Positions 1 to 64,000 of a stretch of 64,000 nt of DNA are shown piece after piece. Position numbers and translations under genes: made by a program. This DNA comes from Aquamicrobium sp. (GTDB lineage: Bacteria > Pseudomonadota > Alphaproteobacteria > Rhizobiales > Rhizobiaceae), in contig JAHHDT010000001.1 of assembly GCA_019739225.1 (NCBI GenBank), positions 496,001-560,000 on the forward strand. The letters run 5' to 3'. A model generated the notes under the pieces. The model ran no database searches. It was not told where the DNA came from and saw nothing but the letters and a program-made list of their open reading frames with translations. How positions within the stretch are numbered: position 1 is the first letter of the stretch; each line of letters opens with the position of its first letter.

Positions 1-300
1 CCGCGACAGGTCGAGCTCGAAGAAACCGGCAGGAGAGCCCTCGACATAGAGCACCTGGATTTCCGTGTGCTCCGCATGGATCGCCGCCGAAAGATCGGCA
101 TCGGTCAAATCGCGCCGCAGCAGCCAGTGATGCGCCTTGCCCACCTGCTCGTAGAGGTAACGGTAGAAGGCAAGCGGCATGTCCTTGGTGCGCAATACCG
201 CAAGTCGCTGTCCCTGTGGCATCTGCACCCGATGCGCCGGCGGAGCCGTCATCTCCAGATGGGTGATACGCGCGGTCATAGGCGCTGAAGCCGATGTCAT
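1..300 (-). CDS. GNAT-family N-acetyltransferase (C-terminus outside window)
   Basis: The frame is open from an ATG at 300 to the left edge, giving 100 residues; the C-terminal part is missing. Residues about 30-100 read like the start of a GNAT acetyltransferase fold: LAVLRTKDMPLAFYRYLYE, a tryptophan-containing segment (HHWLLRRDL), then VLYVEGSPAGFFELDLS, which resembles the beta4 strand before the acetyl-CoA loop. The substrate cannot be told. Its start lies one base beyond the sseA stop, so it is probably translated from the same mRNA. The pyrophosphate-binding loop that would confirm the family is beyond the edge. Confidence 0.75.
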   Translation of the reverse strand, partial: MTSASAPMTARITHLEMTAPPAHRVQMPQGQRLAVLRTKDMPLAFYRYLYEQVGKAHHWLLRRDLTDADLSAAIHAEHTEIQVLYVEGSPAGFFELDLSR

Positions 301-301
301 C

Positions 302-1156
302 TCAATCCTTCCCCGTAACGACCGGCGTGTCGTCGCGACCGCCCCACTCGGTCCATGATCCGTCGTACAGGCGGTTGTCCTCATGGCCGACCGAGGCCAG
401 CGCAAGCGAGATGACGGCGGCGGTCACGCCGGACCCGCATGACGTGACGACTGGTTTGGAAAGATCGAGACCGGCCGCCTCCAGCACCGTTCTCAGCTCC
501 TCGACCGGCAGCAGCTTGCCGTCCTTTGAGAGCGACGGCGCCGGCACGTTCCTCGCGCCCGGCATATGGCCAGAGCGCATCTTGGGCCGTGGTTCCGGGT
601 CGGTGCCGGCAAAACGCCCCGGCGGTCGCGCATCGGCGATCTGCAACGAGCCGTCTTCGACGATCGAACGCATGTCGCCAAGCGAAGCAACGCGCGCGGC
701 GTCGAAATCGACCTCGAAGAAGCCGGGTGCGATTTTCGTCGGCTCGGCCGTCACGGGCCTTCCGTCCGCCTTCCAGCGGTCGAAGCCGCCGTCGAGCACG
801 AAGACGTCCTTCGCGCCCATGATGCGGAACATCCACCATACGCGAGGCGCCGAAAACATGCCCGGCCCGTCATAGACGACGATCGTATCCTCCTCGTCGA
901 TGCCCATGGAGCTGGCGAACTGCGCGAAAAGGCCTGGATGCGGCAGCGTATGCGGCAGGTCGCTCTGCGGCTCCACGACCTTGTCCTGGTCGAAGAAGAT
1001 TGCGCCCGGAATGTGGGCCGCTTCGTATTCAGCGCGCCCGTCCCGTCCCTGCGCCGGCAGATACCAGGAGGCATCCACGATGGAGAGGCCGGGCCGGCCG
1101 ACCTGCTCCTGCAGCCAGTCGGCCGAGACCACGAAGGGGCTCGTTTCGCTCATCAT
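302..1156 (-). CDS. sseA: 3-mercaptopyruvate sulfurtransferase (tandem rhodanese)
   Basis: A 284 aa protein with two rhodanese domains: an inactive one at about residues 8-135 and the catalytic one at about 160-282. The active-site loop is CGSGVTA, with Cys240 as persulfide carrier. This loop is typical of mercaptopyruvate sulfurtransferases, whereas thiosulfate sulfurtransferases have CRKG-type loops. Expected reaction: transfer of sulfur from 3-mercaptopyruvate to a thiol acceptor or cyanide in the cytoplasm. It starts 8 bp after alaX and ends 1 bp before the GNAT gene, so all three look co-transcribed. A second in-frame ATG three bases downstream is an equally possible start, because GGAG sits very close to the first. 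Confidence 0.93.
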   Translation of the reverse strand: MMSETSPFVVSADWLQEQVGRPGLSIVDASWYLPAQGRDGRAEYEAAHIPGAIFFDQDKVVEPQSDLPHTLPHPGLFAQFASSMGIDEEDTIVVYDGPGMFSAPRVWWMFRIMGAKDVFVLDGGFDRWKADGRPVTAEPTKIAPGFFEVDFDAARVASLGDMRSIVEDGSLQIADARPPGRFAGTDPEPRPKMRSGHMPGARNVPAPSLSKDGKLLPVEELRTVLEAAGLDLSKPVVTSCGSGVTAAVISLALASVGHEDNRLYDGSWTEWGGRDDTPVVTGKD

Positions 1157-1164
1157 CGTCTCCG

Positions 1165-1908
1165 TCAGCTTGATGGCATCGGACCGAACCGAAGGCGGAA
1201 CCGGCGGTTCTCGCGGCCCTTCTTCTCGATCTTGCCGATATGGATTTCGCCGACCTCCGCCGTCGAGGCGACATGGGTGCCACCGCAGGGCTGGCTGTCG
1301 ATCGTGCCGCCCTCGCCGATGCCGACGAGGCGGATGCGGCCCGTGCCGGATGGCGGTCGCACGTTCTTGGATTTCACCAGCGAAGAATTGGCCGCGAGTT
1401 CCTCATCGGTGATCCAGCGCGTGAAAACCGGATGGTCGGCCCGCACCAGCTCCATCAGCCGCGCGGTCACGTCTTCCTTGGTCACGCCGGAATCGGGCAG
1501 GTCGAAGTCGACGCGGCTGTCGTCCTCGCTCACTGCGGCGCCGGTGATCGGAAACGGGCAGACGACCGTCAGAAGATGGCAGGCCGTATGCATCCGCATC
1601 AGCTTCAACCGCCGTTCCCAGTCGATCTCCCCCGTCAGGGTTTCGCCGGGCTCCGGCAAGTCCGCGCCGGCAACCGGCACATGGATGATCTCATCCTTCG
1701 TCTCGCCGGTGATCGTCGCGGCGATTGCTATGGTCGAGCCATCCGCGCGGCTTAGCAGACCCGTGTCACCCGGCTGCCCGCCCGAGGTGGCGTAAAATAC
1801 CGTCCGGTCGAGCAAGATGCCGCCCCGGTCGTTGATACCCACGACACGGGCTTCCATGGCCTTGAGGTAGGCATCTTCACGGAAGAGAGCCTGAGTGATG
1901 CCCGCCAT
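1165..1908 (-). CDS. alaX: AlaX-type alanyl-tRNA editing hydrolase
   Basis: A 247 aa stand-alone relative of the alanyl-tRNA synthetase editing domain. AlaX proteins hydrolyse Ser-tRNA(Ala), and sometimes Gly-tRNA(Ala), in trans. The zinc site is complete: HxxxH at residues 107-111 (HTACH) and CGGTH at 208-212. An N-terminal beta-barrel segment (FYATSGGQPGDTG) makes it a medium-length AlaX. I chose the ATG at 1908 because GGGAG lies about 8 nt upstream; an in-frame TTG at 1923 would add five residues. It lies between cysK and sseA on the same strand, which fits a sulfur/serine amino-acid cluster, but the functional link is inference. Confidence 0.9.
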   Translation of the reverse strand: MAGITQALFREDAYLKAMEARVVGINDRGGILLDRTVFYATSGGQPGDTGLLSRADGSTIAIAATITGETKDEIIHVPVAGADLPEPGETLTGEIDWERRLKLMRMHTACHLLTVVCPFPITGAAVSEDDSRVDFDLPDSGVTKEDVTARLMELVRADHPVFTRWITDEELAANSSLVKSKNVRPPSGTGRIRLVGIGEGGTIDSQPCGGTHVASTAEVGEIHIGKIEKKGRENRRFRLRFGPMPSS

Positions 1909-2095
1909 CACCGCCGCTCCCAAAACGCCGCGTCGCGCGCGGAAAACACCGCTTGGCGGATTGCGCAGTTCATGTGCCCTCGCTCTGCTGTATCCGGATC
2001 AGATTGGACCTGGATTCGCGGCGACAGAGAACACCACGCATCGCAAGACTGCAACCGCCCCGATGGCGCGGCGGCTGCAGGCGCAACGCGAAAGA

Positions 2096-3130
2096 TCAGG
2101 CCACGTCTTCGTAGGGAACCGAAATCTGCGGCGTCGCTTCCATCCAGTCCGGCACCGGAAGCTTCTTTTCCCGGAGGAACTGCGGGTTGAACAGCTTCGA
2201 CTGATAGCGCATGCCGTAGTCGCAGAGCATGGTTACGATGGTGTGGCCCGGCCCCATATCCCGGGCGAGCCGGATCGCACCGGCAATGTTGATGCCGGTC
2301 GAGCCGCCCAGGCAAAGCCCCTCTTCCCGCACCAGGTCGAAAACGATGGGCAATGCCTCCTCGTCCGGAACCTGATAGGAAAAATCCGGCTCGAACCCTT
2401 CGAGATTGGCGGTGATACGCCCCTGCCCGATGCCTTCGGTGATGGATGAACCTTCCGACTTGAGCTCACCCGTCGTGTAGTAGCTGTAGAGCGCCGCGCC
2501 CAGCGGGTCGGCCAGCGCGACCTTCACGGCATTGCTGTTCTGGCGCAGACCGGCCGCGACACCCGCAAGCGTGCCGCCGGTGCCGACGGCGGAAACGAAA
2601 CCGTCAATCTTGCCGTCGGTCTGCCGCCAGATCTCCTGCGCGGTGGTCTCGATATGCCCGTCGCGATTGGCCACGTTGTCGAATTGATTGGCCCAGATCG
2701 CGCCGTTGGGCTCGGTCTTGGCCAGTTGTTCGGCCAGCCGCCCGGACACCTTCACATAGTTGTTCGGATTCTTGTAGGGCACGGCCGGCACTTCGATCAG
2801 TTCCGCCCCGAGCAGCCGCAGGGCGTCCTTCTTCTCCTGGCTCTGCGTCTCGGGGATGACGATCACGGTGCGGTAGCCGAGCGCCTTCGCCACCACGGTC
2901 AGGCCGATGCCGGTGTTGCCGGCAGTGCCTTCCACGATCACGCCGCCCGGCCGCAGCAGGCCCTTGCGCTCCGCATCCCGGATGATGAACAGCCCGGCCC
3001 GGTCCTTGATCGACTGACCCGGATTGAGAAACTCGGCCTTGCCGAGAATCTCGCAACCGGTTTCTTCCGAGGCGCGCTTGAGCCGGATCAGCGGCGTGTT
3101 GCCGATGATGTCGATCACCGAACTGGTCAT
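2096..3130 (-). CDS. cysK: Cysteine synthase A-type PLP enzyme
   Basis: A 344 aa fold-type II PLP enzyme. It carries IGNTPLIRL at the N-terminus and the Schiff-base lysine K42 in the SIKDRAG motif, followed by a TAGNTGIGL phosphate/substrate loop and GTGGT for the PLP phosphate. The expected reaction is O-acetylserine plus sulfide to cysteine. The start at 3130 follows AAGGA at good spacing; longer forms lack a ribosome site. The C-terminus is longer than classical CysK (about 310 aa), as in a rhizobial 'cysteine synthase family' subgroup, so cystathionine beta-synthase-like activity cannot be excluded. It is first in a minus-strand run with alaX and sseA, separated from alaX by 187 bp. Confidence 0.9.
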   Translation of the reverse strand: MTSSVIDIIGNTPLIRLKRASEETGCEILGKAEFLNPGQSIKDRAGLFIIRDAERKGLLRPGGVIVEGTAGNTGIGLTVVAKALGYRTVIVIPETQSQEKKDALRLLGAELIEVPAVPYKNPNNYVKVSGRLAEQLAKTEPNGAIWANQFDNVANRDGHIETTAQEIWRQTDGKIDGFVSAVGTGGTLAGVAAGLRQNSNAVKVALADPLGAALYSYYTTGELKSEGSSITEGIGQGRITANLEGFEPDFSYQVPDEEALPIVFDLVREEGLCLGGSTGINIAGAIRLARDMGPGHTIVTMLCDYGMRYQSKLFNPQFLREKKLPVPDWMEATPQISVPYEDVA

Positions 3131-3314
3131 GGGACATTCCTTGTGGTCATGTTTTGGCGCAAGCGTAGAAATGTGGGCAGATGCTTTCAAGGTTGGATTT
3201 TGCTTCAAAGCCGCCTATTTCGGCATCCTGATACCCAATGTCGCTTGGTGGACTTTCCAACAGCCGCCGGCGTCGTTACGACATCCTGCCGCGAAACCAG
3301 CTTCGGACTTCTTC

Positions 3315-4127
3315 ATGACGCTGTACAGAGCCGACCCAAAGGACGGCGTCGCCTGGATAACGGGCGCCAGCACCGGCCTAGGCAGGCAGCTTGCGCTCGA
3401 TCTCGCCCGTGAAGGGTTCGTGGTCGCGGCAACGGCGCGCGACGAGGAGCGCCTGCTGACGCTGGTGAAGGAAGCCGCCGGCATGACCGGCCGCATCGTG
3501 CCCTATTTCTGCGATGTCACCGACGAAAGCGGCATGGAACGCGCGGTCGCGGCGATCGAGAAGGAGCTCGGCCCGATCGTGCTCGCAGTGCTCAATGCCG
3601 GCATCTATTCGGCCACGCATGGCGAGCGGCTGGAGACCTACAACTTCACGACCACCTATAACGTCAACCTCCTGGGCGTCATCTACGGGCTTGTGCCGGT
3701 CGCCGACTTGATGCGCGACCGCGGCCGCGGCCAGATCGCCATCATCGGCTCCGTCACCTCCTATTTCGGCCTGCCGGCGGCCGGTGCGTATGGCAGCTCG
3801 AAGGCCGCTCTCCACAGCCTGGCGCAGTCGCTGCGCTACGATTTCGACAAGCTCAACATCCGCCTGCAGATCGTCAATCCGGGCTTCATCGACACGCCGC
3901 TCACGGCAAGGAACCGCTTTCCGATGCCCGGTCTGCTCACCGTCGAGGATGCGTCGCGGCGGCTTCTGCGTGGCCTGCGCAAGGGCGGCTTCGAAATCGC
4001 CTTCCCCCGCCGCATGGTCTGGCCGACGGTCTTCCTGCGCTGCTTGCCCGAAGGATTGCGCTATCGCATCATGCGGCGCGTTACGGGCTGGGACGGCAGG
4101 CGTTTCGGCACCAGATCGAAGCGTTGA
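3315..4127 (+). CDS. Short-chain dehydrogenase/reductase
   Basis: A 270 aa classical SDR. The cofactor loop TGASTGLG is at residues 16-23, NAG at 94-96, the catalytic Ser near 146 (IIGSVTSY), and YxxxK at 159-163 (YGSSK). The Rossmann acidic/basic switch region (ATARDEER) favours NADP(H). The last 40 residues are basic and hydrophobic (FPRRMVWPTVFLRCLPEGLRY), as in membrane-associated SDRs of lipid metabolism. The substrate is unknown. The start chosen gives the usual SDR N-terminus just before the first beta strand. The next gene, a membrane-anchored hydrolase, begins 15 bp downstream on the same strand, so the two probably form an operon. Confidence 0.88.
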   Translation: MTLYRADPKDGVAWITGASTGLGRQLALDLAREGFVVAATARDEERLLTLVKEAAGMTGRIVPYFCDVTDESGMERAVAAIEKELGPIVLAVLNAGIYSATHGERLETYNFTTTYNVNLLGVIYGLVPVADLMRDRGRGQIAIIGSVTSYFGLPAAGAYGSSKAALHSLAQSLRYDFDKLNIRLQIVNPGFIDTPLTARNRFPMPGLLTVEDASRRLLRGLRKGGFEIAFPRRMVWPTVFLRCLPEGLRYRIMRRVTGWDGRRFGTRSKR

Positions 4128-4142
4128 GACGGAGCGGAGGCG

Positions 4143-5117
4143 ATGGTGCGAATGATCTTTCTCATCGTCGCCATCGTGCTGGTCGCGCTGATCCTGCTCT
4201 TCCTGGCAGGCCCGCGTGTCGCCACCGATACGACGATCACCTTCGACGAATCCGCGATAGGGGATGATCCCGTCGCCTGGCTCGCGGCGGGCGAGGCCGA
4301 CGTACCGAATCTGCGCGCCGAACTGGCGAAGGAAATCGTCTGGGCCGATCCGGCCTCGAAGGGCCGCACGCCGCTGGCGATCGTCTATATCCACGGCTTT
4401 TCCGCCTCAAAAGGCGAGCTGCGGCCGGTACCCGATCGCGTGGCCGCCGACCTCGGAGCCAACATCTTCTACACGCGGCTCGCCGGGCATGGTCGCGACG
4501 GCGCGGCGATGGCCGAGGCGTCGCTCAACGACTGGGTCAACGATTACGCCGAGGCGATGGCCATCGGGCGGGCAATCGGCGACAGGGTCGTCGTCATAGC
4601 GACGTCCACCGGCGCGGCACTCGCCACCTGGGCGGCGACGCAGCCCGAACTGTCTCGCGATGTCGCCGGGTACGTCCTGGTTTCACCCAACTACGGCGTG
4701 CAGGCCGCGGGCGCATGGCTGCTGACGATGCCCTGGGGCAGGCAGATCGCGGAAATGGCGGTCGGTCCTGAACGCGGCTTCGAACCGATCAACGAGCTCC
4801 ATGCCCGGTTCTGGACGACCCGCTACCCCACGGCTGCGACCTTGCCGATGGCCGCGCTCACCACCCTTGCGCGGAAAGCACCTGTGGAAAGGGTCACGGC
4901 GCCGGCGCTCTTCATATTCTCCGACACCGATGCCGTCGTGCGTCCAGAACTCACCCGCGATATAGCCGCCCGCTGGGGTCAGCCGCACGAGACGATGATC
5001 GTTGAGGGTTCCGACGATCCATCCCACCACGTCATCGCGGGCGATGCCATCTCGCCATCGACGACGATGCTCGTTGCCGGACGGATCGGCGAGTGGGTCG
5101 CAACGCTCAGGCGTTGA
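4143..5117 (+). CDS. Membrane-anchored alpha/beta hydrolase
   Basis: A 324 aa protein. An N-terminal hydrophobic segment (residues 4-23) without a clear cleavage site suggests an inner-membrane anchor with a periplasmic hydrolase domain. Visible fold elements are HGFSASKGE (84-92, oxyanion region), LAGHGRDG (114-121), the nucleophile elbow ATSTG with Ser155, a distal Asp in FSDTDAVV, and a C-terminal catalytic His in DPSHHV. It looks like a lipase/carboxylesterase of the thermostable monoacylglycerol-lipase type. It follows the SDR by 15 bp, and its last 11 bases overlap the end of the convergent MFS gene. Confidence 0.85.
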   Translation: MVRMIFLIVAIVLVALILLFLAGPRVATDTTITFDESAIGDDPVAWLAAGEADVPNLRAELAKEIVWADPASKGRTPLAIVYIHGFSASKGELRPVPDRVAADLGANIFYTRLAGHGRDGAAMAEASLNDWVNDYAEAMAIGRAIGDRVVVIATSTGAALATWAATQPELSRDVAGYVLVSPNYGVQAAGAWLLTMPWGRQIAEMAVGPERGFEPINELHARFWTTRYPTAATLPMAALTTLARKAPVERVTAPALFIFSDTDAVVRPELTRDIAARWGQPHETMIVEGSDDPSHHVIAGDAISPSTTMLVAGRIGEWVATLRR

Positions 5118-6318
5118 CTTCTGCCGCGGCCTTTTCCGGCTTCGCGTCACGACAGGCCAGGTAGATGAGCAGCGAGAGTGCCAGCGTGGCGGCATAGAAC
5201 CAGAACAGCGCCTCGTATGCAGCCGCTGGCGCGTCGGTCTCCGTAGTAGCGGTCACGACCGCCCCGGTCGCGAACTGCATGACACCCACCCCGCCGATGG
5301 AGAAGAAGTTGAGCATCGTCACGCCACGCCCCGTCAGATGCGGAGGCAGGAATGCGCGGCCATGCGCCATCAGCAGGCCATAACTGCCGCCGGTCAGCCC
5401 GATCATCACGAGGAACAGGGTTGTCGTCACGACGCTGGTGACCGGATAGAGCGCGATCGCCACAAGCGCCGCCAGTCCGATCGCATTGCCTGCCACAGCC
5501 ACCCATTTTCGGGTTCCGAACAGCGTGTCGAGCGGGCCATAAACAAAGCTGCCGACGACCATCGCCAGTGCCATGAACAGCGTCACCTGCCCGATCGCCA
5601 GCGAATCGAGCCCATAGACATCGGAAAGATAGGGACCGGCCCAAAGGCCGCGTATGCCTGCGGCCGCCGCATAGTTCAGTGCCACGAGCGGCAGGATCGG
5701 CCACAGCACCTTCAGGCTGAACAGCTCCAGATAGCCGGCAAAGCCGTTGTCGGCCGTCCCGTCGCCATGCCGCGCCGGATCGCGCACGAAGAGCAGGACC
5801 GCAAGAGCGGTCAACAGCGTCAACGCGCCGAGGCCCAGCATGACGGGCCGCCAGCCGAAGGTCTCGGCAGCCGCAGCCAGCGGCGAAGCGCCGATCACAT
5901 TGCCGAACGAACCGAAACCGACCAGCCACGAAACCAGGATCGCCAGCCGTGCCGGCGAGTAGGTGCGCGCGAAGATGAAGACGGAGGCCATCAGCACAGG
6001 CGCGCAGCCGATGCCGATCATCGTCATCGCAACGGTGATCATCCAGGGTTGGGTTGCGGTCGCAAAAAGTAGGGCGCCGCCGGCGCCGCCCACCGCGAGC
6101 AACACGGCTGCCGTGCGCTTCGGCCCGTAACGGTCGAGCGAAACGCCGATGCCGAACTGCGACAGCGCGAACGCCACGAACCATGCGCCGGACGCAACCG
6201 AAAGATCGGCCTTCGTCGCGCCCAGCTCCGTTATCAGGGCCGGCGTCAGTACCGCGAGAAAGGAGCGGTAAAATTGCGAAAGGACGTAGGCGATCGCGAG
6301 CGCCGCCAATCCGGCCAT
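5107..6318 (-). CDS. MFS transporter
   Basis: About 403 aa with twelve predicted hydrophobic segments. The N-terminal half has the MFS motif A-like loop (GVSLDRYGPKRTA) after helix 2. The cytoplasmic link in the middle carries an Arg/Asp-rich stretch (FVRDPARHGDG). The substrate cannot be inferred from sequence. The start at 6318 begins directly with the first transmembrane helix (MAGLAALAIAYVLSQF); an upstream in-frame ATG at 6396 would add 26 uncharacteristic residues. It converges with and overlaps the end of the plus-strand hydrolase by 11 bp, and its promoter region abuts the 3' end of rhlE. Confidence 0.85.
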   Translation of the reverse strand: MAGLAALAIAYVLSQFYRSFLAVLTPALITELGATKADLSVASGAWFVAFALSQFGIGVSLDRYGPKRTAAVLLAVGGAGGALLFATATQPWMITVAMTMIGIGCAPVLMASVFIFARTYSPARLAILVSWLVGFGSFGNVIGASPLAAAAETFGWRPVMLGLGALTLLTALAVLLFVRDPARHGDGTADNGFAGYLELFSLKVLWPILPLVALNYAAAAGIRGLWAGPYLSDVYGLDSLAIGQVTLFMALAMVVGSFVYGPLDTLFGTRKWVAVAGNAIGLAALVAIALYPVTSVVTTTLFLVMIGLTGGSYGLLMAHGRAFLPPHLTGRGVTMLNFFSIGGVGVMQFATGAVVTATTETDAPAAAYEALFWFYAATLALSLLIYLACRDAKPEKAAAEVNA

Positions 6319-6417
6319 GAGGCGTTTCCCGTATTCTGTCGATCCGGCCGAATGGCCGACAGGAAACGCCTTAGAGTATCGGGCCGGCCCGCGCAATTGG
6401 GCCAGCCTGCTCGCCTT

Positions 6418-7827
<1,410 letters not shown>

Positions 7828-8149
7828 AATCTTCTTCTTTCAGGCGGCCGGAAGCTCATGGCTGCGGCCGCGCAACATCGCGGCAGGGCGCAACCTGCCG
7901 CAGCAAATCTGTAAAGGAACGACAAGGCGGCGGGGCATGGCCCCGCGCGGCTGCGCTGTCGTGCCCGCGGCTTCATGCCCGCGGGGCTCATTCGCCGCTC
8001 GCCATGTCGGATGACAGGAAAGGGAGAAATCAGACGCAACCAGTCCATTCAAGGAAGGCCGGCTGATCCGGCCCATGCGCCTCGTGGCTCGCATATGGGC
8101 CAGTTCGGCGCTGAAAGCAAACGATTTCTTGTGCAGCGCAGCAAGCGCG
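7828..8149. other. Intergenic region between rhlE and the DUF1697 gene
   Basis: These 322 bp hold no convincing gene. They are the leader of rhlE (minus strand) and the tail of the ilvA-DUF1697 transcription unit. Two GC-rich hairpins are visible: GCGGGGC/GCCCCGC around 7933-7949 and GGCCGG/CCGGCC around 8056-8073. Neither has a clear U-run, so they are not called as terminators. A long 5' UTR for rhlE is possible. Confidence 0.4.
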
Positions 8150-8692
8150 TCAGCTTTGCGCCTTCGCCGCCAGCTCTGCCAGCTTGAGCACGGTATTCCA
8201 GTTGCGCGCGGTGTTGGGCACGCCGATGCCCTTGTCGAACCGCTCGGCAAGCTTGGAGGTGCCGAACCCCGCCGGCGTGTGCAGATAGGCGACGTTACCG
8301 ACAACCTCGATGCGATCCCTGCCCTGCGCTAAGTCCTGCAGCGCTTTCAGTCTGGCGGGATCTGGCGCATCGGCCAGCCACGCCGCGTGCAGGAACTTCG
8401 GGGGCTCCGTGGCGTCGGGAAACGGGTTGTTTGCAATCACCGCGTCCCATTCTTCCGCCGAAATCAGATAGATGTCCTTCTCGAATCCGAATTCGCGTTT
8501 GCAGATTGCGGCGATCTCCTTCGCCGCCGTCGCACGGGACTTGCGCGTTTTCACCAGCGCGTTGCCGCTGTTGATATAGGTCGCGACGTTGCGAAAGCCG
8601 GCCTCCGCCAGCTTCTCCCGCAACGGCGCGGTCGGAAGCTGCGTCTTGCCGCCGACACCGCGGAAAAGGACGATGTAGACGGTGTCGCTCAT
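8150..8692 (-). CDS. DUF1697 domain protein
   Basis: A 180 aa protein with the DUF1697 hallmarks: an N-terminal YIVLFRGVGG strand-loop, the YINSGNAL signature near residue 40, and a C-terminal domain with a conserved NVAYLHTPAG region. The family is structurally known but has no assigned biochemical role; it is usually small and cytoplasmic. Its ATG overlaps the ilvA stop as ATGA, so translation is probably coupled to ilvA. I chose this start over one 51 nt upstream because it gives the conserved N-terminus directly. Confidence 0.85.
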   Translation of the reverse strand: MSDTVYIVLFRGVGGKTQLPTAPLREKLAEAGFRNVATYINSGNALVKTRKSRATAAKEIAAICKREFGFEKDIYLISAEEWDAVIANNPFPDATEPPKFLHAAWLADAPDPARLKALQDLAQGRDRIEVVGNVAYLHTPAGFGTSKLAERFDKGIGVPNTARNWNTVLKLAELAAKAQS

Positions 8693-9945
8693 ATGATCAG
8701 CCCCGCCAGGACTTCGTTTTCGGTGATGTCCTGAAACGCCCATCCGCCTTCGGCGAAGCGCTTTCTCAACAGGTCGAAATTCTTCGCGTCCTTCGTTTCG
8801 ATACCGATCAGCACCGAACCGAAATTGCGGGCGGACTTCTTCAGATATTCGAAGCGGGCGATGTCGTCGTCGGGACCGAGCAATTCCAGGAAGTCGCGCA
8901 GCGCGCCCGGCCGCTGCGGGAATCGGAAGATGAAGTATTTCTTCAGTCCCTCGAAGCGCAGAGCCCGCTCCTTGACGTCGGGCAGCCGCTCGAAATCGAA
9001 ATTGCCGCCCGAGACCACGAGCACGACCGCCCTGCCCTTGAGTTCCTTGCGCGAAAAATCCTTGAGTGCGTCGATCGCAAGCGCGCCTGCGGGCTCAAGC
9101 ACGATACCTTCGATATTGAGCATCTCGATCATCGTAGCGCAAAGCCGGTTCTCGGGCACCAGCCTCACCTGCGCCTCGTCGAATCCCTTGAGCAGCCGGA
9201 AATTCTCCTTGCCGATCTCGGCCACGGCGGCGCCGTCGACGAAATTGTCCACCCCGTCGAGCTTCACGCGGCGTCCGGCGGCCAGGCTTTGCTTGAGGCT
9301 CGGCGCGCCCAGCGGCTCGGCGAAGGCGAAGCGGGGCGCGGCTCCCCGTTCTGCGAAATAGCGCGTCGCGCCGGCTGAAAGCCCGCCGCCGCCGACCGGC
9401 AGCACCATCAGGTCGGGCTCCACGCCCTCCGGCATCTGGGCTGCGATCTCGTGAGCCACAGTGGCCTGCCCCTCGATGATGTCGCGATGGTCGAAGGGCG
9501 GCACCATCAACCCGCCGCTGGCGTCTGCGAAATCGAGCGCCGCGCGGTAGCACTCGTCGAAGAAGTCGCCGATGAGCCGTATCTCGACCATGCCACCGCC
9601 GAACATGCGCGTCTTGTCGATCTTCTGCTGCGGCGTGGTTACCGGCATGAACACGACGCCGCGCCGGCCGAGATGCCGGCAGACATAGGCGAAGCCCTGC
9701 GCATGGTTGCCAGCCGAAGCGCACACGAACGCGTCGGGCGACTTGCCGGCGGCGACCGCCTTGCGGAAGAAATTGAAAGCTCCGCGGATTTTGTAGGAAC
9801 GAACAGGGGATAAATCCTCCCGCTTGAGGAAGACGCGCGCGCCCGTCTTGCGCGACAGATAATCGTTCTCCTGAAGCGGCGTCGCCTCGAAGAGCGAGCG
9901 CATTGCGTCCGCCGCGCGGGCGACGTCGCGTGTGAATCCGGCCAT
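8689..9945 (-). CDS. ilvA: Threonine ammonia-lyase (threonine dehydratase)
   Basis: A 418 aa fold-type II PLP enzyme that converts threonine to 2-oxobutyrate and ammonia, the first step of isoleucine synthesis. PLP lysine K52 is in SYKIRGA; SAGNHAQG and the phosphate-binding Gly-rich loop (PVGGGGLSAG) follow. After about residue 330 a single ACT-like regulatory domain is present (FRFPQRPGALRDFLELLG), as in the shorter bacterial form. This suggests allosteric control by isoleucine, but that is family knowledge, not visible here. The last bases overlap the DUF1697 start by 4 nt. Confidence 0.93.
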   Translation of the reverse strand: MAGFTRDVARAADAMRSLFEATPLQENDYLSRKTGARVFLKREDLSPVRSYKIRGAFNFFRKAVAAGKSPDAFVCASAGNHAQGFAYVCRHLGRRGVVFMPVTTPQQKIDKTRMFGGGMVEIRLIGDFFDECYRAALDFADASGGLMVPPFDHRDIIEGQATVAHEIAAQMPEGVEPDLMVLPVGGGGLSAGATRYFAERGAAPRFAFAEPLGAPSLKQSLAAGRRVKLDGVDNFVDGAAVAEIGKENFRLLKGFDEAQVRLVPENRLCATMIEMLNIEGIVLEPAGALAIDALKDFSRKELKGRAVVLVVSGGNFDFERLPDVKERALRFEGLKKYFIFRFPQRPGALRDFLELLGPDDDIARFEYLKKSARNFGSVLIGIETKDAKNFDLLRKRFAEGGWAFQDITENEVLAGLII

Positions 9946-10037
9946 GGTTCGGCTCCGTCAGCGTTTGCGGCCCTATTGCACAAACGGCCGGATGACGCCA
10001 CTGTCCGGCCACGCCCAGAGTCGAGGCCTCTTTCCCC

Positions 10038-11495
10038 GTGCACTATTCCGCCATACGCGCCGCGCTACATATCGCTTCGGTCTTCGCCATTTATCTTTCG
10101 CTGGCGATGCTGATTCCCGCGGCAGTCGATCTCTATTTCGGCAACGAGGACTGGAAAGTCTTCGCCTTCTCTTCCCTGTTCACCGGGGGGCTCGCGCTCG
10201 GTCTCGCCCTGGCCACCCAGGGTCGCCCGCCTCCGATCTCATCGCGCTTCGGCTTCCTGCTGGTCAACCTGCTGTGGCTCACGACCTGCATCGTCGGCGC
10301 GGTGCCGCTCCTGGCCTCGTCGATCGACATTGGCGTTGCTGATGCGTTCTTCGAGGCGGTCTCGGGCATAACCACGACCGGCGCCACCGTACTTGTCGGC
10401 CTGGACGGCATGCCCCCCGGCATCCTGTTGTGGCGCTCGATATTGCAGTGGATGGGCGGTCTCGGCGTGATCGCGCTCGGCCTGTTCGTGCTGCCCTTCC
10501 TCAACATCGGCGGCTTTTCCTATTTCCGGATCGAATCCTCGGACACCGGCGACCGGCCGTTCGAGCGGTTCTCCACCTACACCACGAGCCTTATCGGGAT
10601 TTACGCGCTGCTCACCCTGATCTGCGGCCTGCTTTATTCGGCGGCCGGCATGAGCAGTTTCAACGCGCTCAATCATGCGCTCACCACCATCGCCACGGCC
10701 GGGTTCTCGACCCATGATGCCTCGATGGGCCAATATGGCGACAACCTCGCCATCCTGTGGACCGGCACGGTCTTCATGTTCATTGGCGCGCTGCCGTTTT
10801 CGATCGTCATCCTGCTGGCGGTCGCCGGGCGCCTCGACGCGCTGCGGGATCCCCAGATACGGGTCTATGCCGGTTATGTCGTGTGCTTCGTGGTGGCGGT
10901 CGCCGTGTATCTGCGGGTCTCGACCGGCATGCCGTTCACCGTTGCGCTCACGCATGCCGCGTTCAACTTCGTGTCGATCATCACCACCACCGGCTTTGCC
11001 AGCCAGGATTACATGCAGTGGGGGCCTTTCGCGGTCGGTTGCGCGTTTGCGGCGATGTTTCTGGGCGGTTGCTCGGGGTCGACTTCCGGCGGGGTCAAGG
11101 CCTACCGGTTCCTCATTCTCTACAAGCTGCTCGTCAACGGCCTGCGCCGCTTCGTCTACCCGAACAGCGTGGCAAGCGTCCGCTATGGCGATCGCCCCGT
11201 GGACGACACGGTCCAGCGCGCCGTGGTTCTTTTCATCTCGGCCTTCGTGGTCATCTGGCTGATCCTGACGATCCTGCTTTCGGCCACCGGCCTCGACATC
11301 CTGACGGCGCTGACCGGCGCCTTGACCGCCTTGACGAATGTGGGTCCGGGACTGGGCGACCAGATCGGGCCGGCCGGAAACTTCGCGGGTGTCCCGGATG
11401 CAGCCAAGTGGCTGCTCTCGCTGGCCATGCTGCTCGGCCGCCTGGAAATTCTGGCCGTGCTGGTCATCTTCACACCTGCTTTCTGGAGCCGGTAA
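10038..11495 (+). CDS. trkH: Trk-type potassium uptake protein TrkH
   Basis: A 485 aa integral membrane protein built from four membrane-pore-membrane repeats. The four filter segments are visible as SGITTTGA, TTIATAGFS, SIITTTGFAS and ALTNVGPG, each with the conserved selectivity-filter glycine. It would form the K+-translocating subunit of Trk, working with cytoplasmic TrkA, which is not in this window. The start is a GTG at 10038, placing the first helix directly after the N-terminus. The length matches TrkH closely. It is divergent from ilvA, with 92 bp between. Confidence 0.93.
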   Translation: MHYSAIRAALHIASVFAIYLSLAMLIPAAVDLYFGNEDWKVFAFSSLFTGGLALGLALATQGRPPPISSRFGFLLVNLLWLTTCIVGAVPLLASSIDIGVADAFFEAVSGITTTGATVLVGLDGMPPGILLWRSILQWMGGLGVIALGLFVLPFLNIGGFSYFRIESSDTGDRPFERFSTYTTSLIGIYALLTLICGLLYSAAGMSSFNALNHALTTIATAGFSTHDASMGQYGDNLAILWTGTVFMFIGALPFSIVILLAVAGRLDALRDPQIRVYAGYVVCFVVAVAVYLRVSTGMPFTVALTHAAFNFVSIITTTGFASQDYMQWGPFAVGCAFAAMFLGGCSGSTSGGVKAYRFLILYKLLVNGLRRFVYPNSVASVRYGDRPVDDTVQRAVVLFISAFVVIWLILTILLSATGLDILTALTGALTALTNVGPGLGDQIGPAGNFAGVPDAAKWLLSLAMLLGRLEILAVLVIFTPAFWSR

Positions 11496-11573
11496 CCAGA
11501 AGTTTTGTCATCCAAGATGGACGCGCTGGTCTTTAGCGGTTATCGGCAGACGGACTTGGTACTGGAGTTTGCC

Positions 11574-12743
11574 GTGTCTGCCGTCAGATACACGATGATC
11601 GCCTTGTTCCCCGTCATCGCCCTGGCGCTGTCGGGTTGCGCCGGAGGCCCGTCGCGCAGCCTGACCAATGCGCTGGCAGCGGAACCGGACGCGATCGTCG
11701 CCACGCACCGCATCCTCGTCGCAACCACCAGGGAAAAGGCGGAAGATCCCTCGGAAGTCTATGGCGGCGGGCGCGGCGACGAACTCGGCTTCGCACGCGT
11801 CGACGTCACCGTGCCCCGCGTGCACAGCTCGGGCAGGCTGGAGGGTCCCCGCAACGGTGCTCGACGCGACGCATCCAAGCACTTCGCCGCAAGCGAGATT
11901 GCCTTGTTCCCGAAGGAGCAGGATTTCGGCAATGCCCTGCGCGAAAGCCTTGCGCGCACCGGTGGGCGCGCGCTCGTCTTCATCCACGGCTACCGCACCG
12001 CCTTCGACGGCTCGATCTATCGCGCGGCGCAGATCGCCCACGATTCCGGCTATGCCGGCACCCCGGTTCTCTTTTCCTGGGCTTCGACCGGCAGAACCGT
12101 CGACTACATCTACGACAACAACTCGGCGACCGTGGCCCGCGACGGCCTGGAGAAGACGCTGCGGCTACTTCGCGCCAGCGGCGCGAAGCGCATAGACATC
12201 ATCGCGCATTCGATGGGCAACTGGGTCACGATGGAAGCCCTGCGCCAGATCGCCATCGCCAAGGACCAGACAGTCGCGAGCGCCCTCGGCGACGTGGTGT
12301 TGGCGTCGCCCGACATCGACGTCGACGTATTCAAGAGCCAGCTTCAGCGCATCGGCAAGCTGGACCGCCCCTTCTTCGTGATGGTTTCGCGTGACGATCG
12401 CGCGCTGCTGGTCTCGTCCATACTTGCAGGCAACCGGCCGCGGGTCGGCGACTACGACAAGGATGAGGATCTGGCGAGCCTAGGCGTGACGGTGATCGAC
12501 GTGTCCGCGCTCGAAAGCGGCGACCGGCTCAACCACGCCCGCTTTGCCGACAATCCGCTTCTGATCCAGCTACTCGGCCAGCGGCTGAACGAGGACGACA
12601 CCCTCGGCGGCGACGGTGACCAGGTGACGCGCCGCCTGGAAACCCTGGCTCAAGGTCTTGGCCAGACGCTCGGCTCGGCAGCCGAGATCATCATCACAAC
12701 GCCCTTCGAGGTCATCAACGTGGCCGTCGGCGGCGCGCGTTAG
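11574..12743 (+). CDS. Lipoprotein alpha/beta hydrolase, DUF900 type
   Basis: A 389 aa protein from a GTG at 11574, preceded by GGAG at 7 nt; an ATG at 11595 is the alternative. The GTG start gives a lipoprotein signal: an Arg in the n-region, a hydrophobic core and the lipobox LSGC with Cys22. The hydrolase domain has FIHGYRTAFDGS (about 136-147), the nucleophile elbow AHSMG with Ser213, and a C-terminal LNHARF containing the likely catalytic His. DUF900 proteins are esterase-like with no fixed substrate. The predicted location is an outer- or inner-membrane periplasmic face. Confidence 0.85.
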   Translation: MSAVRYTMIALFPVIALALSGCAGGPSRSLTNALAAEPDAIVATHRILVATTREKAEDPSEVYGGGRGDELGFARVDVTVPRVHSSGRLEGPRNGARRDASKHFAASEIALFPKEQDFGNALRESLARTGGRALVFIHGYRTAFDGSIYRAAQIAHDSGYAGTPVLFSWASTGRTVDYIYDNNSATVARDGLEKTLRLLRASGAKRIDIIAHSMGNWVTMEALRQIAIAKDQTVASALGDVVLASPDIDVDVFKSQLQRIGKLDRPFFVMVSRDDRALLVSSILAGNRPRVGDYDKDEDLASLGVTVIDVSALESGDRLNHARFADNPLLIQLLGQRLNEDDTLGGDGDQVTRRLETLAQGLGQTLGSAAEIIITTPFEVINVAVGGAR

Positions 12744-12837
12744 AGCATTTTGCAGCCAGACGGAATCGTCTGGCTTCGCACAAACGCGGCTGGGCAACGA
12801 AACCGGAGCTGCGTGCGCCAGAGCGCCCGCAACCTAA
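12742..12837. repeat. Dispersed intergenic repeat, copy A
   Basis: This stretch begins within the stop of the upstream lipoprotein gene with AGAGCATTTTGCAGCC and shares a long, slightly diverged match with 15250-15354: the same order of GGAATCGTCTGG, TCGCACAAA and GCGGCTGGG blocks. It contains a short hairpin, CCAGACG-GAAT-CGTCTGG. Such elements are common in rhizobial intergenic space and usually sit right after genes. Confidence 0.75.
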
Positions 12838-12912
12838 AGCGTGTCGCTGCCGATGGTATTCAGATAGGAGCGCCACACCTGCGCCGCGTCGATTGGCATC
12901 GAACACCTCAGC

Positions 12913-12993
12913 GACGTCATCCTCGGGCTTGTCCCGAGGATCTACTGCCCTGACAGGTTGGCAGATCCTCGGGACAAGCCCGAGGATGACGTC
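12913..12993. repeat. Perfect 31-bp inverted repeat
   Basis: The left arm is 12913-12943 and the right arm 12963-12993; they are exact reverse complements separated by 19 bp. Each arm also folds on itself through CCTCGGG and CCCGAGG. It resembles the palindromic intergenic repeats found in many copies in rhizobial genomes, but here two units sit head to head. It lies between the convergent lipoprotein hydrolase and adenine deaminase genes and could act as a bidirectional terminator. Confidence 0.85.
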
Positions 12994-13040
12994 GTCGATA
13001 TGAACCCGCCAACGCGCACACGTTTTAGCTTGGCGGAACT

Positions 13041-14858
13041 CTAGAGGAACAGGTCGACCGTCTCGAACTTCGTCACATCGACGATGCCGACGTCGGAAAT
13101 GCGCAGTTCGGGGATCACCACCAGCGCAAGCAGCGAATGCTGCATGTAGGCATTGTTGAGCGAGCAGCCCATGTCGCGCATCGCCGCCGTCAGCTTCGCC
13201 GCCTTCTCGGCAACGACTTCCGCACGCTCCGCCGACATCAGCCCGGCGATCGGCATCTCCACCAGCGCCAGTTCCCTGCCTTCGGAGATCAGCACCACGC
13301 CGCCGCCGACTTCGCCCAGCCGGTTCGCCGCCTGCGCCATGTCCGCCTTGTTGGTTCCAACCACGATCATGTGGTGGGAATCATGCGCCACAGTCGACGC
13401 CATCGCGCAATCCTTGACGTAACCGAAGCCGGAGACGAAGCCGTTGACCACGCCGCCCGTGCCTCGATGCCGTTCGACCAGCGCGATCTGGCAGACGTCG
13501 TTCTGCCGGTCCATCGCGACCAGCCCGTCCTCGACCGCCAGTTCGGCTTCCAGCGCCCGCGTGGGCGCCTGGTTCTCGATCACGCCGATCACCCGCGCCC
13601 GCACCTCGTTGGCGCCTGCGGGCGCTGCGATGTCGAAATCGGCAGCCGTCAGCGCCTTGCCGAGCTTCACCGTGCCCTTGGCGCTCGCGGGGTAGTCGTA
13701 GGCTGGAATATCCGCTTCCAGCCGTCCGCCACGCGCCAGCCGCACCCCGCGCCCGTAAACCTCGTCGATCGTCAGTTCCGGCAGGTTGGAGACGATCAGG
13801 AAATCGGCGAGCCTGCCCGGCGCGATCGAGCCCAGCTCGCGCTCCAGGCGGAAGTGCTGGGCCGTGTTGATGGTCGCCATCTGGATCGCTGTCACCGGGC
13901 TGAGCCCCTGCGCGATGGCGTGGCGGACCACCCGGTCCATGTGCCCGTCGTGGACTAGCGTGCCGGAATGGCTGTCATCGGTGCACAGGATGAAGTTGCG
14001 CGGGTCGAGCCCCAGCTCCGTCACGGCCTTGATCTGGCTGGCGACGTCGTACCATGCCGATCCCAGCCGCAGCATCGCCTTCATGCCCTGCCGCACACGC
14101 GCGACCGCATCCTCCACCGCCGTCCCCTCGTGGTCGTCCTCGGGGCCGCCCGCGACATAGCCGTGGAAGGCGAGCCCGAGATCGCGCGAGGCATAATGGC
14201 CGCCGACGGTCTTGCCGGCCTTCACTGTCTCGGCGATCTCCGCGACCATCACCGGATCGTTGCTGGAAACGCCCGGGAAATTCATCACCTCGCCGAGCCC
14301 GACGATATTCTCCCACGTCATCGCCTCGGCAACGTCGGCAGCGGTCAGTTGCGCGCCCGCGTTCTCCAGCCCCGGCGCGGACGGCACGCAGGACGGCATC
14401 TGCACACCGACATTGATGGGCATAGCCAGCGCCTCGTCATGCATCAGCCGCACCCCTTCGAGGCCGAGAACATTGGCTATCTCGTGCGGGTCGATGAACA
14501 TCGACGTGGTACCGTGCGGGATGACCGCGCGGCAGAACTCGGTCACGGTCACCATGCCGCTTTCGACGTGCATGTGCGCATCGCAAAGGCCGGGCACGAG
14601 GTAGCGCCCCGCCGCATCCACCACCTTGGTGCCTTCGCCGATCGCGTGCGAGGCGTCCGGCCCGCAATAGGCGAACCGCCCCTCCACGATGGCAAGATCG
14701 ATACCCGGCACGACCTCGCCGGAATGCACGTTGACCCAGCGCCCGTTCCTGACGACGAGGTCGGCGGGCTGGCGTCCCGTTGCCACGTCGACGAGACGCG
14801 GTGCGACCTCGGTCCAGGGTTTGGGGCGGCCAAAGGCGGATTTCGTGGCTGCGGGCAT
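13041..14858 (-). CDS. ade: Adenine deaminase
   Basis: A 605 aa amidohydrolase that converts adenine to hypoxanthine in purine salvage. The metal-binding HxH is at residues 95-97 in VPGLCDAHMHVES, followed by FIDPHEIANV and the later His/Asp ligands (VGGHY, CTDDSHSG). The length and C-terminal domain match the bacterial Ade family. The start at 14858 is preceded by AAAGGAG; an in-frame ATG 33 nt upstream lies before this ribosome site and is unlikely. It is monocistronic, with its 3' end next to the 31-bp inverted repeat. Confidence 0.92.
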   Translation of the reverse strand: MPAATKSAFGRPKPWTEVAPRLVDVATGRQPADLVVRNGRWVNVHSGEVVPGIDLAIVEGRFAYCGPDASHAIGEGTKVVDAAGRYLVPGLCDAHMHVESGMVTVTEFCRAVIPHGTTSMFIDPHEIANVLGLEGVRLMHDEALAMPINVGVQMPSCVPSAPGLENAGAQLTAADVAEAMTWENIVGLGEVMNFPGVSSNDPVMVAEIAETVKAGKTVGGHYASRDLGLAFHGYVAGGPEDDHEGTAVEDAVARVRQGMKAMLRLGSAWYDVASQIKAVTELGLDPRNFILCTDDSHSGTLVHDGHMDRVVRHAIAQGLSPVTAIQMATINTAQHFRLERELGSIAPGRLADFLIVSNLPELTIDEVYGRGVRLARGGRLEADIPAYDYPASAKGTVKLGKALTAADFDIAAPAGANEVRARVIGVIENQAPTRALEAELAVEDGLVAMDRQNDVCQIALVERHRGTGGVVNGFVSGFGYVKDCAMASTVAHDSHHMIVVGTNKADMAQAANRLGEVGGGVVLISEGRELALVEMPIAGLMSAERAEVVAEKAAKLTAAMRDMGCSLNNAYMQHSLLALVVIPELRISDVGIVDVTKFETVDLFL

Positions 14859-14920
14859 GCGGTGGTGTCTCCTTTTGCCCGACTGTGCCAAGTCTCACAT
14901 CAAACCGCCAGCCGCTTTCT

Positions 14921-15040
14921 GTGCAGTCGGCCCGACGGGTCGCCGAGGCCGCTTACAGCGTCTTCGATGAGAGCGAGCAGACCCTGGCCGTGTACGGCTC
15001 GTTCAAGGAACTCAAGGCACCGGGAAGTGCGGGAGGCTGG
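14921..15040 (+). other. Possible gene remnant beside tRNA-Leu
   Basis: From a GTG at 14921 the plus strand reads VQSARRVAEAAY followed by SVFDESEQTLAVYGSFKELK, with codon use like a real high-GC gene (nearly every third base G or C). It has no intact downstream part and runs straight into the 3' end of the oppositely oriented tRNA-Leu. I do not recognise the family. It may be a decayed coding fragment or chance. Confidence 0.2.
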
Positions 15041-15122
15041 TGCGGGCGCCGGGGATCGAACCCGGATGACCGAAGTCGAGGGATTTTAAGTCCCTTGCGT
15101 CTACCAGTTCCGCCACGCCCGC
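15038..15122 (-). tRNA. tRNA-Leu (anticodon TAA)
   Basis: Cloverleaf on the minus strand. The acceptor stem GCGGGCG pairs with CGCCCGC, the D-loop contains GGCGGAACTGGTAGACGC, and the anticodon stem GGGA/TCCC encloses a CTTAAAA loop with anticodon TAA. A long variable arm is typical of Leu tRNA, the T-arm has GGTTCGATCC, and CCA is encoded (15038-15040). Confidence 0.96.
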
Positions 15123-15202
15123 ACACCGGTGCTTTTCCAGCGTTCGGGTCAATTCGTCAACGGCACTGTTGCGACCTGCGACCGCTGCTGCCGTGTGCTG
15201 CG

Positions 15203-15240
15203 GGAAAAAACAGAACCGGGAGGCGCATGGCGCCTCCCGG
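15203..15240 (-). terminator. Rho-independent terminator of the 15352-16419 gene
   Basis: An 11-bp perfect stem, CCGGGAGGCGC with GCGCCTCCCGG (15216-15226 and 15230-15240) and a 3-nt loop, is followed on the minus strand within a few bases by a run of six T. It is positioned to end transcription of the minus-strand hydrolase. Confidence 0.8.
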
Positions 15241-15249
15241 AGGAATTCC

Positions 15250-15354
15250 AGAGCATTTTGCAGCCAGCCGGAATCGTCTGGCGTCGCACAAATGCGGCTG
15301 GGGAAACGAAACTGAAGCAACTGAGCTGCGCTCGTCAGCGCGCGCGTTGCTCTA
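15250..15354. repeat. Dispersed intergenic repeat, copy B
   Basis: The second copy of the element at 12742-12837. It starts with AGAGCATTTTGCAGCC and ends with GTTGCTCT, so AGAGCA and TGCTCT form short terminal inverted repeats. The element's far end supplies the TAG stop of the minus-strand hydrolase gene (15352-15354), meaning the repeat abuts or was captured by the reading frame. Confidence 0.75.
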
Positions 15355-16419
15355 GTTGGCGGTCTGCACCTGCCAGGCGCAGATGCCGAGATGCTCGCCG
15401 TCACCAACATCGGCGTCAGCGACGAGCTTGCTCTCACCGTCCCTGCAGACCACCGTGTAGCCGTCATATCCCGCCATGTCCGCGAGAATCTGGTCCCAGT
15501 GACGATACTGCACCGTGTGCCCCTCATCCGGGTATACGGTTGCCTTGGCGACGTTCGGGAACGCGGCCTGCCACTGTTCCATCTGTTCCACGGTCACGGA
15601 CTGATCCGCAGCGCCGTAATACAGATAGACCGGCGCCTCCACTGCGGAAACGTCGACCACCGCGTTGTCTCCACACACCAGCGCGTATTCGTGGGCCAGT
15701 GCCGTTGCATCGCCAAGCTGGCCTGCGACATAGAAGGAGCGGGTCGCATCGGCATAGGCCGTCGTCTGCCACCCGGGGATTACCAGCACCGGCGATCCCG
15801 GCACGCCCCACCAGTCCTTCGGCTTCTCGCTGTAGGCGCTCAATCGCTCCTTCCATTCCTCGGCGCTGCGCGAGCAATCGGGCTCGGTGCGGGTCGGCAG
15901 CGTTCTGGAAATCGCAGCACCCGCATGCAGGGAAAGGATACGATCCGGTGCGGCCGCCGCCAGATGCGCAGCATAGGCCCCGCCCCCGGAGATCGCCATC
16001 ACCGCAAACTTGTCGATGTCGAGGTGGTCCAGAACCGCGAGAACCTCATTCACATAATCGCCGTAGCCCAGATCGGGATCGAATTCGGACTCGCCGAAAC
16101 CATTCCGCTCCACCGAAATGACGCGCAGGCCCAGTTCCTGGCGCATGGTGCGGGCGAACTCGGTAAGCTGGAATGCCTCGAGGCTGGTGCCCTGCCCTCC
16201 GATGAAGACAACGGCACGGTCGTCGCTGTCGCCCTCATCAATATAGTAGGAGGTGCGGTCGTCCTTTGTCAGCGCGTGTACCTCGGCGCCGATATGATCG
16301 AAATCGCTCTGGAGCTTCAGCGAAGCGGGATCTCCCGCCGTCATCTCGAGTTCGCCGGAACTGGCGGGCATCGTGCTGGCGATACCGGCAGCGACCGCAA
16401 AAGCGCTCAGTTTTTTCAT
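15352..16419 (-). CDS. Secreted alpha/beta hydrolase
   Basis: A 355 aa protein with an N-terminal signal peptide (MKKLSAFAVAAGIAS..., cleavage near residue 22). The fold markers are FIGGQGTS (72-79, oxyanion area), VERNGFGES (103-111), a nucleophile elbow ISGGG with Ser144, and a C-terminal DEGHTVQYRHW containing the probable catalytic His. Four further cysteines could form disulfides in the periplasm. The substrate is unknown. A GAGGGA ribosome site precedes the ATG. The stop codon coincides with the end of a repeat element, so the very C-terminus (WQVQTAN) may differ from relatives. Confidence 0.8.
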   Translation of the reverse strand: MKKLSAFAVAAGIASTMPASSGELEMTAGDPASLKLQSDFDHIGAEVHALTKDDRTSYYIDEGDSDDRAVVFIGGQGTSLEAFQLTEFARTMRQELGLRVISVERNGFGESEFDPDLGYGDYVNEVLAVLDHLDIDKFAVMAISGGGAYAAHLAAAAPDRILSLHAGAAISRTLPTRTEPDCSRSAEEWKERLSAYSEKPKDWWGVPGSPVLVIPGWQTTAYADATRSFYVAGQLGDATALAHEYALVCGDNAVVDVSAVEAPVYLYYGAADQSVTVEQMEQWQAAFPNVAKATVYPDEGHTVQYRHWDQILADMAGYDGYTVVCRDGESKLVADADVGDGEHLGICAWQVQTAN

Positions 16420-16648
16420 GGAAGTCCCTCTCCTCGAAATATCGATGCGTCGAGCACGCCCTTGGGCGCGTTACCCAGCCCCTTGATGGGCTGGCAATAT
16501 AGAGCGGGCAGCAGTGCCTCTGCGTGTCATATTCCGAAGGAGATTATACGTTTTCCGTAATAGTGCCGAAATCGCAGGCCTCGCATCTACGAATGCGGAT
16601 GCTGTGCCCTGGCCCACGGACTGACGGCGCTCGGCACAAGTTGAACGA

Positions 16649-17614
16649 TCAAGCTGCGAAGGCGCGTTCGGCGATGCGGCGGATGAAGGCGACCACCTGC
16701 CCCGTGATCGCATATTGCGGCATGTGGCCGATGCCGTTGACGATCTCCAGGTCGAGGCCGGCGACCTTGCCCTGCATGGCCAGCCCCTGCCGCTCGAAAT
16801 TCAGAACCCTGTCCTCCGTGCCGAACAGGATGCCGACAGGCATGGCGAGCTCGCTGTAGCGCGTCTGCTGACGCGGCAGGTCGTGATGAAGTGCCACGAG
16901 ATCGGTGCATGTCGCATAGAAATGGCCCGGCCGCAGCCCGGCCATCGCGCCGCCGGCCACTGCGTAGTCCTGCGGCGGCTGCTGCGGTCCGAACACGAAC
17001 TGCAACGTCTGCGGCCCGTTCCTGATCGCCAGCGGCAGCGCCAGGGTGTTGGCGACGATGCGCCGGCGCAGCGGCGAGGTGATCGCCAGAGCCCTGAATT
17101 CCTTCGGCGGCTCCTCCTCGTAATGCGTCAGCGGCGCGATCAGCGCGAGGCCGGAAATCTTGTCGGGATAGTCGAGCGCCACCGCAAGCGCGATGGCGCC
17201 GCCGAGTGAATGGCCGACGAGCAGCGGCTTCTCCAGTCCCAGCGCCTCGATGAAGCGCACCGTCTGCAGCGCCTGCTCGGCAAGCCTGCCGTCCAGCCCG
17301 GCGCCGCGCGTCGAATAGCCGGAACCCGGCCTGTCTATGGCGATCAGCCGATAGCCTTCGCCGAACTCTTCCATCAGCGGCCGCCGCAGATGGTGCAGCG
17401 TGCCACCCAGCCCATGGATCATCAGGATAGGTCTGCCCTCGCCGCTCTCGACATAGTGGATGCGGTTGCCGTCGACGGTGACGAACGATCCGCTCGCAGG
17501 CACGGCACGTTCCGCCTTGCGCGCTATGCGCCACGTCACCCAGAAGAAATAGGCGGCGACCATCACGGCGGCGGCAAGGATGGCGATGACGATGCCGGCG
17601 ATGGCTGAGAACAT
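16649..17614 (-). CDS. Membrane-anchored alpha/beta hydrolase
   Basis: A 321 aa protein with one N-terminal membrane segment (residues 3-27) followed by a basic stretch (RIARKAER), so the catalytic domain is probably cytoplasm- or membrane-facing. Markers are IHGLGG (66-71), AIDRPGSG (92-99), nucleophile GHSLGG with Ser136, and GIGHMPQYA with the catalytic His near the C-terminus. It is a typical alpha/beta hydrolase with lipase/haloperoxidase-like features and no assigned substrate. It diverges from the MoaB/CinA-like gene. Confidence 0.85.
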   Translation of the reverse strand: MFSAIAGIVIAILAAAVMVAAYFFWVTWRIARKAERAVPASGSFVTVDGNRIHYVESGEGRPILMIHGLGGTLHHLRRPLMEEFGEGYRLIAIDRPGSGYSTRGAGLDGRLAEQALQTVRFIEALGLEKPLLVGHSLGGAIALAVALDYPDKISGLALIAPLTHYEEEPPKEFRALAITSPLRRRIVANTLALPLAIRNGPQTLQFVFGPQQPPQDYAVAGGAMAGLRPGHFYATCTDLVALHHDLPRQQTRYSELAMPVGILFGTEDRVLNFERQGLAMQGKVAGLDLEIVNGIGHMPQYAITGQVVAFIRRIAERAFAA

Positions 17615-17742
17615 TGGCGACGGGCACTTTCGGGGCTGTGAACTGGCCCACCCAGTCTAACGGCGGTCACCCCGATGGCAATCGGGATTGCCGCACGCCG
17701 CGCGCAGCGCTATGCCTGCCGCAGCTTGTGAAGGAACGCGAC

Positions 17743-18486
17743 ATGGACGAAATCATAACCGCCGCGATGATCGTCATCGGCGACGAGATCCTCTCGGGCC
17801 GCACCAAGGACCGCAATATCGGCCATCTGGCGGACGTCATGAGCGCGATCGGCATCGACCTGAAGGAGGTGCGCATCGTCGCGGACGAGGAAGACGAGAT
17901 CGTCGCCGCCGTTAACGCGCTGCGTGCCCGCTACACCTACGTGTTCACCACCGGCGGCATCGGCCCCACCCACGACGACATCACCGCCGATTCCGTATCG
18001 AAGGCCTTCGGCGTCCCTTGCGAATATGACGACCGCGCCTACGCCATGCTCGAAGCGCACTACGCCACGCGCGGCATCGAGTTCACCGAGGCCCGCAAGC
18101 GCATGGCGCGCATGCCGCGCGGGGCCGACCACATCGACAATCCCGTATCGCTGGCGCCGGGGTTCCGCATAGGCAACGTCCATGTGATGGCCGGTGTGCC
18201 GGCGATCTTCCAGGCCATGCTCGACAATGTCGTGCCGACGCTGAAGACCGGACAGAAATTGTTGTCGGCAGCCATCCATTGCCCGTTCGGCGAAGGCGTC
18301 ATCGGCGGCCCGCTGGGCGAGATCCAGAAGGCGCATCCGGAGACGATCATCGGCTCCTACCCCAAATATCTCGATGGTGCGTTCTGGACCGAGCTCGTCG
18401 TGCGCGCACGAACCCAGGAAGCGCTCGATGCCGCCGCCGCCGAGGTGCGCGCCATGGTCGAGGCGCTCGGCCCGGCGAAGACCTGA
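17743..18486 (+). CDS. Molybdopterin-binding (MoaB/MogA) domain protein, CinA N-terminal type
   Basis: A 247 aa protein whose first 170 residues form the MoCF-binding domain: AAMIVIGDEILSGRTKDRN, VVRIVADEEDEI-like linker and TTGGIGPTHDDITADSV. This is the N-terminal half of CinA; the C-terminal nicotinamide-nucleotide amidase domain is absent, so this belongs to the short CinA-like group common in alphaproteobacteria. Its function (pyrophosphatase on ADP-ribose or molybdopterin-related) is unsettled. AAGGAA precedes the ATG at 17743. It converges with the DUF2156 gene, with only 7 bp between stops. Confidence 0.88.
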   Translation: MDEIITAAMIVIGDEILSGRTKDRNIGHLADVMSAIGIDLKEVRIVADEEDEIVAAVNALRARYTYVFTTGGIGPTHDDITADSVSKAFGVPCEYDDRAYAMLEAHYATRGIEFTEARKRMARMPRGADHIDNPVSLAPGFRIGNVHVMAGVPAIFQAMLDNVVPTLKTGQKLLSAAIHCPFGEGVIGGPLGEIQKAHPETIIGSYPKYLDGAFWTELVVRARTQEALDAAAAEVRAMVEALGPAKT

Positions 18487-18493
18487 GAACGCC

Positions 18494-19537
18494 TCATATT
18501 GCCTTGCATAGCCTCAGCAGGCTCACGAGATGCAGGAACGGCGAGCCGCATCCCCATGCGAAATAACGCGGAATCGTCCGCCCGTAGAGCCTGCGCCGCT
18601 GCTCGGCATGTCCCTGCACGTTGAAAACCCGCTGGTTTACCGCCGGCGAGCGGAATAGCTGCCCCATCGCGCAGCGGAACGCGGCGCTCTCCGGAAAGCC
18701 GCTCGGGCGAGGGTCGGCAAACGGCGCCAGGCTCAGCAGCACCACCGAGCGGCCCTCCTGCTTGAATAACTCGACCGCATGCTTCGTGATGCCGATTTCC
18801 GCGTGCGGGGTCACCCCCGGCAGCCGCCGCTTGAAGACCGCCACGTAGCCGATGACCTTGCCGTCGCTGAACACCGGGTCGAAATACAGCAATGACACCG
18901 GCACCCCGTCGGGAGCCAACAGCACGAAGCGGCGCATCAGCGGATCCGGCGTCGTCGGGAACGGCCGGTTCATGAACGCCATCTCGCGCTGGTGGACGAT
19001 CCGGCTGCAGCGCCACTGCGCCGACAGGGCCGCGACGGCGTCGGCCGCTCCGGGCAACTCGTGTTCTTCGATGATGCTGTAACCGTTCCGCCTCAGCCAG
19101 TGCGAGGCGTAGCGCGCCTTTTCCTTCTTGGGGCCCGAAAAATCGTACCAGTCGAGATCGAGCGCCGTGTCGAAACCGATCCGCGCGACGCGATAGCCCC
19201 TGTCGGCCAGGATCGCCGCGGTCTCGTGGGAAATCTCCGCGAAACACGGCCGGCCAGCCTGCTCGATTAAGCGGTCTATCAACTCGGGCCAGTGGTCGTG
19301 CTCAGCCACGGGGTCGCCAAGCGCGATCCGCGTTCCCATCTTGGCGCCATAGGCGATATAGCCATGCCCGTCGCCGAAATGGCGCAGACCCTCCTGCACC
19401 GCCGTCGAATAGGCCTGCGAGAAATCGCCATAGCGCTGCACCAGCGCAAGGCGCGCGGCCCTGTCGGGGCCAGCCGCTTCAAGCGGCGCGGCCCGCGCGT
19501 CCATCATCGCGTCGAACGCGAGGCGAAGGCTCCTCAT
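18494..19537 (-). CDS. DUF2156 / phosphatidylglycerol lysyltransferase C-terminal-like protein
   Basis: A 347 aa soluble protein with a double GNAT-like fold as in the C-terminal domain of MprF. Readable parts are QAYSTAVQEGLRHFG, AYGAKMGTRIALGDPVAEHDHW (acyl-tRNA/CoA-like pocket region), a central ARIGFDTALDLDWYDFSG strand, and a second half with FMNRPFP and ISKHAV-like elements. No membrane flippase part is present. In relatives the domain moves aminoacyl groups from tRNA to lipids, but the substrate here is unknown. AGGGGA precedes the ATG at 19537; a longer start lacks support. Confidence 0.7.
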   Translation of the reverse strand: MRSLRLAFDAMMDARAAPLEAAGPDRAARLALVQRYGDFSQAYSTAVQEGLRHFGDGHGYIAYGAKMGTRIALGDPVAEHDHWPELIDRLIEQAGRPCFAEISHETAAILADRGYRVARIGFDTALDLDWYDFSGPKKEKARYASHWLRRNGYSIIEEHELPGAADAVAALSAQWRCSRIVHQREMAFMNRPFPTTPDPLMRRFVLLAPDGVPVSLLYFDPVFSDGKVIGYVAVFKRRLPGVTPHAEIGITKHAVELFKQEGRSVVLLSLAPFADPRPSGFPESAAFRCAMGQLFRSPAVNQRVFNVQGHAEQRRRLYGRTIPRYFAWGCGSPFLHLVSLLRLCKAI

Positions 19538-19779
19538 CTGCCGTTCCCCTGCTCGCGCGCCCGTCCCACGCACGAGTGGGATCATGTCGCCACAACATCG
19601 TCTGGCATGCAAGTGTCGCCCCTTTCGCCGAGGCGACAGGAGCACTATTCTTCTAGGGGAAAGTTGCGACGCGGTGCTCCTGCGGTTTGATCCCGCGCAA
19701 GGCGGAACCGGAACCTGCGGCGCAGATTGTCTCCATGACGGTGCAGCCGCCTGCCCGCCACAACGCTTCGGAGGCCGAC

Positions 19780-20619
19780 ATGACCTACAAGACCATCCTC
19801 GCAGTGCTGCAATCCAAGGCCGATGCCGGCCGCGTGCTCGATTGCGCGCTCCCGCTCGCAGACCGCTTCTCCGCGCACCTGATCGGCGTCCATGCGGAGG
19901 CGATTCCGGTTCCCTACGTCACGCCTATGGGTTTTCCGGATACCGACTTCATCGCAGCCAGCGCAGAGCAGAACCAGCAGCGCAGCGAAGAAATCAAGAC
20001 GCTGTTCGACACCCGCGCCGGCCGCGAAGGCGTTTCGTTCGAATGGCAGGCCATGGAGAACGTGTCGGGCGACAGCGCGGTGAGCGCGCTGGTTGCCGCG
20101 CGCGCCAGCGACCTCATCATCGTCCAGCAGGCCGATCCCGATGGCGAGTCGGGAGCCCATGCCAATGTCGAAACGCTCCTGTTCGAGAGCGGCCGCCCGG
20201 TCCTGTTCGTGCCTTATGCGGTGTCGGTGAACTGCGCCTTCAAAAAGGTGCTGGTGGCGTGGAACGGAACCCAGCAGGCCGCACGCGCAACCTTCGACGC
20301 CCTGCCCTTCATCAAGCAGGCCGACGAGACAGAGATCCTTCTGCTGGATGCAACGGATTCGGCCCAGCAGGATGGCGCCATGGCCGGCGTCGACATCGCT
20401 GCGGCCCTTGCGCGCCACGGCGCCAACGTCACCTTCGCCAGCCAGGCGTCGGGCGGTGTGGGCGCCGGCGAGGCGATCGAGAACCGCATCGCGGAGACCG
20501 GCGCGGAGCTGCTGGTGATGGGCGCCTACAGCCAGTCCTGGCTGAAGGAGTTCTTCTTCGGCGGGGCGACCCGCACGCTGCTGGAGTCCATGCCCGTCGC
20601 CACGCTGATGTCCCGCTAG
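19780..20619 (+). CDS. Universal stress protein (UspA family)
   Basis: A 279 aa protein with the tandem-size Usp architecture seen in alphaproteobacteria: a degenerate N-terminal Usp half (YKTILAVLQSKADAGRVLDCALPLA) and a C-terminal half with KKVLVAWNGTQQAARA and the closing GAYSQSWLKEFFFGGATR segment before PVATLMSR. That closing pattern corresponds to the nucleotide-binding loop region. It is likely cytoplasmic and stress-related. A GGAGG ribosome site lies 5 nt before the ATG at 19780. An intergenic repeat begins right at its stop. Confidence 0.88.
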   Translation: MTYKTILAVLQSKADAGRVLDCALPLADRFSAHLIGVHAEAIPVPYVTPMGFPDTDFIAASAEQNQQRSEEIKTLFDTRAGREGVSFEWQAMENVSGDSAVSALVAARASDLIIVQQADPDGESGAHANVETLLFESGRPVLFVPYAVSVNCAFKKVLVAWNGTQQAARATFDALPFIKQADETEILLLDATDSAQQDGAMAGVDIAAALARHGANVTFASQASGGVGAGEAIENRIAETGAELLVMGAYSQSWLKEFFFGGATRTLLESMPVATLMSR

Positions 20620-20722
20620 GGCATGTCTCCCGAAAGTGGGTACCGGTTTCGGGATCAAGACATGCACAAAAACAAAAACCTGAAGCGCCTCGCATGAGTC
20701 CGTTTGGACGCGACACGCGCTA
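20620..20722. repeat. Intergenic mosaic element (RIME-like)
   Basis: The element starts one base after the uspA stop. It holds nested inverted repeats: GCATGTCT (20621-20628) with AGACATGC (20658-20665) and, inside, CCCGAAA with TTTCGGG. It continues through AAGCGCCTCGCATGAG and GACGCGACACGCGCTAG. The layout resembles the mosaic intergenic elements described in rhizobia. It separates convergent uspA and lysE and may help terminate both. Confidence 0.7.
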
Positions 20723-20781
20723 GGGCAATTGCGGCAAACTGGAGCAGCGGGCCGCCGGTCGAAACGCCCGCCGCTCCAATT

Positions 20782-21435
20782 CTATTTCTTCTGGTTGCCC
20801 GCAAACGCAGCCGTCACCCCGAGGCCGATGAAGACGACGCCGCTGACGTAGCGCTCGGCCTTCAGATAGCCCGGGCTCTGCTTGAGCCAGTTGCCGATGG
20901 AGCCTGCGGCGAGCGCATAGCAGCCATCGGTCACCATGCCGATCAGCGTGAACAGCAGGCCGAGCACGGCAATCTGCATGCCGACATGGCCGCGTTCCAC
21001 CTCGACGAATTGCGGCAGGAAGGCGAGGAAGAACAGCGCCGTCTTGGGGTTGAGCAGGTTGACGATGAACCCTTCCCGGAAGAGCCGCAGGTTGTCGCGC
21101 TTGGGAAGCGTGCCGTTCTCGCTGCCTACGGCCTCCGCGCGCCCGAAAATCTTGCGCAGGCCGATCCAGATCAGATAGGCCGCACCCGCATATTTGACGA
21201 TGCTGAAGGCGAGTGCCGACGATGCGAGGATCGCCGACAGGCCGATCGTCGCGGCAAACACATGCACGAGCGTTGCCGTGTGTATGCCGAGGATGGATAC
21301 GACCCCTGCCATCCTCCCCTGCTCGACCGAGCGCGCGAAAATGAACAGCACCGCCGGTCCCGGCACGATCAGCAGCACGAGCGCGGCACTGAAGAAGAGG
21401 CCGAGATTGGCGGCTCCGGGCATCACGATTTCCAT
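20782..21435 (-). CDS. LysE/RhtB-family amino-acid exporter
   Basis: A 217 aa inner-membrane protein with about six hydrophobic segments. The N-terminal signature [17 protein letters not shown] matches the family's conserved PGP region, and [22 protein letters not shown] is the second hallmark. It would export an amino acid or a derivative such as homoserine or lysine; the specificity is not visible. GAGGGAG precedes the ATG at 21435; another in-frame ATG lies 12 nt later. It diverges from gpt. Confidence 0.9.
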
Positions 21436-21592
21436 GGTGGCTCCCTCGAAAGTTCAGCCGCGAAGCAAGCCCCACATTCAAGGACGCTGTCAATTACGCT
21501 TTTGCGTCTGTTTGCGAAGCCGCAGGTCCCTTGCCAAGGGCGCGGGTTTCCGGCTAATCCCGGGTGCATTCCACGCAAGCCGGAGTGCGTTC

Positions 21593-22090
21593 ATGTCCCT
21601 TCCTGAAAAGGCCTTTCCCGTTTCCTGGGACCAGTTTCACCGCGACGCGCGCGCGCTTGCCTGGCGGCTGGCTGGCATCAAGGCCGAGTGGAAGGCGATC
21701 GTATGCATCACCAGGGGCGGCCTCGTGCCGGCGGCGGTGATTTCGCGCGAGCTCGGCGTTCGCCTGATCGAGACGGTCTGCATCGCCTCCTATCATGACT
21801 ACACCGAGCAGGGCGAACTGAGGGTTCTCAAGGAGATCACCCCGTCGCTGCTGGAGAACGAGGGCGCGGGCGTCCTAATCGTCGACGACTTGACCGACAC
21901 CGGCAAGACCGCCGCGATCGTGCGCGCGATGATGCCCAGGGCGCATTTTGCCGCCATCTACGCTAAGCCCAAGGGCCGGCCGATGATCGACACCTTCGTC
22001 ACCGAGGTCTCGCAGGATACGTGGATCTATTTCCCGTGGGATATGGGCTTCACCTACCAGAAGCCGATCGCCGAGAACCCTCGCGCCTGA
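21593..22090 (+). CDS. gpt: Xanthine(-guanine) phosphoribosyltransferase
   Basis: A 165 aa type I phosphoribosyltransferase for salvage of xanthine/guanine to nucleotides. The PRPP-binding motif [14 protein letters not shown] is at residues 94-107, and [19 protein letters not shown] forms the PPi-binding loop. The C-terminal [15 protein letters not shown] matches the nucleobase-site tail of E. coli Gpt. The length is normal. It may be cytoplasmic and membrane-associated like Gpt. Two other purine-related genes in the window (ade, nudix) are not adjacent enough to imply an operon. Confidence 0.93.
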
Positions 22091-22169
22091 ACGAAACCTG
22101 TCCGAAGCTTGTGCGAAACTTGCCGCGCTGCCCGATTTCGGCGGCGTGAAGCTGCATTTTTATCCAACC

Positions 22170-22199
22170 TTCATATTTTCTCCTTTTCTTCTATATAAT
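22170..22199 (+). promoter_or_regulatory. Candidate promoter of the Nudix gene
   Basis: A perfect TATAAT (22194-22199) is preceded at 18 bp by TTCATA (4 of 6 to TTGACA). It sits in an unusually AT- and pyrimidine-rich 50 bp island inside a GC-rich genome, 52 bp upstream of the Nudix start. Read by eye only. Confidence 0.4.
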
Positions 22200-22250
22200 T
22201 GCAGGCAAACTTTTTGAGACGGCAAACGAATCTCGCGGGGGTTTCGGTCA

Positions 22251-22745
22251 ATGATCATCAGCCACGGCACACGCAAGCAGTTGACGGAGAGCATTCGCCG
22301 CTTCTTCGGCGGCATGCCGTGTCGCGTGCAGGTGGCGGCGCTGCCATGGCGCAGGACCGAGGACGGTCGTTTCGAGGTCATGCTGGTTACGAGCCGTGGC
22401 ACCGGCCGGTGGGTTCTGCCCAAGGGCTGGCCGGAAAAGCGCGAGGAACCTCAGGAAGCAGCCGCGCGTGAAGCCGCCGAGGAGGCGGGCGTTTCCGGCG
22501 CGATCTCTCGCCATGAGGTCGGCCGCTTCTATTATGGCAAGATGCTGCCGTCTGGCATGGAATGGCGCTGCGAGGTGCACGTCTTCCCGCTGGAAGTCGA
22601 TCAGGTGGCCGACAAATGGCCGGAACGCAAGAAGCGCACCCGCCGCTGGTTTCGGCCACAGGATGCCGCGAGACTCGTTCAGGAAAAGGATCTGGGCGAA
22701 CTGATTGCGGATTTCGGCGTTAATCCACGAAAATCTGCCGCCTGA
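22251..22745 (+). CDS. Nudix hydrolase
   Basis: A 164 aa protein. The Nudix box is complete: G59, E65, then REAAEEAGV at residues 73-81, giving the metal-binding glutamates E77/E78. Upstream residues RVQVAALPWRRTEDGRFEVMLVTSRGTGRWVLPKGW match the diphosphoinositol-polyphosphate/diadenosine-type Nudix group common in rhizobia. The reaction is hydrolysis of a nucleoside-diphosphate-X; the substrate is unknown. It has its own AT-rich upstream region and no close same-strand neighbour. Confidence 0.9.
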   Translation: MIISHGTRKQLTESIRRFFGGMPCRVQVAALPWRRTEDGRFEVMLVTSRGTGRWVLPKGWPEKREEPQEAAAREAAEEAGVSGAISRHEVGRFYYGKMLPSGMEWRCEVHVFPLEVDQVADKWPERKKRTRRWFRPQDAARLVQEKDLGELIADFGVNPRKSAA

Positions 22746-22855
22746 CGGCGCATCGCGCGATACGGCGCTTGTGATGCACCACATCGTTGCCTAAGCGATC
22801 GGGGGAACGCACATGACCGTCGGCAGGCGGCCATGGCCGAGCCTTGGGAACGATT

Positions 22856-24430
22856 ATGAGCAACAGCATCGCTGAAGCGCGCAAGGAAACGCTCGACAAG
22901 GATCTCGACAAGCTAGTGCATGTCGAGGAAGCCACGAGCTTCGTCGCTCGTGGCCTCGTCGCGCCAGGCTTGGGACTGCTGTTCCTGGCGCTCACCGCGA
23001 TCGTCGCCTCCTTCTTCGTGATCGGCGAGCCGCGCGGCGTCATCATTATCGCTGCGGCCGCCATCGGCGGTTACATGGCCCTCAATATCGGCGCCAACGA
23101 TGTTGCAAACAACGTCGCCCCGGCGGTCGGTGCCAAGGCGCTCAGCCTTGGCGGCGCGCTTGCCATCGCCGTGGTTTTCGAAAGTGCGGGCGCGCTGATT
23201 GCGGGCGGCGACGTGGTCGGCACGATTGCCGGCGGCATCGTCAACCCCGGCGCCATCGGCGATCCGGCGGTCTTCATCCGCTTGATGATGGCCGCCCTCA
23301 TCTCGTCTGCGCTGTGGATCAATCTGGCAACATGGGTCGGCGCGCCGGTCTCCACGACCCACTCGGTGGTGGGCGGCGTGGTCGGCGCCGGCATCGCGGC
23401 TGCTGGCCTTGCGTCCGTTCAATGGCCGATGCTGGGCAATATCGTCTTGAGCTGGCTCGTCTCGCCGCTACTCGGCGGCATAATTGCGGCGGCCTTTCTT
23501 GCCTTCATCAAGACGGCGATCATCTACCAGGACGACAAGATCGCCGCCGCACGGCGCTGGGTGCCTTTGCTCATTGCTGTGATGGCCGGCGCGTTCGCGG
23601 CCTATCTCGCCACCAAGGGGCTCCGGCGCGTCATCAGCCTGTCGGGCCTGCATATCGCATTGTTGGGCCTTGCTAGTTTTGCCCTGACCTGGGCGGTGTT
23701 CACCATCACGGTTCGCCGTCAGTCCGAGACGATGGAGAACCGCAACCAGTCGCTGCGCAAGCTGTTTTACGTGCCGCTGATCTGCTCGGCAGCGCTTTTG
23801 TCCTTCGCTCACGGCGCCAACGACGTCGCCAATGCCGTCGGCCCGCTGGCGGCGATCGTGCACGCGGTCGAGGACAATGAATTCGGGTTCGCCGTCTCGA
23901 TCCCCTTCTGGGTGATGCTGATCGGTGCCGCCGGCATCTCCTTCGGCCTTGTGCTGTTCGGCCCCAAGCTCATCCGCATGGTCGGCGACCAGATCACCAA
24001 GCTGAACCCCATGCGCGCCTTCTGTGTGGCGCTTTCGGCAGCCTTGACCGTCATCGTCGCATCATGGTTCGGCCTGCCGGTCAGTTCGACCCACATCGCG
24101 GTCGGCGCGGTCTTCGGCGTCGGCTTCTTCCGCGAATGGTACACCGCCAACTCGAAACGCCGCCGGGCCTACATGGAACGCAAGGCTGAGCGTCTGCGTG
24201 CCGAGCGCAACGGCGGGGTCGACGCCTCGGCCGGCCCCGACGATCAGGAATCGGAAGCCACGGACGATCTCGAGGATACCGGCCCGCCCGTCTCGCGCGA
24301 AGAGATCAATCGCCGCCGTCTGGTGCGCCGTGCCCACGTCACCACCATCGTGACGGCTTGGGTCACGACCGTGCCAGCCGCCGCACTTCTGGCTGCGGGC
24401 ATTTTTCTGATTCTCGACGTCATAGCCTGA
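22856..24430 (+). CDS. pit: PiT-family inorganic phosphate transporter
   Basis: A 524 aa permease with the duplicated family signature: GANDVANNVAPAVG in the first half and HGANDVANAVGPLA in the second, each followed by PVSTTHSVVGG or PVSSTHIAVGA. About eleven membrane segments are visible. A hydrophilic loop near residues 440-495, rich in Arg/Glu, precedes the last helix. It would import phosphate (or metal phosphate) by proton symport. The ATG at 22856 has GGGAA 7 nt upstream; a TTG at 22844 is the alternative. No Pho box was seen upstream. Confidence 0.93.
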   Translation: MSNSIAEARKETLDKDLDKLVHVEEATSFVARGLVAPGLGLLFLALTAIVASFFVIGEPRGVIIIAAAAIGGYMALNIGANDVANNVAPAVGAKALSLGGALAIAVVFESAGALIAGGDVVGTIAGGIVNPGAIGDPAVFIRLMMAALISSALWINLATWVGAPVSTTHSVVGGVVGAGIAAAGLASVQWPMLGNIVLSWLVSPLLGGIIAAAFLAFIKTAIIYQDDKIAAARRWVPLLIAVMAGAFAAYLATKGLRRVISLSGLHIALLGLASFALTWAVFTITVRRQSETMENRNQSLRKLFYVPLICSAALLSFAHGANDVANAVGPLAAIVHAVEDNEFGFAVSIPFWVMLIGAAGISFGLVLFGPKLIRMVGDQITKLNPMRAFCVALSAALTVIVASWFGLPVSSTHIAVGAVFGVGFFREWYTANSKRRRAYMERKAERLRAERNGGVDASAGPDDQESEATDDLEDTGPPVSREEINRRRLVRRAHVTTIVTAWVTTVPAAALLAAGIFLILDVIA

Positions 24431-24573
24431 ACGCGCGATCCGCAACCTTGGCCCTGGGGAAAAATCCCCTGCCTTTGCGGCATGTGGAAGGGCCACAACG
24501 CCGCTGAACCGCGCGGCAGCGGTGCTACGGGACGGCAAGCCGGCAAATCGCTTCTCCCCGCTATCCACATTCT

Positions 24574-24590
24574 CCTACACAAGATGTAGG
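24574..24590. promoter_or_regulatory. Palindrome resembling an NrdR site
   Basis: CCTACA-CAAGA-TGTAGG is a perfect 6-bp inverted repeat. Its core, CACAAGATGTAG, fits the loose NrdR consensus CaCwAtATaTwG at most positions. It lies about 250 bp upstream of the stronger tandem boxes, so it is a possible extra or unrelated regulator site. Confidence 0.3.
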
Positions 24591-24824
24591 GGTCATAAAA
24601 CTTACAGAAACGAGTTCTTGACGGCACGGTGCGAGTCGCTTTTTATGGGCCATGCGCTCCTGTTGAGGGCGCGGCCGGAAAGTTTCGAGCCTGGCCGTTT
24701 TTTCCAGATTTGTTCCTGTTTTCGAGGGTTCGGCCGTTGTCGCGGCGGCTGACCGGCTTGCGTTTCGTACGCTGCCGGACAAGCGACATGGGCGCTGTGC
24801 CGTGAGTGGTTAAATCATCTGTTA

Positions 24825-24840
24825 ACGCTATATTTAGTGT
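24825..24840 (+). promoter_or_regulatory. NrdR box 1 upstream of nrdJ
   Basis: ACGCTATATTTAGTGT matches the NrdR consensus ACACTATATATAGTGT at 14 of 16 positions. NrdR is the ATP-cone repressor of ribonucleotide reductase genes. It lies 31 bp, about three helical turns, before box 2 and about 290 bp before the nrdJ start. Confidence 0.7.
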
Positions 24841-24855
24841 TTGCACCCACACTCG

Positions 24856-24871
24856 GCACTAGATAATGTGA
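24856..24871 (+). promoter_or_regulatory. NrdR box 2 upstream of nrdJ
   Basis: GCACTAGATAATGTGA matches the NrdR consensus at 11 of 16 positions and sits exactly 31 bp downstream of box 1. Paired boxes at this spacing on the same face of the helix are the known NrdR arrangement, which strengthens both calls. Confidence 0.6.
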
Positions 24872-25085
24872 ATTGTCGGGAACGCGTTTCACCGACGAGA
24901 ATCACAGTCAGGCGTCAGGAGACGGGCCCCGCCAAGGGGCGTTCGAAGGTTGGGGAAGCCGTTCGCGGCATCGTCGAACCGGAAGCGTTTCGCGGTAGGG
25001 GAGAGTCGTCATCGGCAGCGATGGCGGCAGGCGGCGGACTTGTGTCAGGAGATTGCGGCGCACGCGGTGCGTCGGCGGTCGAAAG

Positions 25086-25101
25086 GCACTATATTTAGAC
25101 C
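25086..25101 (+). promoter_or_regulatory. Weak NrdR-like match next to the nrdJ start
   Basis: GCACTATATTTAGACC matches the consensus at 12 of 16 positions, with the left half-site perfect and the right half lost. It is 17 bp before the ATG, where a bound repressor would block elongation or a nearby promoter. It could be chance. Confidence 0.25.
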
Positions 25102-25118
25102 ATAGGGACCAGAAGAAG

Positions 25119-28100
25119 ATGCGCATCGAACGTCGTTTCACCAAGGCTGGCCAGTCGGCCTATGCGGAGATCGAATTCCGCAAGGCTGTCAGCGAGATCA
25201 AGAACCCCGACGGCTCGGTGGTCTTCCGCCTCGCCGACATCGACGTTCCTGCGCAGTTCAGCCAGGTCGCCGCCGACATCCTGGCGCAGAAATATTTCCG
25301 CAAGGCCGGCGTGCCCGCGCGTCTGAAGAAGGTCGAGGAGAACGACGTCCCCTCCTTCCTGTGGCGCTCGGTCGCCGACGAGAAGGCGCTGGCCGACCTG
25401 CCCGAGGACGAGCGCTACGGCTCGGAGACCGATGCGCGCCAGGTCTTCACCCGGCTCGCCGGCACCTGGACCTACTGGGGCTGGAAGGGTGGCTATTTCG
25501 CCTCCGAGGATGACGCGGCCGCCTTCATGGACGAGCTCGCCTACATGCTCGCCACCCAGCGCGTCGCGCCCAACTCGCCGCAATGGTTCAACACCGGCCT
25601 GCACTGGGCCTACGGCATCGACGGCCCCGGCCAGGGCCACTATTACGTCGACCCCTTCACCGGCAAGCTCACCAAGTCTAAGTCGTCCTACGAGCATCCG
25701 CAGCCGCATGCCTGCTTCATCCAGTCCGTTGGCGACGACCTCGTCAACGAGGGCGGCATCATGGACCTGTGGGTGCGTGAGGCGCGCCTGTTCAAATACG
25801 GCTCCGGCACCGGCTCCAACTTCTCGCATCTGCGCGGCGAGGGCGAGAAGCTTTCGGGCGGCGGCAAGTCGTCGGGCCTGATGAGCTTCCTCAAGATCGG
25901 CGACCGCGCCGCCGGCGCCATCAAGTCGGGCGGCACCACGCGCCGCGCCGCCAAGATGGTCGTGGTCGACGCCGACCACCCCGACATCGAGGCCTATATC
26001 GACTGGAAGGTGAACGAGGAGCAGAAGGTCGCAGCCCTCGTCACCGGCTCCAAGATCGTGCGTCAGCACCTCACCGCCATCATGAAGGCCTGCGTCAACT
26101 GCGAGGCCGACAATGGCGACTGCTTCGACCCGGCCAAGAACCCGGCTCTGAAGCGCGAGATCAAGGCCGCCAAGAAGAACGCGGTGCCGGAGAACTACGT
26201 CAAGCGCGTCATCCAGTTCGCGCGCCAGGGCTACACCCAGATCGAGTTCAACACCTACGACACCGACTGGGACTCCGAGGCCTACCTCACCGTATCCGGC
26301 CAGAACTCCAACAACTCCGTCTCGCTCAGCGACGACTTCCTGCGCGCCGTCGAGGATGACGCCGACTGGAATCTGATCCGCCGCATCGACGGCAAGGTCC
26401 ACAAGACCCTCAAGGCCCGCGACCTGTGGGAGAAGATCGGTTACGCCGCATGGGCGTCCGCCGATCCCGGCCTGCACTTCAACACCACCATGAACGACTG
26501 GCACACCTGCGTGTCGGCCGGCGCGATCCGCGCGTCGAACCCGTGCTCGGAATACATGTTCCTCGACGACACGGCCTGCAACCTCGCCTCGATCAACCTT
26601 CTGACCTACCGCAACGCCGACGGCACCATCGACATCGCCGCCTACGAGCACACCGTGCGCCTGTGGACCATGGTGCTGGAAATCTCGGTGATGATGGCGC
26701 AGTTCCCGTCGTGGAAGATCGCCAAGCTCTCCTATGAGTACCGCACGCTGGGCCTCGGCTTCGCCAATATCGGCGGCCTGCTGATGACCTCCGGCATCCC
26801 CTACGATTCCGACGAGGGCCGCGGCATCTGCGCAGCGCTCACCGCGCTGATGACCGGCGTCGCCTATGCCACCTCGGCCGAGATGGCGAGCGAGCTCGGC
26901 GCCTTCCCCGAATATCCGGCCAACGCGCTGCACATGCTGCGCGTCATGCGCAACCACCGCCGCGCGGCTTACGGCGAGGCCGAGGGCTACGAGAAGCTCG
27001 CCGTCAACCCCGTGCCGCTCGTCGAGGACCACGTTCCGCAGAAGGAACTGGTCGAGCATGCCCGCGCCGCCTGGGACAAGGCGCTCGACCTCGGCGCCGA
27101 ATATGGCTACCGCAACGCCCAGGCGACCGTGATCGCGCCCACCGGCACGATCGGCCTCGTCATGGACTGCGACACCACCGGCATCGAGCCCGATTTCGCG
27201 CTGGTGAAGTTCAAGAAGCTCGCCGGCGGCGGCTATTTCAAGATCATCAACCGCGCCGTGCCGGAGGCCCTGCGCACGCTCGGCTACGGCGAGGCGCAGA
27301 TCGCCGAGATCGAGGCCTATGCCGTCGGCCACGGCAATCTGAACCAGGCGCCGGGCGTCAACCCGTCGACGCTGAAGGCCAAGGGCTTCGGCGACGAGCA
27401 GATCGCCGCCCTCAACGCCGCGCTGGGCTCGGCCTTCGACATCAAGTTCGTCTTCAACAAGTGGACGCTCGGCGAGGATTTCTGCCGCGACGTGCTCGGC
27501 TTCACCGATGCACAGCTCAACGACTTCGCCTTCGAGATCCTGCCGGCACTCGGCTTCTCGAAGAAGGAGATCGAAGCTGCCAACATCCATGTCTGCGGCG
27601 CGATGACGCTCGAGGGCGCCCCGCACCTCAAGGACGAGCACCTGCCCGTCTTCGACTGCGCCAACCCCTGCGGCAAGATCGGCAAGCGCTATCTGTCGGT
27701 GGAAAGCCACATCCGCATGATGGCGGCCGCCCAGCCCTTCATCTCCGGCGCGATCTCCAAGACCATCAACATGGCCAACGAGGCGACCGTCGAGGACTGC
27801 AAGGAAGCCTACATGCTGTCCTGGAAGCTGGCGCTCAAGGCCAACGCGCTCTACCGCGACGGCTCCAAGCTTTCCCAGCCGCTCAACGCCTCGCTGATCG
27901 AGGACGAGGATGACGACCAGGACGAGCTGATCGAGGAGCTGGTCGCAGCGCCTGCCGCCGCGAGGGCGGTGCAGGTGACGGAGAAGATCATCGAGAAGAT
28001 TGTCGAGCGCGAGGTGCGTTCGCTGCGCGAGAAGCTGCCGAACCGGCGCAAGGGCTACACGCAGAAGGCCGTGGTCGGCGGCCACAAGGTCTATCTGCGC

Positions 28101-28937
28101 ACCGGCGAGTTCGACGACGGCCGCCTCGGCGAGATCTTCATCGACATGCACAAGGAAGGTGCCGCCTTCCGTGCGATGATGAACAACTTCGCCATCGCCA
28201 TCTCGCTCGGCCTGCAATATGGCGTGCCGCTCGAGGAATATGTCGAGGCCTTCACCTTCACCAAGTTCGAGCCGGCCGGCATGGTCCAGGGCAACGACGC
28301 GATCAAGAACGCGACGTCGATCCTCGACTATGTCTTCCGCGAGCTGGCGATCTCCTATATCGGCCGCAACGACCTCGCGCATGTCGACACGTCGGATTTC
28401 TCCAACACCGCGCTCGGCCGTGGCATCAACGAAGGCAAGGCGACGCCCTTCTCCAAGGGGCTGACCCGCGGCGCCTCCCCGGTCAAGCTGGTCTCCAGCG
28501 TTGCCGGCGGCGGCTCCGAGCCCAAGGGCCAGGCAGGCGGTCATGCCCCTGCCCCGGTCCGCGCCGCCCCGGTCGCCGCGTCCGGCTCCAACGTGCGGGC
28601 GATCTCGTCCGCCTCGACGGTCACGGCGCTCAAGCCGCTCTCATCCGAGCAGCGCGAGGAAGCCACCGCCTTCAAGCGCGACTATGAGGAGCGCGCCAAG
28701 GAACTGGCCGAGGAAATCGCCGTCGAGGAAGGCGCGACCGAAACCGAAGCCCTCTTCACCGACGCGGCGGCAAAAGAAGCCGGCGAAGCCAAGGCGCTGG
28801 CCGCCGAACGCCGCCAGAAATCGATGATGCAGGGCTACACCGGCAATTCCTGCTCGGAGTGCCAGAACTTCACCATGGTGAGGAACGGCACCTGCGAAAA
28901 GTGCGACACGTGTGGCGCGACCAGCGGATGTAGCTGA
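25119..28937 (+). CDS. nrdJ: Adenosylcobalamin-dependent (class II) ribonucleotide reductase
   Basis: A 1272 aa enzyme that reduces ribonucleotides to deoxyribonucleotides using AdoCbl to form the thiyl radical, independent of oxygen. Key parts are the finger-loop region with [20 protein letters not shown] near residue 475, the [20 protein letters not shown] segment near 670, [11 protein letters not shown] near 850, and a C-terminal tail with C-x2-C and C-x2-C clusters ([15 protein letters not shown]) that re-reduce the active site. An Ala/Pro-rich linker (about 1130-1190) precedes this tail. The length fits the long vitamin B12-dependent NrdJ of alphaproteobacteria. The ATG at 25119 follows a purine-rich AGAAGAAG. 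It depends on the cobalamin genes further along the window. Confidence 0.96.
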
Positions 28938-28982
28938 CCGTTGAAGTAAGCACCGGCACTTAGGGGAGTTGAGGAGAAGAAT

Positions 28983-29003
28983 GAGCCCCGCCAAGCGGGG
29001 CTC
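28983..29003 (+). terminator. Stem-loop after nrdJ
   Basis: A perfect 9-bp stem GAGCCCCGC/GCGGGGCTC with a CAA loop lies 45 bp after the nrdJ stop. The T-run after it is poor, so termination efficiency is uncertain. It marks the border between the nrdJ unit and the AT-rich SIR2 gene. Confidence 0.55.
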
Positions 29004-29023
29004 AAGCTTGTTGGAATGGTAAC

Positions 29024-30340
29024 ATGCGCGAATGCGACTGTGCGTACTGTAAAAACGAGAAAGGATTTGCATTTCCGCCTGAATTACTTGAGCGGATAGC
29101 GAGCGGCGACGTCGTCATTTTTGCTGGTGCAGGTATAAGCACAGAGAACCGCGCTCACTGCAAGACAACGCTCTACGAAGAAATCAAGCATGAGCTTGCC
29201 GAGGAACGAGACCTCGATTTTCCTTCGCTTATGGACGCGTACTGTGCGCAGCCAGACGGCAGGATAAAACTAATCCAAAAAATCAAAAAAAGAGTCGACT
29301 ACTTTTCTTCTTTTCGTGGTTTCCGTGTGCCGATGACGCGCTTTCATAGAGCCATATTACCGCTCTATATGATAACTGATATAATAACTACGAACTGGGA
29401 TAATTATTTTGAAGAAGAGTCCGGGTTCACTCCATTTGTTTACGACCAAGACATTGCTCTTCTCGAAGGCTCTCGCCGACGTGTAATTAAGATACACGGT
29501 TCCCTAACAAATTTTGGCTCAATTGTTGCAACTACCAGCGATTATTCCAGCACTTTCAGAAGGCTTACGAAGGGACCTCTTGGCGCCTATGTGAAGAATA
29601 TTTTATCGTCGAAAACAATTATCTACACTGGATACTCCCTCCGAGACTCCAATTACCTGAGGATCGCCAAAACCATTGCACAGATGATGGGACCTTTTAG
29701 GCGGCAATCATATTTTGTGTCCCCAAATATTGATCGTGATTACCTCGAAAGTACAAATCTTAATATAATTCCTATTGAGACAGATGGCTCATTTTTCTTT
29801 GAGCAATTTCGCTTACACCATAAATCATCGCACCAGTGCATAATAGATGACAGCGCTTTTGACGACTGCCATGATCTGCTTCTTGCGACAAACGATCTTC
29901 ATCATGAAACAGCCGATAGATATTTGTCATCTCGTCGTCCGCTCCTGATTCTAGCGCTTGCATACCAAGATGGCCTTCAAGATGCGCTTATGCGCATCAA
30001 GGATCAACGCCGATCCGGCGAATACTATAACGCGCACCATTTACATAACCTAGTACGCGGCTATGAGATGCGTGTGAGGCAATACAGAAAGGAATCTAAC
30101 CACTGGGATGCCTGTTACTGTCGTGGCTATCAGAATGGTTTGATATACCTCCTTGCAGGCGGCGGAGACGTATATCCGCCTCCCGTGGAGCTTCTATTTG
30201 ATAAAGCCATTGATACCGTTCCCAAGGCGATGCGCTTCCCTCGGAATAAGCTGCCCAAGCGAGTGCAAACTGAATTAAGCCGACTTTCAAAGCGAGTAGG
30301 TCAAGGCCCCTTGATTCCCGAACACATTCCCTATGCCTAA
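29024..30340 (+). CDS. Stand-alone SIR2-domain protein (candidate defence NADase)
   Basis: A 438 aa protein with a SIR2_2-type fold in its first 265 residues: VIFAGAGIST (31-40, NAD phosphate loop), ITTNWDNYF with catalytic-type Asn124, RRVIKIHGS with His158, and IIYTGYSLRDSNY (199-211). This Asn/His pair is what NAD-cleaving SIR2 domains of anti-phage systems use. The remaining 170 residues are helical and of unknown fold, perhaps a sensor or oligomerisation part. The N-terminus has CDCAYC. Base and codon use are clearly AT-richer than all neighbours, so it was probably acquired by transfer. No partner gene (HerA, TIR, Argonaute) is adjacent. Defence is inference; SIR2 deacylase activity seems less likely, since no zinc Cys4 is seen in the domain. 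Confidence 0.8.
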   Translation: MRECDCAYCKNEKGFAFPPELLERIASGDVVIFAGAGISTENRAHCKTTLYEEIKHELAEERDLDFPSLMDAYCAQPDGRIKLIQKIKKRVDYFSSFRGFRVPMTRFHRAILPLYMITDIITTNWDNYFEEESGFTPFVYDQDIALLEGSRRRVIKIHGSLTNFGSIVATTSDYSSTFRRLTKGPLGAYVKNILSSKTIIYTGYSLRDSNYLRIAKTIAQMMGPFRRQSYFVSPNIDRDYLESTNLNIIPIETDGSFFFEQFRLHHKSSHQCIIDDSAFDDCHDLLLATNDLHHETADRYLSSRRPLLILALAYQDGLQDALMRIKDQRRSGEYYNAHHLHNLVRGYEMRVRQYRKESNHWDACYCRGYQNGLIYLLAGGGDVYPPPVELLFDKAIDTVPKAMRFPRNKLPKRVQTELSRLSKRVGQGPLIPEHIPYA

Positions 30341-30458
30341 CTGGCCAGCTAGCGTACAGATCTTGCAACTCCAGTGGTCTTGCAGAGGCGGCGGCGGGCT
30401 TATCGCCAACGTGACGGCGAGTACCTAGCTGGGACGCCCCACAAAGGAAAGGCCGACA

Positions 30459-30641
30459 GTGCCACTAGCGATTCGGGCATGCGGCGCGCTTCTTCCCACC
30501 CTCGCAGCCAAGGTCCTTGGCAGCGGCGTCTTTGCCGTCATCCTGACCGTCGTCGGGTTTCTCGCCAGTAGCAACACAGATGATGCGAACAGCATTGCCA
30601 ATCACGTCGGCGGGGCACTTCTGGCCTCTCGGCCCGGTTAG
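30459..30641 (+). CDS. Possible small membrane protein
   Basis: A 60 aa frame from a GTG at 30459 preceded by GGAAAGG. It contains one hydrophobic segment (about residues 9-36, LLPTLAAKVLGSGVFAVILTVVGFLA) followed by a polar tail ending ALLASRPG. No family is recognised. It sits 118 bp after the SIR2 gene on the same strand, in a 303 bp gap with no other candidate. It may be a real small protein or chance. Confidence 0.35.
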   Translation: MPLAIRACGALLPTLAAKVLGSGVFAVILTVVGFLASSNTDDANSIANHVGGALLASRPG

Positions 30642-30643
30642 CT

Positions 30644-30892
30644 CTAGGCCCTTTCTTTCATGCAGTACGAGCACGCTCCAACGTCCTCGTAACGTGGTCC
30701 CAAGGACGCCATGAACTCTTTAGCTCCGGCCACAGTCGGAAAACCCGGGGATGGGTAACATGGTTGCCAATATGTCGGCCCGCTTCCTTTGTCTTGATTC
30801 TCCATCCCCTGACCGTCGCGGCAAAACTTGCAGTCACCGGCGTGAATGCGCGCCCGACCGCTCGGGGGTATGACTTTCACGAAATAGGCCAT
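30644..30892 (-). CDS. Cys-rich small hypothetical protein
   Basis: An 82 aa protein with a strong ribosome site (AAGGGAGG, 5 nt before the ATG). It has CxxC pairs at residues 21-24 (DCKFCRDGQG) and 74-77 (ACSYC) and a lone Cys45, suggesting a small metal-binding fold. The middle part FPTVAGAKEFMASLG reads like a short helical ruler common in rhizobial small proteins. I do not know a function. It is on the opposite strand to the SIR2 gene and closer in base composition to the core genome. Confidence 0.65.
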   Translation of the reverse strand: MAYFVKVIPPSGRARIHAGDCKFCRDGQGMENQDKGSGPTYWQPCYPSPGFPTVAGAKEFMASLGPRYEDVGACSYCMKERA

Positions 30893-31263
30893 GTCGCCTC
30901 CCTTGCTTTCCGCTAAACATAAACAAGTTTGGCCCGTATCGCGACAACCGCTTGAAGCGGATCAAAATTCAAGTGGAAGTACGGGCGACCTTCACGTCAC
31001 TATCTGTCAGCAGCCTCCGCCCCATTTCATCCACCTTCCCGAAGACCCCGCTTCCGGCATCGCCTTCATCTCCCTCCGGATGCGCCCCAACGGCGCGCGC
31101 ATCTTCCGGAGGTCTGGGATTACGACCTTTCCCGCACCTCGACGATAACGCAACAGCGGCTACCGACGCCGCCAGTTCTGGCGGTGCCAAGCCCGGCACG
31201 TCGGAAAACTTGTCCACGCCCCTCCACACCCGCACGATCCTGCCCGACCGAGCGGAGGGCACG
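30893..31263. other. Intergenic region between two hypothetical genes
   Basis: 371 bp separating divergent genes. No RNA gene, repeat or credible coding frame was found. It presumably contains both promoters; CTAAACATAAACAAG near 30914 is the only AT-rich patch. Confidence 0.35.
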
Positions 31264-32037
31264 ATGGACTGGAATGCTGCGATCAAGACGAACCGCGAGG
31301 CGCTCAGGCGGGTGCTCGCCATGCTCGTCGCCATGGTGGGGAGCGGTCCGCTTGGCGGAACGAACAGCCCCGACACGGGCTTTTCGGGCGAAGGAATGCC
31401 CGAGGTCATGGCCGGGGCTCGCCCCACTTTGCCCCGCTATCTCCACCGCGCGGTGCTTGCTCTGCTGCGCCCGGCGGAAGCGGCCGCGCGGCGGCTGGTC
31501 ATCATCGTTGCGCGCGATCTCGCAGCACCGCCCTCCGCACCACGCCTTGGAAGGCGGCCCGTCGCAGGCGACGGCGCAGGCGTTGCGGAGCCTCGGCGCG
31601 CACGTCCGCTCTGCCTGCCGCTCTTCGATCCGCTGCCGCGCTGGAACCGGCGTCAGCGCAATGCTGCGGCCGGCATGCCCCGCATCTCGTTTCCCGGCTT
31701 CACCCAGCCTGCGCCCATCCCGCAGCCCCCGAACGATTTCGATAGGGTCGGCGCTACCCGCCTCACGTTACGGCTTGCAGCACTCGGCCGCGCCCTCGAC
31801 GACCTGCCGCGACAGGCAACCCGTTTCGCGCGCTGGCGCGCTTCCCGCGACGCGCGGCGCAGGCGCCTCGAAACCGGCGCCTCCCGCCGCATCGGCCGCG
31901 TCTCCGCCCTGCGCCCCGGCCGCCCGCCCGGCCTCAAACCCGCCCGCCGCAACGGCTGGGCGCACGAGGTCCACGCGGTGCTGGACACCGTCCACGGCCT
32001 CGCGTTCTGGGCACTGGAGCCGGCCGACACCTCATGA
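31264..32037 (+). CDS. Conserved Arg-rich hypothetical protein
   Basis: A 257 aa protein starting MDWNAAIKTNREALRRVLA. A conserved-looking hydrophobic/basic block LPRYLHRAVLALLRPAEAA and VIIVARDL follows at about residues 57-85, then a Pro/Arg-rich region and a C-terminal HEVHAVLDTVHGLAFWAL helix. I recognise this layout from rhizobial 'hypothetical' proteins but know no function. There is no signal peptide; the N-terminal helix is amphipathic with a hydrophobic patch. It may bind nucleic acid or membranes because of its charge. Confidence 0.65.
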   Translation: MDWNAAIKTNREALRRVLAMLVAMVGSGPLGGTNSPDTGFSGEGMPEVMAGARPTLPRYLHRAVLALLRPAEAAARRLVIIVARDLAAPPSAPRLGRRPVAGDGAGVAEPRRARPLCLPLFDPLPRWNRRQRNAAAGMPRISFPGFTQPAPIPQPPNDFDRVGATRLTLRLAALGRALDDLPRQATRFARWRASRDARRRRLETGASRRIGRVSALRPGRPPGLKPARRNGWAHEVHAVLDTVHGLAFWALEPADTS

Positions 32038-32162
32038 CGCGCGGCAGCGGCAATCGATACCCGCCGGCAGGATCACGACAGCGGCAAAACCTAGAACCGG
32101 CCGGGCGCGGCAGCGCCCCGGCGACGATGAAGCGCGCCAATGCGCAAGGTGAGGCCGGCGCC

Positions 32163-32570
32163 CTACCCCGCGCCGGCAAGGCAGGGGTCGAGCATCACCC
32201 GGCTCTCGTCGACCGGCGCATAGCCGCCACCGAAGAGCACCACGTCGCCGGGCTGCATGCCGTTGGTGGAATAGGTCACGCACAGGACCCGCACGCCCGG
32301 CGCATCGCACATCACGAGATAGGCGAGCGTGCCGTCGGTCTCCACCGCCGAAAGCGCCCCGCGAACCGACATGGTGAGCCGCCCGTCATAGTCCGGCACG
32401 CGGTCGATCCAGTCGCCGATCGTCTCGCAGGTCGCCGGCTGGTCGGCATAGGCCTCGCCCTTGCGGAACGGCCCGGCCGGGTCGCAGCAGTCCTGCGCCC
32501 GCGCGGCTACGGAAGACACCGCAAGCGCCGCCGCCAGCGTCGAAGCGCGCAGGGCGCGAGCAGCCGTCAT
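32163..32570 (-). CDS. Secreted hypothetical protein
   Basis: A 135 aa protein with a signal peptide (MTAARALRASTLAAALAVSSVAARA, likely cut after residue 25). The mature part has six cysteines (DCCDPAG, ATCETIGDW, MCDAPGVRVLCVT, DPCLAG), suitable for disulfides in the periplasm. The pattern CETIGDWIDRVPDYDGRLTMSVRG looks conserved, but I do not recognise a named family. It is followed on the same strand by the BA14K-like gene upstream at 32679, so both small secreted proteins may be co-expressed. Confidence 0.65.
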   Translation of the reverse strand: MTAARALRASTLAAALAVSSVAARAQDCCDPAGPFRKGEAYADQPATCETIGDWIDRVPDYDGRLTMSVRGALSAVETDGTLAYLVMCDAPGVRVLCVTYSTNGMQPGDVVLFGGGYAPVDESRVMLDPCLAGAG

Positions 32571-32678
32571 GGTCGTGGTCCTTTCCGCTATGCCGTCCGG
32601 TGCGGACTATCGCGGCCAGCATGGCGGAACCAAGGCGCAACGGGCTCCCGCTTGCCTGATTGTTGGGCGGCTCCCGCC

Positions 32679-33377
32679 CTACTCGCACTGCCGGCGCGGG
32701 CCGCCGCCATAAGGCTGATAGCTGTTGTCCTCGACCCGGTACGAGCGGTAGCGACGCAGGCAGTCGTCGACATGCGCCGGCGACATGTCCACCAGCCCCA
32801 GCTCCCGCCAGGGGTCGCCCGCCGACGAGCCGGCGCCATCGTCCGCGACATAGCCCGCGACGTTGACGGCCTCGGCCGCGCCATCGGCAAATGTGAGGTC
32901 CCCGAGATGGGGCGAGACGCAGTCGCGCCGGCCGCCGCTATAGGGCTGATAGCTGTTGTCGGCCTCCCGGTACGAGCGATAGCGCTCGTAACACCACGCG
33001 ACATGGGCATCCATCAGCATCTGGACGTCGTCGTCGGTGATGGGGTCTTCCTCGGCCGGCAGCGCCGCCGTCGTCATCGACGACACCGAAACCGGCGCGC
33101 CCGTTTCGCCGGCGATCATGTCGCCCGCCTCATCGGCCTCCGCCGCGTTCACGGGGCTGACGCCGGCGGGCAGAACGGCAGCGATCCGCTCCAGCCCCTG
33201 CGCGCCGCGCTCCACCTGCCGGGGGATGCTCGTCCAGACGGACGCGACATCCTCCCCGCTGGCGTTGGGACGCCCCTCGGGCGCCGGCATCATCACGAAC
33301 ATGGCGAGCGCTATGCCGCTGCCGAAAACTGCCAGGGTCGTCACGAACCCGGTCGCGATTGCCAGAAGTGATTTCAC
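32679..33377 (-). CDS. BA14K-like protein with two repeats
   Basis: A 232 aa protein. A hydrophobic N-terminus (residues 1-30) acts as signal or anchor, and an acidic linker follows. Two BA14K-like repeats sit at residues 124-153 and 202-231; both read HVxxCxxRYRSYRxxDNSYQPYxGG and end in Cys. BA14K was first described as a Brucella immunoreactive, lectin-like protein; most members carry a single repeat, so the pair is unusual. The probable location is the cell envelope. The short spacing and matching sequence suggest internal duplication. Confidence 0.85.
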
Positions 33378-33576
33378 GATGCCTCTCCATTAGCTGGTCA
33401 CCGTTTAATGCAGCCGGACATGGCCGGTTCCATGATTCGGCCACAATCCGCCGACCGCGCCGGTCGCCCCTCGTCCCCGGCTTTCATTACGGCGAATTAA
33501 TCTCCCCGAAAGCGCGCCGTAATGTTCGCCCCCGCATCATCGCTTCAAGGGACACATCAACGAGGAAGCCAACCCC

Positions 33577-34425
33577 ATGAAAAAACTCATTATCATCGCG
33601 CTCGCCGCATCCGGCGCGGTCGTCGCCCAGGCCCACGCCGAGACACCCGACCAGCGCAGCGGCCGCGGCGAGTTCCGCGCCGAGATGCGGGCGCTGATCG
33701 CCGGCGACGGCATGGACGTCGCAGCCCTCGCCAATCTCATGCAGGAGCACGCCACCGCCCGCTTCGAGGCGCTGGATGCCGACGGCGACGGCATCGTCAC
33801 GAAGGACGACGTGCTGGCCGCCGCCGCAGAGCGCGCACAGAGCCGCTTTGAACGCATGGGGCCGAACGAGGACGGCATCGTCAAGCACGAAGGCCGGAAG
33901 GGCTGGCGCAAGCATGGCGAGCGCGGCGAACGTGCGGAGCGCGGCGAACGCCGGCAGCCGCTCAGCGAAGAGCAGCGCGCCGAGCGCATGCAGGAGCGGA
34001 CGAGCGAACACTTTGCGCGCCTCGACACCGACGGCGACGGCATGATTTCGCCAGAAGAGTTCCAGGCTGGCGCCACGGGCCGGATGGAGCGTTTCGCCGA
34101 GCATCGTGAACGCCGGGCCGAGCGCCGCGCGGAGATGCCTGAGGAGATGCGCGAGATGCACGCGCAGTTCCGCACCATGATGCGCGAGGGTGTGGATCTG
34201 GATGCCTTCTCCGGCTTCGCCCGCGATCGCGCGTCCGCCCGCTTCGACGCGATGGACGCCGACGGCAATGGCGAGCTGACGGCCGACGAGTTCACGGCCG
34301 AGGTTAGCGAACGCGCCGAGCGGGTCTTCGCCCGCATGGATCGCAACGAAGACGGCATGGTCACGTCGGACGATCGCCCCAACCGCGCCGGCAAGCGTGG
34401 CGAGGGTCCCCGCAGCAAGGACTGA
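33577..34425 (+). CDS. Periplasmic EF-hand calcium-binding protein
   Basis: A 282 aa protein with signal peptide MKKLIIIALAASGAVVAQAHA. EF-hand loops are visible at residues 67-78 (DADGDGIVTKDD), 150-161 (DTDGDGMISPEE), 227-238 (DADGNGELTADE) and 255-266 (DRNEDGMVTSDD), with a degenerate fifth at about 95-104 (GPNEDGIVKH). Charged, Arg/Glu-rich helices link them. It likely binds Ca2+ in the periplasm as a buffer or sensor. It resembles the EF-hand proteins of rhizobia and Brucella. A terminator follows its stop. Confidence 0.9.
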   Translation: MKKLIIIALAASGAVVAQAHAETPDQRSGRGEFRAEMRALIAGDGMDVAALANLMQEHATARFEALDADGDGIVTKDDVLAAAAERAQSRFERMGPNEDGIVKHEGRKGWRKHGERGERAERGERRQPLSEEQRAERMQERTSEHFARLDTDGDGMISPEEFQAGATGRMERFAEHRERRAERRAEMPEEMREMHAQFRTMMREGVDLDAFSGFARDRASARFDAMDADGNGELTADEFTAEVSERAERVFARMDRNEDGMVTSDDRPNRAGKRGEGPRSKD

Positions 34426-34442
34426 TCGGGATCGACAACGAA

Positions 34443-34469
34443 AAACCGCCCGGCACTGCCGGGCGGTTT
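34443..34469. terminator. Bidirectional terminator between EF-hand and lysozyme genes
   Basis: A perfect 12-bp stem AAACCGCCCGGC/GCCGGGCGGTTT with an ACT loop lies between two convergent genes. The stem ends in A/T tracts on both strands, so it can serve both directions. Confidence 0.8.
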
Positions 34470-34494
34470 GCTTACGTCAGAAGGTCGGCGAGGA

Positions 34495-35514
34495 TCAGTT
34501 TCGCGCCATCGCGGTGCCGTGGACGTTGCGCCCCAGCCAGCGATACCAGGTTGCGACGTCGCCATTGAAGACGTTGAGGTCGATCTCGCCCTTGACGCCC
34601 TTGGACAGGCCGGTGCCGGAATATTGCCAGAAGGCCCATTCGCGGCCGGGATAGCGCTTCGACGGATGGGCCGCGACCGAGCGCAGCCAGAACGGATAGC
34701 CGTTGAACGCGCCCTTGAGGTTGTCTTCGTAGAAATCGGGCGTCACGTAGATGATCGGCTTCTGGCCGTAGTGCCGCTCCAGCCGGTCCATGAAGACCTG
34801 CATCTTTTCGCGCACGAGCTGTGGCGAGAGCTTCTGCTTGCAGCTTGACTGGTGGTTCCATTCCACATCGATCACCGGCGGCAGCGCGCCTGCCTCTCTC
34901 GGCACGTTGCGGATGAACCAGTCAGCCTGCGAGGAGGCGGTGCGACACCAGTAGAAGAAGTGGTAGGCGCCGCGCTTGATGCCCGCCGCCGCGGCACCCT
35001 TCCAGTTCTTGGCGAACATCGGATCGAGATGGTCGCCACCATCGGTGGCCTTGATGAATGCGAAATTTGCGCCCTGGCTGCGCAGCCGCGCCCAGTCGAT
35101 ATCGCCCTGCCAGCGCGAGACGTCGACGCCGTGCACCAGATGGTGCTGCGGCGTGATCTTGCCGAAGTCCATCGGCATCGCGTCACTGAAGCGCTGGGAA
35201 ATCACCTTGGGGCGCGGGCCGGAGGCAGGCGGCGCTGCGGGCCTGGATTGCGGCGCGACCATCGCCACCTGCTGCATGGCCGGGGTGTCGATCGCATCCG
35301 ATTCGTTCAGCGCGGCGATCGCCGCCGGAGATGCGTCGGGATAAGCCGCCGCGGTGGCGCCGACGGCGGTCTGCGGCGTCACGGGGCGGACGATCGAGCT
35401 GGTCGTTTCATTCGACGGCTTGATCGACTGCAGCGCATCGATGGTTGAACCCGTGGAGCAGCCGGCCAGGACGAGAAGTGCCGCAAACATCGCGGTAGGT
35501 CGGAAAGGACGCAT
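34495..35514 (-). CDS. Lipoprotein glycoside hydrolase family 25 (lysozyme-like)
   Basis: A 339 aa protein. The N-terminus is a lipoprotein signal with lipobox LAGC at about residue 19. After a low-complexity linker, the GH25 domain covers residues about 130-335: HGVDVSRWQGDIDW, FAFIKATDGG, RGAYHFFYW, PPVIDVEWN (catalytic Asp/Glu pair) and PIIYVTPDFY. It would cleave the glycan strand of peptidoglycan, perhaps in cell-wall remodelling. The ATG at 35514 is preferred; a GTG 12 nt upstream is possible. It converges with the EF-hand gene across a terminator. Confidence 0.88.
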   Translation of the reverse strand: MRPFRPTAMFAALLVLAGCSTGSTIDALQSIKPSNETTSSIVRPVTPQTAVGATAAAYPDASPAAIAALNESDAIDTPAMQQVAMVAPQSRPAAPPASGPRPKVISQRFSDAMPMDFGKITPQHHLVHGVDVSRWQGDIDWARLRSQGANFAFIKATDGGDHLDPMFAKNWKGAAAAGIKRGAYHFFYWCRTASSQADWFIRNVPREAGALPPVIDVEWNHQSSCKQKLSPQLVREKMQVFMDRLERHYGQKPIIYVTPDFYEDNLKGAFNGYPFWLRSVAAHPSKRYPGREWAFWQYSGTGLSKGVKGEIDLNVFNGDVATWYRWLGRNVHGTAMARN

Positions 35515-35620
35515 GAAAACTCGCACACAAAACTGGAGTTTGCAGGCAAGGGAACGCGCCGCCCTGCCCGCCTCCAGTCACGCTTAACGAAAAATCACCA
35601 ACAATCACTGAATCCGAGCT

Positions 35621-36664
35621 TTAACCATGTTCGGCCTGCTCGACGGCCGTTGCGAGCGCGTCGCCGAGGCGGCCGAACGCGGCCTCGTCTCCGGGCAGGC
35701 CGAAGCGCAGGGCCTGCTTGTCGAAATCGAAGCTGCGCACCAGCACACCCTGTCGTCCCAGTGCCGCGGCAACAGCCCCCGCACCGGGCACGCGCACGAA
35801 GCGGTAGAGATCGGTGCCGCCAGAAACGGCTAACCCGTGCCGGTCAAGCAACGCATCAATCCGGGCAGCGTGTTTTCGGAGCCGTTCGCGCATTGCCTCT
35901 TGCCAGCAGGTATCGGCAAGTGCACGCAAGCCGATCTCCAGCGCCGGACCTGAAACCGCCCACGGACCGAGCCGGCGCCGCAGGTCTTCTGCCAGCTCTG
36001 GTGCTGCCAGTGCGAACCCGAGGCGGATGCCGGCGAGGCCGAAGAACTTACCGAAAGAACGCAGAACGACGATGCCGCCCGCCCCGACATCCGGCGCGAG
36101 GCTTTGGTTGCGCAGGCCGACATCCATGAACGCCTCGTCGACAACCAGCAAACCGCCTTTGGTTCGAAGGTGCGCAGTCAGTCGAAGCAAGTCGTCTCGC
36201 AGGCAGACACGCCCGTCCGGATTGTTCGGGTTGACGACGAACGCGACGTCGGCTTCGAACAGGGCATCGAAATCACGCGCTTCAACGACGGCGTGGCCAG
36301 CCAGCGCCGCCCCGCGCGCGTGTTCGGCATAGGTAGGCGACAGCACGGCCGCCCTGCCGGGCCGCACCAGTCCGGCTACCAGCGGCAGCAGGGCCTGCGT
36401 GCCCGGCGCCGCAGCGATGGACGCTGCGGACGGCGCTTCATAAGCCGCTGCCGCCACCGCTGCGAGTTCATCGGCGCGGCTTTCCTCGGGCAGACGTGCA
36501 AAGACGCTGGCGGGGAGATCGAACAGCGGATAGGAGTGCGGGTTGATGCCGGTGGACAGGTCGAGCCAAGGCTTCGGCGCGCCGGGATAGAGCCTCTCGG
36601 CACGCGACAGGCTACCGCCATGTTCCACCGTCCCTAGTCCCCTATCAACGCCGCTTGCCATCAT
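35621..36664 (-). CDS. cobC: L-threonine-O-3-phosphate decarboxylase (CobC/CobD)
   Basis: A 347 aa PLP-dependent aminotransferase-fold enzyme, named cobC in P. denitrificans (cobD in Salmonella). It makes (R)-1-aminopropan-2-yl phosphate, the linker of the nucleotide loop. Markers are WLDLSTGINPH near the N-terminus, NPNNPDG (145-151), DEAFMD, and the PLP lysine K206 in LRSFGKFFGLAG. It starts on ATGATG; the first ATG overlaps the start of divergent cbiB by 2 bp. No riboswitch is upstream. Confidence 0.92.
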   Translation of the reverse strand: MMASGVDRGLGTVEHGGSLSRAERLYPGAPKPWLDLSTGINPHSYPLFDLPASVFARLPEESRADELAAVAAAAYEAPSAASIAAAPGTQALLPLVAGLVRPGRAAVLSPTYAEHARGAALAGHAVVEARDFDALFEADVAFVVNPNNPDGRVCLRDDLLRLTAHLRTKGGLLVVDEAFMDVGLRNQSLAPDVGAGGIVVLRSFGKFFGLAGIRLGFALAAPELAEDLRRRLGPWAVSGPALEIGLRALADTCWQEAMRERLRKHAARIDALLDRHGLAVSGGTDLYRFVRVPGAGAVAAALGRQGVLVRSFDFDKQALRFGLPGDEAAFGRLGDALATAVEQAEHG

Positions 36665-37628
36665 GTTCGTTTTGGTCGCCTTTCTTGCCCTGCTGATCGA
36701 AACCGGCGTCGGCTATCCCGACCGCCTGTTTCACGCGATTGGGCATCCGGTGACCTGGATCGGCCGACTGATCTCATGGATGGACAGGCGCTTCAATCGC
36801 GATACCGCCTCCCCGTCGACGCGCCGCATGGCGGGCATCATAACACTGCTCTTGCTGGTTGTGCTTTCGGTCGGGACAGGACTGGTACTGCAATGGCTTC
36901 TTGCCGGCTGGGTCGGCCTCTTGCTGCTCGCGGTGCTTGCCAGCAGCCTGCTGGCGCAGCGCAGCCTGCGCGTGCATGTCGAGGCCGTCGCTCATGCGCT
37001 CGATACCGGCGGTCTGGAGGCCGGCCGCGAAGCCGTCTCGCATATCGTTGGCCGCGATCCGCAAAGCCTCGATGAAGCCGGCGTCTCCCGTGCCGCAATC
37101 GAGAGCCTTGCGGAAAATTTCTCCGACGGCGTGGTCGCGCCGGCGTTCTGGTTGGCCCTTGCCGGGCTTCCCGGCGGAATTGCCTACAAGGCAATCAACA
37201 CCGCCGACAGCATGATCGGGCACAGGACTCCGCGCCACCTCGCGTTCGGCCGGGCCTCGGCACGGCTCGACGATCTGGTCAATCTGCCGGCCTCGCGGCT
37301 TTGCGCACTGCTGATCTGCGCTGCATCCGCGCTTGTGCCGGGCGCATCGCCGGCGGAAGCATGGCGCGCGGTCTGGCGCGATGCGCGATACCACAAGTCG
37401 CCCAACGCGGGCTGGCCGGAGGCTGCCATGGCCGGCGCGCTCGGCCTCGCCCTCGCAGGCCCACGGTCCTACGGCGGCGTGGTTGTCGATGACGTCTTCA
37501 TGGGCGAAGGCGGTCGTCGCGCAGCCGACGCCGCGGATATACGCCGTGCGCTGCGACTCTATCGTATCGCAGATGCGCTGCTGATAGGTCTCGCAGGCAC
37601 AGGCGCCGCGATCGTACTCTCGGTCTAG
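36663..37628 (+). CDS. cbiB: Adenosylcobinamide-phosphate synthase (CbiB/CobD)
   Basis: A 321 aa integral membrane enzyme that joins the aminopropanol linker to adenosylcobyric acid. The family motifs are ETGVGYPDRLFHAIGHPVTWIG, FSDGVVAPAFWLALAGLPGG, KAINTADSMIGHRT and MAGALGLALAGPRSYGG. There are about five hydrophobic segments. Its ATG shares CATG with the divergent cobC start, and its TAG overlaps the stop of convergent cobO. No clear ribosome site is visible upstream, so the exact start is less certain than the identity. Confidence 0.92.
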   Translation: MFVLVAFLALLIETGVGYPDRLFHAIGHPVTWIGRLISWMDRRFNRDTASPSTRRMAGIITLLLLVVLSVGTGLVLQWLLAGWVGLLLLAVLASSLLAQRSLRVHVEAVAHALDTGGLEAGREAVSHIVGRDPQSLDEAGVSRAAIESLAENFSDGVVAPAFWLALAGLPGGIAYKAINTADSMIGHRTPRHLAFGRASARLDDLVNLPASRLCALLICAASALVPGASPAEAWRAVWRDARYHKSPNAGWPEAAMAGALGLALAGPRSYGGVVVDDVFMGEGGRRAADAADIRRALRLYRIADALLIGLAGTGAAIVLSV

Positions 37629-38239
37629 AATTCTATGCCTGCCTGCGCCTTCACGCCTGCGGCGAAGTGGTGCTTGACCTGCCCCATCTCGGTGACGACG
37701 TCGGCCGCCTCAACGAGTTCGGGCTTTGCGTTGCGTCCAGTAACGACGACATGCAGGTCAGACCGACGCTCTTTCAGGGTAGCCAGGACGCTGCCAAGTT
37801 CGAGATAATCATAGCGCAGAGCGATGTTGAGCTCGTCGAGGATGACCAGGCCGAAACTCTCGTCGGCCATCATCTCCTGCGCCTTCGCCCATGCGCGCTC
37901 GGCTGCCGCCACGTCGCGGGCGAGATCCTGCGTTTCCCAAGTGAACCCCTCGCCCATGGCGTGCCAGACGAACAGATCGCCGAAGCGCTCGAGCGCCTGC
38001 GTCTCGCCCGTCTTCCATGCGCCCTTGATGAACTGCACGACGCCTACGCGCCGTCCGTGTCCCAGCATGCGTAGGGCAAGGCCGAAGGCTGCGGTCGACT
38101 TGCCCTTTCCGGGACCGGTATTGACGATCAGTAGCCCCTTTTCAACCGTCTTGCCGGCGACCTCGGCATCCTGCACGGCCTTGCGCTTCTCCATCTTGGC
38201 CTTGTGACGCTCGGCCTGCTTATCGTCGATCTCGCGCAT
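37625..38239 (-). CDS. cobO: Cob(I)yrinic acid a,c-diamide adenosyltransferase
   Basis: A 204 aa CobA/CobO-type ATP:corrinoid adenosyltransferase that attaches the 5'-deoxyadenosyl group. The P-loop GPGKGKST is at residues 42-49, then VQFIKGAWKTGE, HAMGEGFTWETQD, and DELNIALRYDY before the C-terminal TGRNA. The basic N-terminus (ERHKAKMEKRK) is usual. Its ATG shares one base with the cobP stop (TGATG), so they are coupled; its stop overlaps the end of cbiB. Confidence 0.94.
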   Translation of the reverse strand: MREIDDKQAERHKAKMEKRKAVQDAEVAGKTVEKGLLIVNTGPGKGKSTAAFGLALRMLGHGRRVGVVQFIKGAWKTGETQALERFGDLFVWHAMGEGFTWETQDLARDVAAAERAWAKAQEMMADESFGLVILDELNIALRYDYLELGSVLATLKERRSDLHVVVTGRNAKPELVEAADVVTEMGQVKHHFAAGVKAQAGIEF

Positions 38240-38757
38240 CACTTCACTTTCATCGGCAGGCCGGCGACCATGAAGAGGACGCCGTCGGCCTGTGCCGCCA
38301 CCATCTGGTTGAGACGCCCTGCGGCATCCCGGAACCGCCGCGCCAGCGCGTTGTCCGGCACGATCCCCAGCCCGACTTCGTTTGCAACGACCACCCAGCG
38401 GCCGCGCGGGCGGGCGAGAGCATCGGCCAGGCGCTGCGATTCGGCCTCGACGTCGCGTCCGGTGAGCATGACGTTCGTGAGCCATAGCGTGAGGCAGTCC
38501 ACAAGGACCGGACGGCCGCCGGGCAAGGCCTCCAGCGCAGCGACAAGGTCCAGCGGCGCATCGACGGTGCGCCATCGCGAATCCCGGCGCGCGCGATGGT
38601 GGGCGATCCGCTCCGCCATCTCGTCGTCGAGGGCCTGCGCCGTGGCGACGTATGTCCACGGCGCGGGCTCCGCAGCCAGCAATTCCTCGGCGTGGCGGCT
38701 CTTTCCGGAGCGCGCGCCGCCGAGGATGAAGGTCAGCGTGGCCGTTGAGTCAGGCAA
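38239..38757 (-). CDS. cobU: Adenosylcobinamide kinase / guanylyltransferase (CobP/CobU)
   Basis: A 172 aa bifunctional enzyme that phosphorylates adenosylcobinamide and then transfers GMP. The P-loop GGARSGKS is at residues 13-20; VATAQALDDEMAERIAHHRARR carries the guanylylated His region; LVDCLTLWLTNVM and ANEVGLGIVP follow. The likely start is TTG at 38757, which puts the P-loop strand at the normal distance and overlaps the end of cbtA by 8 bp. Longer starts read into cbtA and look wrong. Confidence 0.9.
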   Translation of the reverse strand: MPDSTATLTFILGGARSGKSRHAEELLAAEPAPWTYVATAQALDDEMAERIAHHRARRDSRWRTVDAPLDLVAALEALPGGRPVLVDCLTLWLTNVMLTGRDVEAESQRLADALARPRGRWVVVANEVGLGIVPDNALARRFRDAAGRLNQMVAAQADGVLFMVAGLPMKVK

Positions 38758-39484
38758 GGCTGCTTTGCGGCTCGCCGAGCCCCTGCGCAAACCGTGGCCG
38801 CAGGACGCCAACCGCGGCACCGAGTACCAGCCAGAAGACGAGATTGATCATCGTGACGGCCACGACGAAGCTATGGTGCAGGTCTGCCGGCACCAGGGTG
38901 TCGTGGCTTTCCGGCTGCGGGGCGCCGATCACGTGGGGCAGCACGATGAGCGCGGCCCCGAGAACCGCGAGCACCGCCGACCGTGTGAGCGCGATGAGCG
39001 CGAGGCCACCGGCCGTGGCGATGACGACACCGATCCACCAGGCCTGCCGAGCGAAAAGGTCGGCCGCGGGCATCCCGGGCAGTTCGGGCGGAAGCCCCAG
39101 CCCCGGCGCAAGCGTGAACACCGAAAACCCGGCAAAGCCCCAGAACAGCCCCTGCCGCCAACCCGCAATCCCGCCGGCGAATTCGGACGCCACGACGAGC
39201 AGTAGCGCGAAGCCGATGCCGGTCACGATGGCGGCAAGCGCGGTGTAGAAGGTACGCTCCAACCCGTCGGCCGGCATCCAGGCTTCGTCCCCATGACTGT
39301 GGCCGGCGGCACCGTGATCGTGTCCCTCTTCCGCCGCTGCCGTTTCTTCTTCGCCGGCTCCTTCATAGGCTTCGGCTTCGAGAATCAGCGGAACGGTGAA
39401 GGCGGTCTGCATGGCCGTCATGACGAGACCCGCGAGCAGGCCGGCGAGCGCCGCGACAAACACGACGTTACGAAAAATGGTCAT
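38750..39484 (-). CDS. cbtA: Cobalt transporter subunit CbtA
   Basis: A 244 aa membrane protein with about five hydrophobic segments. The first helix (VVFVAALAGLLAGLVMT) is followed by an acidic, His-rich loop near residues 42-70 (EEGHDHGAAGHSHGDE) that would gather metal ions. C-terminal LVPADLHHSFVVAVTMINLVFW is another family mark. CbtAB is a predicted cobalt uptake system found behind B12 riboswitches in proteobacteria. It lies 15 bp after cbtB and overlaps cobP. Confidence 0.92.
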   Translation of the reverse strand: MTIFRNVVFVAALAGLLAGLVMTAMQTAFTVPLILEAEAYEGAGEEETAAAEEGHDHGAAGHSHGDEAWMPADGLERTFYTALAAIVTGIGFALLLVVASEFAGGIAGWRQGLFWGFAGFSVFTLAPGLGLPPELPGMPAADLFARQAWWIGVVIATAGGLALIALTRSAVLAVLGAALIVLPHVIGAPQPESHDTLVPADLHHSFVVAVTMINLVFWLVLGAAVGVLRPRFAQGLGEPQSSLA

Positions 39485-39499
39485 GGCTCTGGTCTCGTC

Positions 39500-39676
39500 T
39501 CAGTGACAGGGAAACGCCATCGAATGGCGGTAGTCGTGGCCGGCATTGTGCATCACTTCGATATGGGAAAAGCCCACGAAGCCGGTGATGAACAGGCCAA
39601 GAAAACCTGCGAGCGAGAGCTGCACGAGGCGCGATTGAGAAGAAGCGGCACCGATAGCGCCAGATGAAGTAGCCAT
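39500..39676 (-). CDS. cbtB: Cobalt transporter subunit CbtB
   Basis: A 58 aa protein with a single membrane helix (about residues 17-37, LVQLSLAGFLGLFITGFVGF) and a C-terminal His-rich tail HNAGHDYRHSMAFPCH, the family hallmark and probable cobalt site. It is the first gene after the minus-strand cobalamin riboswitch, followed by cbtA. The ATG at 39676 begins the short N-terminus; an upstream ATG would add seven residues. Confidence 0.9.
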   Translation of the reverse strand: MATSSGAIGAASSQSRLVQLSLAGFLGLFITGFVGFSHIEVMHNAGHDYRHSMAFPCH

Positions 39677-39721
39677 GATTCGTCCTTTCCCCTCCACCCG
39701 AGGGAACGTGTTGCGATAGTC

Positions 39722-39890
39722 GGCGGCAGGTCTCCTGGCTCGCGGGTCACAGCCCTTCCCCGCCTTCCCGAAGCGAATGCTCCAGTGGCGTTTGGGGAAA
39801 GGCTCTCCGCCTACAGTTGCGGGGGCAGCCGCGGAATCGGGCGCTGTTGGCCCTCACCGCATTCCCTCTGGTCCCTTGCGGGAACCGACG
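39722..39890 (-). promoter_or_regulatory. Cobalamin riboswitch controlling cbtBA-cobPO
   Basis: On the minus strand the B12 box GCCAGGAGACCTGCC is at 39739-39725. Upstream of it lie the conserved core GGCTGCCCCCGCAACTGTAGGCGG and paired arms starting GGTTCCCGCAAGGGACC and GAGGGAATGCGGTG. The element ends about 46 nt before cbtB. When bound by cobalamin it should lower expression of cobalt uptake and the adenosylation/kinase genes. Confidence 0.93.
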
Positions 39891-39973
39891 ACGCATTCAC
39901 CATAGCTCAATTGCCGAGCGTCGCAACCCGCCAATCGACCCGCGTTGACAGCCCGCCCCGGCGCGACCTAAAT

Positions 39974-40152
39974 GGTCGGCGACGGTCCTGTTGCCGCGAG
40001 GTGACGGGCTAAGAGGGAATACGGTGCGCTCTTCGGGCAAATCCGTAGCTGTCCCCGCAACTGTAGACGGATAGTTCCTGTCGAATGCCACTGAAGCGGA
40101 TGCTTCGGGAAGGCGGCAGGAGCAGCGATCCGTAAGCCAGGAGACCTGCCGT
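39974..40152 (+). promoter_or_regulatory. Cobalamin riboswitch controlling the main cob operon
   Basis: The B12 box GCCAGGAGACCTGCC is at 40136-40150; the core reads GCTGTCCCCGCAACTGTAGACGG, preceded by GAGGGAATACGGTGCGC and the 5' arm at about 39974. It is oriented away from the first riboswitch, with about 80 bp between the two 5' ends. It lies 53 bp upstream of the GTG start of the DUF1636 gene. Confidence 0.93.
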
Positions 40153-40171
40153 CGCAGACCCAATCCTGACC

Positions 40172-40198
40172 GCCCGGCGGGTGTTCCCGGGCAAGGAG
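40172..40198 (+). promoter_or_regulatory. Stem-loop next to the ribosome site (possible riboswitch output)
   Basis: GCCCGG (40172-40177) pairs with CCGGGC (40187-40192), directly followed by AAGGAG (40193-40198), the ribosome site of the DUF1636 gene. Folding of this stem when cobalamin is bound could limit ribosome access. There is no T-run, so translational rather than terminator control is more likely. Confidence 0.4.
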
Positions 40199-40204
40199 CG
40201 CAAT

Positions 40205-40645
40205 GTGACGGACATAATTTCCGGCGATTTGGAGCCGGACCTCGACGCCTCTTCGCAAGAAGGCGAAACCGCGTCCGCGGTCACCATCATCGTCTGCAGT
40301 TCCTGCCGCTATCCGGGCACGCCGGCCGAAACCTTTCCACGACCCGGATCGGCGCTGGCCGACGCCACCCGCGAGGCCGCAGCAGGCAGCACGGTCGACG
40401 TCAGGCAGGTCGCCTGTCTCGGCAACTGCAAGCGAGGCCTTAGCGCCGCCGTGCTGCGCGCCGGCTCGTGGAGCTACATCTTCGGTGAGCTGGATGTCGG
40501 CAGCGCCGCAGACCTCGTGACAGGTGCGGAACTCTTCGCCGGCTCATCCGATGGTTTCATGCCGTTCCGCAATCGGCCCGAAGCGCTCAAGCGCGGTCTC
40601 ATCGCCCGCGTCCCCACAGCAGCCAACCTTCAGGATCTCAAATGA
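40205..40645 (+). CDS. DUF1636 metal-binding protein
   Basis: A 146 aa protein. A conserved CSSCRYPGTPAETFPRPG near residues 32-50 and VRQVACLGNCKRGLSAAV near 70-90 give a four-Cys ferredoxin-like (2Fe-2S or metal) site, as in other DUF1636 proteins, which often sit next to cobW or cobN. A role in cobalt handling is inferred from context. The start is a GTG at 40205 with AAGGAG 6 nt upstream; the gene ends in a 4-nt overlap with cobW. Confidence 0.88.
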   Translation: MTDIISGDLEPDLDASSQEGETASAVTIIVCSSCRYPGTPAETFPRPGSALADATREAAAGSTVDVRQVACLGNCKRGLSAAVLRAGSWSYIFGELDVGSAADLVTGAELFAGSSDGFMPFRNRPEALKRGLIARVPTAANLQDLK

Positions 40646-41679
40646 ACACTTCGGTCCAGCGCATCCCCTGCACGGTGATCACCGGCTTTCTCGGTGCCGG
40701 CAAGACCACGCTCATCCGCAACCTGATCGAGAATGCCGGCGGCAGGAAACTCGCCGTCATCGTCAACGAGTTCGGCGATGTCGGCATCGATGGCGAAATT
40801 TTGCGCGGCTGCAGTGTGGAAAACTGCTCCGAGGAGGACATCGTCGAACTGGCCAATGGCTGCATATGCTGCACCGTCGCCGACGATTTCGTGCCGGCTC
40901 TGGACAAGATCCTGTCGCGCGGCACGCAGGTCGACCACATACTGATCGAGACGTCGGGCCTCGCCCTGCCCAAGCCGCTGGTGCAAGCGTTCCAGTGGCC
41001 AGCAGTGCGCAACCGCGTCACGGTGGACAGCGTGGTGGCAGTCGTCGACGGTCCGGCGCTTGCCGCGGGAGAGGTGACGGGCGACCTCGACGCGCTCGAA
41101 CAGCAGCGGGCAGCGGACGAATCGATCGACCACGAAGACCCCGTGGAGGAGGTGTTCGAGGATCAGGTCGCATGCGCAGACCTGATCGTGCTGTCCAAGA
41201 GCGACTTGCTGGACGATGCAGCCAGAAGACGCGCCGAAGCGGCGGTGGCCGAGCACCTGCCGCGAGCGGTCAAGATCTTAGCCGTCACCAACGGCCGCAT
41301 CGATGCAGGCGCCGTGCTCGGCCTCGGGCTCGCCGTCGAAGACGACATCGAGAACCGCAAGACGCACCACGATGACGAGGAAGATCACGAGCACGACGAT
41401 TTCGATTCCTTCGTCATCGAGCTTCCGGCGATCGCGAGCCCCGAGGAGCTTGCCCACAAGGTGGCGAGTGCTGCTGAGGCTGAAAACGTCCTGCGCCTGA
41501 AGGGGTTCGCCCATGTCGAGGGCAAGCCGATGCGCCTTCTGGTGCAGGCGGTCGGCCCGCGCGTGTCGCATCACTACGACCGCGCCTGGGAAGCCGGAGA
41601 AGAGAAGGCGACACGGCTCGTCGTGATCGGCCTGAAAGGGCTCGACCGCGCCGCGGTGGAGCGGCTGCTGGCCGCCTGA
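40642..41679 (+). CDS. cobW: Cobalamin biosynthesis GTPase CobW
   Basis: A 345 aa G3E-family metallochaperone that delivers cobalt to cobaltochelatase. Walker A GFLGAGKTT is at residues 15-23, the metal-site GCICCT at 73-78 (Cys-x-Cys-Cys), and VLSKSDLL gives the GTP-base motif. A His/Asp/Glu-rich segment at about 234-252 (KTHHDDEEDHEHDDFD) should bind metal. The C-terminal CobW_C domain ends with VVIGLKGLDRAAVERLL. It overlaps DUF1636 by 4 nt; cobN begins 4 bp after its stop. Confidence 0.95.
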   Translation: MNTSVQRIPCTVITGFLGAGKTTLIRNLIENAGGRKLAVIVNEFGDVGIDGEILRGCSVENCSEEDIVELANGCICCTVADDFVPALDKILSRGTQVDHILIETSGLALPKPLVQAFQWPAVRNRVTVDSVVAVVDGPALAAGEVTGDLDALEQQRAADESIDHEDPVEEVFEDQVACADLIVLSKSDLLDDAARRRAEAAVAEHLPRAVKILAVTNGRIDAGAVLGLGLAVEDDIENRKTHHDDEEDHEHDDFDSFVIELPAIASPEELAHKVASAAEAENVLRLKGFAHVEGKPMRLLVQAVGPRVSHHYDRAWEAGEEKATRLVVIGLKGLDRAAVERLLAA

Positions 41680-41683
41680 GACG

Positions 41684-44600
41684 ATGCACATCCTCGCGAC
41701 ATCTTCCGCCTCTCTGGACGACCTGATCGATCCCGTCGATCTGGCCATGCAGCCGGCGGAGATGATCGCGCTCTCCTTCTCCGACAGCGATCTTGCCGCG
41801 CTTTCACGGGCGTGGAAGGCCGCCGACGGCGCGTTGCCCTCGCTGCGGCTGGCGGCCTTGCGCGACCTGCGGCATCCGATGTCCGTCGACCTGTGGCTCG
41901 ATGGCGCCGGCGGGACGGCGAAGGTCGTGGTGGTGCGCCTGCTCGGCGGCCACGACTACTGGCGCTACGGCTGCGACAGGCTGGCGGAAACCGCGCGGCG
42001 AAACGGCATCGCACTTGCGCTGCTGCCGGGCGAATGCCGCGAGCGCGACGAGCGGCTGGCTGGGCTCTCGACGATCCCGGACGTCGAGTATGACGCCCTG
42101 CTGGCCTGTTTCCGCGAGGGCGGGCCGGCCAATCTCGCCCTGGCGCTAGGCCACATGGCAAGGCTCGCCGGCCACGAGGTCGAGGCGGCGACGGCGGCAC
42201 CCATCGCAAAGGCCGGCTATTATCTGCCGGGCGACGGTGTCGTTGCGCCCGAGCAGGTCGTGCCGGATGGCAGGCCCGTCGTGCCGCTGCTGTTCTATCG
42301 ATCGATGCTGCTGGCGGACGACGTCGCGCCTATCGTTGCGCTGGCGAATGCGCTTGCGGGGCGCGGCATCCGTGCCCTGCCCATTTTCGTTGCGAGCTTA
42401 CGCGACGACGCCGCGCGGGCTCTGCTCAAGGGCGCAGTGGATCGTTTCGCCCCGCCGCTGCTGGTCACGGCGACGGCATTCGCCACGGGCGCCGAACCCG
42501 GCGAGCAGAACATCTTCGACGAGATGGAACTGCCGGTTTTCCAGGTGGCGATTGCCACGACGAGGCGGGATGCCTGGGCGGAAGGCCAGCGCGGGCTGGC
42601 GCCGGCAGACCTTGCAATGCATGTGGTCCTGCCGGAACTCGACGGCCGGCTGATGGCCGGCGCAATTTCTTTCAAGCAAACGGCGGAGCCCGACGCACAA
42701 CTGGCGTTGAGACCCACGGTCAACCGGCCGGAGCCCGACCGCGTCGAGCAGGTGGCCGCCCGCATCGAGGCATTCCTCACGCTGCAACGGACCCCGCCCG
42801 CCGAGCGCCGCGTGACCATCCTCGTTCCCGACTATCCGGCTGCGCCAGGACGCACCGGTTATGCCGTCGGCCTCGATGTGCCGCAAAGCGTGCTGGAGAT
42901 GCTGCACGACCTGAAGAACGCCGGCTATGCTGTTGAGAAGATTCCCGCTTCAGCGCGCGACCTGATGCGGCTGCTTGAGCGCGAAAGCGATGCACTTGCG
43001 CTTGATGTCTATCGGGGCGCACTTGCGGGCCTGCCTCCCAAATCCGCGCAGGCGCTACAGAAAACATGGGGCGATCCCGAACACGATGCGCCGGACGGCA
43101 CGTTCGGCTTCCGCGCAGCCCGGTTCGGCAACGTCACCGTGGCGCTTGCGCCAGACCGGGGCCGCTCCGCCGACAGGCGCGTCGATTATCACGATCCGGC
43201 TCTCCCGCCACGCCATGCGCTCGTTGCATTCGGCGTCTGGCTGCGCGAAGCGCTTGGCTGTCACGCATTGGTGTATGTGGGTGCGCATGGCACGCTCGAG
43301 TGGTTGCCGGGCAAGACGGTCGCGCTGTCGAGCGGTTGCTTCCCCGAGATCGTTGCAGGCGCGCTGCCGGTCATCTACCCCTTTATTGTCAGCAATCCGG
43401 GCGAGGCCGCGCAGGCCAAGCGGCGCATCGCGGCAGTCACGCTAGGGCACCTGACGCCGGCACTGGTTGGCGCGGGCTTGACGCAAGAGCAACAGGCACT
43501 GGAGCGGCTGGTCGACGAGTACGCACAGGCCGATGGGCTCGACCGGCGGCGGCGCGACCGGCTGGCGAAGCTGATCGTGGAGACCGTGGCCGAAACCGGC
43601 CTGGCCCGCGATGCAGGCATTTCGACCGACAACCCCGACGAGGCATTGCTGCAGATCGATGCGTGGCTGTGCGATCTCAAGGACTTCGCGGTCAAGGACG
43701 GGTTGCACATCTATGGCCGCAGCCCGGACGGGGAAGTCGACACGGTGCGCAAGGCCAGCGCCGAGGCGGAGCGAAAAGCGCTGCTCGCCGCACTCGACGG
43801 CCGACGCATTGCCCCCGGCCCTTCGGGTGCGCCGGCGCGCGGCCGCACCGATGTCTTCCCAACCGGCCGCAACCTGTTCACCGCCGATCCGCGCACGCTG
43901 CCCACGCCCACAGCCGCCGCGCTCGGCGAGGCGGCGGCAAAAGAGGTCGTGCGTGGCTATATGCAGGACCACGGCGACTATCCGCGCGCGATGGTGATCG
44001 ATCTGTGGGGCTCGGCCTCCCTGCGTACCGGCGGCGAGGAAATCGCGCAGGGACTGGCGCTGATGGGCTGCCGCCCGCAATGGGACCATGCGACCGGGCG
44101 CGTCACCGGCATCGAGGTGCTGCCGCCTGCAGCTATCGGGCGCCCCCGCGTCGACGTGACGTGGCGTATTTCCGGCCTGTTCCGCGACATGTTCCCGACC
44201 CAGATCGCATTGATCGACGCAGCGGTCGCGGCCGTCGCCGCGCGCGACGAGGCCGCTTCGGAGAACCCGTTGGCCGCCCACCGCCGCGCCGGCGACACAA
44301 GGCCCGCCCGCATCTTCGGCTCCGCACCCGGTACCTATGGCTCCGGCATCGAGGAGAAGCTCGCAAGCGGCGCATGGGACGAGCGGGCGGAACTTGGCCG
44401 CGCCTATCTCGAAGCGACCACCCATGCCTATGGCGGCGCGCATGGCGAGGGCTTGGCTGTGCCCGGTGCGTTCGCGGACCGTATCGCGGGCGCCGACCTG
44501 CTCGTGCATGTCAGCGACGACCCCGGCCGTGACATTCTAGAAGGCTCTGCGGACGTCGCCTTTGTCGGCGGCTTCGCGGCGGCAGTCGCCGCACTCGGCG

Positions 44601-45025
44601 GCAAGGCCGACATCGTCATGCTCGACGTCACCGATCCGGCGCGGCCGCGCGGCCACTCCGTCGTTTCCGCCGTGACGCGCACCGTCCGCGCCCGCGCGCT
44701 TAATCCACTCTTCATCGCGGGCCAGATGCGCCACGGCCCGCGCGGTGGCGCGGAATTTGCCGAGACTGTGGACCGTCTGGTGGGCTTTGCCGAAACGACG
44801 GAAGCGATCCCCGGCAGCCTGCTGGAAGATGTGCATGACGCCTATCTCGGCGACCCGGTGGTGCGCGCCTTCCTGCTCGACCAGAACCCGGCGGCCGCCC
44901 GCGCCATCGCGGAGCGGTTCGCGGCGGCACGCCGGCGCGGGCTCTGGCACCCACTGCGCAATTCGGTCGACGAGGACCTGGCCGCGCTCATCGCCGAGGC
45001 GCAGGCGCTGGAGCGGGCCGCATGA
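41684..45025 (+). CDS. cobN: Cobaltochelatase subunit CobN
   Basis: The 1113 aa large subunit that inserts cobalt into hydrogenobyrinate a,c-diamide with ATP, together with the CobS/CobT AAA+ subunits, which are not in this window. Family segments include YVGAHGTLEWLPGKTVALS, PFIVSNPGEAAQAKRR, YGRSPDGE, DLWGSASLRTGGEEIAQGL and APGTYGSGIEEKLASGAW. It is shorter than the roughly 1275 aa P. denitrificans CobN, mostly in the N-terminal half, but the catalytic region looks intact. Its end overlaps cobG by 4 nt. Confidence 0.95.
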   Translation: MHILATSSASLDDLIDPVDLAMQPAEMIALSFSDSDLAALSRAWKAADGALPSLRLAALRDLRHPMSVDLWLDGAGGTAKVVVVRLLGGHDYWRYGCDRLAETARRNGIALALLPGECRERDERLAGLSTIPDVEYDALLACFREGGPANLALALGHMARLAGHEVEAATAAPIAKAGYYLPGDGVVAPEQVVPDGRPVVPLLFYRSMLLADDVAPIVALANALAGRGIRALPIFVASLRDDAARALLKGAVDRFAPPLLVTATAFATGAEPGEQNIFDEMELPVFQVAIATTRRDAWAEGQRGLAPADLAMHVVLPELDGRLMAGAISFKQTAEPDAQLALRPTVNRPEPDRVEQVAARIEAFLTLQRTPPAERRVTILVPDYPAAPGRTGYAVGLDVPQSVLEMLHDLKNAGYAVEKIPASARDLMRLLERESDALALDVYRGALAGLPPKSAQALQKTWGDPEHDAPDGTFGFRAARFGNVTVALAPDRGRSADRRVDYHDPALPPRHALVAFGVWLREALGCHALVYVGAHGTLEWLPGKTVALSSGCFPEIVAGALPVIYPFIVSNPGEAAQAKRRIAAVTLGHLTPALVGAGLTQEQQALERLVDEYAQADGLDRRRRDRLAKLIVETVAETGLARDAGISTDNPDEALLQIDAWLCDLKDFAVKDGLHIYGRSPDGEVDTVRKASAEAERKALLAALDGRRIAPGPSGAPARGRTDVFPTGRNLFTADPRTLPTPTAAALGEAAAKEVVRGYMQDHGDYPRAMVIDLWGSASLRTGGEEIAQGLALMGCRPQWDHATGRVTGIEVLPPAAIGRPRVDVTWRISGLFRDMFPTQIALIDAAVAAVAARDEAASENPLAAHRRAGDTRPARIFGSAPGTYGSGIEEKLASGAWDERAELGRAYLEATTHAYGGAHGEGLAVPGAFADRIAGADLLVHVSDDPGRDILEGSADVAFVGGFAAAVAALGGKADIVMLDVTDPARPRGHSVVSAVTRTVRARALNPLFIAGQMRHGPRGGAEFAETVDRLVGFAETTEAIPGSLLEDVHDAYLGDPVVRAFLLDQNPAAARAIAERFAAARRRGLWHPLRNSVDEDLAALIAEAQALERAA

Positions 45026-46209
45026 GCCCGGACCTGCGCCGGGGCGCCTGCCCCTCCCTTTCCGCACCCATGCAGACGGGCGACGGACTGCTTGCCCGGC
45101 TCAACCCCGCCGACGGCGCGCTGACGGGACAGCAGCTTGCCGGTGTGGCGGATGCAGCCGAAGCGTTCGGAAACGGCATGCTCGAAATCTCAGCTCGCGG
45201 CAACCTGCAGATCAGGGGACTGACGCGCGCTTCAGCGGGTGTCCTTGCAGATGCGGTCGCGGAGTTGGGCATCGCGGTTCACCCAGGCATAGAGGTGCGG
45301 ACGGGAGCCTTGGCCGGACTCGACACCGCGGAGATCGCAGACCCCCGCCCGTTCGCCGAAGCGATCCGAAAACGGGCACTGCCGCTTGCCGACCGGCTCG
45401 CACCCAAGCTGTCGGTGGTGATCGATGGCGGCGGCGCCCTGCCTCTCGATGAACTTGTTGCGGATGTGCGGCTCCGTGCGACCTCGGCAACCGAGTGGCT
45501 GGTGGAAGCAGGCCGCACGGTGCTCGGCACCGGTAGGCCGGACGCGGCTGTCGATGCGGCGATCTTCGTGCTCGAACATTTGTCGGAACGCGGACCCGAC
45601 ACGCGAGGCCGCGACCTGGACCACGCCGCGACCAGCGCGGTTTCCGCCAGCCTGAAACCCGCCCCGCAAAGAGCCCCGGCGCAAGCGACGCTGCCGGTCG
45701 GGCGCTTTCCATTGCGCGACGGCAGGATGGCACGCGGCTTCGCGCTGGCTTTCGGCCAAATCGATGCGAGCAGCCTCAGAACCCTTGCACAAGCGGCGGA
45801 ATCGGAAACCGTCTTTCGGCTTGCGCCGGGCCGTGGACTGCTGGTGCTGAACATGTCAGAGGCCGAAGAACCCACGCTGGTCGAGACCGCCACCCGGCTT
45901 GGTCTCGTGACCGAAGCGAACGACCCCAGGCTGCGCATCATCACCTGCGCCGGGGCACCAGCGTGTGCTTCCGCTCATCTGGCGACCAAGGCGATCGCCG
46001 CTGCCCTGGCAATGGAGATACCGGAGGGAAGCGGGATCGTTCATCTTTCCGGCTGTGCCAAGCAGTGCGCCAACCCGCGACGGGCGGCCGCGACCCTGAT
46101 CGGCGGGGCGCAAGGCTACGAAATCGAAACGAAGGACGACGCGATGCGCGCGCGGCTTAAGCGCATCGCCGAAAGCCATGGCGCTGCGGCGCGGAGACGG
46201 AGTGCATGA
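45022..46209 (+). CDS. cobG: Precorrin-3B synthase CobG
   Basis: A 395 aa sulfite/nitrite-reductase-like monooxygenase for the aerobic ring-contraction step. Two ferredoxin-like domains are seen (ISARGNLQIRG and the PLRDGRMARGFALAFGQ region). The Fe4S4 cysteines lie in TCAGAPAC (about 309-315) and SGCAKQCANPRRA (about 343-350). Its presence marks the oxygen-dependent pathway. There are 4-nt overlaps at both ends with cobN and cobH. Confidence 0.93.
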   Translation: MSPDLRRGACPSLSAPMQTGDGLLARLNPADGALTGQQLAGVADAAEAFGNGMLEISARGNLQIRGLTRASAGVLADAVAELGIAVHPGIEVRTGALAGLDTAEIADPRPFAEAIRKRALPLADRLAPKLSVVIDGGGALPLDELVADVRLRATSATEWLVEAGRTVLGTGRPDAAVDAAIFVLEHLSERGPDTRGRDLDHAATSAVSASLKPAPQRAPAQATLPVGRFPLRDGRMARGFALAFGQIDASSLRTLAQAAESETVFRLAPGRGLLVLNMSEAEEPTLVETATRLGLVTEANDPRLRIITCAGAPACASAHLATKAIAAALAMEIPEGSGIVHLSGCAKQCANPRRAAATLIGGAQGYEIETKDDAMRARLKRIAESHGAAARRRSA

Positions 46210-46841
46210 CGGCAGCGAACGACTACATACGCGACGGAACGGCGATCTACGAAAAATCTTTCGCCATCATCCGCGCAGAAGCCGACCTGTCGCGTTTCAG
46301 CGTCGCGGAATCGGATATCGCCATCCGCATGATCCATGCCTGCGGGCTGGTTGAGGCAGCCGAGGCCTTTCATTTCTCGCCGGATTTCGTGTCTGCCGGG
46401 CGCAAAGCCCTGACGGGCGGCGCGCCGATCCTGTGTGATGCCGAAATGGTGGCCCATGGCGTCACCCGTTCCCGCCTGCCGGCCGACAATGCGGTGATCT
46501 GTACGCTGCGCGATCCGCGCACCGTCGATCTCGCCGCTGGCATGGGCAATACGCGCTCGGCTGCTGCGCTTGAGCTCTGGCGCGATCACCTTGCCGGAGC
46601 GGTCGTCGCCATCGGTAACGCGCCGACGGCGCTTTTCCACCTGCTCGACATGCTGGCGGCAGGCGCACCAAAGCCGGCGGCGATCATCGGCATGCCGGTC
46701 GGGTTCGTCGGTGCTGCCGAATCCAAGGACGCACTGGCCGGAGGCGGCCATGGCGTGCCGTTTGCCGTCGTGCGCGGACGGCTGGGCGGCAGTGCGATGA
46801 CGGCCGCCGCGATCAACGCACTCGCGAGGGCGGGACTGTGA
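46206..46841 (+). CDS. cobH: Precorrin-8X methylmutase CobH
   Basis: A 211 aa enzyme that migrates the C11 methyl to C12 to form hydrogenobyrinate. The catalytic His44 lies in IRMIHACGLVE (matching His43 of P. denitrificans CobH), followed by FVSAGRKALTGGAPILCDAEMVAHG and PVGFVGAAESKDAL. The length matches the family. It overlaps cobG and cobI by 4 nt each. Confidence 0.95.
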   Translation: MTAANDYIRDGTAIYEKSFAIIRAEADLSRFSVAESDIAIRMIHACGLVEAAEAFHFSPDFVSAGRKALTGGAPILCDAEMVAHGVTRSRLPADNAVICTLRDPRTVDLAAGMGNTRSAAALELWRDHLAGAVVAIGNAPTALFHLLDMLAAGAPKPAAIIGMPVGFVGAAESKDALAGGGHGVPFAVVRGRLGGSAMTAAAINALARAGL

Positions 46842-47563
46842 CGGGAAAACTGATTGGCGTCGGCACCGGCCCAGGCGACCCGGAACTGCTGACCTTGAAG
46901 GCGGTGCGCGCACTGGCGGAGGCCGACGTGATCGCCCATTTCGCCAAGCGCGGCAATTCCAGCAATGCGCGCCGCATAGTGGCGGGGCACCTGCGCCTGG
47001 GCGTGGTGGAACTGCCGCTGCTCTATCCCGTCACCACCGAACTGGCCCGTGACGAAGAAGCCTACGGCTCGGCGATCGGCACATTCTACGAAGAGGCCGC
47101 CGCATCGGTCGCCGCGCATCTGCAAGCCGGCCGCAACGTCGCCGTGCTCAGCGAGGGCGACCCTCTGTTCTACGGCTCCTACATGCATCTGCACGTGCGG
47201 CTGGCGGGCCGTTTTCCGACCGAGGTGATCCCGGGCATCACCGCGATGTCCGGCGCATGGTCGGCCGTCGGCGCACCCATCGCCCAGGGCGACGACGTAC
47301 TTAGCGTTTTGCCGGGAACCCTTCTCGAGGAGGAGCTTGCGCGCCGGCTTGCCACGTCCGAGGCCTGCGTCATCATGAAAGTCGGGCGCAACCTGCCGCG
47401 TATCCGTCGCGCGCTCGACATCGCCGGACGGCTCGACGAGGCAATCTATGTCGAGCGCGCCACGATGACGGAAATGACGTTTGCCCGGCTGTCCGAACGG
47501 CCGGACGATGCGGCCCCCTACTTCTCCATCGTGCTCGTGCCGGGATGGAGCGGGCGACGATGA
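46838..47563 (+). CDS. cobI: Precorrin-2 C20-methyltransferase CobI
   Basis: A 241 aa SAM-dependent methyltransferase of the TP-methylase fold. Typical parts are GVGTGPGDPELLTLKAVRALAEADV at the N-terminus, VAVLSEGDPLFYGSYMHL and EVIPGITAMSGAWSAVGAPI. The start is GTG inside a GTGA overlap with the cobH stop; its own stop overlaps cobJ as ATGA. Confidence 0.95.
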   Translation: MTGKLIGVGTGPGDPELLTLKAVRALAEADVIAHFAKRGNSSNARRIVAGHLRLGVVELPLLYPVTTELARDEEAYGSAIGTFYEEAAASVAAHLQAGRNVAVLSEGDPLFYGSYMHLHVRLAGRFPTEVIPGITAMSGAWSAVGAPIAQGDDVLSVLPGTLLEEELARRLATSEACVIMKVGRNLPRIRRALDIAGRLDEAIYVERATMTEMTFARLSERPDDAAPYFSIVLVPGWSGRR

Positions 47564-48336
47564 ATGAGCAAACGACCAGAGGCCGGCTGACCGTGGTAGG
47601 GCTTGGGCCGGGCAGTCCGCGCCAGCTCACGCCGGAAGCTCACGCGGCGATCGAAGCATCCAGCGACCTGTTCGGCTACGGTCCCTATCTCGACCGCATC
47701 GCGCTGCTGCCGGGCCAGACTGCACACCGCTCCGACAATCGGGAAGAAATTGCACGTGCTTCGGCGGCACTCGAACTGGCGGCAAGCGGCCGCCAGGTGG
47801 CCGTGGTTTCCGGCGGTGATGCCGGCGTCTTCGCCATGGCAGCAGCCGTGTGCGAGGCCATCGAGGCAGGGCCGGAAGCCTGGCGGGAACTGGAAGTGTC
47901 GGTGGTGCCGGGCGTGACCGCGATGCTTGCCGTGGCAGCCAGTGTCGGCGCACCGCTCGGCCATGATTTCTGCGCGCTGTCGCTGTCCGACAACCTCAAG
48001 CCCTGGGAAACGATTGAACAGCGCCTGCGCGCGGCGGCTTCAGCCGGCTTCGTGATCGCGATCTACAATCCGGTCAGCCGCGCAAGACCTTGGCAGCTCG
48101 ACACGGCATTTTCGATCCTGCGAGAGGAGTTGCCCGAGACCGTGCCGGTTGTATTCGGCCGCGCAGCCGGCAGGGCTGACGAGAAAATGACGTTGACCGA
48201 TCTGGCAGGTGCCGAGGGCGCGCTCGCCGATATGGCGACCTGCGTGATTATCGGCTCGCCCGAAACGAGAACGGTCGCGCGCAATGGGTTGCCGCCGCTC
48301 GTCTATTCGCCGCGGTCGGCAGGCAGGCCGACATGA
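47560..48336 (+). CDS. cobJ: Precorrin-3B C17-methyltransferase CobJ
   Basis: A 258 aa TP-methylase that methylates C17 during ring contraction. Markers are VVGLGPGSPRQLTPEAHAAI, DLFGYGPYLDRI, AVVSGGDAGVFAMAA and IYNPVSRARPWQL. I chose the ATG at 47560, which forms ATGA with the cobI stop; an in-frame ATG 15 nt upstream is possible. Its last 34 bases overlap the 3' end of cobK on the other strand. Confidence 0.94.
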   Translation: MNEQTTRGRLTVVGLGPGSPRQLTPEAHAAIEASSDLFGYGPYLDRIALLPGQTAHRSDNREEIARASAALELAASGRQVAVVSGGDAGVFAMAAAVCEAIEAGPEAWRELEVSVVPGVTAMLAVAASVGAPLGHDFCALSLSDNLKPWETIEQRLRAAASAGFVIAIYNPVSRARPWQLDTAFSILREELPETVPVVFGRAAGRADEKMTLTDLAGAEGALADMATCVIIGSPETRTVARNGLPPLVYSPRSAGRPT

Positions 48337-49073
48337 TCGCCTATGCGAACAATAGCTTCATCCACGGTCGCCGCAGCATCCCCGACCGGCGGCTGCGGCC
48401 TGGAGACCAGGACGACCGGCAAACGAAGATGTCGGGCAGCCGCGATCTTGCCGTAGGTCGCCTCGCCACCGCTGTTCTTGGCGACGACGATCTCAACGCC
48501 GTTGGCGCTCAAGAGCGAACGCTCATCGGCTTCCGTAAACGGGCCGCGATCGAGGATGTAATGCGCGCCGACGATGCGATCGACTGCTGCCACGGGCTCG
48601 ACGCTGCGCACGATGTAGCGGTGTTGCGGGCTGGCCGCGAAGCGCCCGGCCTCCTGCCGTCCGATGGCGAGAAACACGGTAAGCGGAGCTTCGCCAAGCA
48701 GAGACGCCGCGTGATCCGTATCCTTGGCGTCGATCCAATTGTCGCCGGGCTGCCGCTCCCATTTGGGCCGCTCCAGCCGCACGAGCGGCACGGCAGCGGT
48801 GGCGGCAGCCGCGACGGCATTGGCGGTGATACGTGCGGCGAACGGGTGCGTAGCGTCCACGAGCACGTCGACCTGCCCTGCCCGCAGCCACCGCGCCAAC
48901 CCCTGCGCGCCACCGAAGCCGCCGACGCGCACGTCACCGGCCTGTGGCAGCGGATCCTCCGTTCGGCCGGCGAGCGACAGTGTCACGCGCATGTCGCCGC
49001 GCGCGACGAGGCGGCGGGCAAGTGCGCGCGCCTCGCCGGTGCCGCCGAGGATGAGAACATGCGGGATGGCCAT
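48303..49073 (-). CDS. cobK: Precorrin-6A reductase CobK
   Basis: A 256 aa NADPH-dependent reductase. The Rossmann start HVLILGGTGEARALARRL is followed by VDATHPFAARITANA, RLERPKWERQPGDNW, FLAIGRQEAG and VVAKNSGGEATYGKI. It is the only gene of the main cob array on the minus strand; its tail overlaps cobJ by 34 bp and its ATG overlaps the cobL start on a shared CATG. Read-through from the operon would be antisense to it. Confidence 0.94.
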   Translation of the reverse strand: MAIPHVLILGGTGEARALARRLVARGDMRVTLSLAGRTEDPLPQAGDVRVGGFGGAQGLARWLRAGQVDVLVDATHPFAARITANAVAAAATAAVPLVRLERPKWERQPGDNWIDAKDTDHAASLLGEAPLTVFLAIGRQEAGRFAASPQHRYIVRSVEPVAAVDRIVGAHYILDRGPFTEADERSLLSANGVEIVVAKNSGGEATYGKIAAARHLRLPVVLVSRPQPPVGDAAATVDEAIVRIGDHVGLPADRGE

Positions 49074-50310
49074 GACGCCATCTAGAAAAGATAGCGCCGC
49101 CCGCGCAACCGCAAAACCCTGGCTGAGCATCGTCGGAATAGGCGAGGATGGCCCCGCCGGGCTCGGCGAGACGGCGCGTGCTGCAATCGCTGAAGCTGCA
49201 TTCGTGTTCGGCGGGGCGCGGCACATTGAACTGGCCGCAACGCTGATCGCCGGAGAAAAGCGGCAATGGCCCTCCCCGTTCGATGTTACCGCCGTGCTTG
49301 ACCTAGTAGGCCAGAAGGTCTGTGTGATGGCTTCCGGCGATCCGTTTCACCACGGTGTGGGCGCAACGCTGGCGCGCGACCTGCATCCTTCGGAATATAC
49401 GGTCTTTCCCGCCCCTTCTGCCTTCAGCCTCGCTGCCGCACGCCTCGGCTGGCCACTTCAGGACGTCGCGACCATTTCCCTGCACGGCCGGCAGATCGAG
49501 CATCTGCGACCGCTTCTCCACCCCGGAACGCGCATCCTCGCGCTGACTTCGGACGGTGCCGCACCGGCGGCCATTGCGCGAATGATAACGGAGCTGGGTT
49601 TCGGCCCATCCAGTATCTGCGTATTGGACGCGATGGGCGGGCCGAACGAGCAGCGAACCGATATGAAGGCCAGCCAAACAGGCGATCGGCAATTCGGACC
49701 GCTCAATGCGCTCGGCATCGAGGTGGTCGCCGACGACGGCGCATCGGTCCTGCCACTCGCGGGCATCGGCGACGACCCCTTCGAGCATGACGGGCAGATC
49801 ACCAAACGCGAGATCCGCGCATTGACGCTCTCAGCCCTGGCGCCGCGCCGCGGGGAGTTGCTGTGGGATGTCGGCGCCGGGTCCGGGTCCGTTTCCATAA
49901 CGTGGATGCTAAAGCATTCGTCGATGCGCGCCATCGCCATCGAAAAAGACGCCGAACGCGCGCACCGTATCCGCAACAATGCGAAAAGCCTCGGAGTGCC
50001 GGGACTTTCCGTCGTGGAAGGCTCCGCGCCGATCGCCCTCGCCGGCCTCACTGTCCCGGACGCGATCTTCATCGGCGGCGGCGGTGCCGACGATGGCGTG
50101 GCGGAAGCAGTCATCGAAGCGCTGAAGCCCGGTGGCCGGCTGGTCGCGAATGCCGTGACGGTGGAGACGGAGATCCTTCTTGCCGGTCTGCACGCGCGGC
50201 TGGGCGGCGACCTCATCCGCATCGCGCTCTCGCGGGCGGCACCCGTCGGCACCATGACCGGCTGGCGCCCGGCGATGCCTGTGACGCAGTGGATATGGAC
50301 GAAGCAATGA
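49072..50310 (+). CDS. cobL: Precorrin-6B C5,15-methyltransferase (decarboxylating) CobL
   Basis: A 412 aa two-domain enzyme, matching P. denitrificans CobL. The N-terminal CbiE part (WLSIVGIGEDGPAGLGETARAAI, MASGDPFHHGVGATL) methylates C5. The C-terminal CbiT part (about 230-412; LLWDVGAGSGSVSITWM, AIEKDAERAHRIRNNA, IFIGGGGADDG) decarboxylates and methylates C15. The ATG at 49072 overlaps the divergent cobK start; an ATG at 49066 is an alternative. The end overlaps cobE by 4 nt. Confidence 0.94.
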   Translation: MTPSRKDSAARATAKPWLSIVGIGEDGPAGLGETARAAIAEAAFVFGGARHIELAATLIAGEKRQWPSPFDVTAVLDLVGQKVCVMASGDPFHHGVGATLARDLHPSEYTVFPAPSAFSLAAARLGWPLQDVATISLHGRQIEHLRPLLHPGTRILALTSDGAAPAAIARMITELGFGPSSICVLDAMGGPNEQRTDMKASQTGDRQFGPLNALGIEVVADDGASVLPLAGIGDDPFEHDGQITKREIRALTLSALAPRRGELLWDVGAGSGSVSITWMLKHSSMRAIAIEKDAERAHRIRNNAKSLGVPGLSVVEGSAPIALAGLTVPDAIFIGGGGADDGVAEAVIEALKPGGRLVANAVTVETEILLAGLHARLGGDLIRIALSRAAPVGTMTGWRPAMPVTQWIWTKQ

Positions 50311-50678
50311 TCGTCGCCGGCATGGGATGCAAAAAGGGCGTGGAGGAAGCCGACGTGCTTGCAGCGATCGACGCCGCACTCGCCGCTCATGGCCTGAGCC
50401 GGGCCGCCCTGGGGGCATTGGCGGTGCTACCGCAGAAACAGAATGAACCGGCAATCGGTGCGGCAGCGCGGACGCTCGGTGTCGACGTGATCGTCTCAGC
50501 CGCCATCAGTAAGCCGACACTTACGCAATCTTTGCATTCGCTGGCCGCGACCGGCACGGGCTCGGCATCCGAGGCAGCAGCACTCGCCGGGGCCGGCGAA
50601 GGCGCCTATCTGCTCGGGCCCCGCGTCATCGCCAGCGGCGCGACATGCGCGCTGGCCAGCACGGGGTTTCGTTCATGA
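50307..50678 (+). CDS. cobE: Cobalamin biosynthesis protein CobE
   Basis: A 123 aa protein of the CobE/GbiG C-terminal type, with [41 protein letters not shown] and [16 protein letters not shown]. Its exact role in the aerobic route is unsettled; it is related to the C-terminal domain of CbiG. The ATG forms ATGA with the cobL stop, and its end overlaps cobM by 4 nt. Confidence 0.9.
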
Positions 50679-51439
50679 CCGTTCACTTCATCGGCGCGGG
50701 ACCGGGCGCGGCAGACCTTATAACCGTTCGCGGGCGCGATCTGCTGGCTGCCTGCCCCGTCTGCCTCTATGCGGGCTCGGTGGTCCCGAGCGAACTGCTC
50801 GCCTACTGCCCGGAAGGTGCCCGCAACGTCGACACGGCCCCGCTGTCCCTCGACGAGATCGAGGCCGAGTACGTCGCCGCGCATGCCGCCGGGCACGACG
50901 TCGCGCGGCTGCATTCCGGCGACCTTTCGATCTGGAGCGCGGTGGCCGAGCAGATGCGCAGGCTCGACCGGCTTGGCATACCCTATACGCTCACACCCGG
51001 CGTTCCCGCCTTTGCAGCGGCGGCAGCCGCGCTCGGTCGCGAACTGACCATACCGGAGGTGGCGCAGAGCCTCGTTCTGACGCGGGTTTCCGGCCGCGCA
51101 TCCGTGATGCCCGAGGGCGAGACGCTGGCAGCGTTCGGGCGCACGCAGGCGACGATCGCCATTCATCTGGCGGTCCATGCGCTGGACAGGATCGTGGCGG
51201 AGCTGACGCCGTTGTACGGTGCGGATTGCCCCGTTGCGGTGGTTGCGCGCGCAACATGGCCCGAGGAACGCGTCGTCACCGGTACGCTGGCGACAATCGA
51301 AGCCCTGCTTGCAGAGAACCCCATCGACCGCACGGCGATCGTTTTCGTTGGCCGTGGCCTTGCCGCTGAAGGTTTTCGCGAAAGCGCGCTTTATGACGCC
51401 GCCTACCAGCGCCGCTTCCGCGGACGGGAGGGTTTATGA
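50675..51439 (+). CDS. cobM: Precorrin-4 C11-methyltransferase CobM
   Basis: A 254 aa TP-methylase that methylates C11. [57 protein letters not shown] and [18 protein letters not shown] are the CobM pattern. The internal ATG that overlaps cobE (ATGA) is preferred over a frame starting 30 nt earlier. It overlaps cobA by 4 nt. Confidence 0.95.
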
Positions 51440-52215
51440 GCCTCGCCGCAGCTATCGAGCGGCTCGACTTCGCCGGGCCCACGTTCACACCAGGCGACGT
51501 CTGGCTGGCGGGCGCTGGCCCGGGTGGCATCGGCTGCCTGACGCTGGAGGTTCTGCACGCGCTTTCATGCGCCGATGCGGTCGTCTACGACGCGCTCGTC
51601 GAACCGGCGATACTGGAGGCCGCACAAGACGCCGAGTTGCATTTCGTCGGTAAGCGCGGCGGCCAGCCATCGACGCCACAGTCCGAAATCAACGCGCTGC
51701 TGGTCTCGCTGGCCAGATCGGGCAAGCGAGTGCTGCGCCTCAAGGGCGGCGACCCGAACCTCTTCGGCCGTGGCGGCGAGGAAGCGCTGGCGCTCGCCGA
51801 GGCCGGCGTCGCGTTCCGCTTCCTGCCGGGCATAACGGCGGCCTTCGGAGCTCTAGCGGCCGCGTCCATACCGGCCACGATGCGCGGCACCAACACCGCG
51901 ATCATACTGGCGACGGGCCATCTGGCGGGCGAGGAGGACGATCTCGACTGGGCAGCACTGGCGGCCACCGGTCAGCCGATCGTCGTCTATATGGGCATGA
52001 GCCGGCTGGGGCGCATCGCCGATGCGCTGATGGCGGGCGGAACGGCGCCGGAAACACCCGTGGCAGCTATTGTATCCGCCACGACGGCCAGCGAGCGGAT
52101 CGTCCTTGCCGAACTCGGCACGATCGCCGCGCGCGCGGCTCAGGTCGGCCTGGCTTCACCCGGGCTGGTGATCATCGGCGACATTGTCGCCATTCGCGAA
52201 AGACTTGGCCGATGA
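51436..52215 (+). CDS. cobA: Uroporphyrinogen-III C-methyltransferase CobA
   Basis: A 259 aa SAM-dependent enzyme that methylates C2 and C7 of uroporphyrinogen III to give precorrin-2, the entry to corrins. [50 protein letters not shown] and [21 protein letters not shown] are clear SUMT motifs. It lacks the CysG dehydrogenase/chelatase domain, so it serves B12 rather than siroheme alone. It has 4-nt overlaps with cobM and cobB. Confidence 0.95.
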
Positions 52216-53522
52216 GTGCGCGCGGTCTCATCGTTGGCGCGGCCCGATCCGGATCCGGCAAGACCAGTGTCGCGGTTGGCCTGATGCGCGCATTGCAGCG
52301 GCGCGGGTTGGTCGTGGCCGGCGCCAAATCGGGGCCGGACTATATAGACCCCGGTTTCCATGCCGCGGCAACGGGGCGGCCGGGCGTCAATCTCGATAGC
52401 TGGGCGATGGCGCCATCGCTGCTGGAGACGCTGCTTGCGCGGCAGGCCGACGGCGCGGACATCGTGATCGCCGAAAGCGCCATGGGCCTTTTCGATGGCG
52501 TGCGCGGTGAAGACGGCCGCACCGGCTCCGCTGCCGATCTCGCGCGGCGGTTCGGGCTGCCGGTGCTGCTCGTGCTTGACGTGTCGGGGCAGTCACAGAC
52601 AGCGGCAGCCATCGCCCACGGCTTTGCCAGCTTCGACCCGGCGGTCCGGATCGGCGGTGTGGTGCTCAACCAAGTCGCCAGCGCGCGGCACGAGGTGCAG
52701 GCGCGAGCGGCGATCGAAGAGCGCAACATCCCGGTCGTCGGCGCGATCCGGCGCAACCCCGACATGGCCATGCCGGAGCGGCATCTTGGCCTCGTGCAGG
52801 CGCGCGAACATCAGGCGCTGGAAGCCTTCATCGAGCGGCTGGCCGATGTGATGGAGCAGTCTATAGACCTCGACGCGGTTCTGGCGGTCGCCGCCACCGT
52901 CGCGCCCCATGATGGGGACGCAACCGCGCTGCCGCCGCCCGGCCAGCGGATCGCCATAGCCGACGATGCGGCCTTCAGCTTCGTTTACCCGCATCTGGCG
53001 CGGCAATGGCGCGCCGCAGGCGCCGAGTTCGTGCCCTTTTCGCCATTGGCGGACGAGACACCGGACCTATCCTGCGATGTCTGCTGGCTGCCGGGCGGCT
53101 ATCCCGAGCTTCACGCAGGCAAGCTCGCCGCCTCCGACCGGTTCAAATCGGGGCTGGCAGCCTTCGCCCGCCACCGCCCTGTCCATGGCGAATGCGGAGG
53201 CTACATGGTTCTTGGTGCGGCACTGGAGGACGCCGACGGCGTGATCCATGAAATGGCCGGCCTGCTCGGCCATGTCACCAGCTTCGCCAAGCGCAAGATC
53301 AACCTGGGCTATCGCCGCGCCCACCTCATCGCCGAATGCCCGGTCGCGAAAGCCGGCACCGAGCTGCGCGGCCACGAGTTCCATTATTCGCGCGTGATCG
53401 AAACCGGCAACGACGAGCCGCTGGCCGAACTGTTCGATGCTGCCGGCAACGCGCTCGGCGCCTCGGGCGGCAGGCGCGGCCTGGTCACCGGTGCCTTCTT
53501 CCACGCGATCGCGGGCAACTGA
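52212..53522 (+). CDS. cobB: Hydrogenobyrinate a,c-diamide synthase CobB
   Basis: A 436 aa ATP- and glutamine-dependent amidase (CbiA/CobB). The N-terminal P-loop-like domain starts GLIVGAARSGSGKTSVAVGLM and includes KSGPDYIDPGFH and ESAMGLFDG. The C-terminal glutaminase domain has WLPGGYPELHAGKLA and the nucleophile Cys in HGECGGYMVLG, with HEFHYSR near the end. It starts in an ATGA overlap with cobA; cobS follows after 2 bp. Confidence 0.95.
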   Translation: MSARGLIVGAARSGSGKTSVAVGLMRALQRRGLVVAGAKSGPDYIDPGFHAAATGRPGVNLDSWAMAPSLLETLLARQADGADIVIAESAMGLFDGVRGEDGRTGSAADLARRFGLPVLLVLDVSGQSQTAAAIAHGFASFDPAVRIGGVVLNQVASARHEVQARAAIEERNIPVVGAIRRNPDMAMPERHLGLVQAREHQALEAFIERLADVMEQSIDLDAVLAVAATVAPHDGDATALPPPGQRIAIADDAAFSFVYPHLARQWRAAGAEFVPFSPLADETPDLSCDVCWLPGGYPELHAGKLAASDRFKSGLAAFARHRPVHGECGGYMVLGAALEDADGVIHEMAGLLGHVTSFAKRKINLGYRRAHLIAECPVAKAGTELRGHEFHYSRVIETGNDEPLAELFDAAGNALGASGGRRGLVTGAFFHAIAGN

Positions 53523-53524
53523 GC

Positions 53525-54295
53525 ATGGCCTCATCCCCGCCCGATCCGAAAGCGCTTCTGGCCGATATTGGGTGCTGCGTCGGTTTTTACACCCGCCTGC
53601 CGATCCCTGATCCGGGAGAGCGCGATTTCGCCACGGCGCAATGGGCCGCACCGGTTGCCGGAGCGGTGGTTGGGCTGGTGATTGGCGTGACGCTGTGGAT
53701 GTCGCTGACGATAGGTCTGCCGGCCACGCTGGCCGCGGCCATAGCGCTGGCAGCGGGCGCCCTGCTGACCGGCGCGCTGCACGAAGATGGCCTGGCCGAC
53801 GTCGCGGACGGGTTCGGCGGCGGACAGACGAGGGAGCGCAAGCTGGAGATCATGAAGGACAGCCGCGTCGGCACATACGGCGTGATCGCGCTGGTGCTGT
53901 CCCTGCTGATGCGCTGGTCGGCGCTCGCCGCGCTGGCGGCATCCGGCACGTTCACGATGATCGCCGTAGTCGTCGGCGCGCATGCGGCTTCACGTGCAGC
54001 GATCCCGATGTTCATGGCGCGCGTGCCGGCAGCCCGACCGAACGGGTTATCGGCCGGTGTCGGCCGCGTCGACAGCCAACCCGCCCTGTACGCCGCAGCA
54101 ATCGGCTTCGCGCTGCTGCTGCCGGGCGGATTTGCATTCGCGCTTGTGTCTGCCCCGCTTGTGATTGTCCTCTCGCTCGGGCTGGAACGGCTGGCGAGGC
54201 GGCAGATCGGGGGCCAGACCGGCGACGTGCTGGGCACGCTTCAGCAAGGCTGCGAGATTGCGGTACTGGCGACCGCAGTGACCATTCTCATCTGA
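53525..54295 (+). CDS. cobS: Adenosylcobinamide-GDP ribazoletransferase (CobS/CobV)
   Basis: A 256 aa membrane enzyme, cobV in P. denitrificans naming and not the chelatase subunit CobS, that makes adenosylcobalamin phosphate from adenosylcobinamide-GDP. FYTRLPIPDP, HEDGLADVADGFGGG, LEIMKDSRVGTYG and the later RAAIPMFM region are the family signatures, with about six hydrophobic segments. The ATG is 2 bp after the cobB stop; cobT begins 10 bp after its own stop. Confidence 0.94.
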   Translation: MASSPPDPKALLADIGCCVGFYTRLPIPDPGERDFATAQWAAPVAGAVVGLVIGVTLWMSLTIGLPATLAAAIALAAGALLTGALHEDGLADVADGFGGGQTRERKLEIMKDSRVGTYGVIALVLSLLMRWSALAALAASGTFTMIAVVVGAHAASRAAIPMFMARVPAARPNGLSAGVGRVDSQPALYAAAIGFALLLPGGFAFALVSAPLVIVLSLGLERLARRQIGGQTGDVLGTLQQGCEIAVLATAVTILI

Positions 54296-54305
54296 CGGAG
54301 ACCTG

Positions 54306-55322
54306 ATGACACCCCTTCCCGAGAGCATCGACGCCATACGCTCCCTTTCCGAAAGCCTGCCAGGTGGTAACGAGGAGGCAGCGCAGGCCGCGACCGAACG
54401 ACAAGGTATGCTGACGAAGCCCCCTGGCAGCCTTGGCCGGCTTGAGGAACTGGCAATCTTCATGGCCCGCTGGCGCGGACAGGCAGTGCCGGTTCTCGAT
54501 CCGGTTTCCGTCCTCGTCTTCGCCGGTTCGCACGGCATGACGGCACGCGGCGTTTCCGCCTTCCCGGCCGAAGTGACCGCGCAGATGGTCGCCAACTTCG
54601 CCGACGGCGGCGCGGCGATCAACCAGCTCGCGAAACAGGCAGGCGCATCTCTGAAGGTGACGCCGCTGGAGATCGACAATCCGACGGCGGACTTCACGCA
54701 AGCGCCCGCGATGGGCGAAGCCGAATTCGTCGCCGCGGTTTGTGCCGGCATGGCGGCAGTGCCGGCCGATGCCGGGTTGATCTGCGTGGGCGAGATGGGC
54801 ATCGGCAACACGACTGCAGCGGCTGCCGTCGCGGCCGCCCTGTTCGGCGGCACAGGCAACGACTGGGTGGGACGCGGCACCGGCGTCGACGATGGCGGGC
54901 TTGCCCGCAAGGCCGAAACAGTCGACGCCGCGCTCGCGCTGCACGGCAAAGCACTGTCCGATCCGCTGGAGACGCTGCGGTGCGTCGGCGGCCGGGAACT
55001 GGCGGCGATCTTCGGCGCGACGCTGGCAGCACGCCTCAACCGCGTTCCCGTCCTCCTCGACGGTTTCGTGGCTACGGCCGCGGCAGCCCCCCTCGCCCGG
55101 CTGTCAGACAACGGCCTTGCGCATGCGCTGGCCGGCCATGTCTCGGCCGAGGCCCAGCACAAAAAGCTGCTGGCGCATCTGGAGCTCGCACCGCTGCTCG
55201 ACCTTGGCATGCGCCTCGGCGAAGCCTCCGGTGCCTGCCTGGCAATCAACGTGCTGCGGGGAGCGCTGGCCTGCCACTCCGGCATGGCCACCTTTGCCGA
55301 AGCCGGCGTCTCGGAAGGCTGA
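54306..55322 (+). CDS. cobT: Nicotinate-nucleotide:dimethylbenzimidazole phosphoribosyltransferase (CobT/CobU)
   Basis: A 338 aa enzyme, cobU in P. denitrificans naming and not the chelatase subunit CobT, that forms alpha-ribazole phosphate. RQGMLTKPPGSLGRLEELA, FAGSHGMTARGVSAFP, CVGEMGIGNTTAAAAV and LSDNGLAHALAGHVSAE are diagnostic. The length matches. A GACGGAGA ribosome region lies before the ATG. The next gene cobF begins 4 bp after its stop. Confidence 0.95.
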   Translation: MTPLPESIDAIRSLSESLPGGNEEAAQAATERQGMLTKPPGSLGRLEELAIFMARWRGQAVPVLDPVSVLVFAGSHGMTARGVSAFPAEVTAQMVANFADGGAAINQLAKQAGASLKVTPLEIDNPTADFTQAPAMGEAEFVAAVCAGMAAVPADAGLICVGEMGIGNTTAAAAVAAALFGGTGNDWVGRGTGVDDGGLARKAETVDAALALHGKALSDPLETLRCVGGRELAAIFGATLAARLNRVPVLLDGFVATAAAAPLARLSDNGLAHALAGHVSAEAQHKKLLAHLELAPLLDLGMRLGEASGACLAINVLRGALACHSGMATFAEAGVSEG

Positions 55323-55326
55323 CGGC

Positions 55327-56094
55327 ATGCGAACCCTGCTCGTCATCGGCATCGGCACCGGCAACCCGGAGCATATGACGATGCAGGCGATCGGCGCTCT
55401 CAACCGCGCCGACATCGTGCTGGTGCCGCGCAAGGGCGAGGAAAAGGCGGAGCTTGCGGACCTGCGGCACGAGATCTGCCGGCGCTACCTGACCAATCCG
55501 GACACGAGGCTGATCGAGTTCGACTTGCCCGTGCGCGACGGCAGCGTCCCTTATCGAAAGGCTGTCGACGAGTGGCATCAAGCCATCGCCGGCACCTATC
55601 GGACCCTGCTGGACGGGCACACGGGCGCCGACGGCACGGCCGCCTTTCTGGTGTGGGGCGATCCGGCACTTTATGACAGCACGCTGCGCATCCTGGAGCG
55701 CTTGCGTGACGACCCGCCTTGCAGGATCGAGGTTATACCCGGCATTTCGAGCATCCAGGCGCTCGCTGCAAGCCACGCGATCCCGCTGAACGAGGTGGCG
55801 GGCAGCGTCCACATCACCACCGGCCGGCGGCTGGCTGAACACGGTTTCCCGGAAGACGCCGAGAGCGTGCTCGTCATGCTGGACGGCGGCCTGTCCTTCG
55901 GCAAGCTCGAGATGGACCGTTTCGAAATCTGGTGGGGAGCCTATCTCGGCTCAACGGACGAGATCGCCATGGCGGGACCGCTGTGCGAGGTGGCCGGCAA
56001 AATCACCCAGACCCGTGCCGAGGCGCGTGAACGGCACGGCTGGATCATGGATACATATCTGCTGCGAAGAAGGCGCAGTGACAGCGCAGGCTGA
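55327..56094 (+). CDS. cobF: Precorrin-6A synthase (deacetylating) CobF
   Basis: A 255 aa TP-methylase that methylates C1 and removes the C20 acetyl group in the aerobic pathway. LLVIGIGTGNPEHMTMQAI, VLVPRKGEEKAELADLR, FLVWGDPALYDSTLRIL and VIPGISSIQALAASHAIPL are clear. The CobF-specific WWGAYLGSTDEI region lies near residue 200. It is the last gene of the operon; no strong terminator is visible after it, and tRNA-Asp follows on the opposite strand. Confidence 0.94.
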   Translation: MRTLLVIGIGTGNPEHMTMQAIGALNRADIVLVPRKGEEKAELADLRHEICRRYLTNPDTRLIEFDLPVRDGSVPYRKAVDEWHQAIAGTYRTLLDGHTGADGTAAFLVWGDPALYDSTLRILERLRDDPPCRIEVIPGISSIQALAASHAIPLNEVAGSVHITTGRRLAEHGFPEDAESVLVMLDGGLSFGKLEMDRFEIWWGAYLGSTDEIAMAGPLCEVAGKITQTRAEARERHGWIMDTYLLRRRRSDSAG

Positions 56095-56185
56095 CAATGT
56101 CTCGCTCCATGCCACCAACGGACAGAGGCGCGTGCTGGAACAGATACCGGCAAACGGAAAATCGGTCACAAATCTCTTGATAAGA

Positions 56186-56262
56186 TGGCGCGAGTGACGG
56201 GGCTCGAACCCGCGACCTCCGGCGTGACAGGCCGGCACTCTAACCGACTGAGCTACACCCGC
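56186..56262 (-). tRNA. tRNA-Asp (anticodon GTC)
   Basis: Cloverleaf on the minus strand. Acceptor GCGGGTG/CACTCGC (with one G-T pair), D-arm AGCTCAGTCGGTTAGAGT, anticodon stem CCGGC/GCCGG with loop CTGTCAC giving GTC, and T-arm GCGGGTTCGAGCCCCGT. CCA is encoded at 56186-56188. Confidence 0.96.
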
Positions 56263-56476
56263 GCACCGACTTTCGCCGTCAGCGGCGTTTGTCGTGGGCG
56301 TGAATTAAGCGCTTCTCCCATTGGTGTCAAGCACGCCGGCAACCGTTTTTCGACAATCTTCAAAAGCAGTTGGAGCACTTGTGGATCAGGGTGCGGGCGC
56401 CCGTCCGCCCGAGCGCAAAGCACCCCTATTTTCGCTTGCGAAACGGGCCGCGAACGCTTACACGTCCGCCTCGGAA

Positions 56477-56552
<76 letters not shown>

Positions 56553-56721
56553 TTCCCAAGCCTGCTGAACCTGTCACGCGCATGCAAGCTCCGCCATCGG
56601 GGGCTGGCGCCAGCTTATAGCGGCGTCATCCTGACGCTGGTTCTGGCGCCGCGAGCAACGTCTTTGCGTCTCATGCCGTTACCCATGCCTTTCGGCCAGC
56701 CGGCATGGCAGACGGCAAAAG

Positions 56722-56745
56722 AAAAGCCGGGCAAGCCCGGCTTTT
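56722..56745 (-). terminator. Terminator of the HU gene
   Basis: A perfect stem AAAAGCCGGGC/GCCCGGCTTTT with a 2-nt loop lies 24 bp after the hupB stop on the minus strand. The stem ends in T tracts as expected for Rho-independent termination. Confidence 0.85.
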
Positions 56746-56768
56746 CACAGTTCAGCCCTGAGGCAGTC

Positions 56769-57041
56769 TCAGTTGACTGCGTCCTTGAGGCCCTTGCCGG
56801 CAGAGAATTTCGGCACGTTGCGGGCAGGAATCTGCACCTCGGCGCCGGTCTGCGGGTTGCGGCCGGTGGAAGCCTCACGCTTGGAAACGGAAAAATTGCC
56901 AAAGCCAACGAGGCGGACATCGCCGCCCTTCTTCAGTTCCCCGGTGATGACCGAAAACACCGCGTCGACGGCGGACTGAGCGTCGCCCTTGGAGAGCTTG
57001 GCGGAGTCCGCGACGGCGGATACGAGTTCATTTTTGTTCAT
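56769..57041 (-). CDS. hupB: DNA-binding protein HU
   Basis: A 90 aa histone-like protein that bends and compacts DNA. MNKNELVSAVADSAKLSKGDAQ starts the helical part, and the beta-arm tip region VRLVGFGNFSVSKREASTGRNPQTG with the conserved GRNPQTG loop is intact. The C-terminal PKFSAGKGLKDAVN is typical of HU-beta. It is preceded by lon on the same strand, as in many proteobacteria, with a terminator between them, so it has its own promoter. Confidence 0.97.
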   Translation of the reverse strand: MNKNELVSAVADSAKLSKGDAQSAVDAVFSVITGELKKGGDVRLVGFGNFSVSKREASTGRNPQTGAEVQIPARNVPKFSAGKGLKDAVN

Positions 57042-57181
57042 TAAAAAATTCCCTTCCCTGTGAAAGGCCGGTTATTCGACTCAACCGGCAGGATGCGGAG
57101 TTTAGGAAATCCCGCCTTGCCGACCAAGTATGAAAAGCATTTCGGAGGCCGATTTTTCCCGGTTTTCTGCGGGTTTGACGC

Positions 57182-57211
57182 AAAAAGGCCAGGCAATCGC
57201 CTGGCCTTTTT
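57182..57211 (-). terminator. Terminator of lon
   Basis: A perfect 13-bp stem AAAAAGGCCAGGC/GCCTGGCCTTTTT with a 4-nt loop lies 23 bp after the lon stop, with a T-run at the end on the minus strand. It separates lon from hupB transcription. Confidence 0.88.
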
Positions 57212-57233
57212 CACAATTGTGCGCTTGCGAGCG

Positions 57234-59642
57234 TCAGTGAGCGAGTGCAGCGGAGCCGGCTTCCTCGGCCTTGGCGGCCGCCGGTTCAACCGGCTCGACC
57301 CACTCGATCGGCTCCGGCATGCGCGTCAGGGCATGGCCGAGCACCTCGCCCACGCGCGAGACCGGCACGATTTCGAGCCCGCTCTTAACGTTTTCCGGGA
57401 TGTCCACCAGATCCTTGGCGTTCTCCTCGGGGATCAGCACCTTCTTGATGCCGCCGCGGAGCGCCGCCAGCAGCTTCTCCTTGAGCCCGCCGATGGGCAG
57501 GACCCGGCCGCGCAACGTGATCTCGCCGGTCATGGCGACATCCTTGCGCACCGGAATGCCGGTCAGCACCGACACGATCGCCGTTGCCATCGCGGTGCCG
57601 GCAGACGGGCCGTCCTTCGGCGTAGCACCCTCCGGCACGTGGACGTGGATGTCGCGCTTGTCGAAGAGCGGCGGCTCGATGCCGAAATCGACCGCCCGCG
57701 AACGGACATAGGACGCCGCCGCCGAGATCGACTCCTTCATCACGTCACGCAGGTTGCCGGTAACGGTCATCTTGCCCTTGCCGGGCATCATGACGCCTTC
57801 GATCGTCAGCAGTTCGCCGCCGACCTCGGTCCAGGCAAGTCCGGTGACCACTCCGACCTGGTCCTCGCCGTCGATCTCACCGTGGCGGAAGCGTGGCACG
57901 CCCAGATAATCGGCAAGGTTCTTCTCGGTCACCTTCACCGACTTCTTCTTGGTACGAAGGATCTCGGTCACGGCCTTGCGGCCGAGCTTCATCAGCTCGC
58001 GCTCGAGGTTACGCACACCGGCTTCCCGCGTGTAGAGCTGGATAACCGCCCTGAGCGCCTCGTCGGTGATCGAGAACTCCTTCGGCTGAAGCGCGTGATC
58101 GCGGATAGCCTTGGGCAGAAGGTGCCGCTTGGCGATCTCGACCTTTTCGTCCTCGGTGTAGCCGGCGATGCGGATGATCTCCATGCGGTCCATCAGCGGG
58201 GCCGGAATGTTGAGCGTGTTCGCAGTGGTCACGAACATCACGCTCGACAGATCGTATTCGACCTCGAGATAGTGATCCATGAAGGTCATGTTCTGCTCGG
58301 GATCGAGCACCTCGAGCAGCGCCGAAGACGGATCGCCGCGATAATCCTGTCCGAGCTTGTCGATCTCGTCGAGCAGGAACAGCGGGTTCGACTTCTTCGC
58401 CTTCTTCATCGACTGGATGACCTTGCCGGGCATCGAGCCGATATAGGTGCGCCGATGGCCCCTGATTTCGGCCTCGTCGCGCACGCCGCCCAGCGCCATG
58501 CGAACATATTCGCGGCCCGTGGCCTTTGCGATCGACTTGGCAAGCGAGGTCTTGCCGACGCCGGGAGGCCCGACGAGGCAGAGAATCGGCCCCTTCAGCT
58601 TCTTCTGGCGGCTTTGAACGGCAAGATACTCGACGATGCGCTCCTTGACCTTGTCGAGGCCGAAGTGATCGGCATCGAGCACTTCCTCGGCGAAGCTCAG
58701 GTCCTTCTTGACCCGCGACGGCTTCTGCCACGGTATCGAAAGCAGCCAGTCGAGATAGTTGCGCACGACCGTCGCCTCGGCCGACATCGGCGACATCGTC
58801 CGCAGCTTCTTCAGCTCGGCATCGGCCTTTTCGCGCGCCTCTTTCGACAGGCGGGTCTTCTTGATGCGCTCTTCCAGCTCGGAAGCCTCGTCGCGGCCGT
58901 CCTCGCCCTCGCCGAGTTCCTTCTGGATCGCCTTCATCTGCTCGTTGAGGTAGTACTCGCGCTGCGTCTTCTCCATCTGGCGCTTGACGCGCGAGCGGAT
59001 GCGCTTTTCCACCTGGAGCACGGAAATCTCGGCTTCCATGAAGCCCATCGCCTTTTCGAGCCGCTCACGCACGGAAAGTGTCGCGAGCATCTCCTGCTTC
59101 TCGCCGATCTTCACGGCAAGATGCGAGGCAACGGTATCGGCAAGCTTGGAATAGTCGTCGATCTGGCTGGCGGCGCCAACCACCTCCGGTGATATCTTCT
59201 TGTTCAGCTTGACGTAGTTTTCGAAGTCGGAGACCACCGATCGCGCCAGCGCCTCGATCTCGACTTCCTCTTCCTCGGGCTCCAGAAGCGTTTCCGCCTT
59301 GGCCTCGTGGAAATCCTCGCGATCGGTGAAGGCACTGATCTTCGCGCGCGCGGTGCCTTCGACCAGCACCTTGACGGTGCCGTCCGGCAGCTTGAGAAGC
59401 TGAAGCACGTTCGCCAGCGTACCGACATCGTAGATCGCATCGGCTGCCGGGTCGTCGTCGGCTGCGTTCATCTGGGTTGCAAGCAGGATCTGCTTGTCAG
59501 CCCCCATGACGTCTTCCAGCGCCCTGATCGACTTCTCGCGCCCGACAAACAGGGGCACGATCATGTGGGGAAACACGACGATGTCACGCAGCGGGAGAAC
59601 CGCGAACACGCCTGCGTCAGAGGACCGGGATGATTTGGTCAT
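57234..59642 (-). CDS. lon: ATP-dependent protease Lon
   Basis: An 802 aa cytoplasmic protease. The N-terminal substrate domain ([21 protein letters not shown]) is followed by a coiled-coil region, the AAA+ module with Walker [10 protein letters not shown] near residue 355 and [10 protein letters not shown], and the S16 protease domain with catalytic Ser near 679 (KDGPSAGTA) and Lys near 722 ([11 protein letters not shown]). The ATG at 59642 has AAAGG 8 nt upstream. It is probably heat-shock induced; a sigma-32-like promoter candidate is listed. A terminator follows. Confidence 0.97.
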
Positions 59643-59778
59643 TGTCCAACCTTTCATTTCGCGGCCGCACATGGGCCGACCGCGAATCTCATATTAGCGA
59701 CCGCCGGGCCTTCCGCCTACCGCCGAAGCTCTTTCGGCGTCTTTCAGCACGGATTTCCGAGCGACCGGGTCGATGCTT

Positions 59779-59807
59779 AGTTGGCGTTGCAGCAAGGAAA
59801 GATCAAG
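59779..59807 (-). promoter_or_regulatory. Candidate heat-shock (RpoH) promoter of lon
   Basis: On the minus strand CTTGAT (59807-59802) is followed after 17 bp by CCAACT (59784-59779), about 137 bp before the lon start. The -35 fits the alphaproteobacterial RpoH pattern CTTGAA at five of six; the -10 is a weak fit. Support is mainly that lon is a classic RpoH target. Confidence 0.3.
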
Positions 59808-59890
59808 AGGCGCAAAAGGCGCACCGGTACACACACTTGCATTGCTTTCGCGCCTGTCCCATGTGGAAGCTGTCGAGCCAAGGAAACTAT

Positions 59891-60127
59891 ATGACGGCGA
59901 TCGAATCTCCCTGCATCCTGGTCTGTTCCATCGACATGAAGACCGGTTACTGCTTCGGCTGCGGGCGTACGCGCGAGGAGATCGGGGCATGGTTGACGAT
60001 GACGCCGGAGACGAGGCGCGCCGTCATGGCTGCCCTGCCGGCCCGCCTCGAGACCGTCGAACGCAAGCCGCGCCGTGAAACCCGCCGCACCAGATTGGCC
60101 CGCGAAAGGGGTGAAACCACGCAATGA
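59891..60127 (+). CDS. DUF1289 protein
   Basis: A 78 aa protein with the DUF1289 pattern SPCILVCSIDMKTGYCFGCGRTREEI; Cys8, Cys12, Cys21 and Cys24 likely bind zinc or iron-sulfur. W34 followed by MTPETRRAVMAALPARL is also conserved. The function is unknown. The C-terminal tail is very basic. AAGGAA precedes the ATG. It overlaps the next gene by 4 nt (ATGA), an arrangement I know from other rhizobia. Confidence 0.88.
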   Translation: MTAIESPCILVCSIDMKTGYCFGCGRTREEIGAWLTMTPETRRAVMAALPARLETVERKPRRETRRTRLARERGETTQ

Positions 60128-60834
60128 AAGGCGATCGGCTCCTTTGGATCGTCCTCGGCGTTTTGGCCGTCGGGCTCATCCTGCTCCTGGCTTCGGGTGA
60201 CAGCGGCACCGTGTTCGGCTTCGAGGACGAGGCATTTGCCCGTACGCTCTATCTGGGCGTTCTGGGCGCGGTGATCGCGGCCGGTATTGTCGGTTCCGGT
60301 ATCCGCCTCAGCCACGCCGTGCGCACAGGTGCCATCTGGCTGCTGATTATCCTGCTGCTGATGGGTGGGTACCAGTACCGTTACGAATTGCAGGACATCG
60401 CTAGTCGTGTGACGGCGGGGCTGATCCCCGGCAGCCCGTTATCGGTAAGCGATGCCGACGGACGCGCCGCCGTCATGCTGGACAGGCTTTCCAACGGTCA
60501 TTTCGAGGTCCGCGCACAGATCGACGGCACACCTGTCACGACGATGGTCGACACCGGCGCGACCAGCACGGTCCTGACTTACGACGACGCGAGCCGCGCC
60601 GGCTACGAGCCAGACACGCTTTCCTTCACCATCCCTATCATGACCGCCAATGGCGAGGCGCGCGCCGCGCGCGTGGTGGCGGACGAAATCCGCATCGGCG
60701 ACATTGTCCGCAGCCGCGTACCGGTGATGGTCGCCGAGCGGGGACGGCTAGACCGCAGCCTGCTCGGCATGAACTTCATCGGCACGCTGTCGGGATTCGA
60801 CATGCGCGGCGAAAGGCTGATCCTGCGCGATTGA
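60124..60834 (+). CDS. Membrane retropepsin-like aspartic protease (TIGR02281 type)
   Basis: A 236 aa protein with three N-terminal hydrophobic segments (about 6-24, 41-60, 68-83) and a periplasmic aspartyl domain with active site DTGATSTVL (Asp143). The flap-like TIPIMTANGEARAARVV and the closing LLGMNFIGTL are typical of the family, which acts as a dimer like retroviral proteases. The substrate is unknown. It is translationally coupled to DUF1289. It ends 3 bp before the convergent TauE gene stop. Confidence 0.88.
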   Translation: MKGDRLLWIVLGVLAVGLILLLASGDSGTVFGFEDEAFARTLYLGVLGAVIAAGIVGSGIRLSHAVRTGAIWLLIILLLMGGYQYRYELQDIASRVTAGLIPGSPLSVSDADGRAAVMLDRLSNGHFEVRAQIDGTPVTTMVDTGATSTVLTYDDASRAGYEPDTLSFTIPIMTANGEARAARVVADEIRIGDIVRSRVPVMVAERGRLDRSLLGMNFIGTLSGFDMRGERLILRD

Positions 60835-60837
60835 CGC

Positions 60838-61668
60838 CTAAAGCAGACTCCAGAAGAAGCGCGCCGACACGAAGATGCAGAACAGGCCGAAGCCGACTTC
60901 GAGCTGACGTTTCGACAGCGCATGCGCGATCCGCACGCCGTACGGCGTGACCAGCAGCGCGATCGGAATGACAAGCGCCACCGCTATCCAGTTGATGTAG
61001 CCGGTCGACGCGATCGGCAGCAGCGGATTGCCCCAGCCGGCCCAGATGTAGCCGATAGTGCCGGGAATGGCGATCAGCACGCCGACGCCGGAAGACGTTG
61101 CAACGGCCTGGTGCATGGGGCGACCGAAAAGGGTCATGAAGGTGTTGTTCATGACGCCGCCACCGATGCCCATCAGCGTCGAGAAATAGCCGATAACGGC
61201 GCCGATGATGGCGCGCGCCGGATTTCCCGGAATGTCCGCGCCCAGGCGCCAGCTTTCGCGGTTGAAAAGCAGCCGGAAGGCGACCAGCAGCGTGATGACG
61301 GCGAAGATGATGCGCAGCCCGCCGCTCGATATGTAGGCCGCGGTGAGCGAGGCGAGAATGACGCCGATCGGCACCGGTATCAGGAAGCTCTTCAGCAGGG
61401 ACATGTCGACCGCGCCCTTGGCGCGGTGGCCGGTGAAGGAACGGATAGAGGTCGGGATGATAATGGCAAGCGACGAGCCGACCGAAAGGTGCATGCGCAC
61501 GACTTCATCAACGCCGAGCAGGCCGAAGACCTGGTAGAAGACCGGCACGAGCACCGCACCGCCGCCAATGCCGAAAATGCCGGCCATCAAGCCGGACACG
61601 ATACCGGATACGGCGATGGCGAGCGCGAATGTGGCGAGTTCGCCCATCGGCAGGTCAAGTCCGGCCAT
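60838..61668 (-). CDS. TauE/SafE-family sulfite/organosulfonate exporter
   Basis: A 276 aa membrane protein with about eight hydrophobic segments. Both family repeats are present: VSGLMAGIFGIGGGAVLVPVFYQVFG in the first half and IGYFSTLMGIGGGVMNNTFMTLFG in the second. It likely exports or imports small sulfur compounds, consistent with but not linked to the sulfur genes at the left edge. GAGGGA lies 7 nt before the ATG at 61668. Confidence 0.9.
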   Translation of the reverse strand: MAGLDLPMGELATFALAIAVSGIVSGLMAGIFGIGGGAVLVPVFYQVFGLLGVDEVVRMHLSVGSSLAIIIPTSIRSFTGHRAKGAVDMSLLKSFLIPVPIGVILASLTAAYISSGGLRIIFAVITLLVAFRLLFNRESWRLGADIPGNPARAIIGAVIGYFSTLMGIGGGVMNNTFMTLFGRPMHQAVATSSGVGVLIAIPGTIGYIWAGWGNPLLPIASTGYINWIAVALVIPIALLVTPYGVRIAHALSKRQLEVGFGLFCIFVSARFFWSLL

Positions 61669-61901
61669 CAGAATTCCCTCTCTCGATGCGGATGAAACTG
61701 GCTTGTGGAACGAATCCGGCATTCGACAACCGGTTGGCATCGAGCCCGCAAATCGAGTGCCACATTCCGAATGTTCCACTAGTATCAAGAACTTGCTAGC
61801 GGCTTCGCGTTTGCCTCATTCGCCCGCTTGGATTGAAGCAAAGGCGGTGCAAATGTCAGGAAACGGACCACTAGCCGCGTTGAACGGCAAAGTAAATCGG
61901 G

Positions 61902-62900
61902 TCAGGCAGCGGCTGCCGCTTCGTCCAGACGAACATGCGACAGCGCCTGGTGCAGCACCTCCGGCCCTGCCCCGGGGCGCGTGGCATCCGTCGAAAGTAC
62001 CTGCCGCCAACGCCGCGCGCCGGACAGGCCGTGAAAGAGACCCGTCATGTGGCGCGTGACATGCACCAGCCTGCCGCCGTTCTCGATATGGCGAGCGGCA
62101 TGGGCGGCCATCGCGTCGACCACAGATGGCCAGTCCACCGCCGACACCGCGTCGTTGTAGAAACGCGCATCGACCTCGGCGAGAAGCCCGGGATTGTGAT
62201 AGGCTGCACGGCCGAGCATCGCCCCGTCCACCCCCTCGCCCAGATGGGCCAAAACCTCGTCCAGCGTCTGAATACCGCCGTTTATGCCGATGAATCGATT
62301 CGGCAAACGCTCTTTCAGGCGATAGACGCGCGGATAGTCGAGTGGCGGGATATCGCGATTTTCCTTCGGCGAAAGCCCCTGCAGCCACGCCTTTCGCGCA
62401 TGCACCCACAGCGCATCCGCCCCCGCCGCGAAGACCCCGTCGGCCAACTCGTCCAGCGCTACTTCGACGTCCTGATCGTCCACCCCGATGCGACACTTGA
62501 CCGTGACCGGAACCGCGACGGCACCTTTCATGGCTGCCACGCAGTCTGCCACCAGCACCGGGGTCCGCATCAGGCAGGCGCCGAATGTGCCCGATTGCAC
62601 GCGGTCGGACGGGCAGCCGACATTGAGGTTGATCTCGTCATAGCCGTAACCGGCAGCGATCCGCGCCGCCTCCGCCAGCTTGGCCGGATCGGACCCGCCG
62701 AGCTGCAGCGCAACGGGATGCTCCGCTGCGTCAAAGCCCAGCAGCCGCTCGCGATCGCCGTGGATCACCGCATCGGCAACCACCATCTCAGTATAAAGCA
62801 AGGCCCGCCGCGTAAGCTGGCGATGGAAGAACCGGCAATGCCGATCCGTCCAATCCATCATGGGCGCAATTGCCAATCTATGTGTTTGAAAGTTCGTCAT
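61902..62900 (-). CDS. dusA: tRNA-dihydrouridine(20/20a) synthase DusA
   Basis: A 332 aa FMN- and NADPH-dependent enzyme that reduces uridine in tRNA D-loops. APMMDWTDRHCRFFHRQ, YTEMVVADAVIHGD, INLNVGCPSDRVQSGTFGACLM (catalytic Cys96), GINGGIQT and HRRRWRQV-like C-terminal motifs fit the A subgroup. The length is normal. It is monocistronic and divergent from nothing nearby, with 338 bp upstream to the next gene. Confidence 0.94.
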   Translation of the reverse strand: MTNFQTHRLAIAPMMDWTDRHCRFFHRQLTRRALLYTEMVVADAVIHGDRERLLGFDAAEHPVALQLGGSDPAKLAEAARIAAGYGYDEINLNVGCPSDRVQSGTFGACLMRTPVLVADCVAAMKGAVAVPVTVKCRIGVDDQDVEVALDELADGVFAAGADALWVHARKAWLQGLSPKENRDIPPLDYPRVYRLKERLPNRFIGINGGIQTLDEVLAHLGEGVDGAMLGRAAYHNPGLLAEVDARFYNDAVSAVDWPSVVDAMAAHAARHIENGGRLVHVTRHMTGLFHGLSGARRWRQVLSTDATRPGAGPEVLHQALSHVRLDEAAAAA

Positions 62901-63238
62901 TTTGCCGCATTTAATCAGGGCTGGGTGTGCAAATTCGTCTCTATTGAGCTTCTCCGCCCCCTATTCGCTCCGTTTAGATACCTGACCGCACATGTAGGGC
63001 ACACGAAAATGGTGACCTTGATCAAACTCCCGCCCGGCGCCTTGCCCCTTTGAGCCCGACGCCAAGCGAAGTATGCCAGTGAGACACGTTCCCCGCCGTT
63101 GCGATGCGCAGACATAGGCGCGCAACGTCGACCATGAGATCGACAGCGGCGAACCTATACTATGCGCGCCCGACACGACCAAGACATTTGCCTGTCTGAT
63201 CGTGCTTCACCGAGCGTTCGCTGCCAGGCAAGGTTTGG
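62901..63238. other. Intergenic region upstream of dusA
   Basis: 338 bp between two minus-strand genes. I see no RNA gene, repeat or credible frame. It should hold the dusA promoter and the 3' end of the enoyl-CoA hydratase transcript. Confidence 0.4.
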
Positions 63239-64000
63239 TTATGTACCCGTCCAGTTCGGTTTTCGCTTCTCGATGAAAGCCAGTGCCCCTTCCCTGAGGT
63301 CGTGACTTTTTGCCAACAGCTCCCGCGCCTTCTGGGTTTGGTCGAGTATCTGGTCCAGCGGCATCTCGCCGACCTTGCTTACCAAGGCGCGGCTCTCGCG
63401 GACAGCAAGAGGCGCGTTGGCCGCGATTTTCTCAGCGAGCTCAAATGTCTGGCGTTCGAGCTGTTGCGGGCTGGCCAGAAGCGCAAGGAGGCCCCATGCA
63501 TCCGCAGTTGCTGCGTCGATATGCTCGCCTGTCAGGGTCAACCGCATGGCCTTTGCCACGGGTACGGCGCGCGCCAGGCGATGCAAACCGCCCGCCGCAG
63601 CGATCAGCCCACGCTTGACCTCAGGCAAGGCGAATGACGCCATCTCGCTGGCTGCAATCAGATCACAGGCCAGCGCCAGCTCAAGACCACCTGCCAGCGC
63701 TGGTCCCTGCACTTGCGCGATCCAGACTTTTGTCCTGGGCGCATAGACGAAACCCGCAAAGCCACCGGATTGCGTCACCAACAGATGGCGGTTCCCCGCC
63801 GCAATTTCCTTAAGGTCGGCGCCGGCACAAAAACTGCTGCCCTGCCCTTTCAGTACAACGACCCGGCACGAAGGGTCGGCTTCCGTTCGCGCGATGGCCG
63901 CGCTCAAGCCCCGCGTTATGTCGCCATTGACAGCATTCCTAGCATAAGGCCGATTCAGCTCCACGGCCACGACGTATTCAGCCATACGCGTCATTAAGAC
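63239..64000 (-). CDS. Enoyl-CoA hydratase/isomerase (N-terminus probably outside window)
   Basis: At least 251 aa of crotonase fold. Oxyanion-hole segments FCAGADL (56-62 from the internal ATG) and GPALAGGLELALACD (97-111) are present, with both usual Glu positions (GGLELAL; LPEVKRG). The frame stays open to the window edge. The residues before ELNRPYARNAVNG read VLMTRMAEYVVAV, which looks like the usual first strand of the family, so the real start is likely beyond 64000 and the ATG at 63994 internal. It may act in beta-oxidation or degradation of CoA esters. Confidence 0.88.
   Translation of the reverse strand, partial: VLMTRMAEYVVAVELNRPYARNAVNGDITRGLSAAIARTEADPSCRVVVLKGQGSSFCAGADLKEIAAGNRHLLVTQSGGFAGFVYAPRTKVWIAQVQGPALAGGLELALACDLIAASEMASFALPEVKRGLIAAAGGLHRLARAVPVAKAMRLTLTGEHIDAATADAWGLLALLASPQQLERQTFELAEKIAANAPLAVRESRALVSKVGEMPLDQILDQTQKARELLAKSHDLREGALAFIEKRKPNWTGT

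Follow-up and report, generated by a model that had tools for sequence, protein, structure and literature searches.

A SIR2-domain gene in an exchangeable segment behind nrdJ: a candidate one-gene anti-phage NADase with its own C-terminal domain

The window, as we call the whole 64-kb stretch of DNA analysed here, carries a SIR2 family gene that begins 86 bases past the stop codon of an nrdJ-type gene, inside a segment for which a near relative of the same genus has other DNA. The features discussed below are the following.

25119..28937, + strand: nrdJ-type gene bordering on the left; its frame extends from 25053, name given by reading
28916..30985, no strand: exchanged segment; no alignment to the near relative G003, where 3775 other bases take its place
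28982..29004, no strand: hairpin between nrdJ and the SIR2 start; 10 pairs, 8 of them G-C, loop of 3
29024..30340, + strand: SIR2 family gene, 438 aa, stop codon included
29033..29050, + strand: N-terminal Cys motif CxCxxC (Cys4, Cys6, Cys9), codons 4-9, cysteines invariant in 5/5 family members
29075..29818, + strand: SIR2 NADase-type domain, residues 18-265
29393..29395, + strand: Asn124 codon, predicted catalytic, invariant in 5/5; aligns with TTNYD of KomC
29495..29497, + strand: His158 codon, predicted catalytic, invariant in 5/5; aligns with the KomC H146N position
29819..30337, + strand: C-terminal domain, residues 266-438, putative sensor or regulator, common to 5/5 members
30323..30325, + strand: His434 codon, near-terminal invariant histidine, 5/5
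30644..30892, - strand: 82-aa Cys-rich ORF in the exchanged segment, no family above cut-off (Pfam, PADLOC, NCBIfam)

The nrdJ reading frame extends up to a TTG at 25053, but its conserved start probably lies at the ATG of 25119. The SIR2 gene starts with an ATG, the earliest possible start in its frame, immediately 5' of the conserved cysteines. The initial annotation of this DNA had rested on a 438-aa frame with the motifs GAGIST (residues 35-40), TTNWD (holding Asn124), KIHGS (holding His158) and YTGYSLRD, all of which are present, and on a base composition far below that of the neighbours. The latter is borne out within the 64-kb window, against which the comparison was made: the gene has a GC of 45.8% (GC3 45.3%, against 90.8% in nrdJ), and the rest of the window, taken in 1317-nt windows, has a mean of 0.655 with a standard deviation of 0.025 and a minimum of 0.594. 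When the own genome was searched with the SIR2 protein at E 1e-3, the gene itself was the sole match. A scan of genome contigs with the same protein gave one relative, a full-length protein of Mesorhizobium sp. YC-39 with 62% identity. The two genes differ at 28.8% of first, 21.3% of second and 67.5% of third codon positions, which is the pattern of purifying selection; the protein is therefore under selection, and this pattern together with the 62% identity makes the ORF more than a chance frame.

The SIR2 domain is well supported. Its match to Pfam SIR2_2 scores 63 bits (E 4e-17), where 24.5 is the gathering score, and the defence models ThsA, Dsr1/2, LmuA and PDC-S25 all align to the protein, solely in its SIR2 part. 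Asn124 would be the equivalent of ThsA N112 and DSR2 N133, whose role is described in PMC11263360, and His158 that of ThsA H152 and DSR2 H171; both are predicted to be catalytic. Since residues 18-265 contain only Cys46 and Cys74, the domain has no Cys4 zinc module, just as had been proposed; the remaining cysteines of the protein lie at positions 4, 6, 9, 272, 282, 364 and 366. These features bear on the idea that the gene encodes a housekeeping NAD-dependent deacylase or an NAD-linked regulator. Besides the missing zinc module, a search up to E 1 gave no match to PF02146, the deacylase Sir2 model, and NAD-hydrolysing defence effectors (KomC, ThsA and DSR2) match best in both sequence and models, ahead of deacylase sirtuins. 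With a foreign composition and a patchy presence among genomes as well, we regard a housekeeping role as highly improbable.

Five full-length members of the family were found: the window protein, the Mesorhizobium protein, one from an alphaproteobacterium (G598), one from a phage contig and one from the Corynebacterium plasmid pCGR2, the other four being 32-62% identical to the window protein. What unites them is an architecture that the window protein has in full, namely three N-terminal cysteines, a SIR2 domain and a shared C-terminal domain. The cysteines are invariant in all five, spaced as CxCxxC in three members and as CxxxxCxxC in two, and so are Asn124, His158 and His434. The cysteine motif and His434 had been overlooked at first, as had the exchange of cargo in a near relative described below; the invariant cysteines probably have a part in folding, in binding a metal or in contacts within an oligomer. 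A profile built from the five members recovered its own members at E 3e-192 or better, the next protein among the loci compared following at 2e-23, mainly through the SIR2 part.

The C-terminal domain sets the family apart. At E 0.01 its profile matched the five family members alone among the loci compared, and the domain matched no model of its own in Pfam, PADLOC or NCBIfam. A sub-threshold NCBIfam match to residues 338-377 (E 0.073) and a best match in solved structures at E 0.041 were both taken as chance, and when other viral contigs were searched for the domain as a separate module, the same phage contig alone came back. The initial annotation had described a helical C-terminal sensor of about 170 aa that could not be assigned; the lack of assignment stands, and the helices, four of 20-28 residues each between residues 276 and 379, come from a low-confidence structural model. 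The fold of the C-terminus cannot be named because this model is too weak, and the structure-comparison rows, covering mainly residues 11-270, have no bearing on it.

It is worth pointing out how rarely the full-length gene occurs. In taxonomic samples that overlap one another, it was found in 1/8 genomes of the genus, 1/247 of the family, 1/397 of the order and 1/385 of the class, the own genome alone each time, so it is not a conserved core gene. The phylum sample gave 2/398, the own genome and G598, and the family of G598 gave 1/149, G598 itself. Altogether 24 genomes of the phylum sample matched at 1e-8, the other 22 solely or almost solely in the SIR2 part, and the remaining matches in the genus and family samples are chance or confined to the SIR2 part. 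One of these, a partial match in G002 (L004), was taken as chance, covering 64 residues with one internal stop and unrelated neighbours; another, in G006 (L003), belongs to a different SIR2 protein that is not a family member. The latter is a 482-aa protein encoded between two TIR-like ORFs (L003, 121-2627), a locus that by reading looks like Thoeris. A match was present in 105 plasmid records, with coverage of 80% or more in two of them, both from Corynebacterium glutamicum: pCGR2 and a second record equal to it in size. Viral contigs gave nothing when searched with the window protein alone, and 23 loci with one full-length relative when searched with an alignment; phage records at 1e-5 contained no match for either the window protein or the phage-contig protein.

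The gene is mobile as well as rare, and its members sit in mobile or variable contexts. The Mesorhizobium copy lies less than 75 bases past an nrdJ stop codon on the same strand, the same site as in the window. The viral-contig member adjoins a serine integrase, and with that integrase, terminase subunits, a primase and a Sak4-like protein encoded on it, the contig can be called a phage. The annotated neighbours on pCGR2 are a MobF relaxase and an N-6 DNA methylase. In all five members the GC of the gene is below that of the surrounding sequence. The G598 member (L031, 1291-2697) lies directly behind a gene named, by reading, as thiC-like, a layout that repeats the nrdJ type with a different housekeeping gene.

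The members beside a phage integrase and beside a plasmid relaxase could also be taken to mean that the gene serves mobile elements in exclusion: its product would be an NADase that bars rival phages or plasmids on behalf of the carrier element, and the window copy would now be stranded in the chromosome. The other three members have no integrase or mobilisation gene that we could see by eye in the stretch examined, and the predicted biochemistry would be the same as that of the reading we prefer, a one-gene abortive-infection effector. We consider the exclusion role unlikely.

The same-genus genome G003 is 97.6% identical to the window over 24001-28915, and its matches resume from 30986 at 88-90%; in between, it carries other cargo. 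The exchanged segment takes in the final 22 bases of the nrdJ frame. When the two nrdJ frames are compared over their final 93 bases, differences number 12 in the terminal 28 and 2 in the 65 ahead of them, a crowding which places the beginning of the exchange inside the nrdJ end. A search for flanking direct repeats as attachment sites gave none that were convincing, Rfam found no match over seven loci, and the 82-aa ORF is absent from all other loci compared.

The SIR2 gene had been called isolated. This is misleading, since in near relatives the same place is occupied by other genes of defence type. Behind nrdJ, G003 has an AAA ATPase with NsnB/AriA/Old-type matches, G001 a CBASS-type cyclase and G004 a ThsB-like TIR protein, which makes 4/8 genus genomes with a defence-type gene, the window genome counted. 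G006 has a DUF3800 protein just above the cut-off, G007 an ORF without family, and nothing comparable was seen behind nrdJ in G002 and G005. In the G003 locus (L131, 640-3808), transposase-like ORFs at 640-1062 and 1059-1886 precede the ATPase-type gene, seemingly an insertion sequence in or before the ATPase start. In other genera, ten ORFs near nrdJ, chosen mainly by low GC3 and place rather than randomly, gave seven with a family and three without: a PD-T7-4 protein (1e-71; DUF4145), a PDC-S31 protein (DUF2971), a PDC-M34A protein, two M78 peptidases, an AbiU2-type HEPN protein and a P63C protein. None of 40 nrdJ loci and none of six further genus loci had a match to the SIR2 protein itself. 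The site behind nrdJ holds exchangeable cargo.

The two sides of nrdJ were compared across genomes, with the window and L002 excluded from both flank sets. Six loci with less than 5.5 kb of downstream sequence (L092, L093, L102, L106, L109, L114) were dropped before counting, leaving 40 genomes, of which G763 and G823 have no upstream stretch and are therefore missing from the 5' set. In the 38 genomes with both flanks, GC in the first kb is under 0.52 in 12 cases downstream and in one upstream (Fisher p 0.0014), and it is lower downstream than upstream in 24 (Wilcoxon p 0.013). The first downstream kb is also lower in GC than the stretch 3-5.5 kb downstream in 29/40 loci (p 3e-6). At 1e-8, 12 PADLOC models, assigned to 5 to 7 proteins, matched in 52 downstream ORFs and none in 45 upstream ORFs (Fisher p 0.014 if seven proteins, 0.029 if six), in ORF sets that include many spurious frames from high-GC DNA. 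The transposase-like ORFs ahead of the L131 ATPase push it beyond the 1.3 kb limit. A concentration of PADLOC matches right behind nrdJ thus holds against the 5' side, but not against ORFs 3-4.3 kb downstream, which match about as often (7 models, in 1 to 7 of 40 ORFs). The whole downstream side is therefore variable, and these counts do not establish a sharp peak right behind nrdJ. The open literature searched, by title and the start of the abstract, contained no paper on such a cargo site. In rhizobial genomes, the cargo site directly behind nrdJ, at which near relatives have unrelated genes of defence type in each other's stead, is also a simple place to seek further single-gene systems. 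In five genomes (L092, L120, L134, L135, L136), one of them of another genus, a stretch of about 70 bases lies no more than about 100 bases from the nrdJ stop; it is 76-96% identical between pairs, has no Rfam match and may mark an element end or a dispersed repeat.

Among known systems, the nearest likeness lies with SIR2 effectors that deplete NAD (literature consulted: PMC11559045, PMC11514479, PMC11263360 and PMC10952713). DSR2, according to PMC11263360, is switched on by the tail tube protein of a phage and uses N133 and H171 in its pocket to hydrolyse NAD+. DSR1 and DSR2 resemble the window protein as single-chain SIR2 effectors, DSR2 with a further C-terminal part; the NCBIfam DSR1/DSR2 models scored only 13.5 (Dsr2) and 11.3 bits over full length, against a cut-off of 1400. 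ThsA of Thoeris carries a SLOG domain that reads the ThsB signal, according to PMC11204291. The match to the best ThsA model covers positions 11-231 and stops there, out of 478; no Pfam SLOG model matched the SIR2 protein, and the structural model of its C-terminus was too weak for a fold test. No TIR-like ORF of the ThsB kind was seen by eye among the ORFs of 24000-36000 or around the Mesorhizobium copy. The best PADLOC score (3.8e-16) belongs to the candidate PDC-S25, which was named in no paper of the open literature searched; this match takes in 107/517 model positions (140-246), the SIR2 core only, and falls short of full-model coverage. KomC, the SIR2 NADase of Kongming (PDB 8zsf/9v0g), has chains of 264-278 residues and was solved in complex with its partner KomB, as the entry titles state; the window protein differs by its N-terminal Cys motif, its 170-aa C-terminal domain and the lack of such a partner seen adjacent. 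Family searches at the window locus covered the SIR2 gene and the 82-aa neighbour, and the latter, the one neighbour scanned for komA or komB, matches no PADLOC model.

Many described defence SIR2 proteins act with a partner such as ThsB, pAgo or HerA, as set out in PMC11514479 and PMC10952713, and KomB can be added from the structures. One may thus ask whether the window gene is a remnant of a two-gene system, an effector that has lost its sensor partner and is inactive or only toxic here. As first noted, no usual partner gene was seen beside the SIR2 gene, judged by eye. The C-terminal domain, though, is conserved across five members, no neighbour is evidently common to their differing contexts when these are compared by eye, and the codon pattern indicates selection on the protein. 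A broken system is very unlikely on this evidence.

The explanation that we judge probable is that of a one-gene, horizontally moving abortive-infection NADase effector with its own sensor domain. The N-terminal SIR2 domain would hydrolyse NAD+ through Asn124 and His158; the C-terminal domain of about 170 residues would hold this NADase off until a phage product switches it on; and the infected cell would then lose its NAD+, so that the phage burst fails. The gene would move as single cargo, behind housekeeping genes (nrdJ, thiC-like), beside a phage integrase or on a plasmid. Of the stand-alone NADase toxin first proposed, the NADase-type domain and the one-gene layout are there to be seen, and we infer the NADase activity, the autoinhibition, the trigger and the protection from phages. 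Such a protein would be known in kind, working like DSR2, and would be new in its C-terminal domain, which was found in no other protein searched. It would extend the SIR2 defences that deplete NAD by a compact design of a single gene, its 438 residues being under half the 1005 of DSR2.

The sequence just upstream of the gene allows a more elaborate variant. The hairpin ends 19 bases 5' of the SIR2 ATG with its T-rich tail on the minus strand, and by reading a hairpin-like stretch separates the two genes in the Mesorhizobium copy too. A scan limited to the sigma-70 type found no such site upstream of the gene on the + strand, and expression by leak-through from nrdJ is possible. In this variant, a latch governed by metal or redox state would form where the invariant N-terminal cysteines meet the near-C-terminal histidine, either within the folded protein or between subunits; it would hold the helical C-terminal sensor down on the SIR2 active site, to be released by a phage product or by a shift in metal or redox conditions. 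With no visible promoter of its own, the suicide enzyme would be stocked by leak-through in step with the dNTP synthesis that phages exploit. We hold this variant to be a long shot.

Elsewhere in the window, two cobalamin riboswitches stand back to back 61 bases apart, at 39708-39904 on the - strand and 39966-40167 on the + strand; the nrdJ-type enzyme encoded near them is B12-dependent.
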